64,000 bases of DNA from Cognaticolwellia sediminilitoris (GTDB lineage Bacteria > Pseudomonadota > Gammaproteobacteria > Enterobacterales > Alteromonadaceae): the NCBI GenBank assembly GCA_002104535.1, contig NBOG01000013.1, forward strand, positions 1 to 64,000, given 5' to 3'. Below, piece by piece: positions 1 through 64,000 of this stretch. The notes below the pieces were generated by a model. It had not been told where the DNA came from. It made no database searches and saw only the letters and a list, made by a program, of their open reading frames with translations. The translations under genes and the position numbers were made by a program. Every line of letters starts with the position of its first letter. Position 1 is the stretch's first letter.

Positions 1-59
1 TTTTGGTGAAAGTATTTTAAATAATAAACAAGCACTTATCTTCTATATTTGTGGGGATA

Positions 60-280
60 CTTCAGAATAAATTCGCCCCTACGGGAAAGTTAGCTGTAAG
101 CTGTCAGTTTTGAGCTTTCAGTAAACCCAAAAAACGTCTGTATGGTGTTAGTTTTAACTGAAAGCTGACAGCTTCGAGCTTATGACTTTCTTAGCGACTT
201 CAGTCGCCAAAGATGTTTTAACAGTGCTAGATTACGTTCTGCTAAATAAAAGTAAAGGCGAATAAATTCGCCCTTATTTG
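60..280 (-). repeat. Dispersed palindromic repeat, copy 1 (MITE/REP-like)
   Basis: A long imperfect inverted repeat: AGCTGTCAG and GAGCTTTCAGT on the left arm face ACTGAAAGCTGACAGCT on the right arm across about 45 bases. Both edges carry AATAAATTCGCCC, and one edge has GCGACTTCAGTCGCC. The same building blocks recur in the opposite orientation in the two copies at 46.7-47.2 kb. It has no coding capacity. It fills the 307-base stretch left of the mscS stop codon. Confidence 0.7.
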
Positions 281-307
281 ATGGTTTAATTAATGGTTAA
301 TGCAGGT

Positions 308-1210
308 TTAATTATTACTGTCACTTTCGCTTTTGCTTCGAGTAAGGGTTAATGAGCCGTCAAGGTGAATATCGCGTTGCGGGTAAGCAACCACAATATC
401 ATTTTCCTCAAATAACTCTTCTAAACGAAATCTGACATTGCTTTTTGCAACCCTTAATCCACTTTCAGCTTGTGAGCTGATCCAAAAAGTGACCTGAAAC
501 ATCAGAGCGTTATCACCAAAATCATCAAATGTAACGACAGGCTTAGGGTGCTCTAAGGCTTCTTCTTGGTCAGTAGTGGCCTGCATAATAAGGTCAGCGA
601 CTTTCCTGGCAGGCGAGCCATAAGCGACACCAACGGTAACTGAACATCGAACAAACTGGTCGACTAATGTCCAGTTCACCACGGTATTTTCTAGTAGCTT
701 ACTGTTAGGAATTAATAAATGAACACCATCTATGCGCTTAATACGAGTAGAACGAGTGTTTATTTCTTCCACCATACCTTTGGTGTCTTCAACTTCTAAA
801 AAGTCACCAATACGAATAGGGCGCTCCCACATTAATATCCAACCACTAATAAAGTTGTTAATGATATTCTGTGCACCAAAACCAAAACCAAACCCAATGG
901 CAATCGCACCGGATAAGAAAGCAAAGGCAGCTATCGGCACATTCATAAAGTCTAATATGCTAATGATAATCATGGTTATCGATAGCACATACAAAATACG
1001 TTGTACTAAATGAATAACATTAGGGTCAGTTTTCTTAGCTGATAAACGCTTATGGACAAATGATGTTAGCCATTTAGTTAACAATAAACCGATAAAAATA
1101 AGCACAGGTATAAAGAGTACATCACCTAAGGTTATCGGCTGTTCGGAAACCGTGACTAACTTATAAGCGAGTATTTCTTGAATCTGTGCAATAGTCTGTT
1201 TTATTGTCAT
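308..1210 (-). CDS. Small-conductance mechanosensitive channel, MscS family
   Basis: A 300-residue inner-membrane channel that would release solutes on hypo-osmotic shock. Three hydrophobic segments lie at about residues 28-48, 70-92 and 94-115. The third is the Gly/Ala-rich pore helix and leads into GFGFGFGAQNIINNFISG and then ERPIRIGDFLEV, the hallmark start of the MscS beta domain. Length fits the compact MscS form. It is the last gene of a minus-strand operon, 24 bases after the RimB-type gene, and its start is a plain ATG. Linkage to rimK suggests co-regulation, perhaps with growth state or osmotic change, but the sequence does not show why. Confidence 0.9.
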   Translation of the reverse strand: MTIKQTIAQIQEILAYKLVTVSEQPITLGDVLFIPVLIFIGLLLTKWLTSFVHKRLSAKKTDPNVIHLVQRILYVLSITMIIISILDFMNVPIAAFAFLSGAIAIGFGFGFGAQNIINNFISGWILMWERPIRIGDFLEVEDTKGMVEEINTRSTRIKRIDGVHLLIPNSKLLENTVVNWTLVDQFVRCSVTVGVAYGSPARKVADLIMQATTDQEEALEHPKPVVTFDDFGDNALMFQVTFWISSQAESGLRVAKSNVRFRLEELFEENDIVVAYPQRDIHLDGSLTLTRSKSESDSNN

Positions 1211-1234
1211 ATTCAGTCCTTAAAATTTTGGATT

Positions 1235-1666
1235 TTATGAGTTCATAAACACTTTTGATGGGTCTACAAGAAACCTATCACCAATAGCTTCACGGCCAAA
1301 TAACATCAGATAACTCATATCTGAGCGATCTGTTAAGGTTATTTCAATGTTCCAGTGCTCGTTACCAAGTTGAACTGGCGTTGAAATAACATAGCGCTGC
1401 TCTGATGTACCGTTAGACGACTTGACTCTTCTAATGTCATGCAATGGCGCTTCGCAGCTGATCATGTGGTCAACATTATGCACTTCAGGGTGTAAATCAA
1501 ACTTCACCATTACCTTACCTTTTTTGGTAACTTTAGTGATGTTATCAACATGAAGTGATGATGTTTTGGCACCGGTATCTACCCGTACTTGTAAATCGGC
1601 TATCGCTAACTCAGGTAGCGCAATAGATTCCAAACGACCAATAATTGCTTTCTCTTTTGTTGTCAT
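1235..1666 (-). CDS. rimB: RimB-type retropepsin-like protein (putative ATP-dependent zinc protease family)
   Basis: A 143-residue protein with VRVDTGAKTSSLHV near residues 27-40, the D-T-G-A active-site loop of the retropepsin-like fold, and a later LMLFGREAIG segment matching the second strand of such domains. Databases often call this family ATP-dependent zinc protease. In Pseudomonas the rimK-linked member, RimB, modulates the S6-glutamylating enzyme RimK. It lies 16 bases after the AstE-like gene and before mscS in the same operon, which supports the Rim assignment. The symbol rests on family and context, not on a proven function here. Confidence 0.75.
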   Translation of the reverse strand: MTTKEKAIIGRLESIALPELAIADLQVRVDTGAKTSSLHVDNITKVTKKGKVMVKFDLHPEVHNVDHMISCEAPLHDIRRVKSSNGTSEQRYVISTPVQLGNEHWNIEITLTDRSDMSYLMLFGREAIGDRFLVDPSKVFMNS

Positions 1667-1682
1667 ATTACGTTACCTCTTC

Positions 1683-2702
1683 TTAAACGTTATTATCCGG
1701 CATCAAGTTATCTTGTGCAGTTTCAATTTGCATTACAATATGGCCATCATCTTCTTCGAAGTAGGCGATATGGAACATAGCTTCACCTTCTTGCACTAAT
1801 GGAATGTTTTGCTGACCGATTAATATACCCGATCTAATGGCGGTAACTTTATCAATTACATCTCCATACGGACTGCCAATTTCAGCTAATATATCGCCTT
1901 TTTTGACTCTGTCGCCTAGCTTAACAAGATGATTAACAATACCACTCGCATTTGCTCGCAACCATTGGCTACTATTGGCAACAAACGGCGGAACCACTTT
2001 CTTACGGGTTGACGATTTACGTACCATACCTAAATGTTTTAACACATTGGTAATACCGCGCATACCGGCAAGAATTGAAAAGTCATCAAAACGTAAAGCT
2101 TCACCGGCTTCATAAAGTAAGACTTTAGTTTTATGTTTAACTGCCGCTTCTCTTAATGAGCCGTCAATAATATTTGAGTTAAGTACTACAGGCACCCCAA
2201 ATACTAAGGCCAATTCCTTGGTCTCTTCTTCGGATAAATCAGCCCGGATTTGTGGGAAATTCGAACGATGAATCGCACCAGTATGAAGATCAATGCCGTA
2301 ATCACAATGCTTAACAATTTCATTAAGAAAAATGTGCGCCACGCGGCCAGCGAGCGAGCCCTTAGACGAGCCAGGAAAACAGCGATTAAGATCGCGTCTA
2401 TCTGGCATATAGCGGCTTTGGTTCACTACACCGTAAACATTAACCATAGGTACAGCAATTAACGTCCCTCTGATCAGCTTAAAATTCTTTTGGCTGATCA
2501 GACGACGGATAATTTCGATACCATTAAGCTCGTCACCATGAACAGCCGCACTGATAAATATTGTCGGACCTGGTTTTTTGGCTCTAATGATATGCACGGG
2601 TAGTGAAACATCGGCATCGGTATAAAGTTTCGCTACCGGTAATTCTATCTTGCGTTGTTCACCAGGCAAGATATCAAATTCGCCTATACGTAATACATTC
2701 AT
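1683..2702 (-). CDS. Succinylglutamate desuccinylase/aspartoacylase-family zinc hydrolase
   Basis: A 339-residue zinc-dependent deacylase of the AstE/AspA family (M14-like fold). The zinc motif HGDELNGIEIIRRL sits near residues 55-68, with a further ligand in GIDLHTG near residue 138. The last 90 residues form a separate beta-rich domain of the kind found in longer members of the family. The gene starts 15 bases after the rimK stop and precedes rimB. In other proteobacteria such enzymes sit beside rimK, so a role in trimming or supplying acyl/amino-acid modifications is plausible. The substrate is unknown, and arginine catabolism (true AstE) is unlikely because no ast gene is near. Confidence 0.8.
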   Translation of the reverse strand: MNVLRIGEFDILPGEQRKIELPVAKLYTDADVSLPVHIIRAKKPGPTIFISAAVHGDELNGIEIIRRLISQKNFKLIRGTLIAVPMVNVYGVVNQSRYMPDRRDLNRCFPGSSKGSLAGRVAHIFLNEIVKHCDYGIDLHTGAIHRSNFPQIRADLSEEETKELALVFGVPVVLNSNIIDGSLREAAVKHKTKVLLYEAGEALRFDDFSILAGMRGITNVLKHLGMVRKSSTRKKVVPPFVANSSQWLRANASGIVNHLVKLGDRVKKGDILAEIGSPYGDVIDKVTAIRSGILIGQQNIPLVQEGEAMFHIAYFEEDDGHIVMQIETAQDNLMPDNNV

Positions 2703-2717
2703 AATGTTTAGCCTTTA

Positions 2718-3623
2718 TTAACCTATACCGCGTGTTTTAGTGTTATGAGGTTTAGCATTTTTTTCTAAAAATTCAAAAATCATACCGGCAACGTTTTTAC
2801 CGGTAGCTTTTTCAATGCCTTCTAAGCCTGGTGAAGAGTTAACTTCCATTACCATAGGACCATTTTGTGAGCGAAGCAAATCTACACCACACATGTTTAA
2901 GCCCATTGCTTTAGCTGCTTTTACTGCGGTATCACGTTCTTCTTTTGACAATTTAACCACTTCAGCAGAGCCGCCGCGATGTAAATTAGAACGGAACTCG
3001 CCTTCAGCGCCTTGACGTTTCATCGCAGCTACCACTTTGCCGCCAATCACTAAACAACGAATATCAGCACCGCCAGCTTCTTTAACAAACTCTTGTACAA
3101 GTATGTTAGCTTTTAAGCCCATGAATGCTTCAATAATAGCTTCTGCGGCTTTTGCCGTATCAGCTAGTACCACGCCAATACCTTGTGTACCTTCTAATAA
3201 TTTAATTACCACTGGCGCGCCGCCCACGTTTTTAATTAAATCTTTAGCGTTATCGGGTTTGTTAGCAAAACCTGTACGTGGCAAGCCAATACCTTTGCGA
3301 GATAATAATTGTAATGAACGTAATTTGTCGCGTGAACGGCTGATAGCAACAGATTCATTAATATTAAATGTGCCCATCATTTCAAATTGTCTTGCTACCG
3401 CGGTACCGTAAAAGGTAACAGAAGCACCAATACGCGGAATAATAGCATCATACATAGGTAATTCTTTACCATGGTAACGGACAGTTGAGCGACTACTCGT
3501 GATATCCATGTAGCAATGTAATGTGTCGATAACATCTACTTCATGGCCCATTGCTTCGCCTGCTTCTTTTAGACGTTTGGTTGAATATAGATTTTTGTTT
3601 CTTGATAAAATTGCAACTTTCAT
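2718..3623 (-). CDS. rimK: RimK, ribosomal protein S6--L-glutamate ligase
   Basis: A 301-residue ATP-grasp ligase that adds glutamates to the C terminus of ribosomal protein S6. It begins [18 protein letters not shown], as E. coli RimK does. Visible ATP-grasp features are the [14 protein letters not shown] nucleotide-binding loop (about residues 138-151), [13 protein letters not shown], and a C-terminal [18 protein letters not shown] metal/ATP-binding segment. Length matches the E. coli enzyme (300 residues). It is the first gene of the operon with the AstE-like, RimB-like and MscS genes and is transcribed divergently from a LysR regulator, whose binding sites probably lie in the 137-base gap. 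Confidence 0.95.
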
Positions 3624-3701
3624 AATGTTAACCTGAATATTTTCACTTTTATAAATAAAGTGATGTAAATGTGTAACTAGAGTGTATAGTCAAGTTTAAG
3701 A

Positions 3702-3716
3702 ATTGCAAAACGCAAT
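3702..3716. promoter_or_regulatory. Candidate LysR-type operator (T-N11-A dyad)
   Basis: A perfect 5+5 dyad, ATTGC-5-GCAAT, containing a T-N11-A spacing, the usual LysR recognition format. It lies in the gap between divergent rimK and the LysR gene, so it is a likely binding site for that regulator. Confidence 0.5.
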
Positions 3717-3729
3717 ATTTTGACTGGTT

Positions 3730-3748
3730 TAATCAAAAATTTTGATTA
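3730..3748. promoter_or_regulatory. 19-bp palindrome before the LysR gene
   Basis: TAATCAAAA-A-TTTTGATTA is a perfect palindrome around a single central base, ending 12 bases before the LysR start codon. Its position suggests autoregulation, or shared control of the divergent rimK operon. Confidence 0.5.
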
Positions 3749-3760
3749 GAGGCTGGATTT

Positions 3761-4606
3761 ATGAAATTTGAACTATTGACGACATTTTTAGAAGTAAGCC
3801 GAACACTGCATTTTAGGATCGCTTCTGAGAATTTATTTATTACCCAATCAGCGGTAAGTGCTCGCATAAAATTACTCGAAGATGATCTTGGCGTTTTATT
3901 GTTTGATCGAACACATAAACACTTAAAGTTAACGAGGGAAGGGCATCGCTTAATCAAACATGCCAACGAACTATTGTTTATGTGGCAAAAAACTAAACAT
4001 GATGTTGGTATCGCCGAGCACGACGCGCAGCAACTCTCTATCGGTTCAATGAACTCTATTTGGGATATTGTTTTACAAGGTTGGCTGCAGAAAATTCATC
4101 GTAATTTAGACAGTGTCAGTTTGTTTACCAGTACCTATTCGCCGATGGAATTAAGAAAAAATGTTGTAAACCGTACAATTGACATCGCCTTTTTGTTTGA
4201 ACCGCCATTTGTTGAAGATTTAGTCACTGAAAAGGTTTCGACTGTACCATTGCACTTAGTCACCACTGAGCGCAATCAAATTAAAGATTTGAGCTTAGAC
4301 AATTACATTATGGTGGATTATGGCGAGTCAGTGAATACTATGCATATGCGTGAATTTCAAGACGCGCCACCAGCCAAGCACTTTATGACTCAGCCGCGCA
4401 TTGCACTTAATTACCTTTTACAGGCGGGCGGTTGTGCACATTTACCGAGGCAGATGACTTTTGAGCATGTTGAAGCACATAAGTTATATGTTGTTGAAAG
4501 CGCGCCAGTTTATCAGCGTGAAATATTTGCCGTTTATTTAGCTAAAAGCCAAAAAACGGAAATGATCAAGCAAGCATTGGCTTTATTCCCGTATTTAATA
4601 GTTTAA
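3761..4606 (+). CDS. LysR-family transcriptional regulator (HdfR-like)
   Basis: A 281-residue LysR regulator. The N-terminal winged helix-turn-helix spans about residues 1-60 and includes RIASENLFITQSAVSARIKLLEDDLG and the typical LLFDRTHKHLKLTREG wing (cited in parts). The rest is the ligand-binding domain. The N terminus resembles the HdfR group; the effector domain gives no clear ligand. It is divergent from rimK with two dyads between them, so control of the rim operon is the simplest inference. Two cysteines do not suggest redox sensing. Confidence is high for the family and low for the target. Confidence 0.88.
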   Translation: MKFELLTTFLEVSRTLHFRIASENLFITQSAVSARIKLLEDDLGVLLFDRTHKHLKLTREGHRLIKHANELLFMWQKTKHDVGIAEHDAQQLSIGSMNSIWDIVLQGWLQKIHRNLDSVSLFTSTYSPMELRKNVVNRTIDIAFLFEPPFVEDLVTEKVSTVPLHLVTTERNQIKDLSLDNYIMVDYGESVNTMHMREFQDAPPAKHFMTQPRIALNYLLQAGGCAHLPRQMTFEHVEAHKLYVVESAPVYQREIFAVYLAKSQKTEMIKQALALFPYLIV

Positions 4607-4805
4607 ATATGGCTGATAATATTTTTGAATGTCGCTGATATAGGGAATGTCGTGTTCCTAAATTTTAATTAAAAGTATTATTCGCTTTAGCCATAATGGA
4701 AAGCTCGAAAGCATGTGTAAGCAGAAAAACATGAAAATTCAGGGGTAAATTGATAACCATAGACAATTTTTATGCCTTCTTAGCTTTAACATGGAGCTAT
4801 AAAGC

Positions 4806-5819
4806 GTGCTAAGCTTTACAGATGCAATTAATTATTCGATTTTTAATGATTCTATTGAGAGTTTAATGAAAAAACCTAAGTTACCAGAAAATGAGCATGC
4901 AAGGCTTGAAACGTTGCAGTTGCTTAATATCTTAGACACTGAGTCTGAAGAACGTTTTGACCGACTGACTCGAGTCGCAAAAAGAATGTTTGATGTCCCT
5001 ATTGCGTTGGTTAGTTTAGTTGATGAGAATCGTCAATGGTTTAAGTCGTGTATCGGCTTGCCTGTAAGAGAAACTCCGCGAGATATTTCTTTTTGTGGTC
5101 ATGCTATTTTGGAAAGTAAGGTTTTTGTCATTTCAGATACATTGGAAGATCAACGTTTTGTAGATAACCCTTTAGTTACCGATGATCCTAAAATTCGCTT
5201 TTATGCTGGTTGCCCTTTAGAAGCGCCCAATGGCAGTAAATTAGGCACCTTATGTATTATTGATACCAAACCTAGACGGTTCGATGACGATGATATATTG
5301 GCTTTAGCTGATATTGCTGCCATGGTAGAAAAAGAGCTGTCGACCTTACAAATGGCAACCATGGATGAATTAACAAACATCAGTAATCGCCGTGGATTTA
5401 GAATGTTAGCCGAGAGAAGTATTAAGGTTGCTACTCGACATGAACTGCCAATAACATTAATATTTTTAGATCTAGATAAGTTTAAACAAATTAATGATCG
5501 TTTTGGTCACGCAGAAGGAGATAACGCCTTAAAAACCTTTGCTCGCCTGATGAAAAGTGCTTGTCGAGAGTCCGATGCTTTTGCACGTTTAGGTGGCGAT
5601 GAATTTGTCGTTCTACTGTCAAATACCACCATATCCTATGCCAAAGGTTTTATCACTCGGTTTAAAAAATCTTTAGGTAAAATAAATCGTGCCAGCGATT
5701 ACGATTACGATATTACCTTTTCACATGGTATTGTCTTATTTGACGCTGAAAAGCATACTAGCATTGATAAATTGCTCGAAGAAGGTGATGCGTTGATGTT
5801 CGATCATAAAAATAGTTAA
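4806..5819 (+). CDS. GAF-domain diguanylate cyclase (GGDEF)
   Basis: A 337-residue cytoplasmic c-di-GMP synthase. A GAF domain covers about residues 40-175 (with ILDTESEERFDRLTRVAKR and PRDISFCGHAIL), and a GGDEF domain about 180-335. The active-site loop reads RLGGDEFVVLL, so the catalytic GGDEF is intact. No RxxD inhibitory site is evident in the usual position. No membrane segment is seen, so the GAF domain probably binds a soluble ligand. The start given is GTG, nine bases after GGAG. An ATG at 4866 fits the usual family N terminus better (KLPENEHARLETL follows) but has only a weak ribosome site. Single-gene unit. Confidence 0.9.
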   Translation: MLSFTDAINYSIFNDSIESLMKKPKLPENEHARLETLQLLNILDTESEERFDRLTRVAKRMFDVPIALVSLVDENRQWFKSCIGLPVRETPRDISFCGHAILESKVFVISDTLEDQRFVDNPLVTDDPKIRFYAGCPLEAPNGSKLGTLCIIDTKPRRFDDDDILALADIAAMVEKELSTLQMATMDELTNISNRRGFRMLAERSIKVATRHELPITLIFLDLDKFKQINDRFGHAEGDNALKTFARLMKSACRESDAFARLGGDEFVVLLSNTTISYAKGFITRFKKSLGKINRASDYDYDITFSHGIVLFDAEKHTSIDKLLEEGDALMFDHKNS

Positions 5820-5930
5820 GCGTAACAAGCAGGTTTATTGTCAGGTTATGGAAGTAATCGCTCTGCTAATATTGCACAATTATTATCATTAAGGGTTGTC
5901 TTGGCTGTAACAAAATTTGCTAAAGGCCGA

Positions 5931-6797
5931 TCAAAGTAATTGCTCAGCCAAATAATCAACCAGTAACCTGATTCTTGGCGATAAATGGCGGTTTTGTGGG
6001 TAAATAGCCCAAATGCCGTCATCAGCAGCACGAAAATTATCTAACAAACTAATCAATTCGCCACTTTCTAGATAGCTTTGCACATAATAATCAGGTAATT
6101 GTACAATCCCTAAGCCTTTTAGGGCTGCATCGGTCAAACTAAGGCCGCTGTTATAGCGCAATCGTCCATTAATTCGGATACTTTTTTCTTTTTTAAATTC
6201 ACTAAAATGCCAATAATCGAGCGTGCCTAATAAACAACTGTGTTTGTTAAGCTCTGATATCGAATGTGGTATACCGTGTTTATCCAAATAATCTGGTGAT
6301 GCACAAAGGTAATTGGTTCGTGTACCTAATTTTTTTGCCATCATTGAAGAGTCACTTAATTTGCCGAGACGAATCGCTAAATCATAACCATCTTCGGTTA
6401 AATCTATTTGTCGGTTGCTTAAATAAGCAGACACTTCAACATCGCTATATTGCTTAACAAAGTTGTTTACTAGCGGTAAAATTTGTTGCTCGCCATAGGT
6501 TACCGGCGCGGTTAACTTAATTTTACCTTGGGGTTTTGATTGCAAATTTGTGATAGCACGCTCTGCGGCTTCTAAGCCATCAAGCACACTTCGACAATGC
6601 TGATAAAAAATTCGCCCCTCTTCAGTCAACGTGACTTTACGAGTGGTGCGATAAAATAATTTTATATTCAAACGCTTTTCTAAAGCGCTTATTTGGCGGC
6701 TTACTTGTGCTGTCGAAATAGCCATTTTTTTCGACGCTAACGTAAAGCTCTCATTTTCAGCGACATAAACAAATTCGCTAATCCCTTCCCATTGCAT
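5931..6797 (-). CDS. LysR-family regulator divergent from frmA
   Basis: A 288-residue LysR regulator. Its helix-turn-helix lies in residues 1-60 (SFTLASKKMAISTAQVSRQI, then LFYRTTRKVTLTEEG), and the effector domain resembles the CrgA/AaeR-like subgroup. It is transcribed away from the formaldehyde genes frmA-frmB across a 272-base gap, which suggests that it controls them. This differs from E. coli, where the repressor FrmR belongs to another family. The stop is at 5931 and the start is an ATG at 6797. The effector is not known, and formaldehyde or a glutathione adduct is only an inference. Confidence 0.87.
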   Translation of the reverse strand: MQWEGISEFVYVAENESFTLASKKMAISTAQVSRQISALEKRLNIKLFYRTTRKVTLTEEGRIFYQHCRSVLDGLEAAERAITNLQSKPQGKIKLTAPVTYGEQQILPLVNNFVKQYSDVEVSAYLSNRQIDLTEDGYDLAIRLGKLSDSSMMAKKLGTRTNYLCASPDYLDKHGIPHSISELNKHSCLLGTLDYWHFSEFKKEKSIRINGRLRYNSGLSLTDAALKGLGIVQLPDYYVQSYLESGELISLLDNFRAADDGIWAIYPQNRHLSPRIRLLVDYLAEQLL

Positions 6798-6941
6798 GAT
6801 TGTTACCTATTTGTACAAGTACTTTAAAAATTATCACATTGTTACCGTATGGGCTAATAATATCAGTGCATGTTAGGGTATTTAATTAACTCGGTAGAAT
6901 TAATAAGGGTAAATTAAATACAATTAAACCTAATATTGTTA

Positions 6942-6957
6942 CACCTCAGTAAAGGTG
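6942..6957. promoter_or_regulatory. Candidate operator dyad upstream of frmA
   Basis: CACCT-6-AGGTG inverted repeat about 20 bases upstream of the -35 of the proposed frmA promoter and inside the divergent LysR-frmA gap. The position is typical for LysR activation. Weak evidence on its own. Confidence 0.35.
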
Positions 6958-6975
6958 AATTGCAAGTCAACAGTA

Positions 6976-7004
6976 TTATCATGATTAAGGTAATACACTA
7001 TACT
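6976..7004 (+). promoter_or_regulatory. Predicted sigma-70 promoter of frmA-frmB
   Basis: TTATCA, a 17-base spacer and TATACT form a reasonable -35/-10 pair. Transcription would start near 7011, giving a leader of about 60 bases before the frmA ATG at 7070. Confidence 0.45.
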
Positions 7005-7048
7005 GGACGCAATTAATTTCCGTTATCGCAGCATTGCAGCGGTAATGA

Positions 7049-8200
<1,152 letters not shown>

Positions 8201-8294
8201 ACGCTAATTTTATCGACGAGTTCCGCTTTCTGAACAAGATTTTATCACTGCTTAATTCGTCAGTAATTAAGCGGTAATATTTTGAGGTTTTAAC

Positions 8295-9146
8295 ATGACC
8301 ATTGACCATTTAATTGAAAACGTAAGTGTAAATAAAAGTTTTGGTGGCTGGCACAAGCAGTATAGTCATCAATCAAAAACGTTAAATTGCAAAATGCGCT
8401 TTGCTATTTATTTGCCACCACAAGTTTCTAGTGGTGAAAAAGTACCGGTATTGTACTGGCTATCAGGACTTACTTGCAGTGATGAAAACTTTATGCAGAA
8501 AGCGGGTGCGTTTCGTATGGCTGCAGAACTAGGTATGGCTATTGTCGCTCCTGATACTAGCCCACGTGGTGAAGGGGTTGCAGATGATGAAGGTTATGAC
8601 TTAGGCCAAGGTGCTGGCTTTTATGTTAATGCCACACAAGCACCTTGGAACCGACATTTTCAGATGTACGACTACGTGGTTAATGAATTACCTGAGATTA
8701 TCGAAGCGTCATTTCCAGTATCCCTAAAACGTGCGATCAGCGGCCATTCAATGGGCGGTCATGGTGCATTAAGTATAGCTTTGCAAAACCCTAAACGTTA
8801 TAGCTCGGTGTCGGCTTTTAGCCCTATTTGTAATCCGATACAAGCACCTTGGGGTAAAAAAGCCTTCACCGCTTACTTAGGAAAAGATCAAGCGGCTTGG
8901 CAAAATTACGATGCTAGTGAACTCATGAAAAGAGCAAAAACGTTTGTGCCGGCAAAAGTAGACCAAGGTGGTGCTGATGATTTTCTTGTTGAACAGTTAA
9001 AACCTGAGACATTAGGCGCGGCAGCAAAAGTTAATGACTATCCGTTAGAGTTAGCGATTCATGAAGGTTATGATCATAGCTATTACTTTATTTCGTCATT
9101 TATCGAACAACATATAAGTTTTCATGCTCAGCATTTAGCTAAGTAG
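8295..9146 (+). CDS. frmB: S-formylglutathione hydrolase
   Basis: A 283-residue alpha/beta-hydrolase of the esterase D group that hydrolyses S-formylglutathione to formate and glutathione. The nucleophile elbow GHSMGGHGAL carries the catalytic serine (residue 152). The oxyanion region LSGLTCSDENF and the C-terminal histidine segment EGYDHSYYFI match the family. Length is standard. It is the second gene of the frm operon, and a rho-independent terminator follows at 9162-9194. Whether a formate dehydrogenase completes detoxification cannot be seen here. Confidence 0.96.
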   Translation: MTIDHLIENVSVNKSFGGWHKQYSHQSKTLNCKMRFAIYLPPQVSSGEKVPVLYWLSGLTCSDENFMQKAGAFRMAAELGMAIVAPDTSPRGEGVADDEGYDLGQGAGFYVNATQAPWNRHFQMYDYVVNELPEIIEASFPVSLKRAISGHSMGGHGALSIALQNPKRYSSVSAFSPICNPIQAPWGKKAFTAYLGKDQAAWQNYDASELMKRAKTFVPAKVDQGGADDFLVEQLKPETLGAAAKVNDYPLELAIHEGYDHSYYFISSFIEQHISFHAQHLAK

Positions 9147-9161
9147 TTGCTGTTTTAGTGG

Positions 9162-9194
9162 AAATTGCCACAAAGTAATTTAGTGGCAATTTTT
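9162..9194 (+). terminator. Rho-independent terminator after frmB
   Basis: AAATTGCCAC, an 11-base loop, then GTGGCAATTT running into further T residues. It ends the frmA-frmB transcript 15 bases after the stop codon. Confidence 0.85.
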
Positions 9195-9584
9195 ATTTCA
9201 ATTTTCTTCAATTATTCTTTAATTTTTTTATTGGGGGGAGCAAGCGATGAAAAATCTAAAGCCCCAACAATAATTAAGGTTATGTCGACTAATAAGCGCT
9301 TTGACTATACTCACATCGCTGATTGTACCTAGCATGTTAATTTTCATTGCCGGCGATGAAAATTTTTAAACCTTTACAGAAACTCTCTTTGGTCTACCTA
9401 CCAGTAATAATCATTAAAATTCTACTAGGGGTTTATACCTAGTTGATCTGGGGGGATCACCTGATTAACCTTTGTTGAAAAAAGCGGCACTGTGGATGAG
9501 TGAATTACTTTCTTACCCATAAAGCGTCCATTAACGTCTGAATACTTTTCGTTGATGGTTGCAACAAACATAAAGGTTATAAAG
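9195..9584 (+). other. Long non-coding leader upstream of the M36 peptidase
   Basis: About 390 bases with no convincing gene. It holds a TTGGGG...CCCCAA pairing (about 9231-9272), an ACTAGG-8-CCTAGT hairpin near 9423-9442, and a G6 run just downstream. These may be part of a structured 5' leader. No family is recognised and no clear promoter is identified. Confidence 0.3.
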
Positions 9585-12500
9585 ATGAAAACTACATTAC
9601 TCTCTAGTGCCATAGCGTTTGCGCTTGCAGCTCCATTTGCTGCACTACCTACCGATGCTTATGCTGCTTCAGTTACTGACAGCGTTCAAGCTAATAAAAT
9701 GTTAAATTTTGATGTATCAACAGTACCGAACGTTAACCAACTACAAGATACTGCTATTGGTAACCTAATGTCATTGAGCGCAACACAAGCTCAAGCGATT
9801 AGCCAATTTAAAGCATCAAACCCAAATGCACAGGTTACGGTTAACGAATCAACTGGCACTATCGATGCAATGTTAGGTATGGCAATTCAAACTTCAGGAA
9901 ATTCAGTTGAAAATATGGCGCGTAACTTTATCGCCGATAATCAAGGTATTTTCGAAGGCTTAACAAATGACCAATTACAATATAACCCAAATCGCTCAAA
10001 AGCAGCTTTAGGTGGTCAAGTTGTTCGTTTTGACCAAGTGATCAACGGCATTAAAGTTGATGGTAACGGTTTAGGTGTAGTTATCGACGCTAACAATAAC
10101 GTTCGTGGTGTAATGGGTCCTTACCAAAAAGCCTTTAACGTAGCTAGCCAACCAGAGCTATCTGCTGATGATGCAGTTTTAGCGGCAAGCCAAAACTTAG
10201 TACAATTTCAAAAAGACATTCCAGATGCTGCAATGAACGTATTAGCACCAGCATTTGAAACTATAGCGTCACAATTAGGTGTATTTAAAACGCCTATGCC
10301 TGAGTTACGCTACGTACAAACTGGCGAAGGTCAGAGTTTAGTTTGGCAGTTTTATTTTTACTCAACTAACCCATTTGGCATGTTCAAATATATGGTTGAT
10401 GCGCAGTCTGGTGAAATTTTATTCCGTGAAGACCAAGTACGTACTGCTGAAGAATCTCAACCGACTGACCAGTTCGCTGATCACTTTCCAACTTTCCCAC
10501 CAATCACTCCTGAGTTACAAAACGACTGTGAAATCGTAGATGAAGACGGCGGTTTAACAGGTCGCCCTGAAGGTATGGTACGCGTTAAATTACGTAAATT
10601 TGATGATTCTAACCGTGTAACTGGCCTTGAAGGTGCTTTAACGGGTAAACATGCTCATATCGAAAGTGCGTTAGTAACAAAAGCCCCATTTGCTCAAGCA
10701 GCATTAGGTACTTACTATTTTGACCGTGATGAAATGCCATTATATGGTCGCGTAGATGAGAAAGACCACACAGCTGATCCGGCCAACCATTTTGATGGAG
10801 TTAGCCAGTTTATTTATATCACTAACTTAATGGAATACCTTGATTATTTACACAAAGATGGCGATGCAGTACATGCACGTGGTTTTGGTAGTGGCAGCTT
10901 TCCAGATCAATACCCTAACGAGTCAACTCCGTTAGTAGGTGTTGTTCATATTCCTAATGTATTAGATGCACCACAAGACCCAACTGATCCTGAATTTATG
11001 AATGACTTATTAAATTTAGATAACGCCTTTGCTATTCCACTTTCACAAGATGTTAATGGGCAAGAAGTAGTAGTTAACCCAACATTTTATGGTCATGGTA
11101 ATATTTTCAATAACTTAGCTATAGATTTTAGTGTGCCAATGCATGAAGGTACGCATGCGACCATCACGCCAATCGCTGGTTTTGAAGGTAACCCAGAAGG
11201 TAGTGCTCTTAACGAAGGTCAAGCGGATTTATGGGCTTACACCATTGGTGAAACGCCTGACTTAGGTACATATCCAGTTAACTCTTGTGATTTAAGACAA
11301 GTGTTACGCGATGCAAATGTTGATCCTGATTCATTTGAATATATTCGAAGTGGTCAAAGTCAATTACGCTACTCGCAATTAGGTACACGTGATAACACAT
11401 TTGAAGAGCATAGAGATGGCGAGATTTATGCTGGTGCAATGTGGGATTTCCGTGAATTGATGTTAGAAATGTACCCTGAAAATTCATTTAAACGTCCAGA
11501 TCCAAAAACGGGTGAAGCGACACAGGTTACTAGCTTAGGTAAAGAAACATGGGAGCGTATTTTCTTAGGCTCTATGTATGTATTAGGTGTTAGTGCACCA
11601 GATACTTTCGTGAAAGCTCGCGATGCAGCTTTGATTGCTGATGCAATGTTATACCCTGCGAATTCCGTGAATGCGACTTCTTTAGGTAAGCATCACGCGT
11701 TAATTGAACGTGTATTTGCAGCCCGTGAGTTAGGCGTTAATGCTCAAGCACCATTAGGTGGCGTACAAATGATCTCTACTGCAGTAAGTGACTTTACTGC
11801 TGGTCAAGAAGCGCCTGCAACACCACAAAACATTATTGCTGATATCGTTGGCGATGACAGTATTAATGTGTCTTGGGACAGTGTTGATGGTGTTATTGGT
11901 TACCAAGTACTTAAACGTAAAGGTGGCAGCCCAGCACGTTTATTCGCTGGAGTACCGGGTCGTGAATATGTAGACGGTGATTTAACTTCTAACGGTTATA
12001 CTCATGTTGAATTTGTCACGGGTACTAATTATTTAGATAAAGGCCAAGGTTTTGGTCGCGGTGCAGGTCAAGGTATTGATGCATTTGATTATCAATATGT
12101 TGTTCGTGCGATAAAAGCGAATGCTACAGGACAAGTTGGTTTTTCTGACTTATCTGGAACAGCTAAAACTAAATTGAGAAACAAGAATGTTACGGATCAA
12201 GTACAAGCTACAATCAGTAATGTTACTTTCTCTCTTAGCGAATTTGCTTTTGATAATACCTTAACCAATAACAGCTCAGATGTGCTATTTGGTCCAATTA
12301 ACTTTGATATCGTTTCTATCAGCAGCCCGAATGTTACAGTTAATAACGCTGATAATGGTGGAACAGGTCAACGTGGCGATAAAGCTCGCTTTGTCTACAA
12401 TGAAGCAATAGCATCAGGTATGGATTCAAGCGCACGTAATTTACGCTTTGATAATCCATTAGCTGAAATGTTCAGCTTTAAAGCAAAAGTGTTCGCTAAA

Positions 12501-13034
12501 ATTGAAGGCCAAGCACGTGCCGCAACTGGCAGCCAAGCACCTACAGATACTTCTGAAGCAGCAGAACGCGCAGTGGTTTACCATGCCATTTCTGAGCACA
12601 AAGGTTTAGTTGCTGTTGGTACTACTGATATTGAAGTTGTTGAAAGCGTTGATTATGTTGATGTTAACTTCACCGCTTTAAATAGTGCAACAAGTGCAGT
12701 AGCGACGTTAACTGCTGATACTGAAGTAGGTGGTGCATACCCAGATCTTGATTTCTCTATGCTTGATAGTGAAGGCAATGTGTTAGCAACTTCTGGTAAC
12801 TTAGGCGCTTCAGAGCAAGTAGGTAGCACAGTGGTAGCCGGCGAGACTTACACATTACGTGTTAAAGGTTATGCAAATGGTCCAACGCAGTTTACTGTAG
12901 TACTTGATCAAATGGTAACTGACGCTGCTGATGCAAGTAATAACAGCAGTGAAGAAAGCACTTCAGAAGATAATGCTTTAGAACTTGTTGAATTTGTAGT
13001 TAACCCAGTAACGGGCACTATCACAAAACTATAG
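9585..13034 (+). CDS. Secreted M36 (fungalysin)-type zinc metallopeptidase with FN3 and C-terminal domains
   Basis: A large exported peptidase of 1149 residues. The start is the ATG at 9585, because it alone gives a clean signal peptide (MKTTLLSSAIAFALAAPFAA, cut near an AYAA site) and has AAGG upstream. A propeptide with FTP/PepSY-like features spans about 60-290. The catalytic core contains HEGTH (H520, E521, H524), then NEGQAD with the probable third ligand E544, and RDGEIYAGAMWDF, which matches the M36 signature. A fibronectin type III domain (about 745-870) and a C-terminal beta domain resembling pre-peptidase C-terminal modules (about 1020-1115) follow. Probable nutrient-acquisition exoenzyme. 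The substrate is unknown. Confidence 0.85.
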   Translation: MKTTLLSSAIAFALAAPFAALPTDAYAASVTDSVQANKMLNFDVSTVPNVNQLQDTAIGNLMSLSATQAQAISQFKASNPNAQVTVNESTGTIDAMLGMAIQTSGNSVENMARNFIADNQGIFEGLTNDQLQYNPNRSKAALGGQVVRFDQVINGIKVDGNGLGVVIDANNNVRGVMGPYQKAFNVASQPELSADDAVLAASQNLVQFQKDIPDAAMNVLAPAFETIASQLGVFKTPMPELRYVQTGEGQSLVWQFYFYSTNPFGMFKYMVDAQSGEILFREDQVRTAEESQPTDQFADHFPTFPPITPELQNDCEIVDEDGGLTGRPEGMVRVKLRKFDDSNRVTGLEGALTGKHAHIESALVTKAPFAQAALGTYYFDRDEMPLYGRVDEKDHTADPANHFDGVSQFIYITNLMEYLDYLHKDGDAVHARGFGSGSFPDQYPNESTPLVGVVHIPNVLDAPQDPTDPEFMNDLLNLDNAFAIPLSQDVNGQEVVVNPTFYGHGNIFNNLAIDFSVPMHEGTHATITPIAGFEGNPEGSALNEGQADLWAYTIGETPDLGTYPVNSCDLRQVLRDANVDPDSFEYIRSGQSQLRYSQLGTRDNTFEEHRDGEIYAGAMWDFRELMLEMYPENSFKRPDPKTGEATQVTSLGKETWERIFLGSMYVLGVSAPDTFVKARDAALIADAMLYPANSVNATSLGKHHALIERVFAARELGVNAQAPLGGVQMISTAVSDFTAGQEAPATPQNIIADIVGDDSINVSWDSVDGVIGYQVLKRKGGSPARLFAGVPGREYVDGDLTSNGYTHVEFVTGTNYLDKGQGFGRGAGQGIDAFDYQYVVRAIKANATGQVGFSDLSGTAKTKLRNKNVTDQVQATISNVTFSLSEFAFDNTLTNNSSDVLFGPINFDIVSISSPNVTVNNADNGGTGQRGDKARFVYNEAIASGMDSSARNLRFDNPLAEMFSFKAKVFAKIEGQARAATGSQAPTDTSEAAERAVVYHAISEHKGLVAVGTTDIEVVESVDYVDVNFTALNSATSAVATLTADTEVGGAYPDLDFSMLDSEGNVLATSGNLGASEQVGSTVVAGETYTLRVKGYANGPTQFTVVLDQMVTDAADASNNSSEESTSEDNALELVEFVVNPVTGTITKL

Positions 13035-13060
13035 GGAATTTGCTATACGGATTGAGCAAA

Positions 13061-13127
13061 GGAACTCAGTTAAAGGGAATTAAATAAAGGAATTTAGGTT
13101 AAAAGGAATTAACTAAAAGGAATAAAA
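13061..13127 (+). repeat. Degenerate ~15-bp tandem repeat in the 3' untranslated region
   Basis: GGAAT or GGAAC preceded by A-runs recurs at about 13061, 13076, 13089, 13105 and 13119, a spacing of 13-16 bases, between the peptidase stop codon and its terminator. An extra GGAATT sits at 13035. Probably a decayed minisatellite. Confidence 0.5.
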
Positions 13128-13161
13128 TAGCCCACTATGTATGTAGATGGGCTATTTTTTT
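13128..13161 (+). terminator. Rho-independent terminator after the M36 peptidase
   Basis: TAGCCCA, a 13-base loop, TGGGCTA, then seven T residues. Strong plus-strand terminator. Confidence 0.85.
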
Positions 13162-13241
13162 ATCTTTAGATAGAGGCTAGAAGGTTTCAGTGTTATTACA
13201 GTTTGAGCACTTGCCTGCTGTTGATTAGCAAGTTAAAGTTG

Positions 13242-13595
13242 TTATTTTGAGAGTATTGTTTCAAAACCGCCGAGTATCATGCGCTTACCATCAAATGGCA
13301 TGGTAAGTGTGTCCCAGTCAATGCGAGGGTCTGTCATGACATTTTCCATACCTGAATCTCTTGCTGCGCGGTTGGGCCACGTGATCCATGAGAAAACAAC
13401 AGTTTCATCAGCTTGGCATTTAACTGCCATAGGAAATGAGGTGGTTTCTCCGTCAGGAACATCATCGCCCCAGTTTTCGACCACAGACAAAGCACCGTGA
13501 TCTTTAAAGATAACCGCCATTTCTTCTGCGATTTTAAGATAACTGCTTTTATTTGCTGTTGGTACAGCGATAACAAACCCGTCTACGTAAGCCAT
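13242..13595 (-). CDS. DUF1428 family protein (YbaA-like)
   Basis: A 117-residue cytoplasmic protein beginning MAYVDGFVIAVPTANKSSY, the typical opening of DUF1428, a ferredoxin-like (dimeric alpha/beta barrel) family. The segments VENWGDDVPDG and FSWITWPNRAARD and the end PFDGKRMILGGFE are also family-typical. The biochemical function of the family is unknown. Single-gene unit, convergent with the peptidase and divergent from puuE. Confidence 0.88.
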   Translation of the reverse strand: MAYVDGFVIAVPTANKSSYLKIAEEMAVIFKDHGALSVVENWGDDVPDGETTSFPMAVKCQADETVVFSWITWPNRAARDSGMENVMTDPRIDWDTLTMPFDGKRMILGGFETILSK

Positions 13596-13952
13596 ATGTT
13601 TTCTCCGTAACTAAAGCTAATCTTTAAGTTAGCATAATATTTTATAATAACCTTATCGAGTGGTTAATTTATAACAACGCATTGGTTTGATGTCGATGGC
13701 TATTTTTATTTTTAAATAAGAAATTTATCAAATAAATTTAAGACTTTTATCTTAGATAAAGTTTCGTTAATAAATATAATCCCAAGTGATTTTGTACTTT
13801 TACCGGTGTTTTTCAGTAAATAAAGATGATAAAAACTATCGGCAAAGTTGATATTATCGAAAAAAGCGCGTATTTATGTTCAGCATAGCGCAAGGCTAAG
13901 CAACAAAATCTTCAGCATTGAATAATCGATTTACTATAGAGTTACTATTGAA
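13596..13952 (+). other. Divergent spacer between the DUF1428 gene and puuE
   Basis: About 357 AT-rich bases with no gene. It contains a 15-bp odd palindrome, TTTATCT-T-AGATAAA (13746-13760), that could be an operator for either gene. No clear -35/-10 pair was assigned. Confidence 0.3.
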
Positions 13953-14870
13953 ATGACCCCTGAAAATAAAAATAATTACCCTCGTGATATGAAGGGCTAC
14001 GGGCAAAATTCGCCAAAGGCAAACTGGCCGAACAAGGCTAAAATTGCCGTGCAATTTGTTATTAATTACGAAGAAGGTGCGGAAAACTGCATCTTGCATG
14101 GTGATAAAGCTTCTGAAACGTTTTTATCTGAAATCATCGGCGCGCTACCTTTTGAAAATGAGCGCCATATGAATATGGAATCGTTTTATGAATATGGCAG
14201 TAGAGCCGGATTTTGGCGTTTGCATAAATTATTTACTGAGCGAAAAGTCCCTGTCACTGTTTTCGGCGTTGCAATGGCGATGCAGCGAAATCCTGAAGCT
14301 GTTGAAGCGATGTTAAAAGCGGATTGGGAAATTGCCAGCCACGGTTATCGCTGGATAGATTATCAAAAAGTGCCGATTGAAATAGAGCGTGAACACTTAA
14401 AAAAAGCTATCGAAATTCATCAAGCTATGACGGGTGAAAAGCCAAAAGGTTGGTATTTAGGCCGTATGAGCCCTAATACCCGACAACTAGTGATGGAAGA
14501 AGGCTCATTCTTATATGACGCTGACAGTTATGCTGATGACTTACCTTACTTTGTTGACGGGATTAATAAGCCGCATTTAATTGTACCGTATACGCTAGAC
14601 GCTAATGATATGCGCTTTGCAAGCCCGCAAGGCTTTAATTCTGGTGAGCAATTTTTTACTTATTTAAAAGACAGCTTTGACACCTTGTACGCCGAAGGTG
14701 ATGACAGCCCGAAAATGATGTCGATAGGGCTGCATTGCCGTATTATTGGCCGCCCAGGACGTTTTGCTAGTTTAGTTAAATTCCTCAATTATGTTGAGCA
14801 GTTTGATGATGTATGGCTGTGTCGAAGACAAGATATTGCTGAACATTGGCTAAAACATCACGGCGTTTAA
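13953..14870 (+). CDS. puuE: Allantoinase PuuE (polysaccharide-deacetylase fold)
   Basis: A 305-residue metal-independent allantoinase that opens allantoin to allantoate. It starts with PRDMKGYGQNSPKANWPN, and continues with FVINYEEGAENC, SHGYRWIDYQKVP and GWYLGRMSPNTRQLV, all typical of PuuE rather than of sugar deacetylases with the same NodB fold. The end, SIGLHCRIIGRPGRF, also fits. It is followed 132 bases later by allE in the same direction. This pair is separated from the main xdh-ura cluster by about 3 kb. Possible alternative name: polysaccharide deacetylase, which would be misleading here. Confidence 0.93.
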   Translation: MTPENKNNYPRDMKGYGQNSPKANWPNKAKIAVQFVINYEEGAENCILHGDKASETFLSEIIGALPFENERHMNMESFYEYGSRAGFWRLHKLFTERKVPVTVFGVAMAMQRNPEAVEAMLKADWEIASHGYRWIDYQKVPIEIEREHLKKAIEIHQAMTGEKPKGWYLGRMSPNTRQLVMEEGSFLYDADSYADDLPYFVDGINKPHLIVPYTLDANDMRFASPQGFNSGEQFFTYLKDSFDTLYAEGDDSPKMMSIGLHCRIIGRPGRFASLVKFLNYVEQFDDVWLCRRQDIAEHWLKHHGV

Positions 14871-15002
14871 AGTTGCAATAAACCTTTCGATAAACCGTAC
14901 AGTATAAATTTGCCTAGCAATAAAAATCATATGGCAATGATGACGCTTTAAAAACTTTATAAATAAAGTCATCATCGCCTAAACAGCAAGGAAAGAATTA
15001 TC

Positions 15003-15839
15003 ATGACAAAAAAGCATACCTACTATGCCCCAACAGGCGGCTTACCGCCGCAAACACAATTAATATCAGACCGAGCAATATTTACTGAGTCTTATGCCAT
15101 TATTCCTAAACGAGTGTTAACTGATATTGTTATTAGTTATTTACCATTTTGGAACAACATGCGGATGTGGGTTATTGCACGTCCGCTCAGTGGTTTTTCG
15201 GAAACGTTTTCTCAATATATTGTTGAAGTTGGCGCAGGTGGCGGCTCAGAAAAGCCAGAGCTCGACGAAAGTGCAGAGGCGGTGCTTTTTGTTGTAGAAG
15301 GCGAGATGGAAGTCACCATTGAAGGCACAAAACATACATTGGAAGCTGGCGGTTATGCGTATTTACCGCCTAAATGCCAATGGACGTTAAAAAATAATAG
15401 TAACAGCAAGGTAAAATTTCATTGGATCCGTAAAGCTTATCAATACGTTGAAGGTATTGATGCCCCAGAGCCATTTGTTACTAGTGATAACGACGTTGAA
15501 GCGATTGCGATGCCAAATACTGACGGTGTTTGGAAAACTACTCGCTTTACTGAACAATCAGATATGCGTCACGATATGCATGTAAACATTGTCACTTTTG
15601 AGCCCGGTGGTGTTATTCCCTTTGATGAAACTCATGTAATGGAACATGGCTTATATGTTTTAGAAGGCAAAGCGGTTTATCACTTAAATGGCGAATGGGT
15701 TGAAGTAGAAGCGGGTGATTTTATGTGGTTAAGAGCCTTTTGTCCTCAGTCATGCTATGCCGGTGGTCCAGGCCCGTTTAGGTATTTACTCTATAAAGAC
15801 GTTAACCGCCATATGCCGTTTATCCGTCCAAAGAACTGA
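15003..15839 (+). CDS. allE: (S)-ureidoglycine aminohydrolase, bicupin
   Basis: A 278-residue protein with two cupin domains (about 60-140 and 190-270) that releases ammonia from (S)-ureidoglycine to give (S)-ureidoglycolate. It starts MTKKHTYYAPTGGLPPQTQL. The C-terminal cupin carries the metal-site pattern FDETHVMEHGLYVLEGKA (Glu and two His) and a later Gln in CPQSCYAGG. The start has GGAAAG upstream. Databases often call this bifunctional allantoicase, but the allantoicase part is a historical misannotation. It sits after puuE and is closed by a strong terminator. Confident family assignment. Confidence 0.92.
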   Translation: MTKKHTYYAPTGGLPPQTQLISDRAIFTESYAIIPKRVLTDIVISYLPFWNNMRMWVIARPLSGFSETFSQYIVEVGAGGGSEKPELDESAEAVLFVVEGEMEVTIEGTKHTLEAGGYAYLPPKCQWTLKNNSNSKVKFHWIRKAYQYVEGIDAPEPFVTSDNDVEAIAMPNTDGVWKTTRFTEQSDMRHDMHVNIVTFEPGGVIPFDETHVMEHGLYVLEGKAVYHLNGEWVEVEAGDFMWLRAFCPQSCYAGGPGPFRYLLYKDVNRHMPFIRPKN

Positions 15840-15896
15840 TCTAGCTAAGTATTATAGTTACGACTTAACGCAGCATTAGTCGTGGAACAGTAAATT

Positions 15897-15938
15897 AAAC
15901 CGTAGATAAAGTGTTAAGGCTTCTCTACGGTTTTTTTT
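15897..15938 (+). terminator. Rho-independent terminator after allE
   Basis: AAACCGTAGA, a 17-base loop, TCTACGGTTT, and a run of eight T residues. It ends the puuE-allE unit. Confidence 0.9.
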
Positions 15939-16012
15939 ATTTTATCGCTTTAAGCTTGAATCATTAATTGCCGCGTTTTAAATTTAACATACAAATCTTA
16001 CATTTGTGTTTC

Positions 16013-16026
16013 TTGATCTAAATCAG
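16013..16026. promoter_or_regulatory. Possible FNR/CRP-like half-matched dyad
   Basis: TTGAT-CTAA-ATCAG differs at one position from the FNR consensus TTGAT-4-ATCAA. It lies about 113 bases before the start of the next gene. Single-site matches of this kind occur by chance in AT-rich DNA. Confidence 0.25.
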
Positions 16027-16138
16027 GGAAGTCATTAAGTTTAAAAATAAGACTGTTAATCTATAGCCTTTAAAGTAGTATCGTAAGGTATACACTCACT
16101 AACAATATTATTAATAATGAATCTTATGGTCATGGTAT

Positions 16139-16915
16139 ATGCTTAAATTAGTTTTGTTAGTAATTTTCACCTTAACCTCACATTGCACTAGTGCTTCTAC
16201 CCAAGATTTAGAGGTATATGCTCTACTTAAACATGACGATTTTAAAGAATCTAGCCGCACTTATAAGGTTGCTTGGACCTTATTTGAACGAGCAGCCATT
16301 AAAAATAATATCAAATTGACTATTACTTATTCCTCATGGTTTAAATCTCTAAAACTTTTAAATGAAAATAAAATTGATAGTACTTTATTAGCCTTTTATA
16401 CAGATAAAAGAGCAGAGAAATTAGGCTACAGCGTTCCAGTATCACTGGACCAGCTTTCTATTTATAGGGATGCAAATACAAAAAAAATAAATTTTGAACA
16501 AGCTTCCATTGGTGTGCACAAGGGCTCTATTCATGCCAACTTAGTTAAAGATATGGGCTTTAAAGATATATATGAAACTGATACAAGAACTGAGTTACAT
16601 AGAATGCTTAAGGCAAAACGAATAGATTATATTTTGGAAAATGAGTCACTTATCGATTACTTTTGTACAAGTATTAGTGACACTTTGGAAAGTAATTGTC
16701 TTTCAAAAGAGGGAACCCCGATAAATCAAAAGCCTTTGTATATAATTTATAATAAAAAAAATGAACGAGTTACTAATATATTTAATATCATTAATATGGA
16801 AATTATTGAGAATAGAAATAGCCAAGAAACAAGTGATATTTTTTTGAACGCTGGCTATTCTTTAGAAGACTATAAAACTTGGAATAAATTAGTTACTGAT
16901 TTTTCCACTAGGTGA
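16139..16915 (+). CDS. Periplasmic solute-binding-like protein (SBP_bac_3 type)
   Basis: A 258-residue protein with an N-terminal signal sequence (hydrophobic residues 1-15, ending near SHCTSAS) and the organisation of a family 3 solute-binding protein. There is a substrate-loop region LLKHDDFKESSRTYKVAWTL (cited only to residue 20), and IGVHKGSIHANLVKDMGF as the second lobe entry. No permease or ATPase gene is adjacent, so it is an orphan; such Colwellia/Alteromonas proteins often have unknown roles. The coding sequence is notably AT-rich (many AAA and ATA codons) compared with the flanking purine genes, which suggests a separate history. Unlikely to belong to purine catabolism. Confidence 0.6.
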   Translation: MLKLVLLVIFTLTSHCTSASTQDLEVYALLKHDDFKESSRTYKVAWTLFERAAIKNNIKLTITYSSWFKSLKLLNENKIDSTLLAFYTDKRAEKLGYSVPVSLDQLSIYRDANTKKINFEQASIGVHKGSIHANLVKDMGFKDIYETDTRTELHRMLKAKRIDYILENESLIDYFCTSISDTLESNCLSKEGTPINQKPLYIIYNKKNERVTNIFNIINMEIIENRNSQETSDIFLNAGYSLEDYKTWNKLVTDFSTR

Positions 16916-17085
16916 GTTTGATCTGATTTATACATGCGAAATATATATTTCCTTTGAATTTCTTAGAAATGTTTATTACTTTATTTAGTAAACACAAATT
17001 ACGATATATATCAGATGAGCTTACTGTCTTGGCCGTTAGGGAGCGTCTTTATATCGTTTGATATTACTTCTAAATTGATAATCGA

Positions 17086-17466
17086 CTATTTGATGTAACC
17101 ATCTTCCAACTCTTGCTCCCAGAAGGTGTCTGATAGATCTTGCTCAATTGGTATTTCACCTTGGTTAGTTTCAGCCTTCAATTTAAACTCTTGGATCCCA
17201 AGTTCTTCATTGGCTTCATAGCAAAAAGATGAATTATCAATTAGCGCCAATAGGCTTCCTAAAGAATTTTGAGAAGTAAAACGCATTAAAGAACGAATAG
17301 TATTTTGTTGTTTATCATTACAGCTACGCCAAAAATTGATTATTTCTAGGTAACTATTATCTTTTGTGTTTGTTATATCGGCATTAGAAAAACTGTCACA
17401 GTATTCATTTACCAGCCCATCCAGCATTTCGCTTCTAATCAAACTAATTAACTTCTGCTGAAGCAT
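17086..17466 (-). CDS. Hypothetical protein, 126 residues
   Basis: No family is recognised. It is a soluble, acidic, probably helical protein without a signal peptide, ending DLSDTFWEQELEDGYIK. The start ATG is at 17466. It lies alone on the minus strand between the solute-binding-like gene and xdhA, in AT-rich DNA. The codon pattern and lack of internal stops make it credible as a gene, but there is no homology evidence. Confidence 0.55.
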   Translation of the reverse strand: MLQQKLISLIRSEMLDGLVNEYCDSFSNADITNTKDNSYLEIINFWRSCNDKQQNTIRSLMRFTSQNSLGSLLALIDNSSFCYEANEELGIQEFKLKAETNQGEIPIEQDLSDTFWEQELEDGYIK

Positions 17467-17834
17467 GATGTAATCCTTAGTAGTAAAACGGTTTATAGTG
17501 TGCGATTTTGCGCAGATGATTATCTAACAATTAATATCAAATTTTATAAATTTTTGCTACTAAAGCTCTGATAAAAAGAATAAATATTGAAGCATTATCA
17601 ACGTTCAAGTATCAACTTCTGCGCTTGCTGGCATTAATTCGAATGACTACAGACATAGCCAAATATAATTAGTTTGATTGCTAAAAGTGGATCTTTCTCG
17701 CTCTATGTTCCAAATTTGTAGTGATTTACAGGTAAATTTATTATTTGACACTTGTGTCAGGTTTTTAATCTGATATATTTGTTTACTTAATTATTAAGCT
17801 GCACAAACGAATAAAACCAAAAGCGGAAACTCTT
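17467..17834 (+). other. Promoter region of the xdh-uraD-uraH operon
   Basis: A 368-base spacer with no gene. The left part is AT-rich, with nothing recognised. The right part carries the TGACAC-TT-GTGTCA palindrome, and the xdhA start codon follows a GGAAAC ribosome site. Confidence 0.5.
17746..17759. promoter_or_regulatory. Perfect 14-bp operator-like palindrome before xdhA
   Basis: TGACAC-TT-GTGTCA, perfect inverted repeat 76 bases before the xdhA ATG. It overlaps a TTGACA hexamer at 17745-17750 that could be a -35 element, an arrangement typical of repressor control. The TetR gene at the end of the cluster is the obvious candidate ligand. No second copy was seen near puuE, puuD or the tetR gene. 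Confidence 0.5.
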
Positions 17835-19292
17835 ATGAACTCAGATGCTGTTCGTTTTTTATTAAACAACGATGTTGTAACAATAGAAAACATAGACCCC
17901 AACTTAACTGTTTTACAGTATTTACGTGACGAGCGTTTTAAAAATGGCACGAAAGAAGGCTGCGCTTCAGGTGACTGTGGCGCTTGTACTGTCGTGCTTG
18001 CAGAGCTTAACAATGATAATGAAACGCTTAATTATAAATCGATAAACGCTTGTATAAGTTTTGTTGGCAGCTTACATGGTAAACAACTTATCACGGTCGA
18101 GCACCTAAAGCAGGGTGCGAAATTGCACCATGTTCAACAGGCTATGGTTGATAATCATGGCTCACAATGTGGCTTTTGTACGCCGGGCTTTGTAATGTCT
18201 TCATTTGCTTTGCATAAGCAAAATAGCTCGCCAAACCGAGCCGAAGTATTAGAAGCGCTAGCGGGGAACTTATGTCGATGTACGGGTTACCGCTCAATAA
18301 TTGATGCTGCTATGGTTTCGAGTGAAGATGCTGAGGATGACTCATTCGCCCAGCACTACCAGCAAAGCGTAAAACACTTACAAGACTTTAAAAATCTGCC
18401 TGCAGCCCAGCTTTGTAATGCTAAGCATCAGTATTATGCGCCAAAAAATACCGCAGAATTAGCAGAAAAATTACTCAATAGCCCGCAAGCTACGTTAGTG
18501 GCTGGCGGTACTGATTTAGCTTTAATGGTGACACAAAACTTAGGCACTATTGCAGATCTTGTTTACTTAGGTGATGTAGCTGAATTACATACTTTAGAAA
18601 ATAACGCCGACGAGTTTATTATCGGCTCAGCTGTGCCATACACAACGTTTACACCTATGTTACATGATGAGTATCATGAGTTAGGTGAAATGATCGAGCG
18701 TATCGGCTCAAGACAAATTCGCAATAACGGTACCTTAGGCGGCAATATTGGTAATGCTTCACCGATTGGTGATATGCCACCAGCACTGATCGCTTTGGGT
18801 GCTGACATTACTTTGCAAAGAGGCGATGTTGAGCGAAAAATTGCCCTTGAAGACTACTTTGTCGGTTATAAGCAAACCGTATTAAAAGATGCTGAATTTA
18901 TAAAAAACATTTACATTCCTAAAGCAAAAACAGGCCAAATTCTCAAGCTTTATAAAATATCTAAGCGTATTGACGATGATATTTCTGCTGTGCTTGCGGC
19001 ATTTTTCCTTGAAATTAACGATAACCTAGTCACCAATGTTCGTATTGCTTTTGGCGGCATGGCGGCCATACCGATGCGGGCTAAGCAGTGTGAAGCAGCG
19101 TTGTTAAATAAAGCCTTTAATCGTGAAAATATTAGCGCAGCGCAGCAAGCGTTAACGCTAGATTTTCAACCGATGTCAGATGTACGCGCAAGTGATAAAT
19201 ACCGCATGAAAGTGGCGCAGAACTTACTGCAAAAATGTTACTTAGAACTGCAAAACAAAACCATTGAAACGCGAGTAGTTAATTATGCGTAG
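17835..19292 (+). CDS. xdhA: Xanthine dehydrogenase small subunit (2x[2Fe-2S], FAD)
   Basis: A 485-residue electron-transfer subunit of the molybdenum hydroxylase that converts hypoxanthine and xanthine to urate. The first [2Fe-2S] cluster is in CASGDCGAC (C43, C48, C51). The second is in SQCGFCTPGF and GNLCRCTGYR. The FAD domain follows (VAGGTDLALMV, then RQIRNNGTLGGNIGNASPIG). Length fits the two-subunit form with fused FeS and FAD domains. It begins the operon and its last eight bases overlap the start of xdhB. Cytoplasmic. Confidence 0.97.
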   Translation: MNSDAVRFLLNNDVVTIENIDPNLTVLQYLRDERFKNGTKEGCASGDCGACTVVLAELNNDNETLNYKSINACISFVGSLHGKQLITVEHLKQGAKLHHVQQAMVDNHGSQCGFCTPGFVMSSFALHKQNSSPNRAEVLEALAGNLCRCTGYRSIIDAAMVSSEDAEDDSFAQHYQQSVKHLQDFKNLPAAQLCNAKHQYYAPKNTAELAEKLLNSPQATLVAGGTDLALMVTQNLGTIADLVYLGDVAELHTLENNADEFIIGSAVPYTTFTPMLHDEYHELGEMIERIGSRQIRNNGTLGGNIGNASPIGDMPPALIALGADITLQRGDVERKIALEDYFVGYKQTVLKDAEFIKNIYIPKAKTGQILKLYKISKRIDDDISAVLAAFFLEINDNLVTNVRIAFGGMAAIPMRAKQCEAALLNKAFNRENISAAQQALTLDFQPMSDVRASDKYRMKVAQNLLQKCYLELQNKTIETRVVNYA

Positions 19293-21702
19293 TCTTATAG
19301 ATAGTAAACACTCAAACGAAAACCTTAATAACAAAGACATTAATCATGAAGCTGCTACAGTAGGTTTAGGTGGCGTTGGGCGCTCGAAAAAACATGAAAG
19401 CGCAGATAAGCATGTTAGTGGTGAAGCTCTTTATATTGACGACAGACCTAGCCTAAGAGGCCAACTGCATGCGGCTGTTGGCCAAAGCACTATCGCTCAT
19501 GGCATGATTAAAAGCTTAGATTTAACCGCAGTAAAAGCCGCAGAAGGTGTGGTGGCGGTGATCACAGTTGATGATGTCCCAGGTCATACTGATATTGGTC
19601 CGGTATTTCCAGGTGACCCAGTATTAGCCATAGGTAAAGTTGAGTACGTTGGGCAACCAATATTTGCTGTTGCTGCAACCAGTTATGACTTAGCTAGACG
19701 CGCAGTAAAGCTCGCTAAAATAGAATATGAAGAACTAGAAGCAGTTTTGACGGTTAAAGATGCCTTAGCAAAACAAAACTTTGTCCGTCCACCATTTACT
19801 ATGCAACGTGGCGATTCTGCAGCCGCTATTGCAAAAGCCGAGCATCAATTATCTGGTGAAATCACCGTTGGCGGTCAAGAGCATTTTTATCTTGAAGGGC
19901 AAATTTCCACGGCAGAGCCGACTGAAGATGGCGGTTTGACGGTATTTTCTTCATCGCAACATCCGAGTGAAGTGCAAAAGCTTGTTGCTGAAGTACTCAA
20001 TATTCCACTGAATAAAGTCATTGTTGATACCCGCAGAATGGGCGGCGGCTTTGGCGGTAAAGAAACGCAAGCAGCACCTTGGGCCTGTATCGCGGCTTTA
20101 TTATCAAATGAAACCAAGCAACCGGTAAAGTTCAAGCTTAGTCGTACAGATGATATGTCTATGACCGGCAAACGTCATCCATTTGAAAATAATTATCAGG
20201 TTGGTTTTGATAGTAACGGCCAAATTAAAGGCATTAATATCGAAGTTAATGGTAACTGTGGTTATTCACCAGATTTATCAGACGCGATTGTTGACCGTGC
20301 GATGTTTCACTCTGACAACGCTTACTTCCTAGACCAAGCAACGGTGACGGGTAATCGCTGCAAACTTAATACCGTATCGCATACCGCTTATCGCGGTTTT
20401 GGTGGCCCTCAAGGCATGATGACCATTGAAATGGTAATGGACGATATTGCTCGCCATTTAGGTAAAGACCCGTTAGAGATCAGGAAAATCAACTTATACG
20501 GTAAAGATGAACGTAACGTTACTCATTACCATCAAACGGTTGAGCATAATAAAATGGCGGAATTAATTTCCTCATTAGAGGCAAATTCTGACTATCAAGC
20601 TCGACGAGCCAGTATTAGTGCCTTTAACAATGAAAACACCATCCTGAAAAAAGGCATTGCTTTAACGCCGGTTAAATTTGGTATTTCGTTTACTGTGCAG
20701 CATCTGAATCAGGCTGGCGCCTTAGTGCATGTGTATACCGATGGCACTATCCATTTAAACCACGGCGGCACTGAAATGGGCCAAGGTTTATATACCAAAG
20801 TAGCGCAAATTGTTGCCGAAGAATTTCAAGTCGATGTTGATACCGTTGGTGTTTCAGCAACACGCACAGATAAAGTGCCAAATACCTCACCTACGGCGGC
20901 GTCTTCAGGCACCGATTTAAACGGCAAGGCAGCGCAAGCAGCGGCACAAACCATTAAGGCGAGGCTCATTGCTTTTGCTTGTGAAAAATATAACGTGACC
21001 GATGATGAGGTTAGTTTTAGTAATAACCAAGTTATGGTTGGCGCAGAAACATTCTCTTTTGCTGAATTTGTTCAACAAGCCTATATGGGACGTGTGTCTT
21101 TATCCTCAACAGGGTTTTATAAAACGCCAAAAATTCATTTTGACCGAGCAACTGGTAAAGGCCGACCGTTTTTCTATTATTCAACAGGGGCAGCGGTATC
21201 AGAAGTGTTGATTGATACTTTAACCGGTGAATATAAATTACTGCGCGCGGATATTTTGCATGATGTTGGCCATTCGTTAAATCCAGCGATTGATATTGGC
21301 CAAATTGAAGGGGCATTTATTCAAGGTATGGGTTGGTTAACGACCGAAGAATTGGTTTGGAATGAGCAAGGGCGCTTATTATCAAATAATCCGGCGACTT
21401 ATAAAATACCGGCCATTAGTGATACGCCAAGTGACTTTAGAGTTGATTTAGTGCCTGATGATCCAAATCGTGAGCAAACTATTTATAACTCAAAAGCTGT
21501 TGGTGAGCCGCCATTTATGCTCGGCATTTCGGTATGGTCAGCACTTAAAGATGCTATTTCTAGCGTTGCAGAACATAAATTCAGTCCTGCGCTTGATACA
21601 CCAGCTACGCCAGAGCGAGTGCTTTGGGCAGTTGAAGAGATGCAAGAAAAAGCGCGGGCTAACAAAACAAAGCAAGATTTATCAACCAATGATAAAGCGT
21701 AA
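19285..21702 (+). CDS. xdhB: Xanthine dehydrogenase molybdopterin-binding subunit
   Basis: An 805-residue catalytic subunit. Molybdopterin contacts are visible in GGGFGGKETQ, AYRGFGGPQGM and NHGGTEMGQGLYTK. The conserved catalytic glutamate is in KAVGEPPFMLG near the C terminus. VGGQEHFYLEGQ is also typical. The N-terminal 20 residues are asparagine-rich, and a later start is possible, although the ATG at 19285 gives the usual overlap with xdhA. It is followed 15 bases later by xdhC, which matures the cofactor. Confidence 0.97.
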   Translation: MRSLIDSKHSNENLNNKDINHEAATVGLGGVGRSKKHESADKHVSGEALYIDDRPSLRGQLHAAVGQSTIAHGMIKSLDLTAVKAAEGVVAVITVDDVPGHTDIGPVFPGDPVLAIGKVEYVGQPIFAVAATSYDLARRAVKLAKIEYEELEAVLTVKDALAKQNFVRPPFTMQRGDSAAAIAKAEHQLSGEITVGGQEHFYLEGQISTAEPTEDGGLTVFSSSQHPSEVQKLVAEVLNIPLNKVIVDTRRMGGGFGGKETQAAPWACIAALLSNETKQPVKFKLSRTDDMSMTGKRHPFENNYQVGFDSNGQIKGINIEVNGNCGYSPDLSDAIVDRAMFHSDNAYFLDQATVTGNRCKLNTVSHTAYRGFGGPQGMMTIEMVMDDIARHLGKDPLEIRKINLYGKDERNVTHYHQTVEHNKMAELISSLEANSDYQARRASISAFNNENTILKKGIALTPVKFGISFTVQHLNQAGALVHVYTDGTIHLNHGGTEMGQGLYTKVAQIVAEEFQVDVDTVGVSATRTDKVPNTSPTAASSGTDLNGKAAQAAAQTIKARLIAFACEKYNVTDDEVSFSNNQVMVGAETFSFAEFVQQAYMGRVSLSSTGFYKTPKIHFDRATGKGRPFFYYSTGAAVSEVLIDTLTGEYKLLRADILHDVGHSLNPAIDIGQIEGAFIQGMGWLTTEELVWNEQGRLLSNNPATYKIPAISDTPSDFRVDLVPDDPNREQTIYNSKAVGEPPFMLGISVWSALKDAISSVAEHKFSPALDTPATPERVLWAVEEMQEKARANKTKQDLSTNDKA

Positions 21703-21717
21703 GCTTAGGCGACTATT

Positions 21718-22608
21718 ATGATCAGTAATTGGAGCAGTGCGAGCTACAAATTAGGCAAACAAGGTCAAGCTTATGTTTTAGTGACTTTGATTGGCGTTTC
21801 TGGCTCAACGCCAAGAAATAGTGGTACAAAAATGGTCGTCAGTAAAGACGGTATTTTTGATACTATCGGTGGCGGTCATTTAGAGCATAAAGCCGTTAAG
21901 CATGCTAATAGTATGCTGAGTAAAGGTGATAATGCTCAACACCTTGAGCACTTCCAATTAGGTAGTCAGCTAGGTCAATGCTGTGGTGGCAATGCCAGTG
22001 TTTTATTCGAATGCTTTGCCGCGACCGGCGTTAATATTATGCTGTTTGGCGCAGGTCATGTTGGCAAAGCTTTAATACCGATATTAGCGCAATTACCTTG
22101 TCAAATAACTTGGGTGGACAGCCGCGCAGAGCAGTTCCCCAATACTGTTAGCGATTATGTTAATGTTGAAATGGTAGTCAGTGATGCACCAGAAATAGAA
22201 GCCGCTAGCATGCCTGAAAATAGCTACTTTATCGTGATGACTCATAACCATCAAATGGACTTTGATATTTCACAGGCGATTTTAAAACGTGCTGATTTCC
22301 ATTACCTTGGCCTAATAGCATCAGAAACTAAATGGCGACGTTTTCAGCAGCGTTATAAACATCGCGATATTGATCCAACGCAAGTAGCACGCATGAATTG
22401 CCCAATTGGCTTAAGCCAAGTTGGTGGCAAGTTACCGATAGAAGTTGCAGTGTCGGTTTCAGCAGAAATTATCCATGTTTATCAAACCGAACAAGACAGA
22501 CAGGCGAGAGAGCAAAACACTGCAGTTACCGCTATCAATAAAACACGACCGGTTTCGCAGCAGGGCGTGCATTGGCGCGATATCAAACAATTAATTAAAA
22601 CCGACTAA
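21718..22608 (+). CDS. xdhC: Xanthine dehydrogenase accessory protein XdhC
   Basis: A 296-residue chaperone that binds sulfurated molybdenum cofactor and inserts it into the XdhB subunit. The N-terminal XdhC/CoxI domain has GVSGSTPRNSGTKMVVS and IGGGHLEHKA. The Rossmann-like C-terminal half has MLFGAGHVGKALIPIL and FIVMTHNHQMDFDI, LGLIASETKWRRF. It lies between xdhB and uraD in the operon. Confidence 0.95.
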   Translation: MISNWSSASYKLGKQGQAYVLVTLIGVSGSTPRNSGTKMVVSKDGIFDTIGGGHLEHKAVKHANSMLSKGDNAQHLEHFQLGSQLGQCCGGNASVLFECFAATGVNIMLFGAGHVGKALIPILAQLPCQITWVDSRAEQFPNTVSDYVNVEMVVSDAPEIEAASMPENSYFIVMTHNHQMDFDISQAILKRADFHYLGLIASETKWRRFQQRYKHRDIDPTQVARMNCPIGLSQVGGKLPIEVAVSVSAEIIHVYQTEQDRQAREQNTAVTAINKTRPVSQQGVHWRDIKQLIKTD

Positions 22609-22619
22609 GTGGAGAACAA

Positions 22620-23120
22620 ATGAATTTAGCACAATTAAACAGTTTAACCGTTGAACAAGCCACGCAGTGCTTCATGCAATGTTGTACATCTTCAGCTTGG
22701 GTCAGTGCTATGGTTCAATATCGTCCATTTGTTGATAAAAATGATTTAACAGCAAAAGCTAATTTAGCATGGGAAAACCTTGCTGAAACAGACTATTTAG
22801 AAGCGTTTGACGGTCACCCACAAATTGGTAATGTTGATACGCTACGCGCAAAATATGCCAACACCAAAGCACTTGCCAGTGGCGAGCAAAGTTCAGTAAG
22901 CGAAGCATCAGAGCAAGTTATTGCCGCATTAGCAAAAGGTAATGCTGATTATCTAGAGAAATTTGGCTTTATATTTATCGTTTGCGCAACCGGCAAAAGT
23001 GCCGAGCAAATGTTGAATTTGCTAGAAGCGAGATTACCTAATGATAATACGACTGAATTAGTAAATGCAGCAGAAGAGCAGCGCAAAATATTTCATTTAC
23101 GATTAGAGAAACTATTATGA
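22620..23120 (+). CDS. uraD: OHCU decarboxylase
   Basis: A 166-residue 2-oxo-4-hydroxy-4-carboxy-5-ureidoimidazoline decarboxylase that gives (S)-allantoin. The family motif FDGHPQIGN includes the catalytic histidine, and it continues with EQSSVSEASEQV and the core KFGFIFIVCATGKSAEQML. The length is normal. It overlaps uraH by four bases (ATGA), which implies translational coupling of consecutive urate-degradation enzymes. Confidence 0.95.
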   Translation: MNLAQLNSLTVEQATQCFMQCCTSSAWVSAMVQYRPFVDKNDLTAKANLAWENLAETDYLEAFDGHPQIGNVDTLRAKYANTKALASGEQSSVSEASEQVIAALAKGNADYLEKFGFIFIVCATGKSAEQMLNLLEARLPNDNTTELVNAAEEQRKIFHLRLEKLL

Positions 23121-23458
23121 GCCAAATAACCACTCACGTATTAGACACAACTCGCGGCTTACCAGCGCAAAACTTACCCATTTCATTGTTTGTTCAAACA
23201 CCACAAGGCTGGGATGAGTTAGCCTCTGGTGTTACTAATACTGATGGCAGAATTGCAGGATTATTGGCTGACAATGTGGTACTGCCTGCAGGTGTTTACC
23301 GGATGCACTTTGCTACTAAAGCTTATTTTGAAGCAAATAATGAGCAAGGTTTTTACCCTTATGTTGATATCGTCTTTGAATTAGACGGTAGTGCCAGTCA
23401 TTACCATATTCCTTTGTTATTAACGGCATTTGGTTATTCAACATACCGTGGTAGTTAA
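23117..23458 (+). CDS. uraH: 5-hydroxyisourate hydrolase (transthyretin-like)
   Basis: A 113-residue cytoplasmic enzyme that hydrolyses 5-hydroxyisourate to OHCU. It has the transthyretin-related start THVLDTTRGLPAQNLPI and the C-terminal signature STYRGS, which separates it from animal transthyretin. HYHIPLLL precedes the signature. No signal peptide. Coupled to uraD. Confidence 0.96.
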   Translation: MSQITTHVLDTTRGLPAQNLPISLFVQTPQGWDELASGVTNTDGRIAGLLADNVVLPAGVYRMHFATKAYFEANNEQGFYPYVDIVFELDGSASHYHIPLLLTAFGYSTYRGS

Positions 23459-23480
23459 TTCATTTTCAAAGGCGTAAACG

Positions 23481-23996
23481 ATGACAGAGACCATTAGCAA
23501 CGTGCAAATTTTAAAGCCACAAGCTTTAACCGCTGAAGCCTTTAGCGCCTTTGGTGACGTGATTGAGGCGAATGAGCAAGCAAAAAAACTCGAGATAAAC
23601 AATGGTTATACTCAGCGCTATCATGATTTAGCACTTGTTGATGTTAATGATAATGACGGACATCCGTTGATTAATATCTTTCGTTCAACGCCTTTAGCAC
23701 AGCCCATCGCGATTAGGATGATGGAACGGCATCCAAAAGGTAGCCAGGCTTTTATTCCGCTAGGGCCAAATCCGTATTTAGTGGTGGTAGCGCCCAAAGG
23801 CGATTTTGATATCAGTAAGTTGGCAGTATTTATCGCTAACTCAAACCAAGGCGTTAACTATCACAAAGGCACATGGCATCATTTCTGTTTAGCCTTATAT
23901 GAAGAAAGTGACTTTTTAGTGGTGGATAGAGGCGGTAGCGGTGACAACTGTGATGTGGTTGAATTAGACGGTTCGTTGATTATTGCGCAAAGCTAA
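23481..23996 (+). CDS. allA: Ureidoglycolate lyase
   Basis: A 171-residue enzyme splitting (S)-ureidoglycolate to glyoxylate and urea. It shows PQALTAEAFSAFGDVIEA near the N terminus, ERHPKGSQAFIPLG, and VNYHKGTWHHFCLAL, the conserved core motif with active-site residues. The length is typical. It lies 22 bases after uraH, in the order uraD-uraH-allA, and precedes guaD. It links the pathway to glyoxylate metabolism. Confidence 0.95.
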   Translation: MTETISNVQILKPQALTAEAFSAFGDVIEANEQAKKLEINNGYTQRYHDLALVDVNDNDGHPLINIFRSTPLAQPIAIRMMERHPKGSQAFIPLGPNPYLVVVAPKGDFDISKLAVFIANSNQGVNYHKGTWHHFCLALYEESDFLVVDRGGSGDNCDVVELDGSLIIAQS

Positions 23997-24035
23997 GTTA
24001 ATAAATTTAATAAGTTAAGAATAAGGTACAAGTTA

Positions 24036-25331
24036 ATGTTAAAAGTATATCGTGGCGAACTAATGCACTTTTTAGCCGATCCAGCTAAGGTGGCGCTACA
24101 AGACAGCTATCAGTATTTCGAAGATGGTTTAATGATCATCAAAGATGGCTGTATCGAACAAATAGGTGAAGCCAACGAACTGTTACCTACTCTTGATAAG
24201 AGCATTGAAGTAACCCATTACCAAAGTGGGTTAATGATGCCTGGGTTTATTGATACTCACGTGCATTATCCGCAAACCGAGATGATAGCCTCTTATGGCG
24301 AGCAGTTACTTGAATGGTTAGAAAATTATACTTTCCCATTTGAACGTCAGTTTTCTGATTTTGAGCACGGTAAAAACGTCGCTGAATTCTTTTTAAGCCA
24401 GTTACTAGAGGCAGGAACAACCACAGCTTTAGTCTTTGGCACCGTACATAAAGAATCAGTAGATGCATTTTTTACCGTCGCGCAACAGAAAAAATTACGG
24501 ATGATTTGTGGCAAAGTATTAATGGACCAAAACTGTCCTGATTATTTAACCGACACCGCACAAAGTGGCTATGACGACAGCAAAGCATTAATCGAAAGAT
24601 GGCACAACACTGACCGTTTACAATACGCTATTACGCCAAGGTTCGCGCCAACTTGTTCAACCGAGCAACTAAACAAAGCAGGGCAATTATTGGCTGAAAA
24701 TCCAAGTGTATATTTGCACACGCATTTAAGTGAAAACAAAGCAGAAATTGCTTGGGTTAAGGAACTATTTCCAGATAGCGATGGTTATTTAGATGTGTAT
24801 GATAAAAGTAAGTTACTTGGTCGTAGAAGTGTATTCGCGCATGGCGTGCATTTACATGATCACGAATGTCAGCGTTTAGGTGAAACAAACTCTGCCATTG
24901 CTTTTTGCCCAAGCTCAAACTTGTTTTTAGGTAGTGGTTTATTCAACTTACAACAAGCACAAAAATTTGATGTAAATGTCGGCTTAGGCAGTGATATTGG
25001 CGCTGGAACAACCTTTTCGATGTTAAGTACCATCAATGAAGGCTATAAAACACAGCAACTTCGCCAAGAGAAGCTTAGTCCATTTCAGTCGTTATATTTA
25101 GCGACACTAGGCGGTGCAGTAGCGTTAGATCTTGAAGGCACTATTGGTAACTTTGTAAAAGGCGCTGAAGCCGACTTTGTATTACTTGATTATCACGCTA
25201 CACCTTTGATGGCTAGACGCATGCAACATTGTAAAACCTTATCAGAAAAGCTGTTTATTTTAAGTATGCTCGGTGATGAACGTCATGTAAAAGCAACCCA
25301 TATTATGGGTGAGAAAGTTACTGAAAAATAA
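24036..25331 (+). CDS. guaD: Guanine deaminase
   Basis: A 431-residue amidohydrolase that deaminates guanine to xanthine and so feeds the XDH step. Metal ligands are in GFIDTHVHYPQ, YLHTHLSEN, FAHGVHLHDHE and GLGSDIGAGTTFS; EMIASYGEQLLEWLENYTFP is family-specific (cited in 20 residues). The length is standard. It lies 39 bases after allA and 124 bases before puuD. Confidence 0.95.
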   Translation: MLKVYRGELMHFLADPAKVALQDSYQYFEDGLMIIKDGCIEQIGEANELLPTLDKSIEVTHYQSGLMMPGFIDTHVHYPQTEMIASYGEQLLEWLENYTFPFERQFSDFEHGKNVAEFFLSQLLEAGTTTALVFGTVHKESVDAFFTVAQQKKLRMICGKVLMDQNCPDYLTDTAQSGYDDSKALIERWHNTDRLQYAITPRFAPTCSTEQLNKAGQLLAENPSVYLHTHLSENKAEIAWVKELFPDSDGYLDVYDKSKLLGRRSVFAHGVHLHDHECQRLGETNSAIAFCPSSNLFLGSGLFNLQQAQKFDVNVGLGSDIGAGTTFSMLSTINEGYKTQQLRQEKLSPFQSLYLATLGGAVALDLEGTIGNFVKGAEADFVLLDYHATPLMARRMQHCKTLSEKLFILSMLGDERHVKATHIMGEKVTEK

Positions 25332-25455
25332 TCAATCAGAGTTAGGGCTTGGAGTAAACGAATCGCATAACGTAGTGTGATTTAATCAACTAAAAAGTTA
25401 AATAAAACATTAACAAAAATAATAACAACTATAGTGTTTAAGGTTAAGGAAACTT

Positions 25456-26658
25456 ATGGATCCGTATATTAATGAATGGCTAAATTTAGTGATCCGCTTT
25501 GCGCATCTGATCACCGGTATTGCATGGATTGGCGCGTCATTTTACTTTGTTTGGTTAGACAATCATTTAGAAACCCCACCTGCGGAAAAAGCAGAAAAAG
25601 GCATTGGCGGTGACTTGTGGGCTATTCATGGTGGCGGCTTTTATGAGGTAGCTAAATATAAACTTGCACCCCCTAAAATGCCAAGCACGTTACATTGGTT
25701 TAAATGGGAAGCTTACACAACCTGGATCACGGGTTTTTTATTATTAACTTTAATGTTTTATGTTGGCGCTGAAACCTATTTAATTGATAAGCGCGTTGCT
25801 GATTTAACACAGTTTCAAGCAATTTTGTATGGCATAGGCTCTATAGTGGTTGGTGTTGGCATATATGAAGCGCTAGTTCGTACGAAATTAAGAAACCACG
25901 GGATTATTCTTGGGCTAATTTTACTTATTGTTGCTACCGCATTGTCTTATGGCTTAACGCAAATATTTAGTGCTCGTGGCGCTTACATGCACATGGGGGC
26001 TATTATCGGCACTATTATGGCTGGTAATGTGTTTTTCGGTATCATGCCATCACAACGTGCGTTAGTAAAAGCAGTTGAAGAGGGCACTGCGCCCGATCCA
26101 GCTTATGGTTTAAACGCTAAAGTTCGTTCAACTCATAACACCTATACAACCTTGCCTATTCTGTTCATTATGATTTCAAATCATTACCCAATGACCTTTA
26201 ATCATAGTGCCAATTGGTTGGTGTTAATGGCGATAATTTTAATCACAGCCGCTGTGCGCCAATACTTTGTATTACGCCATTTTGGTAAACAAAAACCGTT
26301 GATATTAGTCGCGTCAATTGTAGCTACTATTGTCTTAGCTTACGCTATTGCGCCTCGCACTGCTGATTCAAACAATATCGAGAGTACAGGGAAAAACCTT
26401 AATGTAACGAATGCACAAGTATCGACGATTATCGAGCAACGTTGTGGTACTTGTCATTCTGACAAGCCTAGTGATACTGTTTTTACCATCGCACCTGCAG
26501 GCATCATATTTTCTGATATCGAGACAATAAAACAATGGGCTCCACGAATTAAAGCGCGAGTAATTGACGCTAAAGATATGCCATTTATGAATAAAACGGC
26601 AATGACAGAATCAGAGCGTAATCAACTGGCTAATTGGTTGAATAAAAATAGAAATTAA
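25456..26658 (+). CDS. puuD: PuuD, membrane urate oxidase with C-terminal cytochrome c
   Basis: A 400-residue inner-membrane protein that oxidises urate to 5-hydroxyisourate. About eight hydrophobic segments occupy residues 8-310, starting with NLVIRFAHLITGIAWIGASF. The C-terminal domain carries a c-type heme site CGTCHS (C330, C333, H334) facing the periplasm. This is the cytochrome-coupled urate hydroxylase of many Proteobacteria, unrelated to uricase; electrons probably enter the respiratory chain. Its position after guaD and before the TetR gene completes the purine set. Confidence 0.94.
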   Translation: MDPYINEWLNLVIRFAHLITGIAWIGASFYFVWLDNHLETPPAEKAEKGIGGDLWAIHGGGFYEVAKYKLAPPKMPSTLHWFKWEAYTTWITGFLLLTLMFYVGAETYLIDKRVADLTQFQAILYGIGSIVVGVGIYEALVRTKLRNHGIILGLILLIVATALSYGLTQIFSARGAYMHMGAIIGTIMAGNVFFGIMPSQRALVKAVEEGTAPDPAYGLNAKVRSTHNTYTTLPILFIMISNHYPMTFNHSANWLVLMAIILITAAVRQYFVLRHFGKQKPLILVASIVATIVLAYAIAPRTADSNNIESTGKNLNVTNAQVSTIIEQRCGTCHSDKPSDTVFTIAPAGIIFSDIETIKQWAPRIKARVIDAKDMPFMNKTAMTESERNQLANWLNKNRN

Positions 26659-26745
26659 TCTGTTGAATTCATATAAATTATAAGAGAATAGCGGCAGTTG
26701 TTTTACCATTAACATAGATGAATATTATTTTAAATAGGAAGTTTT

Positions 26746-27372
26746 GTGAGTAAAGACAAAGTATTAGAAGGTAGTATTCGGCAAAAAAACAAAGCCATTA
26801 TTTTTGAAGCAGCGAAAAAAGAATTTGTAACTTTTGGTTTTAATGGCGCGTCGATTAAACGTATTGCCGAGCGCGCTAGTATTCCGCGGGCTAATATCCA
26901 TTATTACTTTAAAGATAAAACTGATTTATATCAGCAGTTACTCAGTAATATTATTGCGGTGTGGAATAGTGATTACGATACATTAACCGACGAACACGAA
27001 CCTAAACAGGTACTTAGCGACTATATTCGCGCGAAGGTGATGCACGCAAAGAACGATCCTGATGCCTCAAGAATATTTGCCAGTGAATTAATTCATGGTG
27101 CGCCAGTATTAAACGAGTACTTAAATAGTGACTTTAAAGTTTGGTTAAATAATAAAGTTGAAGTCATTGAGTCTTGGATCCGACAGGGCTTGATTGATGA
27201 CGTTAATCCTCATCATTTATTATTTTTAATTTGGAGTTCAACACAGCATTACGCTGACTTTAATGTACAAGTGGTTGCAGGTTTAGATAAAGAGTCGATG
27301 AACGACGATGACTATGAAGCGGTAGTTGTTTCGCTCACACAAATAATTCTCAAAGGTTGCGGTATTAATTAA
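26746..27372 (+). CDS. TetR/AcrR-family regulator (RutR-like)
   Basis: A 208-residue TetR regulator starting at a GTG, with AGGAAG upstream. The helix-turn-helix is in residues 25-60 (ASIKRIAERASIPRANIHYY). The C-terminal ligand domain resembles the RutR group, which senses pyrimidines or purines in other bacteria. It ends the purine cluster 87 bases after puuD, so it probably controls xdhA-puuD. The palindrome at 17746 is its likely target. Effector unknown. Confidence 0.87.
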   Translation: MSKDKVLEGSIRQKNKAIIFEAAKKEFVTFGFNGASIKRIAERASIPRANIHYYFKDKTDLYQQLLSNIIAVWNSDYDTLTDEHEPKQVLSDYIRAKVMHAKNDPDASRIFASELIHGAPVLNEYLNSDFKVWLNNKVEVIESWIRQGLIDDVNPHHLLFLIWSSTQHYADFNVQVVAGLDKESMNDDDYEAVVVSLTQIILKGCGIN

Positions 27373-27477
27373 TGGTATATCACCCAAAAGGTGTACTTTT
27401 AAGTTGATAATTTGTAGGTTTTTTTAAAATATCAAACTAATGAAGTGTAGTTAAACTAATTACGTTGGGACAAAGTT

Positions 27478-28122
27478 ATGGCATTGGCAGCAAAGGTACA
27501 ATCACTTATATCAGAGCTATCCAGCGAAACTGTAAAGCTAGGTGATATTAAAAAACATGGCAAAACAATTAAAAAGGCTCATAATTTAGCGACTGAATTG
27601 TGGTCATCAGGCAATTACAATGCTCGACTGTTAGCTATTCTGATATTCGATAAAAAATTACTAAATCAAGTTGTTATAGAAAGTTTTGCCAGTGATATTG
27701 CTAGCCATAACACAGAAGAGCGTAATCAACTATGTGACTGGCTTTTGGCTAATCAACTGATGAAAGACAAAAACTTAACAGCTCAAATAACTACTTGGCA
27801 AAAGCACTCTTCACCGTTACTTCGTCGTTTATTTTGGTATCATCAAGCAAGATTGCGCTGGACTGGACAAACCCCTCCACCTAATAGCGCTGAGTTATTA
27901 GATTCATTAGAACTAGACATGGGAAATGCTGAGCCTGAAGAGCAATGGGCAATGAACTTCTGTGCGGGTCAAATCGGTATACATCAGCCTGAATTGAGAA
28001 GCCGATGTATAAATCTCGGTAAAAATTTAGGTTTATATAAAAATGAACCAGTAGCTAAAAATTGCACACCTTCATACCTACCAGAATTCATTCGTATTGA
28101 AGTCGCAAAGCGAGTGAAATAG
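27478..28122 (+). CDS. AlkD-like DNA alkylation repair protein
   Basis: A 214-residue all-helical protein of HEAT-like repeats resembling the DNA alkylation repair (AlkD) family. LWSSGNYNARLLAILIFDKK near residue 40 and SSPLLRRLFWYHQARLRWTG near residue 105 are family-like (each limited to 20 residues). It would excise or recognise alkylated purines. Whether the catalytic aspartate and tryptophans of the true AlkD are present could not be aligned by eye. Single gene in an AT-rich setting. Confidence 0.75.
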   Translation: MALAAKVQSLISELSSETVKLGDIKKHGKTIKKAHNLATELWSSGNYNARLLAILIFDKKLLNQVVIESFASDIASHNTEERNQLCDWLLANQLMKDKNLTAQITTWQKHSSPLLRRLFWYHQARLRWTGQTPPPNSAELLDSLELDMGNAEPEEQWAMNFCAGQIGIHQPELRSRCINLGKNLGLYKNEPVAKNCTPSYLPEFIRIEVAKRVK

Positions 28123-28211
28123 TTTAAGTCTTTATTATATAAGCCTTACAAACCCTGGTTAGTACTTTGTAAGACTTATTAAAAATATGCTCTTTCACTA
28201 ATAACTAAATT

Positions 28212-29144
28212 CTAGCCATCGGCATTGATAGCTGCAATTAATTCAGCTAGGCATGCTTCGTTTTCTTCATGTGAAACCTGACAAGTGCCTGCTGCGTTAT
28301 GTCCACCACCATTATATTTCAACATCAATTCGCCAACATTTGTTTTTGAACTGCGGTCAAAAATAGACTTACCAGTTGCAAATACTGTGTTTTGTTTTTT
28401 CAGTCCCCACATTACATGAATTGAAATATTACATTGTGGGAATAAGGCATAGATAACAAAGCGGTTGCCGGCATAAATGATTTCTTCATCTCTTAAATCA
28501 AGTACCACTAAGTTGCCGTGTACGGTTGAACAACGTAAAATTTGCGCTTTAAATTTCTCTTCATGCTCAAAATATAGGTCTGTACGTTCTTTTACATCAG
28601 GGAGCGCTAATAATTCATCAATAGTATGGTCTTTACCAAAATCAATGAGTGCCATCATGAGTTCGTAGTTAGAGATACGAAAATCTCTAAAACGACCTAA
28701 GCCAGTACGTGAATCCATTATGAAATTTAGTAATTCCCAGCGTTTAGCATGTAATACTTCTTCCATGTTAAATTGTGCAGAATCACCTTTATCAACAGCA
28801 GCCATCATACTTTCCCAACTCGCAGGGAATGTTTCAGCACCACCGTAATAATCATATACCACACGAGCCGCTGAGGGGGCATCTGGGTCGATCACATGAT
28901 TATAGCGTTTTTCATTACGTATCGTTTCACTATGATGATGGTCAAAGGCAATGTGTACGCCATCTACATAAGGGAGGTTGGTAGATATATCATTTGGCCC
29001 AACATCGATAATGCCATCTTGCATATCTTTAGGGTGAACAAAAAGAATGTCATCAACTAGATCAATATGTTTGAGTAAAATGGCACAAACTAAGCCATCG
29101 AAATCGCTTCGTGTAACCAAACGGTATTGTTTATCGTCCAACAT
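28212..29144 (-). CDS. DHH-family phosphoesterase (exopolyphosphatase-like)
   Basis: A 310-residue soluble enzyme with DHH motifs: TRSDFDGLVCAILL near residues 11-24 (motif I), FDHHHSET near residue 68 (motif III), and the C-terminal substrate-binding GGGHNAAGTCQV. This is the DHH/DHHA1 layout of phosphoesterases acting on nanoRNA, pAp, c-di-AMP or polyphosphate. Often labelled exopolyphosphatase in Alteromonadales, without proof. Divergent from gsk. Substrate uncertain. Confidence 0.85.
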   Translation of the reverse strand: MLDDKQYRLVTRSDFDGLVCAILLKHIDLVDDILFVHPKDMQDGIIDVGPNDISTNLPYVDGVHIAFDHHHSETIRNEKRYNHVIDPDAPSAARVVYDYYGGAETFPASWESMMAAVDKGDSAQFNMEEVLHAKRWELLNFIMDSRTGLGRFRDFRISNYELMMALIDFGKDHTIDELLALPDVKERTDLYFEHEEKFKAQILRCSTVHGNLVVLDLRDEEIIYAGNRFVIYALFPQCNISIHVMWGLKKQNTVFATGKSIFDRSSKTNVGELMLKYNGGGHNAAGTCQVSHEENEACLAELIAAINADG

Positions 29145-29500
29145 TTAACTTCTCCAGTAGAATAGAATTTTATTCTTAATATTAAATACTACATTATTTA
29201 AGCATATTTACAGCAGGTTAATTAAGGCTAGTTAATTTTATTTTTAATCGCCATAAAAAAACCACATATGAGTTCAAAAAATTTATATTTTAAGAGGATA
29301 GCAATAAAAACGCCGCTTATAAATCGTAAAATTGATTTTTTAAAGTTTATAGTACCTGCTTATTTATTTAATTTTATTAAATAAATGCGTGCTGAACGGA
29401 TATCAACTGATTTTATCGTCAAATTACAGTGATGTTTTCTGGTCAAACCAAATAGCATTGCGCTATAATCCGTTTTTTGTCATTAACCGTGTAATACTTC
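29145..29500 (+). other. Divergent spacer between the DHH gene and gsk
   Basis: 356 AT-rich bases with no gene. The right end holds the proposed gsk promoter; the rest shows nothing that I recognise. Confidence 0.4.
29440..29469 (+). promoter_or_regulatory. Predicted promoter of gsk
   Basis: TGGTCA, an 18-base spacer and a consensus TATAAT. Transcription would begin near 29475, about 25 bases before the ATG at 29501. Confidence 0.45.
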
Positions 29501-30805
29501 ATGAAGTTCCCCGGACGCCGTCAGCATAGACATTATTTCCCTGTAGATAATAAAAACCCGTTAACTAACCAAGTAAACCATAGCTCACAAGCCGACTCTA
29601 ATTATATTGTTGGTATAGATCAGGTTTTGGTCGATATTGAAGCGAAAGTTGATCAGGCGTTTTTAGATGAATTTGATTTACACCGTGGTATGTCACAAGT
29701 TATCTCTGATGATGTTACGCAACGCCTTTATAAGCGTTTGAAGGATGAGTCGCTAGTTAATTATGAATTTGCCGGTGGCACAATTGGCAATACTATGCAT
29801 AATTACTCAGTATTGGCAGATGACCGATCTGTTTTATTAGGGGTTATGTCAGAAAATATTCATGTTGGCGATTATGCTTACCGTTTTATCAGTAATACTT
29901 CCTCACGTGTTGATCTAAATTATTTACAACCAGTTGACGGACCTATTGGGCGTTGCTTTACCCTGATTGATGATACAGGTGAACGTACTTTTGGCATCAA
30001 TGCAGGCTTAATCAACCGTTTACATCCGGACTCAATAGACGAATCGCTTATTGCTGGTGCCTCTGCGCTTGTTATCAGTTCATACCTAATGCGAACGCAA
30101 GAAGGTGACACCATGACTGAAGCTGCCATAAAGGCTGTGGAGTGTGCAAACGCTGCGGGTGTGCCGGTGGTATTAACATTGGGGACTAAGTTTCTCATTG
30201 AAGAAGAACCTGATTTTTGGCGAGAATTTGTTCAAAAACATGTCAATATTTTGAGTATGAACGAAGAAGAAGCGCTAGCTATCACAGGTATCGATGAGCC
30301 ATTGCTTGCTGCGGATAAATGTCTTGATTGGGTTGATTTGGTAATATGTACAGCCGGAAAAGAAGGTTTATATATGGCCGGTTATGTTGATGAAGAATTT
30401 AAACGCGAAAGTGAATATACTTTATTGTCTGGTGCGATTGATGATTTTAACCGCTATGAGTATTCGCGTCCGATGCTATTAACTCGCTGCAAAAAACCAA
30501 TGCGAATTTATACTCACTCTGCTCCTTATATGGGCGGACCTGAAAGTATTAAGAATACTAACGGTGCCGGTGATGCAGCACTTGCAGCAATACTGCACGA
30601 TTTAAGCGCTAATGTTTATCATAAAAATACTGTTTCACATTCAAGCAAACATCAGCAACCAGCATTAACCTATTCATCTCTATCTCAAATGAGCAAATAT
30701 GCTAACCGAGCGAGTTATGAAGTGTTAGTTCAGCATTCACCTCGTTTATCGCGCGGATTACCTGAACGTGAAGATAGTTTAGATCAAGCTTATTGGGCAC
30801 AATAA
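29501..30805 (+). CDS. gsk: Inosine/guanosine kinase
   Basis: A 434-residue PfkB-family sugar-type kinase that phosphorylates inosine and guanosine to IMP and GMP. It begins MKFPGRRQHRHYFPV, as in E. coli Gsk, with EFAGGTIGNTMHNYSV (substrate lid region) and the catalytic/anion-hole motif NTNGAGDAALAAILHD near residue 352. The length and ends match the family. It is a salvage enzyme close to the purine degradation cluster but separately transcribed. Cytoplasmic. Confidence 0.95.
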   Translation: MKFPGRRQHRHYFPVDNKNPLTNQVNHSSQADSNYIVGIDQVLVDIEAKVDQAFLDEFDLHRGMSQVISDDVTQRLYKRLKDESLVNYEFAGGTIGNTMHNYSVLADDRSVLLGVMSENIHVGDYAYRFISNTSSRVDLNYLQPVDGPIGRCFTLIDDTGERTFGINAGLINRLHPDSIDESLIAGASALVISSYLMRTQEGDTMTEAAIKAVECANAAGVPVVLTLGTKFLIEEEPDFWREFVQKHVNILSMNEEEALAITGIDEPLLAADKCLDWVDLVICTAGKEGLYMAGYVDEEFKRESEYTLLSGAIDDFNRYEYSRPMLLTRCKKPMRIYTHSAPYMGGPESIKNTNGAGDAALAAILHDLSANVYHKNTVSHSSKHQQPALTYSSLSQMSKYANRASYEVLVQHSPRLSRGLPEREDSLDQAYWAQ

Positions 30806-30966
30806 GCTGCTGTTTTAGCATAGCTTTATAAACTACGTTGATAGCGCTAACCATTGTTATAACTATTTAATTTTTTAATTAAAGACTACAATGGTCGCGC
30901 TTTAAAGTTAAATAAAGCAACTTAAATCATACCGTTCACGCCATTATTGGAATATTTAACGCTTGC

Positions 30967-31857
30967 ATGACAACTTTAACTACGCATAAATCATCACAAA
31001 GACGGTTATTAATCGCACTTGCCATCACCAGCATCTTTATGTTGGTGCAAGTTATTGGTGCCTTTTACGCTAACTCTTTAGCTGTGTATGCTGATGCAGG
31101 GCATTTATTCGTTCATAATAGTTCGTTATTTATTGCTTTAATAGCATCAACTTTAGCGATTAAATTTGGCCGTACTTTTAGTGATGGTTATCAACGACTG
31201 GAGTTGTCAGGGGGCTTAATTAATGGCTGTTTATACCTATTAATTAGTAGTTGGATTTTACTGCAAGGTGCTGACAGATTGTTGGGTCATGAACACCATG
31301 ATGAGCATGAAATTAACACCTTTGTAATGTCAGCAGTTGCTTCATTAGGCTTTCTCTTTCATGGCGCTTCAGCTTACGTTCTTTATAAAGGCCGTAAAGA
31401 CAGTGTTAATGTTTATGCGGTTTTCTTACATACCTTTTTTGATTTACTCTCCACTATTGTCACTTTCGCTACTAGTATTATTATTCATGCGACCGGTTGG
31501 ACTGTTGTAGATTCTTTATCAAGCATTTTAATTTCAGTTTTTGTGCTTTTTACCGGTTCGAAATTGCTTTATAAGTGTATCAAAGGCTTATTTTTTAACG
31601 GTGTACGTTTACCCGCTTTGAAAAAAATTGAGCAGGCTTTACAAAGCGTTGAACACATAGATAATGTTCATAACCTGATAGTTAAGAGCGATAACGGTAA
31701 AGTGATTGTTGGTGCTCATATTGTTTTAAAACATAAATGTACACTGGAGAAACACGATGAAGTTTGTCGTTTTCAAGTTGAACGTGTTTTAAAAGAACAA
31801 TTTTCGATTACTACCAGTGTTTTGCAAATAGAAACTAACGAATGTAAGCATCCTTAG
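30967..31857 (+). CDS. Cation diffusion facilitator family transporter (variant metal site)
   Basis: A 296-residue inner-membrane metal/H+ antiporter of the CDF family. Six transmembrane segments lie in residues 14-210, and a cytoplasmic ferredoxin-like domain in 215-290. The TM2 site reads YADAGHLFVHNSSLF (H46, H50), where the usual motif is HxxxD. TM5 has the normal HTFFD (HxxxD). A histidine patch HEHHDEHE lies in the loop. The family normally exports Zn2+, Co2+ or Cd2+. The Asp-to-His change could alter selectivity. Single gene after gsk. Confidence 0.88.
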   Translation: MTTLTTHKSSQRRLLIALAITSIFMLVQVIGAFYANSLAVYADAGHLFVHNSSLFIALIASTLAIKFGRTFSDGYQRLELSGGLINGCLYLLISSWILLQGADRLLGHEHHDEHEINTFVMSAVASLGFLFHGASAYVLYKGRKDSVNVYAVFLHTFFDLLSTIVTFATSIIIHATGWTVVDSLSSILISVFVLFTGSKLLYKCIKGLFFNGVRLPALKKIEQALQSVEHIDNVHNLIVKSDNGKVIVGAHIVLKHKCTLEKHDEVCRFQVERVLKEQFSITTSVLQIETNECKHP

Positions 31858-32172
31858 AGCATTAATTTTATAAGTTACTATCAGCTGAATTAACGGTTGT
31901 TAGGCTGTTAGCTATCTTTTCTTATTAGTGTTTTTATTTCGAAACTAAAGCGCTTTTAAATCACTATACCCCCGCATTTATATTGTTTAACAACGATTAA
32001 TATTATTTGTATCCATTAAGTTTTAACCTCTAATTTAGTTTGTTAAAAGAGGATTACCTAACCAAAAAATTCACATGTAATTATATTTATAGATTTAAAT
32101 GATAAGGGACTGGTTGACCTGGATGTTAAGTCATGGCTATTATTAAGCTAATTATATTAAGGAAGTATTTTT
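31858..32172 (+). other. Intergenic spacer, 315 bases
   Basis: AT-rich; I see no gene or clear terminator between the CDF gene and the next gene. A purine-rich GGAAG precedes the following ATG as its ribosome site. Confidence 0.35.
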
Positions 32173-32619
32173 ATGTTAGCCGTTCATGGTCGTTGGAAAA
32201 TTAAAGTTTTTAATAATGTTTTAATCCAATGGTTTGCTGATTCTTGGAACGAAGAGGCGATTATTAAACACGTTAAAGAGTTTAAACGAGCAGCTGCGCC
32301 ACTGTTAGGTAAAAAGTGGGCAATAATATCAGTTTTTGAACATTGGGAGTTAGGTGTTCCAGCTATTGAATCGCATGTCAGTGAAGCTTGTGAATGGTTT
32401 AAGCTGAATGGTTGCGTAAAAGATTGCCATGTTTATACCTCAAGCGCTTCAAAAGGTATGCAATTAGAAAAAATGATACCTAGTTCAACAGCTGGTTATG
32501 AACGTCGTGTATTTGAAAACTTAGACGGTGCTATTACTTGGTTAGATGATGAAGGCTTTCATGTCAATGAAGCAGAAGTTCGCACTGAACATAAGTTATT
32601 TCATAAAGACGCGGCTTAA
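32173..32619 (+). CDS. Conserved-looking hypothetical protein, 148 residues
   Basis: No family is recognised with confidence. The protein is soluble, mixed alpha/beta and Trp/His-rich, with VHGRWKIKVFNNVLIQWFAD at the start (20 residues) and no signal peptide. The beta-alpha pattern with a strand-turn VFEHWELGVPAIESHVSEAC faintly resembles STAS/SpoIIAA-like domains, but this is only an impression. A good ribosome site (AAGGAAG) supports it as a real gene. Stand-alone. Confidence 0.6.
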   Translation: MLAVHGRWKIKVFNNVLIQWFADSWNEEAIIKHVKEFKRAAAPLLGKKWAIISVFEHWELGVPAIESHVSEACEWFKLNGCVKDCHVYTSSASKGMQLEKMIPSSTAGYERRVFENLDGAITWLDDEGFHVNEAEVRTEHKLFHKDAA

Positions 32620-32754
32620 ACACGTCTTGGCCAATTTGTTCTGTACTGCATTAAACCATTTCAAAAGTCAGCTAACAAGTTTGTAAAGTGTAGAATGATG
32701 AGGAAATATTTAAATTATTTGCTCTTAGCAACAAATAAATAATCAGGATAAAAC

Positions 32755-33111
32755 TTGTCAGCAATCAATATTAATTACCCTGCCGGTGGGCGAAGCGATA
32801 ACGAAATTTTCATAAGTAATGTCAAGACGTTACGCGAAGGTGTACTCGTAGGGACGGCTAGATTACCCTTTGCTAGTACAGAAAAGCCGGTGGTTATCTA
32901 TGGTCAAACTTTGGCTAGTGGTGATATAGAATATCGCACCGTTTCTGCGCAATGCCCCCACCAAGGAGCCGATATAAGTCGTGACGAATTAAATGACGAT
33001 GGTAATGTCTATTGTTCACTGCATCGACGTCCAATCTGTATTTACAGTGAGTATAACCAAGCCTATTTAACCGAAAAACGTGGCGATGGCTACGTTATCG
33101 TTAAGTCATAA
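32755..33111 (+). CDS. Small Rieske [2Fe-2S] domain protein
   Basis: A 118-residue soluble protein with a Rieske cluster site: CPH (C67, H69) and CSLH (C87, H90), 17 residues apart, with the usual CPHQGADIS. Similar in size to Rieske ferredoxins or NirD-like small subunits, but no partner oxygenase or reductase is adjacent. The start is TTG, with AGGA about seven bases upstream; there is no ATG alternative before the domain. It is followed by a bidirectional terminator. Confidence 0.8.
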   Translation: MSAININYPAGGRSDNEIFISNVKTLREGVLVGTARLPFASTEKPVVIYGQTLASGDIEYRTVSAQCPHQGADISRDELNDDGNVYCSLHRRPICIYSEYNQAYLTEKRGDGYVIVKS

Positions 33112-33242
33112 ACTGCTCTCAAAATACCTTCCAGCTAAACGGGTTAGAACTTTTAAAACAATGGACTATATTGGACTTTTTCTTATAGAAACGCTTTGTG
33201 TTGGGCGACTCTGAAAATAAGCATTAAAAACATTACTGAGAT

Positions 33243-33281
33243 AAAAGACGTTTAGGCCTTTTAATGCTAAAACGTCTTTTT
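33243..33281. terminator. Bidirectional terminator between the Rieske and PqiA-like genes
   Basis: AAAAGACGTTTAG pairs with CTAAAACGTCTTTT, with T residues at both ends, between two convergent genes. Confidence 0.8.
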
Positions 33282-33347
33282 GCATAATTGATGTGTCTAC
33301 AATTCAAAAAAATTTAAAATAGAAAAGTCAGGTGTTATTTCTATTTG

Positions 33348-33962
33348 TTATTTGCTGTTATCTTCGCTATCAATCTTTAGTTCGGTTTCTTGGTATTGAG
33401 AGATACTCTTGATACTACTGCTGCTAATAGCCGTGCCTAATAATGATAATAAACAGTATGCTGTGAAATAATAAAAGCCTGGGCCTAAAGCCGATAACGT
33501 TTCACTGCTTATGATTAAGTCTAATTTAAAGCCGAACAGCACTAATTGTTGCGGTGTTGCGGTTTCAGCATGATTGGTTGAAAGTACGGCTAAGAATATA
33601 GCAACAACAAAAACATCCGCCATTGACCATTTACCTATTTTACTTATAAAGCTGTATATAATGATTTCTAAGCGCGAATGTTTTTTGACGTAGGCAATAC
33701 ATAATAGAATAAACTTCAGTACCGGGATACATACTGAAAAAGCAAATATTAATGCTGCGACTAACAAGCGTTCATCTTGTAATAATTCTTGTATTGTTTG
33801 TAATAGCGACAGATTTTTATCAATTAATGTATTGGTGAGCTTAGCACCACTAACATTAGCGGTCATTGCCATGTTGAGTGAAAACATCGGTAAAATAATA
33901 CCGGGAATAAATAATGCGATCGCGATAAGGTTAATTAGAAAACCAAGGTGTTTTTTAAACAT
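33348..33962 (-). CDS. Paraquat-inducible protein A (PqiA-domain) membrane protein
   Basis: A 204-residue inner-membrane protein with four hydrophobic segments (about 8-27, 65-90, 118-132, 160-180) and GKWSMADVFVVAIFLA, the PqiA/YebS domain core. This is a single-domain version without the zinc-ribbon cysteine pairs of full-length PqiA. In E. coli, PqiA/YebS work with MCE proteins PqiB/YebT on envelope lipid transport; no MCE gene is adjacent here. Role in this organism unknown. Confidence 0.8.
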   Translation of the reverse strand: MFKKHLGFLINLIAIALFIPGIILPMFSLNMAMTANVSGAKLTNTLIDKNLSLLQTIQELLQDERLLVAALIFAFSVCIPVLKFILLCIAYVKKHSRLEIIIYSFISKIGKWSMADVFVVAIFLAVLSTNHAETATPQQLVLFGFKLDLIISSETLSALGPGFYYFTAYCLLSLLGTAISSSSIKSISQYQETELKIDSEDNSK

Positions 33963-34117
33963 AAATTTTTTGTAAGGTTAAAATCAATTAGCGCTATTGT
34001 TAACGATTTTTCGCTTAGAGCCAAGCTTAGTTTTAATGACAAACATAAATATTGCTAATGTCATTGCTTGACTAAATTTTTAGTGGTTTTTATCGAATAG
34101 AACTTAAGGGCAAACAA

Positions 34118-34870
34118 ATGAAAACAACTCATATTCTCAATGGCGATTCGTTACTTTATCAATTAAAGAAAATAATAAAGGATGAGCAAATAGTTTTTAG
34201 AGAATGTTTAATTGATGGAAATGTCCAAGGTAAAACATTAAAACAATTTTATCTTAATAGAGCTGAATTTATTGCTCAATATGATGGTTTCACTGCCGCA
34301 AGTTATTACGAAAAATCAGCTCAAGAAATTGACAAAATCGCTAATATTTCAATTCATAATGAAGTTGTTTGCTGGTTTGAAGATGACCTGTTTTGCCAGG
34401 CCAACTTTTGGTTTGTTATAAATTTACTAATAAAAAATCGCCACCAAGGGCAAATTTTCCTTGTGCGACCCGACAAAGGTAATGAATACAGTTTTGCAAA
34501 TATGAGTGATCAGGCTATTTTTGAAGTTTATAAAAACAAACAACAACTCACTTCATATCAAAAAAAATCACTAGCTAAATTGTGGCCATATTACTGTGAA
34601 AATGACGTTATTGGTATGAAATCTATTGCGAAAAATTTAAATTCAGAATTGCCATTTTTAATGCCAGCGATTCAAGCCCATCATCGTAGAGAGCCAGATG
34701 AAAGTGGCCTAGGGTACCCGGAAAGACAGCTATTATCGATTATGAAGGAATTAGATAGTACAGAGTTTGGCGCTGTATTTAGATGCTTTACAGCGCGAGA
34801 GAGAATTTACAGTTTTGGAGATCTGCAAGTTAAGCAGATGTTTGAGCGATTGTTGCTTAAAAAAGTGTAA
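34118..34870 (+). CDS. DUF1835 domain-containing protein
   Basis: A 250-residue soluble protein. It starts THILNGDSL and continues with ECLIDGNVQG and EVVCWFEDDLFCQANFWFVI, the layout of DUF1835, a nucleotide-binding-like domain of unknown function. The C-terminal LHHRREPDESGLGYPERQLL-type segment (AHHRREP...YPERQLL) is also typical of the family. No signal peptide. Function unknown; not part of an evident operon. Confidence 0.75.
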   Translation: MKTTHILNGDSLLYQLKKIIKDEQIVFRECLIDGNVQGKTLKQFYLNRAEFIAQYDGFTAASYYEKSAQEIDKIANISIHNEVVCWFEDDLFCQANFWFVINLLIKNRHQGQIFLVRPDKGNEYSFANMSDQAIFEVYKNKQQLTSYQKKSLAKLWPYYCENDVIGMKSIAKNLNSELPFLMPAIQAHHRREPDESGLGYPERQLLSIMKELDSTEFGAVFRCFTARERIYSFGDLQVKQMFERLLLKKV

Positions 34871-34907
34871 TTTAGCTTTTAATAGTGATTATTATTTGAG
34901 TTGAATA

Positions 34908-35513
34908 CTATTTCTTAATATGTACTTCGCTGAGTTTATCCACGGTGGTAGAACAAGACTGTAAGAAAATCCCCAGAAAATATTCTACTTCAGGCATTTG
35001 CTTCTTCAGCGTCGCTAACTTTAACTCTAAACGTTCTTTAACATGATCAAACTCATGGTTCTGATGATTTAATTCATCTAGGGCTTTAATATAGGCTACT
35101 AGAATGTCGGCAGCTTTAACAATGTCTTTATATTCTTGATCGACATTGTCTTGCACTATGATGTCGGCAAAAATTTCTTGGAACTCTTCTGGCAGCGATT
35201 CTAGGCATTGTTTTTCAGCTAAGTATTCAATTTTCTTAAATTCTCGCGCAATTTCGGGGTTAGCATATTTAGTTGGGCTTACTATATCACCAAAACGTGT
35301 TTCACTGGCTTCATGATAAAGCGCGACAGTAGCGACTTTATCGGCATTGATGCTCCCAGCAAACTTTTTATTTTTAATCACTGCTAATAAGTGCGCAACA
35401 ATAGCCACTTGGTGCGAGTGTTCTGCGACATTCTCAGGTTTAACACAAAACATTAGCGCCCAACGTTTAATGAGTGGCATTCTGAACATCCATGCGAGAA
35501 AAGTACTTTGCAT
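34908..35513 (-). CDS. yfbR: 5'-deoxynucleotidase YfbR (HD domain)
   Basis: A 201-residue HD-domain nucleotidase that dephosphorylates deoxynucleoside 5'-monophosphates. It carries ENVAEHSHQVAIVAHLL (first metal His) and YHEASETRFGDIVSPTKY (metal His and the substrate-binding loop). The length matches E. coli YfbR. It sits 28 bases after alaA on the same strand, the same order as the yfbQ-yfbR pair in Enterobacteriaceae. Confidence 0.94.
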   Translation of the reverse strand: MQSTFLAWMFRMPLIKRWALMFCVKPENVAEHSHQVAIVAHLLAVIKNKKFAGSINADKVATVALYHEASETRFGDIVSPTKYANPEIAREFKKIEYLAEKQCLESLPEEFQEIFADIIVQDNVDQEYKDIVKAADILVAYIKALDELNHQNHEFDHVKERLELKLATLKKQMPEVEYFLGIFLQSCSTTVDKLSEVHIKK

Positions 35514-35541
35514 TATTTGACCTTATTTAGTTGTTTAGCTT

Positions 35542-36756
35542 TTATTGACGGTAAGTGCTGAAAAAATTTGCTAGTTTTTCTAACGCTGGTTTTAATTCAT
35601 CAACATGGGGCAAGAATACTAAGCGAAAGTAGTTTTTTTGCTGAATATTAAAAGCTCGGCCATGCACTAGCAGTATTTTTTCTTGTTTGAGTAAATCTAA
35701 AATCATTTTTTCATCATCACTGATGTTAAACTTCTCCTGATCGACTTTTACAAATAAATACAAAGCCCCCATCGCAGGGTTACATGATAGCCCATCAATA
35801 TTATTGATCATTTCATGAGCAAGGTTTCTTTGCTTGAGTAAACGACCATCGTCTTGAATTAACTCATTTATGCTTTGATATCCACCTAATGCGGTTTGAA
35901 TTGCATGCTGGCAGGGCACATTAGCACACAAGCGCATTGACGATAGAATGTTTAAGCCTTCTAAATAGTCTTCAGCGTGAATTTTAGGGCCGGAAACCAC
36001 CATCCAACCAGCTCTAAAGCCTGCGATGCGATAATTTTTAGATAACCCACCCATAGTAATAATAAGCACATCATTAGCTAATTTAGCCGTCGGTATATGT
36101 TTAGCTTGGTCGTAAAGAATCTTATCGTATATTTCATCACTAAATATGATCAAGTTATGTTGACGCGCTAAAGCGATAATACCTTGCAGGACTTCTTCGC
36201 TATAAACGGCACCGGTCGGGTTGTTTGGGTTGATCAAAACTATCGCTTTAGTTTTTGCTGAAATTTTGCTTTCCATATCTTTTAAGTCGGGAAACCAGTG
36301 GTTTGCGTCATCGCAATGATAATGCACCGGTTCACCGCCCGACAAGGCAACAGCAGCTGTCCACAAAGGGTAGTCAGGTGCTGGAATTAACACTTCATCA
36401 CCATTATCGAGCAAGCCTTGCATCGCCATAACTATCAGTTCACTAACGCCATTACCGATATAAATGTCGTCGACGCTGACATCTAATATGCCTTGTTGCT
36501 GAAAGTATTGCATAACAGCAACTCGTGCAGGGTAAATACCTTTTGATTCACAATAACCCTGAGAAGTTGGTAAGTTATGAATGACATCCTTTAAAATATC
36601 ATCAGGCGCTTCAAAGCCAAACGGAGCAGGATTGCCAATATTAAGTTTTAGGATTTTATGGCCTTCATCTTCAAGACGTTTCGCTTCGGCGGCAACTTGC
36701 CCGCGTATTTCATAGCAAACGTTTTTTAATTTTGAAGATTTATTGATCGGTTTCAT
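35542..36756 (-). CDS. alaA: Glutamate-pyruvate aminotransferase AlaA
   Basis: A 404-residue PLP-dependent class I aminotransferase that makes alanine from pyruvate. It shows the AlaA/YfbQ-type LKLNIGNPAPFGFEAPDDIL, the PLP-contact INPNNPTGAVYS, and the lysine motif GGLSKNYRIAGFRAGW that forms the Schiff base. It starts MKPINKSSKLKNVCYEIRG. Operon with yfbR downstream. Divergent from the LRAT-type gene. Confidence 0.95.
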   Translation of the reverse strand: MKPINKSSKLKNVCYEIRGQVAAEAKRLEDEGHKILKLNIGNPAPFGFEAPDDILKDVIHNLPTSQGYCESKGIYPARVAVMQYFQQQGILDVSVDDIYIGNGVSELIVMAMQGLLDNGDEVLIPAPDYPLWTAAVALSGGEPVHYHCDDANHWFPDLKDMESKISAKTKAIVLINPNNPTGAVYSEEVLQGIIALARQHNLIIFSDEIYDKILYDQAKHIPTAKLANDVLIITMGGLSKNYRIAGFRAGWMVVSGPKIHAEDYLEGLNILSSMRLCANVPCQHAIQTALGGYQSINELIQDDGRLLKQRNLAHEMINNIDGLSCNPAMGALYLFVKVDQEKFNISDDEKMILDLLKQEKILLVHGRAFNIQQKNYFRLVFLPHVDELKPALEKLANFFSTYRQ

Positions 36757-36938
36757 AATGGCAGTCTTATAAAGGTTAATGAGAGTAGTTAAGTAACTAC
36801 TAGAGGAATCATTTTAATGCTTCCCATTGTTGCGAATAATCGCTAACTTTGAAACAGTTACTTGCAAATTTTTTATAGCAAAATATTCATATTTACCGCA
36901 TCTTGTTATTACCAGTGATTTAACGGGGATAAATATCG

Positions 36939-37529
36939 ATGCCTTTACCTTTATTATGGTTAGGAATGGCTACCGCTTCTGCTTTTGCAGTTAAAGGGCT
37001 TGCAGATGATAGAAAATCTCAGCAAAAATTACGCTTTAGTCGCTATCAGGCTAAAAGCTTAGCGGATCTTAACCCCTACGAGTCTGCTGTAGCTACTTAT
37101 CCAACTGATATGTTCTCAACTGAACAACGTGTTAGCCCTAAAATGGGATCCATTGTTTGTTGTGGTATTGGTGGTGTTTTAGATCATACCGGAATTTGGG
37201 TAGACGATAACACTATTATCGAAGTCGATGGTAACGGCTTAGTAAAACCTGTATCACCAGAGCGATTTACCAATGACCGAACGGGTAAAGGCATATTTAT
37301 TGCCTGTGATTCATTAGCAGTACCGTTGGCAAGTGAACTTGCTGCGCAGCTTGCCATTGAACAAATCTATCAGGTAAGGGATTATCATATGGTTGAAAAC
37401 AATTGCCACCAATTCATTTTGCAGTGTTTATGCGTTAATGCACCGGCGATAACAACCTTTAAAGCGTTATCAAATTATATTGCCAAAGAGTTTGACCGCG
37501 TTGTCTATTGGGATATTTGCGATTGCTAA
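36939..37529 (+). CDS. LRAT/NlpC-P60-like domain protein
   Basis: A 196-residue protein with an N-terminal hydrophobic stretch (residues 2-19, possible membrane anchor) and an LRAT-type papain-like fold: LDHTGIWVDD gives the histidine and VENNCHQFILQCL the catalytic cysteine motif (NC-HQF, as NCEHF in LRAT). IGSIVCC-like residues precede. Bacterial LRAT relatives are thiol hydrolases or acyltransferases of unclear substrate. Single gene; a terminator follows. The C-terminal segment is Cys-rich (DICDC). Confidence 0.7.
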   Translation: MPLPLLWLGMATASAFAVKGLADDRKSQQKLRFSRYQAKSLADLNPYESAVATYPTDMFSTEQRVSPKMGSIVCCGIGGVLDHTGIWVDDNTIIEVDGNGLVKPVSPERFTNDRTGKGIFIACDSLAVPLASELAAQLAIEQIYQVRDYHMVENNCHQFILQCLCVNAPAITTFKALSNYIAKEFDRVVYWDICDC

Positions 37530-37534
37530 AGCAT

Positions 37535-37566
37535 AAAAAACGGCTTTGCAGTTTATGCAGAGCCGT
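37535..37566 (-). terminator. Terminator of proS (also usable from the plus strand)
   Basis: ACGGCTTTGCA-5-TGCAGAGCCGT hairpin with one mismatch. Its T6 tail lies on the minus strand, so it best ends proS; the plus-strand tail has only three T residues. Confidence 0.75.
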
Positions 37567-37623
37567 TTATAAACATTCAGTTTAGTGAAGATAAGCCTCT
37601 TCAACTAAGCATTTTTTTTCAGG

Positions 37624-39336
37624 TTATTCAGAAAACAAAGACATAACATCTTTAATCGCTAACATTGATTTTTCACCCGTTATGCGATTTTTAACTTCAA
37701 TTTCTTGATTGTCTAAATTACGCTCACCAATGACTAATAATATTGGCGTACCAATTAGTTCATGATCGGCAAACATCACGCCAGGACGTTCTTTGCGATC
37801 ATCAAAAATAACCTCAATACCCGCTGCTTGTAACTGTTGGTATAAGTTTTCAGCAATTTCTTTAACTCGAGCAGATTTTGCCATATTCATCGGGACGATA
37901 GCCGCTTGATATGGTGCAATGGCCGCTGGCCATTTAATACCGTATTTATCATGGTTTTGCTCAATGGCTGCAGCAACAATACGTGAAACCCCAATACCAT
38001 AACAGCCCATGGTCAATATTTGGTTTTTACCTGCTTCAGTTAGAACACCACAATTCATTGCTTGTGCGTATTTCTCACCGAGTTGAAAAATATGACCTAC
38101 TTCAATACCACGTTTAATCACAATATTACCTTGGCCACATGGGCTAGGATCGCCTTCCACTACATTACGTATGTCTGCAATGCTATAATCTTTAGCGTCA
38201 CGATCCCAATTTACACCGGTTAAATGCATATCATCTTTATTGGCGCCACAAACAAAATCAGCTAGGTGTGCGGCACTGCGATCAACAATAACCTCGATAG
38301 TTAACCCAACTGGGCCTATTGAACCAGCGTTACAACCTGCAGCTGCAAGTATTTGTTCTTCTGTTGCAAAGGTTAATGGAGCCGAAACTGAAGCCAAATT
38401 TTCAGCTTTGACTTCATTTAACTGATGATCGCCACGTAAAACGAGGGCTACGATAGGAGCTTCATTTTCTTTTGTAGCCGTGCCTAATACTAATAAAGTT
38501 TTAACAGTGGTGGATGCTTCAACATTAAGTAATGACGCGACGTCTTCAATGGTACGAGCGTTTGGCGTTGATACTTCTGTTAATGTTTGTGTCGCTGCTG
38601 GGCGTTCGCCAGTCGGTGCTAAAGCTTCTGCTTTTTCAACATTGGCTGCAAAGTCACTGACATCACTAAAGGCAATATCATCTTCGCCAGAATCGGCCAA
38701 AACGTGGAATTCATGCGATGCTTCACCGCCAATTGAACCCGTATCAGCAATAACAGGGCGATAATCTAAACCTAAACGATCGAAAATACGACAATAGGCA
38801 TCAAACATTACTTGGTAAGTTTTCTTCAAACACTCTTCACCTAAGTGAAAAGAGTAAGCATCTTTCATTAAAAATTCACGTCCACGCATAACACCGAAGC
38901 GAGGGCGTATTTCGTCACGAAATTTTGTTTGAATTTGAAACAAGTTCAAAGGTAATTGTTTGTAGCTACTAATTTCATTACTAACAAGTTTAGTGATCAC
39001 TTCTTCGTGTGTTGGGCCTAAAACAAAAGAGCGATTATGGCGATCGTTTAAACGCAGAAGCTCAGGTCCGTAATCTTCCCAACGACCAGACTCTTCCCAT
39101 AAATCAGCCGGTTGTACCATTGGCATCAACACTTCTAAAGCGCCAGCGCGTTCCATTTCTTCACGAACAATGTTTTCAACTTTACGTAAAACTTTTAAAC
39201 CTGTCGGTAACCAAGTATATAAGCCAGATGCAACATTACGAACTAAACCTGCACGTAACATTAATTGATGGCTGATAACTTCAGCGCTAGCAGGGGTTTC
39301 TTTCAAGGTTGAAAGTAAATATTGGCTTGTACGCAT
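37624..39336 (-). CDS. proS: Prolyl-tRNA synthetase
   Basis: A 570-residue class II aminoacyl-tRNA synthetase of the bacterial type. Motif 2 lies in [20 protein letters not shown], motif 3 in [20 protein letters not shown], and an editing (INS) domain lies between motifs 2 and 3 (about residues 225-400, with TVKTLLV and [14 protein letters not shown]). It begins [20 protein letters not shown] (20 residues). Essential housekeeping gene on its own. Cytoplasmic homodimer. Confidence 0.98.
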
Positions 39337-40063
39337 TGAGAAAAAATTCCATTAGTAAGCGAGTAATAAATATGACGCGTATTCTATCAGGGCCGTTTCT
39401 AGCACAAAAGGTTTTAATTACACTATGTACTAAAAAAATCTCTATAGGCTAAATTAATCTTGGTTCATATTTACTAAATTAAGCTAAAGTAAGCACTTTA
39501 AGACTATCGTGTTTAGCAGATTTGTAGTCCAGAATTGGATAAATTGCCCGCGATTAGTCATTTAATTTCCACGTTGATTGTTCTTGTGAATGAAGCTTAG
39601 CTCTGATTATATTTTATTGTAAAAGACACTGTAATCCCTATTTAGTTATCTATTATTTATTTGATTTATAAGTACTTTAACTAGTAAAGCTTTATTAAAT
39701 TTGTTATTAATAGTGATGGTATGTAAAAGTAAGTATTAATTGATTTAAAAATAAAAATCATGGAATTAAATGTTAGTGAAATTAGCAAGCTATAAGTTTT
39801 GATTGCTCTCTTTACTGTGAAAATTGAATTTCAGCCTATAGCAACTCAAATGTCTAAAACGACTCGTTATATTGGTAACACTGTAGTTGGTAAATTTGAA
39901 TATCCACTAGTGCATTGAACTAATAAAACTTTATTTGGTTTTAATTTTTCGTTTTGCGTTGATATTTTTATATTTACTCAACAATTTAAACCAACATAAG
40001 TTAGTTTTATCTCTGGCATGACATAAGTTCATTTGTCTCTATTTTAGTTAAGGAAAATAATTA
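39337..40063 (+). other. Large intergenic region with no recognised feature
   Basis: 727 very AT-rich bases between divergent proS and the small membrane-anchored gene. I find no ORF with coding character, no tRNA and no clear repeat. The proS promoter must lie at its left end. Unexplained length for this genome segment. Confidence 0.5.
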
Positions 40064-40579
40064 ATGAAAAGAATAAAGTGGTATAAAAATCCTGAGATGA
40101 TAGTTGCTTTATCTGCTTTGTTTATTGGTTTAGTAACCGCCTTCACTTCCATTTATTCTGCGTATGTCGACCGTGAATACGCGAGAGCATCTGTTTGGCC
40201 TCGACTGGAAATATCTAGAAGTTTCAATACTAATTTATTTAATTACCAAGTATCTAATAATGGAACTGGTCCTGCGTTAATAAAATATGCAAAAATTCAA
40301 TTCAAATCAAAAAATATAAAAGCGTGGAAAGAAATAGAGTCCTTTAACAATATCAGGCAGTCACATATTGGCAATCGTACTTTATCTGCTCAAAACAGTA
40401 TTACCCCAGTCTTATACAAAGGAAAAGATGCCAAGGAGCTTGTAAAGGCCGATGATTTTATAAGTATAGAGCTTTGCTACTGTTCTATATATGACGAGTG
40501 TTGGGTGATTGAACGAAATAATCGCCCTACACCTATTGAAGCCTGTTTTATTGATCCCAAAGAAATGTTTCTGCAATAA
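40064..40579 (+). CDS. Hypothetical membrane-anchored protein, 171 residues
   Basis: One N-terminal transmembrane helix (about residues 12-34, MIVALSALFIGLVTAFTSIY in 20 residues) is followed by a beta-rich domain with FNYQVSNNGTGPALIKYAKI, a pattern seen in many uncharacterised bacterial proteins with an Ig-like extracytoplasmic fold. Three cysteines near LCYCSIYDEC might pair. No family name is assigned. It has AAGGAAAA upstream of the ATG. Isolated in AT-rich DNA, so acquisition is possible. Confidence 0.6.
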   Translation: MKRIKWYKNPEMIVALSALFIGLVTAFTSIYSAYVDREYARASVWPRLEISRSFNTNLFNYQVSNNGTGPALIKYAKIQFKSKNIKAWKEIESFNNIRQSHIGNRTLSAQNSITPVLYKGKDAKELVKADDFISIELCYCSIYDECWVIERNNRPTPIEACFIDPKEMFLQ

Positions 40580-40743
40580 GTCTGACTAAAGAAAACAAAA
40601 AGCAGCGTTAACTACTGCTGCGAAATCTGCGTACTATATAGCTAGCTATTTATAGGTTGGTATGTGTTTTAAGCACAGAGGTATTATATTTGAATAGCCG
40701 GCATTAGATGATAAGAAGCTAATGGAATTAAAATAAAAATTGT

Positions 40744-41526
40744 ATGACTAATTTAATGATAAACATTTTATTTACCCGTGAATTATGCCAACTTGATAGT
40801 GCTATAAGCGTTTTGCCTGCTGAACTGTTTAATGTTGTTGCTTGCCCGACAATAGATATTTTCCCTATTGAAAAAACTCAAAAATTTGACCAGGAATTTA
40901 GCGAAATACTTACCGCAGATTACCTCGTTTTTACATCGAAGCATGCTGTTATAGAAACTATGAAATATCTCAGGGAAAATGACACTAGTTTCGCAGAGCT
41001 TAAGCAAATAAAAACCTGTGCTGTTGGACCAATGGTTGCCCAGCAACTCGCTGAGTATGACGTTAACGTTAATATGATGCCTGAATCATATTCAGCAGAA
41101 GGGGTAGCTAAGTTGTTTGAACCCGTCGCTAAAAATTCCGCAAAGGTATTTTTTCCAAGAGGTAATCTCGCAGCGAAAAAGTTATCTGTAGCGCTAACTG
41201 AAAAAGGCTATTCGATCGTTTCTCCTATTATTTATAATACGGAATTACGTTCTTTACTAGATGAACCAGCACAAGCGATATTTGATGCAAACCGTGTCGA
41301 CTGTTTGGTTTTTACTTCACCGTCTTCCGTGCAGGCAATGATGGCGATATTAAAAGCTAACAAGCAAATGTCGACTTTAAAACAAACGCTAATATGCGCT
41401 ATAGGCACTACCACTAAACGGGCGTGTATAGAGTTCGAGCTAGCAGTGAACATAATACCAAAAGATTTTACCGTTGCTGCCGTGGCAAAAGCGGTAGCTA
41501 GCTACTATCATAATAAAAATCACTAA
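40744..41526 (+). CDS. Uroporphyrinogen-III synthase-family protein (HemD-like)
   Basis: A 260-residue two-domain protein with the HemD layout: ILFTREL at the start, DYLVFTSKHAVIETM, TCAVGPMVAQQLAEY, then DCLVFTSPSSVQAMMAI and ICAIGTTTKRACIE in the second half. HemD closes hydroxymethylbilane into uroporphyrinogen III. Usually hemD follows hemC; here it stands alone, so it may be the only copy, a paralogue, or a divergent relative. A second in-frame ATG lies at 40756 and could be the start. Confidence 0.75.
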   Translation: MTNLMINILFTRELCQLDSAISVLPAELFNVVACPTIDIFPIEKTQKFDQEFSEILTADYLVFTSKHAVIETMKYLRENDTSFAELKQIKTCAVGPMVAQQLAEYDVNVNMMPESYSAEGVAKLFEPVAKNSAKVFFPRGNLAAKKLSVALTEKGYSIVSPIIYNTELRSLLDEPAQAIFDANRVDCLVFTSPSSVQAMMAILKANKQMSTLKQTLICAIGTTTKRACIEFELAVNIIPKDFTVAAVAKAVASYYHNKNH

Positions 41527-41850
41527 CCCCAGTACAGAGTAAACCTAGCTCTGAATAAACAAAGCTCCTTAATAAAGTGTTTTCACCCTAACTGAATCGC
41601 TTCGCTATTTATTGGCTGCTATTGGATATAAAGAGTCACTTTGATAAACACGAACTCTCAATCGTGAGTGATATGGCTTGGGCTTTTACTTATTAATAAC
41701 TCCAGTTTTATAGCTTAAAAGCCACGTTGTAACAGCTCAGTTGCCAGCAGCCTTAATAGTGATTCCCAATCATTGAGCTTAACGGAACGTAATTAACATT
41801 AAGTCAGTGCCATTAAAGTCGAAGCGAATGTTCAAATGAGCGTTATAACT
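41527..41850 (+). other. Spacer between the HemD-like gene and rne
   Basis: No gene is seen in these 324 bases. No recognisable plus-strand terminator follows the HemD-like gene; the hairpin at 41851-41880 serves rne. Confidence 0.4.
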
Positions 41851-41880
41851 AAAAAAGCCAATTGCGTTTGCAATTGGCTT
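41851..41880 (-). terminator. Rho-independent terminator of rne
   Basis: AAGCCAATTG-6-CAATTGGCTT, a 10-bp perfect stem followed by T6 when read on the minus strand, 56 bases after the rne stop codon. Confidence 0.9.
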
Positions 41881-41935
41881 ATGTATTTTCAGTCGTTCAA
41901 TATTAATACATCATATTGAACGATATCAGAGCAGC

Positions 41936-44900
41936 TTAACCTAGAGTAGGATTAGTTGCAGCAGCTGAATGTCGGCTTGTAGCATGACTTGATGAAGCTG
42001 ATTTACCTGAAGTTGTATGTGCAGCTCTTTGCTCACTTGCAACAAATTCACGAGGGATCACACCATTACTTACAATGGTTTCTGGCTTAGTCATAGGAGC
42101 TGAAGCTTTACCCGCTGGTTTGCTTGCTGCAGCTTTAACTTTACGCTGTATGTTTTTAGCTTTAGCACGCACTTTCTTCGGTTTTTCTTCAGCATCAGCA
42201 GGTTTTTCATCAACGGTTGCTGGTTGCTCAATAGAAGCTTCAACTTCAGTTTCAACCACGACAACTGCCTCAGTTTCGCCTACTTTGACTTCAACTTCTT
42301 CTAACTTAACCGCCGGAACCATCACGTCTTCATCAGCTGGCTTTGCTTCTACTGCTGTAACAGTCTCTGCTGTTGCTTCAGCTTCAACAGCTTCAACAGC
42401 TTCAACTGTTTCTGCTTTTACTTCTGTTTCGACTGTTTCTGTTGCAACGGCTTGTTCTTCAACCTTTACTTCTGATGCTTGAGGTTCATCAAAAGGTAAG
42501 TCTTGTTGAATTTCATTCGCAGGGTTGTTAACAACTTCAGTTAACGCATCAGCTTGTACTTTTTGAACTTCAGCAACGGTAGGCGCTGACTCTGTTACTT
42601 CAGGAGAGGTAGTAACTTCTTTGTTTACATTCTCTGACGCATCAGTAGTTTGTTCAGGGTAACGAGCTGTTACAGGATCTTCAGTGATTTCATTACTGTT
42701 GTTTTCAGCTGCTTCCGCGTTTTGTCTACGACGTTGACCATGAGCACGCATGTGACGAGGAGAACGACGACTTCTTGGACGTTGCTCATCTTTTGCTTTA
42801 TTGTCTGTTGGCTCTACAGCTGCATTTTCAACAACATTGTTGTTATCAACTGATGTTGCCAATGTACTCGTTTCAACAATATTGTTTTCTACTACAGGAG
42901 CTTGTGCAACTGCATTTTTAGGCGCTTTATTTTCTACTGCATTATTTTCAACACTAGTTGAGTTTTTATCAGCGGTATTAACGCGCACTTTTTTACGATT
43001 ATTACGACGTTGACGACGTTCAGCTACCTTTTCTTCTTTAGGTTTATGCACGCGCTCTTTTTGAGGCTTAGCAGGTGCTGCTGGTTTGGCTGATTTTGTC
43101 GCTTTATCGTTAACTTCTTGTGGCTTACGCTTGTCATTTCGAGAATCATTGCGTGTGTCGTTACGACCTTCATTGCGCGAATCATTACGATTGTTACGAC
43201 GCTGACCTTGACGACCACGTTGCGGGCGACGTTCACTATTTCTAGTGTCATTAGTTCTTGGCTTAGCCGGTGCAGGTTTTACTTCTTCCTCTGCAGCAAA
43301 AAGTGATTTAACCCATGACATCACACCAGAAAGTAAGCTTTTAGAGTCTGAAGTCGTTGCTGCCTTCTCGGTTTTAACTACTGCTTCAACAGGTTGCTTA
43401 GGTGCTTGTTTTGGTGAAGACATGCCTTGTAATAAAGGTTCAACACGCTTATTAGCTTCTTTATCGAACTTCGGCATAACCGCTTCTTCAGGTGCATTTA
43501 GTTTAAACTCGACATCATAACTTGCTTCTTCAATGCTTTCGTCTTTCTTAATGCGTACTACTTCATACTGTGGAGTTACCATATTCGGATTAGGGATAAT
43601 CAAAATATTAACGTTGTGATGCTTTTCAACATGAAAAACTGAACGACGCTTTTCGTTTAATAAGTATGTAGCAACAGGAACAGGCACTTGAGCTTGAACT
43701 TGTTGAGTATTGTCTTTAATGGCTTCTTCTTCCATTAAACGTAATACTGATAATGCTAATGACTCAACGCCACGAACATGGCCTGTGCCATTACAACGAG
43801 GACAAACGCCTTGGCTTGTTTCACCAATAGACGGGCGTAAACGCTGACGCGACATTTCAAGTAAACCAAAACGAGAAATTCGACCTAATTGGATACGAGC
43901 TCTGTCTTGTTTAACTGCGTCGCGCATTCTGTTTTCAACTTCACGTTGATGGCGAACAGGTGTCATATCGATAAAATCGATAACAACTAAACCACCTAAA
44001 TCACGTAAACGTAACTGGCGAGCAATCTCTTCAGCTGCTTCTAGGTTGGTGTTGAATGCTGTTTCTTCGATATCACTACCTTTAGTTGCGCGGGCAGAGT
44101 TGATATCGATAGAAGTCATTGCTTCTGTAGGGTCAATAACGATTGAGCCGCCAGATGGTAAACGGACTTCACGTTGGAATGCCGTTTCAATTTGTGATTC
44201 AATTTGATAATGAGTAAATAATGGTACGTCGTTGGTGTAAAGCTTAACTTTACTTAAAAAATCAGGACGAACAATTTCAATGTGCTTTTTCACGCTTTCG
44301 AAAATTTTCGGGCGATCAATCAGAACTTCACCAATATCACGACGTAAATAATCACGTATAGCACGTAAAATTACATTGGTTTCTTGATGGATTAAGAATG
44401 GTGCAGGGCGGCTCGCAGCAGCTTCTGAAATAGCATTCCAATGATGTAGTAGGACGTTTAAATCCCAATCAAGTTCTTCGTATTCTTTACCAACACCAGC
44501 GGTACGAACAATTAAGCCCATGCCTTTTGGTAAGGTAAGTTTACTTAACGATGTTTTTAAATCAGTACGCTCATCACCTTCTATGCGGCGAGAAATACCA
44601 CCAGCACGAGGGTTGTTAGGCATAAGCACTAAGTAGCTACCAGCAAGGCTGATAAAAGTCGTTAATGCGGCACCCTTTTGACCACGTTCTTCTTTATCAA
44701 TTTGTACGATAACCTCTTGGCCTTCGTGCAAAACTTCTTTGATATTAGGGCGGCCTTGAAAGCTGTAACCTTTAGGGAAATATTCTCGGGCGATTTCTTT
44801 CATTGGTAAGAAACCGTGACGATCAGCACCGTAATCTACGAAAGCCGCTTCTAAAGACGGTTCAATACGGGTGATTTTTGCTTTATAGATGTTTGATTTT

Positions 44901-45010
44901 TTTTGTTCGTGACCAGGGCTTTCGATATCTAAATCATAAAGTTGTTGACCATCGACAAGTGCTACGCGCAATTCTTCTGATTGGGTAGCATTAATTAACA
45001 TACGTTTCAT
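41936..45010 (-). CDS. rne: Ribonuclease E
   Basis: A 1024-residue endoribonuclease and degradosome scaffold. The catalytic half (about 1-520) has an S1 domain, [20 protein letters not shown] and [10 protein letters not shown] (metal aspartates), and a zinc-link CPRCNGTGH. An amphipathic segment with W566 ([13 protein letters not shown]) matches the membrane-targeting helix of E. coli RNase E in kind and position. Beyond it come an Asn/Arg/Asp-rich stretch with repeated RND, proline-poor acidic runs with EAVEAV repeats, and a variable end. It is divergent from rluC with a 619-base gap, the usual place for a self-regulating leader. Confidence 0.97.
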
Positions 45011-45629
45011 AGTTTGTGTGACTCATTTTAATAGTCACAACACACCATTGCTTAGAACACAAAGCAATCTATCGCTATGGTAACAGCAACTTGTCAGCCT
45101 CTCGGGTGTCAATCTTACTACGCCATATTACGCAGCAAGCTGTTAAAAATTCTGATTGTATAATATAACCAAGGTGTTAATCACCTCAGTAAAATTGATT
45201 CTTTATGTGCTCAGCTTGTGTGCTGTGCGCAACAGAAAACTAAGTGCATCGTTAGTTTTAGTTCGATATTTTATCGTGTTTTCTAATGACATAACGATTG
45301 AAAATGTGACTTATTTTTTCTGTTTAATTACATAATCGCTTTATTGCGCCGGACGAAATGTTTATGCGTTTCTTTTGACAAGTTACACGCGTCAAATTCG
45401 CAATTGGCCTTACTTTTAATATCTCAACAATAATATTGGGTAAAATTGTTTAATATTAATGTGGCCGCATTTCGCCTCTTACGTCTCGCTTAAAGCATCC
45501 TTTTTACTCGTTACGGCTAAATTGTAGCGGTAACCACTTTATTATCACACTTTATTTATAGATTAGCCAACAAAATCCTCGTTTTAATTACCTGTAATTA
45601 GAAAAAAATATGTTAAACTGCGGGCAATC
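45011..45629 (-). other. rne 5' leader and divergent rne-rluC promoter region
   Basis: 619 bases without a gene. In gammaproteobacteria the rne mRNA has a leader of several hundred bases by which RNase E limits its own level. Position and length agree with this, but I did not identify the known leader hairpins by sequence. Confidence 0.45.
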
Positions 45630-46613
45630 ATGGTTCCTAGTAAAACTCTTATGACTGATAGCCCAAAACCACAAGTTAGATTTATCACGGTAGACAGCGA
45701 AGACGCAGGTCAACGCATCGATAATTTTTTAGTGAAAACACTAAAAGGTGTGCCGAAAAGTATGCTGTATCGATTGTTACGAAAAGGTGAGATTCGCGTC
45801 AATAAGAAGCGAACTAAGCCAGAATACAAATTAGTGGATGAAGATATAATTCGTGTCGCGCCAATTCGCGTTTCTGAAAACACGAATACCGTATCAACTC
45901 AATTAAACGTAGTTGCTAATTTAGAGAAACAAATATTATTTGAAGACGAGCGTTTAATCGTTATCAATAAACCTTCTGGTATGGCAGTACACGGTGGTAG
46001 TGGTTTAAGTTTTGGATTGATAGAAGCGTTACGAGCTCTTAGACCAGATGCACGGATGTTAGAGTTAGTGCATCGTCTTGATCGAGATACCTCAGGATGT
46101 TTAGTCGTAGCTAAGAAACGCTCTGCGTTACGTCACTTACACGAACAACTGCGCAATAAAACCGTACAAAAATTCTATCACGCTTTAGTCAAAGGCCGCT
46201 GGTCGACAAAATTAACTCGAGTTACTGAAGGCTTAAAGAAAAATGATTTGAAGTCTGGCGAGCGTGTCGTCGTTGTAGATAATATTAACGGTAAAGAATC
46301 AGAAACGCGCTTTAAAGTGATTCAGCATTATAAAAATGCCACACTTGTCCGCGCTTTCCCAGTGACCGGACGTACTCATCAAATTCGTGTTCATTGTCAA
46401 ACCAAGGGCCATTCAATTGCCTGTGATGCTAAATATGGTCATGAAGACTTTGATCATGAAATGAAAACGCTTGGGTTAAAACGTTTATTTTTACATGCAG
46501 CAAGTATTGAGTTTACCCATCCGTTAACAGATCAAAGAATTAAGATAGAAGCCCCATTAGAGCCTTCTCTAGAAAAGCTGTTGAAGAAGCTAACTAAAGC
46601 AGATGTTCATTAG
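45630..46613 (+). CDS. rluC: 23S rRNA pseudouridine(955/2504/2580) synthase RluC
   Basis: A 327-residue RluA-family pseudouridine synthase. The N-terminal S4 domain (SMLYRLLRKGEIRVNKKRTK in 20 residues) precedes a catalytic domain with the aspartate motif LVHRLDRDTSGCLVV. VTGRTHQIRVH is also family-typical. It is divergent from rne, as in E. coli. An ATG at 45651 (MTDSPKPQ) is an alternative start that matches E. coli length better. A terminator follows at 46643. Confidence 0.95.
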   Translation: MVPSKTLMTDSPKPQVRFITVDSEDAGQRIDNFLVKTLKGVPKSMLYRLLRKGEIRVNKKRTKPEYKLVDEDIIRVAPIRVSENTNTVSTQLNVVANLEKQILFEDERLIVINKPSGMAVHGGSGLSFGLIEALRALRPDARMLELVHRLDRDTSGCLVVAKKRSALRHLHEQLRNKTVQKFYHALVKGRWSTKLTRVTEGLKKNDLKSGERVVVVDNINGKESETRFKVIQHYKNATLVRAFPVTGRTHQIRVHCQTKGHSIACDAKYGHEDFDHEMKTLGLKRLFLHAASIEFTHPLTDQRIKIEAPLEPSLEKLLKKLTKADVH

Positions 46614-46642
46614 TCTAGATTAACGTTAATTCAAAATGATTT

Positions 46643-46679
46643 AAAAGCACATCACCAAGCTAAAGTGATGAGCTTTTTT
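46643..46679 (+). terminator. Rho-independent terminator after rluC
   Basis: AAAAGC-A-CATCAC, a 9-base loop, GTGATG-A-GCTTTTTT; one internal mismatch, then the T tail. Confidence 0.8.
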
Positions 46680-46733
46680 GTTTCAGCCTGATTGGGCGAA
46701 TTTAATCGTCTAACCTATCACCGAGATGGATTA

Positions 46734-46963
46734 CAGAATAAGTATTAACGTTGGTAACGATTACTTGGCGACTGAAGTCGCCCCTACAAAAGGCAATTAA
46801 AAATTTAACTTAGCTTTAAGCTGTCAGTATGAAGCTATCAGTAAAGCCACCAGCCATGATTGTGGCAATTGTTTTAACTGATGACTGATAGCTTCGAACT
46901 TAAAGCTGAGTTCTGCTCCCATAGGTTTAATTTACTCGCCTATTTCAATATCGAGCTGCAATG
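46734..46963 (+). repeat. Dispersed palindromic repeat, copy 2 (tandem, first unit)
   Basis: It carries the palindrome GGCGACTGAAGTCGCC (46767-46782) and the long-stem arms AGCTGTCAG/CTGATAGCT. Almost identical to the next unit, with a 230-base period. Non-coding. Confidence 0.85.
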
Positions 46964-47170
46964 CAGAATAAGTATTAACGTTGGTAACGATTACTTGGCG
47001 ACTGAAGTCGCCCCTACAAAAGGCAATTAAAAATTTAACTTAGCTTTAAGCTGTCAGTTTGAAGCTTTCAGTAAAGCCACCAGCCATGAGTGTGGCAATT
47101 GTTTTAACAGATAGCTGATAGCTTCGAACTTAAAACTACGTTCTGCTACCGTAGGGCCGAATTTAATCTC
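46964..47170 (+). repeat. Dispersed palindromic repeat, copy 3 (tandem, second unit)
   Basis: Near-identical to the preceding unit, with scattered single-base differences (for example CAGTTTG against CAGTATG). It ends just before the maf stop codon with GTAGGGCCGAATTTAATC. The opposite-orientation relative is at 60-280. Confidence 0.85.
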
Positions 47171-47189
47171 CTGTAAAAATGTTCATAGC

Positions 47190-47777
47190 TTATTGCTCTG
47201 CTAGTACATCAACACCGTGCTGCTTTAATAACTCAACAAGTTTAATCAGCGGTAAACCGATTAAAGTATTAGGATCATCACCTTCAAGCTTTTTGAATAA
47301 ACAAATGCCCAAGCCTTCGCTTTTAAAACTACCAGCACAATTATAAGGTTGTTCAGCATGTAAGTAGTTTTCGATGTCGCTGCGCGAAAGTTCATTGAAA
47401 TGGACTAAGAAAGGTTCTATTAATGAAGTGGTGTAATCTAAACCACTGTCATAAACACATAGACCGGTATAAAAGACGACTGTTTTATTGCTGAATTTTT
47501 CTAGCTGTTTAACAGCATTTTCGAAATTATGCGGTTTGCCTAATATTTCACCGTCACACATTGCCACTTGATCTGAGCCGATAATCAGCGCGTCGGGATA
47601 TTCGCCTTTAACCGCTTTTGCTTTTTCAATGGCTAATCGTTCAACCAGTGCAACAGGTGATTCATTTTCAAAAGGACTTTCGTCTATATTTGGTTTTGCG
47701 CAAACGAAGGCAATATTTAGCTTAGCTAAAATTTCTTTACGGAATGGGGAAGTGGAGCCTAAAACAAGTTTTTTCAT
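47190..47777 (-). CDS. yceF: Maf-like nucleotide pyrophosphatase (YceF type, 7-methyl-GTP)
   Basis: A 195-residue Maf-family house-cleaning pyrophosphatase. It begins MKKLVLGSTSPFRKEIL (start ATG at 47777; an upstream GTG at 47786 has no better ribosome site). GSDQVAMCDGEILGKP and the later EPYNCAGSFKSEGLG-like segment are characteristic of the 7-methyl-GTP-specific YceF subfamily. In E. coli it is divergent from yceD, as here. Cytoplasmic. Confidence 0.92.
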   Translation of the reverse strand: MKKLVLGSTSPFRKEILAKLNIAFVCAKPNIDESPFENESPVALVERLAIEKAKAVKGEYPDALIIGSDQVAMCDGEILGKPHNFENAVKQLEKFSNKTVVFYTGLCVYDSGLDYTTSLIEPFLVHFNELSRSDIENYLHAEQPYNCAGSFKSEGLGICLFKKLEGDDPNTLIGLPLIKLVELLKQHGVDVLAEQ

Positions 47778-47895
47778 TAATATCACTCAAAATATAAACA
47801 GATAGCTGTTAATATATGGACTAACTTGAGTTTTTAAACAATTTTAGCTATTTTTCTTTGACACTAGCCGATTGTCACTTTATTATGCGCGCCTT

Positions 47896-48408
47896 ATGCA
47901 GAATCTTAAACTCCCGATAACGATTGACCCATCTAGAAGCGCACAACGAAAGTTAGTGTGTGAAGGATACTATGAAGTATCTGGGATGAATAGATTGCTT
48001 GCTTTGTGTAACCCACAGAGTGAGCAAGTACAAGTTAAAGCAAATTTTAGTGTGGATGAAGTCGGTTTGGTAGTATTATCAGGCAGCTCATCGGCAACAG
48101 TTGCGCTAACTTGTCAGCGATGTACTGAAGAGTTCGAATTGGCATTAGAAGTAGAGTTTACTTTTAGTCCGGTGAAAAACGCTGAAGCTGCAGCTGAGTT
48201 GCCGTCATATTATGACGCAATTGAATTAGATGAAAATGGTGAAGTTAACTTGCGAGAGTTAGTGGAAGATGAGTTTTTACTCGATATTCCGTTAATTCCA
48301 AGGCATCCAATCAAAGACTGTCAAGCGCCATCTGATAGTGTTTGGGGGGAACTGCCTGAAGAGCTAGAAAAACCGAATCCATTTGATGTATTGAAACAAC
48401 TTAAGTAG
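47896..48408 (+). CDS. yceD: YceD family protein (DUF177), 23S rRNA accumulation factor
   Basis: A 170-residue protein. The start at 47896 (MQNLKLPITIDP) matches E. coli YceD; the upstream TTG at 47872 adds unrelated residues. The core CQRCTEEFELALEVEFTFSP includes a CxxC pair. The end GELPEELEKPNPFDVLKQLK is family-typical (20 residues). It precedes rpmF by 36 bases. It is implicated in rRNA accumulation and is co-transcribed with the L32 gene in many bacteria. Confidence 0.95.
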   Translation: MQNLKLPITIDPSRSAQRKLVCEGYYEVSGMNRLLALCNPQSEQVQVKANFSVDEVGLVVLSGSSSATVALTCQRCTEEFELALEVEFTFSPVKNAEAAAELPSYYDAIELDENGEVNLRELVEDEFLLDIPLIPRHPIKDCQAPSDSVWGELPEELEKPNPFDVLKQLK

Positions 48409-48444
48409 TTAATTTTAGCTAATAACCGATTTTAGGAGTAGGCA

Positions 48445-48615
48445 ATGGCAGTTCAAAAGAGCAAAAAGTCTCGTTCAAGACGTGGCATGCGCCGTTCACA
48501 TGACGCAGTAACGGCAACGCATTTATCAACAGATCCAGTATCTGGTGAAACTCACCGTCGTCACCATGTAACAGCTGATGGCTTTTACAAAGGTGTAAAA
48601 GTAATCAATAAGTAA
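48445..48615 (+). CDS. rpmF: 50S ribosomal protein L32
   Basis: A 56-residue ribosomal protein starting [20 protein letters not shown], which is diagnostic for L32. The end [15 protein letters not shown] is also standard. No zinc cysteines are present, as in other gammaproteobacterial L32. The ribosome site TAGGAGTAGGC lies just upstream. It sits between yceD and plsX, the conserved location. Confidence 0.98.
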
Positions 48616-48630
48616 TCTGTAACGATTACC

Positions 48631-49656
48631 TTGATTAATCTAACCATAGCGTTAGATGTTATGGGGGGCGATCAAGGCCCCCACGTAACACTTCCTGCAG
48701 CTATACTTGCTGTAGAAAAACTGCCCAATCTTCACTTATTATTGTGCGGTGACGAAACTGTCATAGTTGAAGCACTGACAAAAAACCAAATTTATCCACA
48801 CCCTCGATTAACCATAGTTCCAACGACTCAAGTTGTTGAAATGGATGACAAGCCTATTTTTGCATTGCGCAATAAAAAGCAGTCCTCAATGCGTAAAATT
48901 TTAGATTTAGTTCATGATGGTCAAGCACAAGCTTGTGTTAGTGCTGGTAATACCGGTGCACTTTTTTCAATGGCCCACTTTGTCTTAAAAACCTTACCGG
49001 GTGTAGAACGTCCAGCACTGATATCAGCATTACCAAGTAATACTCCTGATCAACATGTTTTTATGTTGGATTTAGGCGCTAATGTATTTTGCGATTCAAG
49101 TGTCCTGTATCAATTCGCCATAATGGGCTCAGTCATGGCAAAAGAAGTTGATGGCATTGAAAACCCTAAAGTTGCTTTGTTGAATATGGGGGAAGAAGAT
49201 AATAAGGGCAGTGACCATATAAAACAAACGGCGAGTTATTTACTTGCCAATGAAGATATTAATTATATTGGCTTTATAGAAGGTAATGATATTTTTACTA
49301 ATAAAGCCGATGTAATAGTTTGCGATGGTTTTGTTGGTAATGTCGCGTTAAAAACTTGCGAAGGTGTGGCTAGAATGGTCTATACCCAACTGCAAGAAAT
49401 CATTAAAAAACACTTTTTAGCTCAAATTATGGGCAAATTGTTGTCTCGGCCATTAAAAAAACTCTTTAAACCCATGAACCCCGACCAGTATAACGGCGCA
49501 AGTTTGATAGGATTGCGCGGTATTGTCGTGAAAAGTCATGGTAACGCGAATATAATGGCATTTTATACGGCTATTATGGAAGCGGTTACAGAAGTTGAGC
49601 GCCAAGTACCAGCAAAAATTAAAGATAAGCTTGAGCATAGTTTGTGCCATAAATAA
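48631..49656 (+). CDS. plsX: Phosphate acyltransferase PlsX
   Basis: A 341-residue enzyme that converts acyl-ACP to acyl-phosphate for glycerolipid synthesis. It starts at TTG 48631 (MINLTIALDVMGGDQGPHV), the only start that includes the conserved LALDVMGGD segment; no strong ribosome site is visible. It continues with ACVSAGNTGALFSMA and VCDGFVGNVALKTCEGVA. The gene lies 15 bases after rpmF. fabH, which normally follows, is absent: fabD starts after 112 non-coding bases. Confidence 0.96.
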   Translation: MINLTIALDVMGGDQGPHVTLPAAILAVEKLPNLHLLLCGDETVIVEALTKNQIYPHPRLTIVPTTQVVEMDDKPIFALRNKKQSSMRKILDLVHDGQAQACVSAGNTGALFSMAHFVLKTLPGVERPALISALPSNTPDQHVFMLDLGANVFCDSSVLYQFAIMGSVMAKEVDGIENPKVALLNMGEEDNKGSDHIKQTASYLLANEDINYIGFIEGNDIFTNKADVIVCDGFVGNVALKTCEGVARMVYTQLQEIIKKHFLAQIMGKLLSRPLKKLFKPMNPDQYNGASLIGLRGIVVKSHGNANIMAFYTAIMEAVTEVERQVPAKIKDKLEHSLCHK

Positions 49657-49768
49657 TTACGTTTTCTTGGTGTCACATTGTTTTATAATAAGCTATTAAA
49701 TTAATACGATGTAGGCAATTACCGCTTTACATTGTTACAGTTAAAATTAAATATAATTAGGTCTAATA

Positions 49769-50704
49769 ATGCAAAATAATTTAGCGTTTGTTTTTCCCGG
49801 TCAAGGTTCTCAATCTTTAGCTATGTTGGCTGACTTTGCTGAAAATTCAGTCGTACAGGATACCTTTACTGAGGCATCTGAAGCCCTCGGATATGATTTA
49901 TGGCAATTGATTCAAACAGGCCCTGTTGAAACATTAAACCAAACAAATATTACCCAGCCTGCACTATTAACCGCAAGTGTTGCACTTTGGCGTTTATGGC
50001 ACGCAAGCTCAGCTGCAACTCCTGCATTATTAGCAGGACATAGCTTAGGTGAGTATTCTGCTTTAGTTTGTGCCGGTGTTTTGTCGTTAGCCGACGCCGT
50101 GAAGTTAGTTGAAAAACGCGGTGAATTCATGCAATCTTCGGTACCAGCAGGCGTTGGTGCTATGGCTGCAGTCATTGGTTTAGATGATAAGATTATTATT
50201 GAAGCCTGTGCAAATGCAGCAGGAGATGAAGTCGTTTCAGCAGTAAACTTTAACTCTCCTGGTCAAGTGGTTATTGCTGGTCATAAAGCGGCAGTCGAGC
50301 GGGCAGGTGTTTTGTGTAAAGACGCTGGAGCAAAGCGTGTTTTACCTTTACCTGTGAGTGTTCCTTCGCATTGTGCATTAATGAAAGAAGCTGCTGAGCA
50401 ACTGGCTGAAGAGTTCAATAATGTTACATTTAATGAACCGAATATTCCGGTTGTAAATAATGTCGACGTAAAAGCAGAGCAAACAGTTGAAGCGATTAAA
50501 ATAGCGCTAATAAAGCAATTGTATAGCCCTGTACGCTGGACTGAAACCATTCAGTACTTAGCGAGTCAAGGTATTGAAACCGTCATTGAAGCTGGCCCAG
50601 GTAAAGTATTACAAGGCTTGCTCAAACGTATAGATAAAAATGTGAGTTGCCATTCAGTAAATGACAGCGCCTCACTTGAAAAAGCAATTGAATCAGTAGG
50701 ATAA
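49769..50704 (+). CDS. fabD: Malonyl-CoA-ACP transacylase
   Basis: A 311-residue enzyme that loads malonyl groups on ACP. FVFPGQGSQSLAML opens the protein; the nucleophile is S92 in LLAGHSLGEYSAL; VSVPSHCALM carries the histidine. Length and layout fit E. coli FabD. It lies 8 bases before fabG. Confidence 0.97.
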   Translation: MQNNLAFVFPGQGSQSLAMLADFAENSVVQDTFTEASEALGYDLWQLIQTGPVETLNQTNITQPALLTASVALWRLWHASSAATPALLAGHSLGEYSALVCAGVLSLADAVKLVEKRGEFMQSSVPAGVGAMAAVIGLDDKIIIEACANAAGDEVVSAVNFNSPGQVVIAGHKAAVERAGVLCKDAGAKRVLPLPVSVPSHCALMKEAAEQLAEEFNNVTFNEPNIPVVNNVDVKAEQTVEAIKIALIKQLYSPVRWTETIQYLASQGIETVIEAGPGKVLQGLLKRIDKNVSCHSVNDSASLEKAIESVG

Positions 50705-50712
50705 AAAATTAT

Positions 50713-51447
50713 ATGTTTTCATTAGAAGGTAAAGTTATCTTAGTCACTGGTGCAAGCCGTGGTATAGGTAAAGCAATTGCAACACAACTACAATCGTTAG
50801 GTGGTATTGTGCTTGGAACAGCAACATCAGAAAACGGTGCCAAAAATATTAGTGAATATCTAGGTGAAGGGCAGGGTTTAGTATTAAACGTAACTGACGA
50901 TGCTTCTATTGCTGCCATGTTTGAAGTTATTAAAGCAAAACATGGAGGAATTGATATATTAATTAATAATGCTGGGATAACCCGTGATAATTTGATGATG
51001 CGCATGAAAGATGACGAATGGAATGATATTATTGATACAAATCTGACATCTGTTTTTAAAATCAGTAAAGCCGTTTTACGTGCAATGATGAAAAAACGTA
51101 ACGGCCGTATTATTAATATTGGTTCTGTTGTTGGTACAATGGGTAATGCAGGTCAAGTTAACTACGCAACTGCCAAGGCAGGGTTAATTGGTTTTACAAA
51201 ATCATTAGCGCGTGAAGTGGCTTCTCGTGGCATTACAGTGAACACGGTTTCACCAGGTTTTATTGATACTGATATGACTCAAACATTGACGGATGAGCAA
51301 AAAGAAGGCATTTTTGCACAAGTTCCTGCAAATCGTTTAGGTAAACCAGAAGAAATTGCTAGTGCTGTTGCTTTCTTAGCATCTGATTCAGCAGCATATA
51401 TTACAGGCGAAACATTGCATGTAAATGGCGGTATGTACATGGTTTAA
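50713..51447 (+). CDS. fabG: 3-oxoacyl-ACP reductase
   Basis: A 244-residue NADPH-dependent short-chain dehydrogenase. The nucleotide loop is VTGASRGIGKAIA; INNAGITRDNLMMRM and the catalytic YATAKAGLIGF (Tyr-x-x-x-Lys) and C-terminal GGMYMV are standard for FabG. In the elongation cycle it reduces 3-oxoacyl-ACP. It is followed by acpP after 164 bases. Confidence 0.97.
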   Translation: MFSLEGKVILVTGASRGIGKAIATQLQSLGGIVLGTATSENGAKNISEYLGEGQGLVLNVTDDASIAAMFEVIKAKHGGIDILINNAGITRDNLMMRMKDDEWNDIIDTNLTSVFKISKAVLRAMMKKRNGRIINIGSVVGTMGNAGQVNYATAKAGLIGFTKSLAREVASRGITVNTVSPGFIDTDMTQTLTDEQKEGIFAQVPANRLGKPEEIASAVAFLASDSAAYITGETLHVNGGMYMV

Positions 51448-51611
51448 CTTAAGGTCACCATTGCGTGATTTAAGGTTAAATTCGAAGAAATTTTGAACTG
51501 TCAACAGGTTAGACCAGCAAAAAAGTAAAATTAGAAGCTTGCATGGTTGGCTTTTGGCGAATAAACTACACACAATTTTGAAAAATTGTATTTTCTAGTA
51601 AAGGAAAAAAA

Positions 51612-51845
51612 ATGAGTACTATTGAAGAACGCGTTAAAAAAATTACTATTGAGCAACTTGGTGTAAGCGAAGATGAAGTTAAAGTTGAAGCTTCATTTGT
51701 TGATGACTTAGGTGCTGACTCTTTGGACACTGTTGAATTAGTAATGGCGTTAGAAGAAGAATTTGATACTGAAATTCCAGATGAAGAAGCTGAGAAAATC
51801 ACAACAGTTCAAGCAGCAATCGATTACGTTACTGCAAACCAGTAA
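51612..51845 (+). CDS. acpP: Acyl carrier protein
   Basis: A 77-residue acidic four-helix carrier. The phosphopantetheine serine S37 lies in [19 protein letters not shown]. It starts [11 protein letters not shown] with AAAGGAAAAAAA upstream, a strong ribosome site for an abundant protein. The 164-base gap from fabG may contain its own promoter, and a hairpin follows. Confidence 0.98.
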
Positions 51846-51868
51846 TATTAAACGAATGTAATTGATTT

Positions 51869-51900
51869 CAGGCGGTTTAATTACCGCCTGATTTGTTTTT
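51869..51900 (+). terminator. Probable terminator or attenuator after acpP
   Basis: CAGGCGGT-6-ACCGCCTG followed by ATTTGTTTTT. The T tract is interrupted, so read-through into fabF is likely. Confidence 0.65.
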
Positions 51901-52004
51901 ATCGTCTGAACAATTCAATATTGTTTTTATTACTTAAGCTACTGTTTAACCCGTAAGCTTAATATCCCTACAAAAATTCAACTCTATCGGAGGCAGCACA
52001 TCTC

Positions 52005-53237
52005 ATGAGACGCGTTGTAGTTACCGGTCTTGGCATGCTTAGTCCATTAGGCAATAGCCCTGAATCAACTTGGCAAAATCTACTACTTGGTAAAAGTGGT
52101 ATTTCTGACATTACCCACTTCGATACTACAGAGTATCCAACGCGGTTTGCTGGCCTGGTCAAAGATTTTGATGCAGAAGACTATATGGCTCGTAAAGATG
52201 CCAAAAAAATGGATTTATTTATTCAATATGGTGTTGCCGCTGGTGTGCAAGCTATTAATGATTCTGGCTTAGAAATCAACGAAGAAAATGCTCAACGCAT
52301 AGGTGTTGCAGTAGGATCTGGGATTGGTGGTTTAGGACTTATCGAAGAGAATCATGCGAAACTCTTAAAGAGTGGACCTCGTAAGCTTTCACCATTTTTC
52401 GTACCGTCTACCATTATTAATATGATTTCAGGCCACTTATCGATTAAATTTGGCATGAAAGGCCCTAACATCTCAATTGTTACCGCTTGTACTAGTGGTG
52501 TGCATAACATTGGCCATGCAGCACGTATGATCGCCTATGGTGATGCAGATGCTATGGTTGCTGGTGGTGCCGAGAAAGCATCGACTACACTTGGTATGGG
52601 TGGCTTTGGCGCAGCACGAGCTATGTCTACTAGAAACGACGCACCACAACAGGCTTCACGCCCGTGGGATAAAGACCGTGATGGTTTTGTTCTTGGTGAT
52701 GGCGCAGGTGTTCTTGTGTTAGAAGAGTATGAACATGCAAAAGCTCGTGGCGCTAAAATCTACGCGGAATTAGCTGGTTTTGGTATGAGTGGCGATGCAT
52801 ATCATATGACATCACCTCCTGCTGATGGCGCAGGTGCTGCACTCGCAATGAGTAATGCGATTAATGACGCTAAGGTAAACAAAACCGAAATTGGTTATAT
52901 AAATGCTCATGGCACTTCAACGCCTGCAGGTGATATTGCTGAAACTAATGCAGTTAAGTCAGTATTTGGTGAATCAGCTCATCAAGTTATGGTTGGTTCA
53001 ACTAAATCAATGACAGGGCATTTACTTGGCGCAGCTGGTGCAATTGAAGCTATCTTTAGTATCCAAGCGTTAGTTAATAGCGCAGTACCGCCGACTATTA
53101 ATTTAGATAATCCTGACGATGGCTGTGATCTCGACTATATTGCTCATACTGCACGTGATGTTAACTTAGACTACGTTTTATGTAATTCTTTTGGTTTTGG
53201 TGGCACAAACGGGTCATTGATATTTAAGAAAGTTTAA
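52005..53237 (+). CDS. fabF: 3-oxoacyl-ACP synthase II
   Basis: A 410-residue condensing enzyme for chain elongation and temperature adaptation of fatty acids. The nucleophile is C162 in [16 protein letters not shown]; the two histidines are in [11 protein letters not shown] and [12 protein letters not shown]. It starts [17 protein letters not shown] with ggaggc upstream. It ends with a strong terminator before pabC. Confidence 0.97.
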
Positions 53238-53312
53238 TCAGTAAGTCAATATCACTAACAAAGTAGCATTTAATTGATTTTTAATGCTAAAAGCGCTTGA
53301 ACTAAAGCCCTT

Positions 53313-53349
53313 AAGCCTGAATACTTAAGTTAAGTATTCAGGCTTTTTT
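53313..53349 (+). terminator. Strong rho-independent terminator after fabF, abutting pabC
   Basis: AAGCCTGAATACTTAA and its exact reverse complement, with a one-base centre, then six T residues. The T run ends one base before the pabC ATG at 53350, an unusually tight arrangement. Confidence 0.9.
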
Positions 53350-54168
53350 ATGGCAATTATGGTGTTAAGTTTTGTAGATGGTCAGATAGCAAATTCACTG
53401 GCACTAGATGATCGCGGTTTAGCTTATGGTGATGGCTGTTTTACTACCGCTTTAGTTATTGATGGTAAAGTGCAAATGCTTGAACAGCATATTAGTCGCT
53501 TGGTAAATCAAACGCAGCGCTTGGGTTTACCTCCATTTGATGAGGTAGCTTTACGTGAAACTATAGCGAAGATAAGCGCAGGTGTAGTCAAAGCTATCGT
53601 GAAAGTTATAATCACTTGTGGCAGCGGTGGTAGAGGCTATTCTCGCATCGGTGTTGTGCATGCTCGGTTTATTGTTTCATTACATGACTACCCGAATTTC
53701 TATCAGCAATGGCAAAAGCAAGGGATCAGTGTTGGTATTAGCAAGCAACAGTTAGGTATTAATCCTATGCTTGCCGGTTTAAAGCATCTTAATCGACTTG
53801 AGCAGGTGTTGCTAAGAGCTGAACTAGATAAACGCACTGAAGATGATTTACTCGTCACAGATATCAATGGTTGTGTCATTGAGTGTTGTAGCGCAAATGT
53901 GTTTTGGTTACATGCAGGGCAATGGCATACCCCGATATTAAATACTGCTGGCGTTGCCGGTTTAATGCGGGATAACATCTTATCAACAATAAAAAATATA
54001 CAACAAGGTCAATATTTACTTGCAGACTTAGATAATATCGATGCTATGTTTATTAGTAATGCTATTTTAGGTATAGTGCCGATTAAAATATTCAATAACC
54101 AGCAATTAGATACCTCCCACGTGGTAAGCATCCAAAATCAATGCTTAAACATGGCAAATAAAATATAA
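53350..54168 (+). CDS. pabC: Aminodeoxychorismate lyase
   Basis: A 272-residue PLP enzyme (fold type IV) that makes 4-aminobenzoate for folate. RGLAYGDGCFTTA opens the domain; the PLP lysine is in AGLKHLNRLEQVLLR; CSANVFWLHAG fits the family. The start ATG (53350, or 53359) directly follows a terminator stem and T tract, with no ribosome site visible. Translation or transcription must depend on read-through or another start. It is two bases before mltG. Confidence 0.93.
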   Translation: MAIMVLSFVDGQIANSLALDDRGLAYGDGCFTTALVIDGKVQMLEQHISRLVNQTQRLGLPPFDEVALRETIAKISAGVVKAIVKVIITCGSGGRGYSRIGVVHARFIVSLHDYPNFYQQWQKQGISVGISKQQLGINPMLAGLKHLNRLEQVLLRAELDKRTEDDLLVTDINGCVIECCSANVFWLHAGQWHTPILNTAGVAGLMRDNILSTIKNIQQGQYLLADLDNIDAMFISNAILGIVPIKIFNNQQLDTSHVVSIQNQCLNMANKI

Positions 54169-54169
54169 A

Positions 54170-55201
54170 ATGATAACTAAATTTCTCAATTTACCCCTGT
54201 TGGTTAAAAAAATAATTATTACCTTGATGATTGTATTAATTGTCAGTGCTGTTGCCGGTTTTACGGTCATGATGACTGCAAAAATGAAAGTGCAACAGCC
54301 TTTAGTGGTGCACGAAACTGAATTCATAACCGTGAATCCCGGTACATCATTTAATGCATTTTCAAAGCAATTGGTGGCCAAAGGTTGGATAGAAAACCTT
54401 TTTTGGCTGCGTGTTTATATTAAATTAAACCCCCAACATAGTAAGATTAAATCAGGCACTTACCAAATACAGTCAAATTTGCGTATCATCGATTTACTTG
54501 ATTTAGTGATATCAGGTAAAGAACATCAATTTTCGATTACCTTTATTGAAGGCAGCACCTTTAATCAGGTTTTAGCCCAGTTAGCGCAACATCAATACAT
54601 CAACCAAACAATAGTTGAGTTATCACCGGCAATAATTGCTGAAAAACTTAATATAAAGCAAAGTAACCCTGAAGGTTGGTTGTTTCCTGATACCTATGCA
54701 TTCACCAAAAATACTGATGATATTGCTATCCTTAAACGAGCGTATGATAAAATGCGTGAAGCATTAAACACGCAATGGCAAAACAGAGCTGACAATTTAC
54801 CTTATGATTCACCGTATCAGGCGCTGATCATGGCATCTATAATTGAAAAAGAAAGTGGCAGACATGCTGAGCACCCACGTATCGCTTCAGTTTTTGTCAA
54901 CAGACTCAATAAAAAAATGCGTTTACAAACAGACCCTACTGTAATTTATGGCTTAGGTGACCGCTATCAAGGTGATATAACGTATGCGCACTTACGTGAA
55001 AAAACGGTTTACAATACCTATAAAATCAAAGGGTTACCACCAACACCAATCGCTTTACCAGGCGCGCAGGCCTTACGCGCTGCGTTAAACCCTGAATTAA
55101 GCGAGTATTTATATTTTGTTAGTAATGGTGCCGGTGAGCATATTTTTTCGACTAATTTAGCGGATCATAATCGTGCTGTTAACAAGTATCAGCGTAAGTA
55201 A
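54170..55201 (+). CDS. mltG: Endolytic transglycosylase MltG (YceG-like)
   Basis: A 343-residue inner-membrane lytic transglycosylase that cuts nascent peptidoglycan strands. One transmembrane helix (about residues 12-36) is followed by a LysM-like part and the YceG domain. The catalytic glutamate is in ALIMASIIEKESGR, and LQTDPTVIYGLGDRY is typical. It overlaps closely with pabC upstream and precedes tmk by 40 bases, as in E. coli. Confidence 0.95.
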   Translation: MITKFLNLPLLVKKIIITLMIVLIVSAVAGFTVMMTAKMKVQQPLVVHETEFITVNPGTSFNAFSKQLVAKGWIENLFWLRVYIKLNPQHSKIKSGTYQIQSNLRIIDLLDLVISGKEHQFSITFIEGSTFNQVLAQLAQHQYINQTIVELSPAIIAEKLNIKQSNPEGWLFPDTYAFTKNTDDIAILKRAYDKMREALNTQWQNRADNLPYDSPYQALIMASIIEKESGRHAEHPRIASVFVNRLNKKMRLQTDPTVIYGLGDRYQGDITYAHLREKTVYNTYKIKGLPPTPIALPGAQALRAALNPELSEYLYFVSNGAGEHIFSTNLADHNRAVNKYQRK

Positions 55202-55241
55202 TATTAAATTAAAATAATAATAAATATTTGGATAACACAGT

Positions 55242-55877
55242 ATGAAGAAAGGTAAATTTATTGTTGTAGAGGGTATTGAAGGTGCTGGTAAATCTTCAGC
55301 TATTAGCGTCATAGAAGCCGTATTGAATAGGCATAATATTCCGTTTATAAAAACCCGTGAACCGGGTGGAACACCTTTAGCTGAAGCTTTACGTGAAATT
55401 GTTAAATCAGCCAGTCATGAAGAAAAATTAACTCAAGAAACCGAACTGTTATTAATGTATGCCAGTAGAAGCCAGTTACTTGCAAATAGAATTTTACCCG
55501 CATTAGAAAGTGGCACTTGGGTCATTGGTGATCGTCACGACCTTTCATCTAGAGCTTATCAGGGCGGCGGTCGTCAATTTGATGATGGCATAATGGATGC
55601 TATCGCAAATGTCACCTTAAAAGGCTTTACTCCAGACTTAACAGTTTATTTAGATATAGCACCAGAGCTAGGTTTAGCCAGGGCACAAGCTCGCGGTGAA
55701 CTAGATAGAATAGAACTAGAAAAAATAGAATTTTTTCAGCGGGTGAGGGATAAGTACCTTTCTTTGGCTCAAGCATCTGAAACCACTAATGTTATTGATG
55801 CAAGCCAATCGATGCAAGCAGTACATAATGATGTTACTGCTGCCGTTGAAGCATTTGTTTCAGGCATGCAAGGCTAA
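55242..55877 (+). CDS. tmk: Thymidylate kinase
   Basis: A 211-residue dTMP kinase. The P-loop is EGIEGAGKSSAI, the DR(Y/H) loop is IGDRHDLSSRAYQGGGRQ, and the LID segment has the ARGELDRIE pattern of bacterial type II enzymes. FIVVEG starts the protein. It is two bases before holB. Confidence 0.97.
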   Translation: MKKGKFIVVEGIEGAGKSSAISVIEAVLNRHNIPFIKTREPGGTPLAEALREIVKSASHEEKLTQETELLLMYASRSQLLANRILPALESGTWVIGDRHDLSSRAYQGGGRQFDDGIMDAIANVTLKGFTPDLTVYLDIAPELGLARAQARGELDRIELEKIEFFQRVRDKYLSLAQASETTNVIDASQSMQAVHNDVTAAVEAFVSGMQG

Positions 55878-55879
55878 TA

Positions 55880-56830
55880 ATGAAAAATTGGTTACTAGCA
55901 GTTAAACAGCAATTATCACAGCAAATTATTAACAATAAGTTGCCCCATGCAATGTTGTTTTCGGGAGTACAAGGAGCGGGACACGAAGAGATCGCCCAGT
56001 GGCTGATCAAAGTATTATTGTGTCAACAACCTATTCATGAGAATAGCAATGAGGCGTTACTTAGCCTTCAACCTTGTACTGATTGTAAAACTTGTAAACT
56101 ATTTGCCAGTAATAGCTACCCAGATCATTTAACTATTGTTAATGAAAAAAATACCATTGGTGTCGACTTAATTCGTCATCTTAGCCAATTTTTCCAAAGA
56201 ACTGCTCATATAGGTCATGCAAAGACAGCATTAGTTAATAACGCAGATACGATGACGGTATCAGCGGCCAATGCATTATTGAAAACATTAGAAGAGCCAA
56301 CAACCGACAGTTTTATTATTTTAACAACTGATCGTAGTGACATGTTGCTTCCAACTATTATCAGTCGTTGTCAAAAAATTGAAATTAGGCCGCCAGTAGG
56401 AGATAAATTACTCGCTGAATTTAATCATCAAGGAGATGATGCATTTATTAATCTTAGTCATTTAAATGAGTTAACTGACAGTGCGGCAGAGATTGCATTT
56501 GCTGAATTTCGTGATATGGTGCAATATTACCTATGTGAAAACCGACATCGTAATGAAGTATTAGCGACCTTAGTTAACAATGATGATGGATTTCGCTGGT
56601 TAGAGAAAATTCTCGTAGATTTAATGCGAGATCATTGGGGATGGCAAATATCAAAGAACCGAAATCAATATAATATTAGCATTAATAGGCAGCAGATTTG
56701 GCAAGTATACAATTTAGTACAAGCTACTAACATTAAACTAAAGACATTAGTACAAGTGAACCGGCAGTTTATTACTGAAAAATTACTCGCCGAGATTAGT
56801 CTAGTTGTACAAAAAACGACTAAAAAATAG
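55880..56830 (+). CDS. holB: DNA polymerase III subunit delta'
   Basis: A 316-residue clamp-loader subunit. The Walker-like region is SGVQGAGHEEIAQWL (no canonical lysine, as expected for delta'). A zinc-binding CTDCKTCKLF lies near residue 70, and sensor motif LLKTLEEPTTDSFIILTT near 132-150. It is followed by the PilZ gene, in the typical order. Confidence 0.93.
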   Translation: MKNWLLAVKQQLSQQIINNKLPHAMLFSGVQGAGHEEIAQWLIKVLLCQQPIHENSNEALLSLQPCTDCKTCKLFASNSYPDHLTIVNEKNTIGVDLIRHLSQFFQRTAHIGHAKTALVNNADTMTVSAANALLKTLEEPTTDSFIILTTDRSDMLLPTIISRCQKIEIRPPVGDKLLAEFNHQGDDAFINLSHLNELTDSAAEIAFAEFRDMVQYYLCENRHRNEVLATLVNNDDGFRWLEKILVDLMRDHWGWQISKNRNQYNISINRQQIWQVYNLVQATNIKLKTLVQVNRQFITEKLLAEISLVVQKTTKK

Positions 56831-56834
56831 AGGG

Positions 56835-57167
56835 ATGATTTTGGAAAACATAACACTTGAATATATTTCAGATCGCGATTTATATCAGTCATATATGCCA
56901 TTTATGAAAAACGGTGGTTTATTCATCCGTACAACAGAGAACCTTGAACTGGGTACTGATGTTAATTTAACAGTGACATTACCAGATTCATTAGAGCCGT
57001 CTGAGATAAAGGGTGTAGTGTCTTGGATAACACCCATTGGCGCTCAAAATGGCACTCCAGCGGGTATAGGAGTCAGTTTCACTGAAGATCCCGATAATAT
57101 TCGTAACCAAATTGATAAATCGATAGGCCGGTTACTTAACTCTTCTGAGCCAACACTATCCATGTAA
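56835..57167 (+). CDS. PilZ domain protein
   Basis: A 110-residue single PilZ-domain protein of the PilZ (type IV pilus) subgroup. It shows SYMPFMKNGGLFIRT and AGIGVSFTED. The canonical RxxxR and D/NxSxxG c-di-GMP motifs are not evident, as in the founder PilZ, so nucleotide binding is doubtful. The ATG at 56835 abuts GAGGG; a TTG at 56841 with a six-base spacer is a better-spaced start. Between holB and tatD, the usual place. Confidence 0.87.
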   Translation: MILENITLEYISDRDLYQSYMPFMKNGGLFIRTTENLELGTDVNLTVTLPDSLEPSEIKGVVSWITPIGAQNGTPAGIGVSFTEDPDNIRNQIDKSIGRLLNSSEPTLSM

Positions 57168-57250
57168 CCGATTGATTTTATGCTATTGGATTAGCGCGTT
57201 TAAACAACTTTCCTTTAATAATTTTGTGCACCATCGTGCGGAGTAACCTT

Positions 57251-58027
57251 GTGTTTATAGACTCTCATTGTCATTTAGACCGTTTAAAGCTTGAAGAATT
57301 TGACAATAATTTAGATAACGTGGTCAATGCAGCACTGGCTGAACAAGTGAATACCTTGCTTTGTGTTAGCGTTACATTAGAAGATTTTCCTGCCATGGCT
57401 GAGCAAACAGCTCATTATGAAAATGTTTGGCTAACTTGTGGCGCTCATCCTTTGAACCAGGGTGATGAAATAGATGCTGAGCAATTAGCCCTTTTAGCAA
57501 ATAATTCAAGAGTAATAGCGATTGGTGAAACAGGTCTAGATTATTTTTATGCACCAGAAACAAAACCAGTTCAATTAGATTCTTTTCGTAAGCATGTCCG
57601 TGTCGCAAATCAATTAAAAAAACCTTTAATAATTCATACTCGAGATGCCCAAGCAGATACTTTAGCTATTTTAAGAGAAGAGCAAGCTGAAAATGTTGGC
57701 GGTATTTTGCATTGTTTTACTGAAACATGGGAAATGGCAGAGCAAGCCATTGCGATGGGGTTTTATATATCTTTTTCTGGCATTGTCACGTTTAAAAATG
57801 CCAGTGCGTTAAGAGAAGTAGCGAAAAAAGTGCCAGCAGATCGTTTTTTAATTGAAACAGACTCGCCATATCTAGCACCTGTACCGCACAGAGGTAAGCA
57901 AAATCAGCCAGCCTATGTGGTAGAAGTAGCAAAACATCTTGCTAGCATTCGTGGTACATCCGTAGCTGAAATTGCAAGGCAATCAAGTGAGAACTTTCAT
58001 CGTTTGTTCCCACAAACTAAAGCATAA
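57251..58027 (+). CDS. TatD-family metal-dependent hydrolase
   Basis: A 258-residue TatD-type DNase. The start is the GTG at 57251 (FIDSHCHLDRL follows), seven bases after GGAG, rather than the upstream GTG at 57224. Metal ligands are in FIDSHCHLD, IGETGLDYFYA, IIHTRDAQ, LHCFTETWEMA and ETDSPYLAPVPHRGKQN. This is the YcfH-like member found next to holB. End of the operon. Confidence 0.94.
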   Translation: MFIDSHCHLDRLKLEEFDNNLDNVVNAALAEQVNTLLCVSVTLEDFPAMAEQTAHYENVWLTCGAHPLNQGDEIDAEQLALLANNSRVIAIGETGLDYFYAPETKPVQLDSFRKHVRVANQLKKPLIIHTRDAQADTLAILREEQAENVGGILHCFTETWEMAEQAIAMGFYISFSGIVTFKNASALREVAKKVPADRFLIETDSPYLAPVPHRGKQNQPAYVVEVAKHLASIRGTSVAEIARQSSENFHRLFPQTKA

Positions 58028-58056
58028 ATCACTTAACGCATATTCCAATTATTCAC

Positions 58057-58090
58057 AAAAAAAGGCCCGATACTGCTGCCAGTATCGGGC
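58057..58090 (-). terminator. Minus-strand rho-independent terminator with no assigned gene
   Basis: GCCCGATACTG-CTGC-CAGTATCGGGC, a perfect 11-bp stem. The flanking A7 on the left gives a T7 tail only on the minus strand. The plus-strand side reads TCAGGGG, without a T tract, so it is not a good tatD terminator. Confidence 0.7.
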
Positions 58091-58180
58091 TCAGGGGTGG
58101 CTCTGTGAAAGAACCTGCGCTAATAAACTGTCAAATTTATCAAACTTATAAATTAAGTGTATAAACATGCTTTCTGTTTA
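58057..58180 (-). ncRNA. Candidate small RNA ending at the 58057 terminator
   Basis: The terminator orientation implies a minus-strand transcript, but no minus-strand protein gene lies in the 417-base tatD-spmAB gap. The part just before the stem is C-rich and unstructured (AGAGCCACCCCTGA, minus strand), a plausible seed. The 5' end is a guess; TTGACA occurs at about 58130-58125 on the minus strand without a good -10. Confidence 0.25.
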
Positions 58181-58444
58181 TTAATTTGCTTGCGAGCACT
58201 AGGCAGATAACTTACCTATAGCGTTAAGTGTAGTGTAAGCTTTGATAAATGCAAAAAATTATCATGTAACTTTCAGTGTGTTGTTTTTTATAGATAATTT
58301 TATGATTTATTTGAAGCTTTTTTAGTTTTATTAACTGGCTGCTCACTGCTTGTCCACAGGTTGTTATGTATTTCGATACTAGGTATTAGACTGTTTCTAT
58401 GTCATGATAAATCCTATTTATTACAACTATTAAAGAGCTGAACT
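58091..58444 (+). other. Spacer upstream of the SpmAB-like gene
   Basis: 354 bases of AT-rich DNA with no protein-coding gene. It contains the candidate small RNA on the minus strand. Confidence 0.35.
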
Positions 58445-59674
58445 TTGTTAAACCGTATTTGGAGTGGATTTTTCTTTATCGCCTTTATTTCGGCAATGGT
58501 GCAATGGTTAGTCTTTGATCAAATATTGATTTTTGAAGATATTGTTAACGCCATTTTTTCTATGTCAAAGGTAACCGTAGAAATTGCGATAGGTTTAATT
58601 GGTATTCTAAGTTTTTGGCTCGGTATGATGAAAATTGCAGAGCATGCTGGCATTATTGATAAGTTAGCTGATTTTATATCGCCACTCTTTGTTCGGATTA
58701 TGCCAGAAGTTCCTAAAGGTCATCCTGCGATAAGTTCGATGACCATGAACTTATCGGCAAATTTTCTAGGGTTAGATAATGCAGCTACGCCTTTGGGGTT
58801 AAAGGCAATGCAAGATTTACAGTCGCTTAACCCAAATAAAACAACGGCGACTAATGCGCAAATTTTATTTTTAGTTTTAAATACCTCGTCGGTGACATTA
58901 TTTCCGGTGACTGTTTTTGTTTATCGTGCCCAACAAGGCGCCATCAATCCTACGGATGTTTTTGTCCCCATATTACTTGCCACCTTTGCATCAAGCCTGG
59001 CCGGTTTACTTGTTGTCGCTTTTGTCCAAAAAATAAAACTTTACCAACAAGTTGTTCTCCTCTATTTAGCTGCGGGTATTGCACTAGTCGGTAGTGTTGC
59101 GGCATATTTTTCAACGCTGAGTGCTGAACTATTAGCCCAACAGTCATCATTGTTAGGTAATTTATTAATATTTAGTACTTTGATCTGTTTTATATTTTTC
59201 GCCTTAAAACGACAAGTTAATGTTTACGACAGCTTTATTGAAGGGGCTAAACAGGGTTTTGATACCAGCATTAAAATCATTCCCTATTTGTTGGCTATGT
59301 TATGCGCCATTGGTGTATTTAGAGCCAGTGGAGCATTAGATATTTTAGTTGATGGTATCCGTCAATTGGTCTTGATTTTCAATGGTGATGCTAGGTTTGT
59401 TGATGCTTTACCGACAGCATTTATGAAACCGTTAAGTGGTTCTGGTGCGCGAGCTATGATGATTGAAACTATGAATACTCATGGTGCGGACTCTTTTGCC
59501 GGCCGCTTAGCTTCTATCGTTCAAGGTTCTACTGAAACTACTTTTTATGTACTAGCGGTCTATTTTGGCTCTGTTGGAATTCGGTATAGCCGTCATGCGC
59601 TTACCTGTGGACTTGTTGCTGATTTAGCTGGCATTACTGCAGCGATTGCAGTTTGTTATTGGTTTTTCGGCTAA
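58445..59674 (+). CDS. Nucleoside-recognition (SpmA/SpmB-like fused) membrane protein
   Basis: A 409-residue polytopic membrane protein with two Gate/nucleoside-recognition domains in tandem: SpmA-like in residues 1-190 (NLSANFLGLDNAATPLGLKA in 20 residues) and SpmB-like in residues 210-405 (PLSGSGARAMMIE and IVQGSTETTFYVLAVYFGSV). This is the fused form common in non-spore-forming Proteobacteria; transport function is suspected but unproven. The start is TTG, with AGAG upstream. It precedes the prp operon regulatory region. Confidence 0.85.
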   Translation: MLNRIWSGFFFIAFISAMVQWLVFDQILIFEDIVNAIFSMSKVTVEIAIGLIGILSFWLGMMKIAEHAGIIDKLADFISPLFVRIMPEVPKGHPAISSMTMNLSANFLGLDNAATPLGLKAMQDLQSLNPNKTTATNAQILFLVLNTSSVTLFPVTVFVYRAQQGAINPTDVFVPILLATFASSLAGLLVVAFVQKIKLYQQVVLLYLAAGIALVGSVAAYFSTLSAELLAQQSSLLGNLLIFSTLICFIFFALKRQVNVYDSFIEGAKQGFDTSIKIIPYLLAMLCAIGVFRASGALDILVDGIRQLVLIFNGDARFVDALPTAFMKPLSGSGARAMMIETMNTHGADSFAGRLASIVQGSTETTFYVLAVYFGSVGIRYSRHALTCGLVADLAGITAAIAVCYWFFG

Positions 59675-59692
59675 CAATCAAGACCACCTAAT

Positions 59693-59704
59693 ATTGTCGA
59701 CATT
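59693..59704. promoter_or_regulatory. GTCGAC operator-like site 1
   Basis: ATTGTCGACATT matches ATTGTCGACAAT at 11 of 12 positions. It lies 19 bases after the SpmAB-like stop and 264 bases before the gntR start codon. Confidence 0.5.
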
Positions 59705-59870
59705 TTTTCTTAAACATTAAAATAAGACTAGGTTTGGAACTTTAACTATTTAACTGTTGATGATTTTAATTAAAAGTCTACAATAACAGCTAATTAGCAA
59801 TCTTGTTGTTTTTAAGGTTAGGCTTTAAGTAGTGAGTTTTAATTATTTTCACGAGTAATGAATACCTCCT

Positions 59871-59882
59871 ATTGTCGACAAT
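59871..59882. promoter_or_regulatory. GTCGAC operator site 2, perfect palindrome
   Basis: ATTGTCGACAAT is a perfect 12-bp palindrome, 15 bases upstream of the proposed -35 of the gntR-prp promoter. The GntR/FadR fold binds such short palindromes. Confidence 0.65.
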
Positions 59883-59897
59883 AGTTGTTTTTCGGCA

Positions 59898-59925
59898 TTG
59901 ACTAATCTTAATATGTCGCTATCAT
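59898..59925 (+). promoter_or_regulatory. Predicted promoter of gntR-prpB-prpC-acnD
   Basis: TTGACT, 16-base spacer, TATCAT. The start would be near 59932, giving a 25-base leader. Operators 2 and 3 lie on either side. Confidence 0.55.
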
Positions 59926-59943
59926 TACGCCATTGTTTTTGAA

Positions 59944-59955
59944 TGTGTCGACAAT
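59944..59955. promoter_or_regulatory. GTCGAC operator-like site 3, at the gntR start codon
   Basis: TGTGTCGACAAT, two mismatches to the perfect site, ending one base before the ATG at 59957. Protein bound here would block transcription or translation, consistent with autorepression. Confidence 0.55.
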
Positions 59956-59956
59956 A

Positions 59957-60637
59957 ATGGCTTTAAATAACCCAACTACACAAGCAGCTGTAACAACAGC
60001 AGATAAAGTATTTGAACAAATGTTACATGCCATTGTTGATGGCACAATCAAGTCTGGCAGCAAAATAAGTGAGCCAGAACTTGCCAAAAACTATCAAATT
60101 AGCCGCTCAACTCTGCGCGAAGCTTTAAACCGTCTAGAAAAATGTCACCTTATTGAACGTAAAGCCAATGTTGGTTCTCGCGTTGTTGAATGCTCTATTG
60201 CCGGCCTTTTAGAAATTTACGTTGTTCGTGAAGCGCTTGAAGGTATGGCTTGTCGAGAAGCGGCCAACAATATGACCGATGAAGAAATTAATGAAATGAA
60301 GGCTATGCTTGCACAACATGCAAGTGCAAAAGCACTACAAGATGGCGTTTCATATTATCAAGAAGAAGGTGATTTAGATTTTCATTATAAAGTTATTCTC
60401 GGTAGTCATAATCAACAACTGATCAATATCTTATGTGGTCAACTCTATCACCTTGTGCGGATGTATCGCTGCCAATTTGGTATGAATAGCCCTCGAGCGA
60501 CTAAAGCATTTGATGAACATTCTAGAATAATCGAAGCGATAGCCGATCGTGACGGAGAATTAGCTGAAATGCTGATGAGACGTCATATTGCGGCATCACG
60601 AAAAAACATTGAAAAGAAAATTGCTCAGCAACAATAA
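59957..60637 (+). CDS. GntR/FadR-family regulator of the methylcitrate operon
   Basis: A 226-residue regulator. The winged helix is in about residues 15-80 (PELAKNYQISRSTLREALNR, 20 residues), and the FCD ligand domain in residues 85-220 with histidines in HYKVILGSHN and RRHIAASR. The start is the ATG at 59957, since the upstream TTG at 59933 would read through operator 3. No clear ribosome site precedes it. It is the first gene of the propionate operon, the place held in Alteromonadales by the regulator sometimes called PrpQ. The likely ligand is methylcitrate or a related acid. Confidence 0.88.
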   Translation: MALNNPTTQAAVTTADKVFEQMLHAIVDGTIKSGSKISEPELAKNYQISRSTLREALNRLEKCHLIERKANVGSRVVECSIAGLLEIYVVREALEGMACREAANNMTDEEINEMKAMLAQHASAKALQDGVSYYQEEGDLDFHYKVILGSHNQQLINILCGQLYHLVRMYRCQFGMNSPRATKAFDEHSRIIEAIADRDGELAEMLMRRHIAASRKNIEKKIAQQQ

Positions 60638-60685
60638 GCATTACGCTTAATAAATTCACTATAAATCACGGAAAAGGACTAAGTA

Positions 60686-61576
60686 ATGTCTACATTATTA
60701 TCACCTGGCGCAAAATTTCGCCAAGCCATAGAGAATAATAAACCACTTCAAGTTGTCGGCACTATCAACGCTTATTGCGCGATGATGGCGGAACAACTAG
60801 GTCATCAAGCTATTTATCTATCTGGTGGCGGTGTGGCTAATGCATCATATGGCTTACCTGATTTAGGTATGACGTCATTAAATGATGTCATCGCCGATGT
60901 TCAACGCATCACTAGTGCATCTAGTTTACCTTTGCTTGTTGATATTGATACCGGCTGGGGGGGGGCATTTAATATTGCTAAAACTATCCGTGATATGGAA
61001 AAAGCTGGAGCTGCAGCGGTACACATTGAAGATCAAGTAGCGCAAAAGCGTTGCGGTCATCGCCCAAATAAAGAAATTGTTACAACTGAAGAGATGGTTG
61101 ATCGTATTAAAGCAGCTGTAGACGCGCGTGTTGATAAAGATTTTTTTATCATGGCCCGTACCGATTCATTTGCTCAAGAAGGTTTAGAAGCCGCATTAGA
61201 ACGTGCTAAAGCTTATGTTGCCGCTGGTGCTGATGGTATTTTTGCTGAAGCGGTTAAAACAGAAGAGCACTACCGTGCATTTACTGAAGCGCTTGATGTT
61301 CCTGTGTTAGCTAATATTACCGAATTTGGCCAAACTGAATTATGGAATAAAGCACAATTAGGTGAGTGGGGATGTGCGATGGTACTTTACCCATTATCAG
61401 CATTTCGTGCGATGAATAAAGCGGCTGAATCTGTTTATAAAACTTTACTTGCAGATGGCGATCAAAAAGCAGAAATCGATAATATGCAAACCAGAATGGA
61501 TTTGTACGATTACCTTGGTTACCACGACTACGAGCAAAAACTTGATGTGTTGTTTTCTGAAGGCAAAAACAAATAG
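60686..61576 (+). CDS. prpB: 2-methylisocitrate lyase
   Basis: A 296-residue enzyme that splits 2-methylisocitrate to pyruvate and succinate. It is of the isocitrate lyase superfamily: KRCGHRPNK is the active-site loop; [19 protein letters not shown] and [11 protein letters not shown] fit PrpB. It follows gntR by 48 bases with GGAAAAGGA upstream of the start, then prpC. Cytoplasmic. Confidence 0.96.
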
Positions 61577-61657
61577 TTATATAAAACAGCTTACATAAAA
61601 ATCAATTTACCCATTAATAACAACTGACTTTGTTGTTGAAGGAAAAAGGAAAGAATA

Positions 61658-62785
61658 ATGACAGATAAAAAATTATCAGGTGCAGGTTTACGTGGTCAAA
61701 GCGCAGGTGAAACAGCTTTGTGTACGGTAGGAAAATCAGGCTCAGGTTTAACTTATCGCGGTTATGATGTCGCTGATTTAGCAGATAACGCTACTTTTGA
61801 AGAAGTAGCATACCTTCTTTTCAATGGCGAATTGCCAAATGAAAAAGAGTTAGCAACTTATAAAGCTGAATTATTTGCCATGCGTGATTTACCAGAGGCA
61901 TTAAAAGCAGTACTTAAATTAATTCCTAAAGAAACTCATCCGATGGATGTCATGCGTACGGGGTGTTCATTTTTAGGTAACTTAGAGCCAGAGAATGACT
62001 TCTCTGAGCAACAACAAGCTGCTAATCGTTTATTATCGGCGTTTCCAGCCATTATGTGTTATTGGTATAAATTCTCTCACGAAGGTGTTGAGATTGATTG
62101 TACTTCTGATGAATCGTCATTAGGTGGGCACTTCTTAAAATTATTAAATGGTAAAAGTCCGTCAGCACAACACCAAAAAGTCATGGATGTGTCATTAATT
62201 TTGTATGCAGAGCACGAATTTAATGCCTCTACATTTACTGCGCGTGTTTGTGCATCAACATTATCTGACATGTTCTCATGTGTCACGGGTGCCATTGGCA
62301 CATTACGTGGACCACTTCATGGCGGTGCTAACGAAGCGGCGATGGACATGATTGAACAGTTTGAGTCTCCTGCAGATGCTAAAGAAAAAATGGCTGGCAT
62401 GTTAGCACGTAAAGAAAAAATAATGGGTTTTGGTCATGCGGTTTATAGCACTTCAGATCCTCGTAATGTCATTATAAAAGCTTGGTCTGAAAAGCTAGCA
62501 GCAGAAAACGGCGATACCTCGCTGTATGATATTTCAGTCGCTTGTGAAGAATTTATGTGGGACACGAAAAAATTATTTTGTAATGCTGATTTCTTCCATG
62601 CGTCAACGTACAACTATATGGGCATTCCAACGAAATTATTTACGCCTATTTTCGTTTGTTCACGCTTAACTGGTTGGGCAGCACACGTGATGGAACAGCG
62701 TCAAAATAACCGCATTATTCGTCCTTCTGCAGACTACACAGGACCTGAACCACGTAAAGTTCAACCTATTGCTGAAAGAGCATAA
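61658..62785 (+). CDS. prpC: 2-methylcitrate synthase
   Basis: A 375-residue citrate synthase family enzyme that condenses propionyl-CoA with oxaloacetate. GAGLRGQSAGETALCTVG opens the protein in the PrpC manner; LHGGANEAAMDM and GFGHAVYSTSDPR carry catalytic histidines. The short length (375) is typical for PrpC compared with GltA. It lies 81 bases after prpB and precedes acnD. Confidence 0.96.
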   Translation: MTDKKLSGAGLRGQSAGETALCTVGKSGSGLTYRGYDVADLADNATFEEVAYLLFNGELPNEKELATYKAELFAMRDLPEALKAVLKLIPKETHPMDVMRTGCSFLGNLEPENDFSEQQQAANRLLSAFPAIMCYWYKFSHEGVEIDCTSDESSLGGHFLKLLNGKSPSAQHQKVMDVSLILYAEHEFNASTFTARVCASTLSDMFSCVTGAIGTLRGPLHGGANEAAMDMIEQFESPADAKEKMAGMLARKEKIMGFGHAVYSTSDPRNVIIKAWSEKLAAENGDTSLYDISVACEEFMWDTKKLFCNADFFHASTYNYMGIPTKLFTPIFVCSRLTGWAAHVMEQRQNNRIIRPSADYTGPEPRKVQPIAERA

Positions 62786-62940
62786 GGCTGTTCAGTATCG
62801 CTAACTTCATCGGTAAATACCCGCGTCTTCAGAATAAGGCGCGTATTATCCATTTAAAGTTAAGTTAGCTGCTATTGTCTATTTAAGAAGGTGTTTTTTA
62901 AAAATGCCTTTATTTTTAACAAAATATTGTGGATTAAGTT

Positions 62941-64000
62941 ATGAACTATGATTATCGCAAGCCACTGCCGAATGCCAATATTGACTATTTCGATACCCGA
63001 TCTGCAGTTGAAGACATAAGCCCTGGTGCTTATGCAAAATTACCTTATACATCACGTGTTTTAGCTGAACAACTTGTTCGCCGTTGTGATCCTAAAACCT
63101 TAACCGATTCATTAAAGCAAATCATTGAAGGTAAGCAAGACTTAGACTTTCCTTGGTATCCCGCGCGTGTTGTAACTCACGATATATTAGGCCAAACAGC
63201 CTTAGTCGATTTAGCGGGCCTTCGTGATGCCATTGCTGCACAAGGTGGCGATCCTGCAAAGGTTAACCCTGTAGTACCAACCCAATTGATTGTTGATCAT
63301 TCACTTGCTGTTGAAGCTCCGGGTTTTGATTCACAAGCGTTTGAAAAAAACCGTGCCATTGAAGACCGTCGTAATGCTCATCGTTTTCACTTTATTGAGT
63401 GGACTAAAACTGCCTTTAAAAATGTTGATGTTATTCCTGCCGGTAACGGCATTATGCACCAAATCAATTTAGAGAAAATGTCACCAGTTATTCAAGCACG
63501 TGACGGTGTTGCCTTTCCTGATACTTGTGTCGGTACTGATAGTCATACCCCTCATATCGATGCACTAGGTGTTATTGCCATTGGTGTTGGTGGCTTAGAA
63601 GCGGAAACGGTAATGCTAGGTCGCCCATCTATGATGCGCTTGCCAGACATTATTGGCGTTAAATTAACCGGTCAACGTAAACCGGGTATTACCGCTACTG
63701 ACATTGTATTGGCTATTACTGAATTCTTACGTAATGAAAAAGTAGTCTCTAGTTACTTAGAGTTTTTTGGTGAAGGCACGAAAAATCTTACTATTGGCGA
63801 CAGAGCAACTATTTCAAATATGACACCAGAATACGGTGCATCTGCTGCCATGTTCTACATTGATGAACAAACCATTGATTATTTGAAAATTACCGGTCGT
63901 GAACCAGAGCAAGTTAAATTAGTAGAAACTTATGCTAAGCATACCGGTTTATGGGCTGATGATTTAGTGAGTGCAGAATATAAACGTGTGCTTGAATTTG
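62941..64000 (+). CDS. acnD: Fe/S-dependent 2-methylisocitrate dehydratase AcnD (partial)
   Basis: Incomplete at the right edge; the open frame runs from the ATG at 62941 to 64000 (353 codons seen). MNYDYRKPLPNANIDYFDTR starts the protein (20 residues) and DTCVGTDSHTPHIDALGVIA and GGLEAETVMLGRPS are aconitase-type segments. AcnD dehydrates 2-methylcitrate, with PrpF, which lies beyond the window if present. Full length would be about 860 residues, so the cluster-ligating cysteines are not visible. It is in frame and undamaged. Confidence 0.95.
   Translation, partial: MNYDYRKPLPNANIDYFDTRSAVEDISPGAYAKLPYTSRVLAEQLVRRCDPKTLTDSLKQIIEGKQDLDFPWYPARVVTHDILGQTALVDLAGLRDAIAAQGGDPAKVNPVVPTQLIVDHSLAVEAPGFDSQAFEKNRAIEDRRNAHRFHFIEWTKTAFKNVDVIPAGNGIMHQINLEKMSPVIQARDGVAFPDTCVGTDSHTPHIDALGVIAIGVGGLEAETVMLGRPSMMRLPDIIGVKLTGQRKPGITATDIVLAITEFLRNEKVVSSYLEFFGEGTKNLTIGDRATISNMTPEYGASAAMFYIDEQTIDYLKITGREPEQVKLVETYAKHTGLWADDLVSAEYKRVLEF

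Follow-up and report, generated by a model that had tools for sequence, protein, structure and literature searches.

The window, meaning the whole 64 kb stretch of DNA that was analysed, ends in a set of prp genes headed by gntR (Table 1). The order gntR-prpB-prpC-acnD was established from NCBIfam matches and open reading frames; acnD is cut by the end of the window, and the whole acnD frame, followed by a prpF-like frame that is presumably prpF, was read in the genome stretch L104. The GntR protein combines a winged-helix GntR domain with an FCD domain, both above the Pfam cut-off, and matches PDB entry 7xp0 over residues 13-225 with an E value of 1.1e-71. We take this entry to be Pseudomonas PrpR (PA0797), alias PmiR. 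The most likely start of gntR is the ATG at 59957, one base past the third of the sites described below. Upstream lies a gene for a Gate-domain protein, which in relatives is the host of an in-gene operator-like site, and the intergenic space between this gene and gntR, 282 bases long, holds all three sites of the window. The nearest named relatives belong to Colwellia and Cognaticolwellia.

Table 1. Genes, predicted operators and promoter at the gntR-prp locus (window coordinates).
Feature	Position	Strand	Remarks
Upstream gene	58445..59674	+	protein with Pfam Gate matches in 2 stretches (SpmAB-like)
Place of the lost in-gene site	59345..59356	+	TTA GTT GAT GGT in the window
O1, distant auxiliary operator (predicted)	59693..59704	.	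ATTGTCGACATT, 1 mismatch; 19 bases past the stop of the Gate-domain gene
O2, perfect operator (predicted)	59871..59882	.	ATTGTCGACAAT; upstream of the -35
Sigma70-like promoter (predicted)	59898..59925	+	TTGACT-16-TATCAT; between O2 and O3
O3, operator (predicted)	59944..59955	.	TGTGTCGACAAT, 2 mismatches; just 3' of the predicted transcription start
gntR / prpR	59957..60637	+	FCD-type GntR regulator, 226 aa; Pfam GntR and FCD above cut-off
Counterpart in gntR of the relatives' +292 site	60249..60260	.	CTTGTCGAGAAG; one core base off
prpB	60686..61576	+	methylisocitrate lyase; NCBIfam NF008455 and TIGR02317 above cut-off
prpC	61658..62785	+	2-methylcitrate synthase; NCBIfam NF009006 above cut-off
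acnD	62941..64000	+	cut by window end; TIGR02333 best match of the cut protein

Three palindromes upstream of gntR

The presence, spacing and conservation of the sites, as well as the two addresses of the third one, were analysed directly. The original prediction described one perfect palindrome and two near copies beginning at 59693, 59871 and 59944, with centre spacings of 178 and 73 bases, and this description is accurate. It was also right that two of the sites flank the promoter, which is the position of O2 and O3, so that two or more operator-like sites surround one promoter at the window locus, but the separate third site that it placed at the start of gntR is O3 itself, counted twice. 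The perfect copy ATTGTCGACAAT lies upstream of the regulator gene and is identical to the motif published for PrpR (PMC9765439).

The core TGTCGACA occurs three times in the window, and all three occurrences are at this locus. Its genome-wide count is 68; the reversed control gives 38, and a first-order Markov estimate based on the window about 34. The 12-mer at up to two mismatches occurs 340 times in the genome as compared with 362 for the reversed control, which is chance level, and one site alone therefore means little. Triples within 251 bp are expected about 0.08 times genome-wide according to a Poisson estimate. The suspicion voiced with the original prediction, that the site might simply recur at random frequency, thus holds for single sites but not for the cluster, which is moreover kept across relatives.

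A genome search for the motif had been proposed to define a wider regulon, and the 14 other places examined, seven with 0 or 1 mismatch and seven more, a minority of the genome's matches, which include 65 other TGTCGACA cores, lend it no support. Thirteen of these overlap an open reading frame of at least 80 aa. The one intergenic candidate, C27:23275, has no counterpart at that place in 16 other genomes of the genus, a comparison in which L288 has the core elsewhere and L295 contributes a short stretch. Besides O2, the genome has a single perfect palindrome (L097, C20:85402), which sits within a 367-aa open reading frame.

Spacing of the inner pair

The promoter predicted between O2 and O3 is the best of three promoter-like pairs in 501 bp, where 1.8 are expected. 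Its hexamers are near-invariant in the 15 loci of the window's clade and a promoter is found at a similar position in most other loci; transcription is predicted to start near 59932. In 85 of 94 distinct gntR genes (at least 70% identity), the 200 bp upstream contain exactly two TGTCGACA cores. These two-core loci and 40 more distant ones gave 125 O2-O3 spacings, a set that leaves out the nine of the 94 loci without exactly two inner cores, together with L096 (no site), L261 (three sites) and L278-L285 (eight loci). The spacing is 61-64 bp in 18 loci, 67 bp in one and 71-74 bp in 106, with none at 65, 66 or 68-70 bp, and two classes approximately one helical turn apart thereby cover 124 of the 125 loci.

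Comparison with the promoter suggests which of the two sites moves. In most loci of both spacing classes, the best -10 begins 22-25 bp before O3, and the -35 is offset from the start of O2 by about 27 bp in wide loci and by 15-18 bp in narrow loci. This stepping of O2 is not followed by the two loci at 61 bp and the one at 67 bp. The pattern is most simply read as O3 being fixed relative to the promoter and O2 having to keep to one face of the helix.

Several further features of the sites were noted. O2 is perfect in 82 of the 85 loci with a clean pair, the left half of O3 is degenerate in 66 of the same 85, and in 41 of 43 loci the right half of O1 is, so that O1 and O3 are each weak on the side facing O2. 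Two Thalassotalea loci (L081 and L083) have, instead of the distant third site, a doubled site that precedes O2 by about 13 bp. O3 ends a few bases from the gntR start codon in the window's clade, with no Shine-Dalgarno evident by eye, and in other Colwellia its distance upstream of the aligned gntR start is greater by 40-85 bases; the choice of start codon and the translation of gntR may differ between the two groups.

Two addresses of the third site

The site beside the stop of the Gate-domain gene had been called unexplained. It can now be read as a relocated auxiliary operator on the basis of where the third site is found in relatives. In the 44 distinct loci where the Gate-domain gene lies at most 700 bp upstream, the third site is in-gene only in 28, intergenic only in 15, at both addresses in none and at neither in one (L190, the one adjacent locus without any third site). 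The 15 intergenic loci make up the window's clade, and outside this clade the third site is in-gene in 28 of 29 loci.

Within the clade, the intergenic O1 is kept in all 15 loci with the gene order of the window. Its first ten bases, ATTGTCGACA, are invariant in all of them; the interval between O1 and O2 hardly aligns. The length from O1 to O2 is 177-179 bp in 11 loci, 168-169 bp in two, 189 bp in one and 194 bp in one, which are mostly whole turns, with 194 bp a plain exception. For O1-O2 distances below 250 bp, the Rayleigh test gave p 0.013 on nine distinct, non-independent values, and the out-of-phase distance of 194 bp occurs in two loci. One clade member, L023, has its Gate-domain neighbour 2 kb away and carries no O1.

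The in-gene third site always falls on the same three codons, at positions 294-296, and 27 of the 28 genes read ATT GTC GAC there; the exception, L166, has GTT in place of the Ile codon ATT. Val is encoded by GTC and Asp by GAC in all 28, and Ile by ATT in all 27 genes with Ile, while pairwise protein identity among the 28 hosts ranges from 70 to 99%. Near-identical genes (L143, L146, L161 and L075) are left out of these codon counts. Ranked by the product of top-codon fractions, the triple of the site scores 1.0, and the next best of 98 comparable codon triples scores 0.46. Only four of 220 conserved columns are invariant at the codon level, and three of those four are the in-gene site. Because all codon columns share one tree, kinship alone is insufficient to explain the invariant codons of the site. 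The site is located about 326 bases ahead of the aligned gene end, and no helical phasing is seen in its distances to O2 (Rayleigh p 0.25 for a 10.5-bp period). At the equivalent place in the window's clade the codons have drifted (Table 1), where relatives have ATT GTC GAC followed by one more codon, AGT for example.

For 47 copies of the neighbour gene, the retrieved stretches of 1.3 to 7 kb did not show adjacency to gntR, and 44 of these lack the in-gene site; 16 of the 47 copies have at least 70% identity, and 13 of these are without the site. The site was found without shown adjacency in L032 (at 2.4 kb), L074 (at 1.6 kb) and L131 (where the contig ends). Five genes, all non-adjacent (L133, L167, L169, L170 and L182), encode I-V-D with other codons, without the 9-mer ATTGTCGAC. 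Close sisters are found on both sides: L074 keeps the site at 1.6 kb and L170 has a changed codon at 3.2 kb.

The neighbour-protein tree places the window's clade (support 100/99) inside a supported group with in-gene rows, and seven changes are needed to account for all labels. Phylogenetic pairs comparing adjacency with the third site numbered five, on average 3.3 for, 0 against and 1.7 tied (median p 0.25). Outside the clade there were four pairs, 2.3 for and 0 against (median p 0.5). With only five pairs significance is out of reach, though the pairing runs one way.

Sites inside gntR

Of the 45 loci that lack a third site in the 1 kb upstream, 13 have a site at +330 within gntR, compared with none of the 48 that do have one, a difference with a Fisher p of 2.8e-5, not corrected for kinship. 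Thirteen of the 14 genes that encode I-V-D at this place carry the site, which looks to be under selection. This distribution gives a hint that the other side, too, can provide an auxiliary site. At +292, for which the window has a counterpart (Table 1), the site is carried by 16 of 72 genes encoding ACRQA, as against about 5.5 expected from codon usage, the carriers being clustered by kinship; its link with the lack of an upstream site has a p of 0.10. Taken together, the +292 and +330 sites are linked with the lack of an upstream site at a Fisher p of 2.9e-5, but this link is not significant in phylogenetic pairs, which are again too few (five pairs, 1.8 in the expected direction and 0.1 against). 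In 22 of 93 loci both are missing, the third site in the 1 kb upstream and any site in gntR, and an auxiliary site is therefore not essential. The counts on 93 loci leave out L077, for which too little upstream sequence is available. In the more distant gntR loci L246-L277 (32 loci), further in-gene cores were seen, at +233 in seven and at +362 in six.

Relation to known systems

The core of the original prediction is right, and both the motif and autorepression are already in print. The motif probably comes from Suvorova 2012. As to the effector, 2-methylisocitrate is reportedly named in the title of Cui 2022. For Pseudomonas aeruginosa PrpR, ATTGTCGACAAT is the predicted motif, the protein is a repressor of the prp operon and in EMSA binds the region in front of prpR, and 2-methylcitrate is argued to be its effector (PMC9765439). 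Loss of prpR there leads to constitutive PrpB without a growth defect (PMC9765439). The window shares with this system the motif, the control of a prp operon and a regulator of the FCD GntR type. In contrast, the accessible part of that account mentions one palindrome, 84 bp upstream of prpR, and no pair, phasing, distant or in-gene site (PMC9765439). A GntR-family PrpR has also been predicted to control propionate use in Shewanella (PMC3223726), and a survey of GntR motifs gives a PrpR palindrome in which 2 nt separate GT from AC (PMC4494728); no multi-operator PrpR layout is mentioned in the parts of these two papers at hand.

Operators acting at a distance are known in other regulators. The lac and gal systems of Escherichia coli have main plus auxiliary operators, some in coding sequence, with helical phasing and looping. 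They differ from the present case in that their repressors are of the LacI family, not GntR, and in that an auxiliary site of the window's type changes address between genera. Looping and phasing of the lac operators are discussed in a study that also covers LldR, an FCD GntR regulator proposed to loop, for which a reporter library showed no such synergy (PMC7804116). Another parallel is Atu1419 of Agrobacterium fabrum, a tetrameric FCD regulator of the VanR group of GntR proteins, for which two palindromes 190 bp apart form loops visible by electron microscopy and a degenerate palindrome within an open reading frame is bound in EMSA (PMC7797058). An FCD GntR protein with more than one palindrome is common to both systems, as is, in relatives of the window, a palindrome within an open reading frame. 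Atu1419 differs in its palindrome (ATGTATACAT) and in serving another pathway, with no relocation mentioned in the portion of the paper available (PMC7797058), and its structure (6z74) is a weak match to the window protein (E 1e-9). Our literature searches found no description of the phased pair or of the address-changing operator; Suvorova 2012 and Cui 2022 lay outside their scope, and an earlier report of paired sites is possible.

Proposed mechanism and alternatives

Based on these comparisons, we consider it likely that the three palindromes are PrpR operators, that O2 and O3 bracket the promoter, and that O1 is an auxiliary operator relocated from the coding sequence of the neighbour gene. 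The motif, the repression and the binding in this proposal are carried over from Pseudomonas PrpR. PrpR made from the downstream gene would repress its own gene and prpB-prpC-acnD-prpF, and an intermediate of the methylcitrate cycle would release it. Some 7 turns would separate O2 from O3, both on one face of the helix, and repressor on both would shut the promoter. It is very likely that PrpR acts as a repressor at O2 and O3. The autorepression originally suggested for the GntR protein fits what is reported for Pseudomonas PrpR (PMC9765439) and the co-conservation of sites and gene, with binding by the window protein itself a prediction.

O1, about 17 turns upstream of O2, might raise the local concentration of repressor or close a larger loop. 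We infer looping, which had been raised as a possibility at the outset and is made likelier by the one-turn stepping of O2 against O3, the steady O1-O2 distance in the clade and the 190-bp loop of Atu1419 (PMC7797058). Bridging between operators would best account for the phasing together with a distant site at either address. We read O1 as an auxiliary operator that changed its address and probably acts by looping; in the window's clade, the in-gene auxiliary operator would have been lost and the intergenic O1 would substitute for it.

The most serious alternative is that O1 serves as a PrpR roadblock against read-through from the Gate-domain gene into gntR-prp, with no loop needed. A position between the two genes or within the upstream one fits this idea equally well, as does the absence of the site from 44 of the 47 neighbour-gene copies not shown to adjoin gntR. 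We nevertheless regard a roadblock as unlikely. With the in-gene site some 326 bases before the gene end, the block would truncate the neighbour's transcript; a roadblock would not be expected to hold O1 at a steady distance from O2 within the clade; and the +330 site in gntR (13/45 vs 0/48) lies downstream, where it cannot stop entry from upstream.

It is also conceivable that O2, at approximately -56 (or -46), makes PrpR an activator as well, through contact with RNA polymerase, in which case the stepping would reflect this contact and not a bridge to O3. O2 does step by about one turn relative to the promoter too, and its distance resembles that of class I activator sites. This dual role seems improbable given that in Pseudomonas the loss of prpR gives constitutive PrpB and no growth defect, so that no activation is needed there (PMC9765439).

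It is very unlikely that the distant third site arose by chance and was retained through shared descent or for the sake of the encoded protein, with only O2 and O3 at work: sites at up to two mismatches do occur at chance frequency in the genome, 22 of 93 loci manage without an auxiliary site and the phylogeny-paired tests are not significant, but on one shared tree the site still supplies three of the four single-codon columns among 220, five non-adjacent genes encode I-V-D without ATTGTCGAC, and the O1 of the clade is an island amid unalignable sequence.

For the wider group, the reading of O1 as a relocated auxiliary operator extends to a claim that we hold to be fairly likely, namely that a prp operator is maintained within the coding sequence of an unrelated neighbouring membrane-protein gene in Colwellia, Thalassotalea and allies by selection on the DNA and not solely on the protein, with an intergenic copy as its replacement in the window's clade and a comparable site at +330 of gntR in other lineages. 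With motif and regulator both known, the finding in its original form is an ordinary one. The novelty would lie in the layout and its history, namely the stepping of an operator by a whole turn and an auxiliary operator held in the codons of a neighbour and replaced when lost. If this is true, one regulatory element has changed its address between genes with its job unchanged. The loci would then provide natural variants for testing directly whether a GntR regulator loops DNA, together with a case of operator turnover in bacteria that can be read codon by codon, as well as a warning that regulatory sites can hide within genes of unrelated function.
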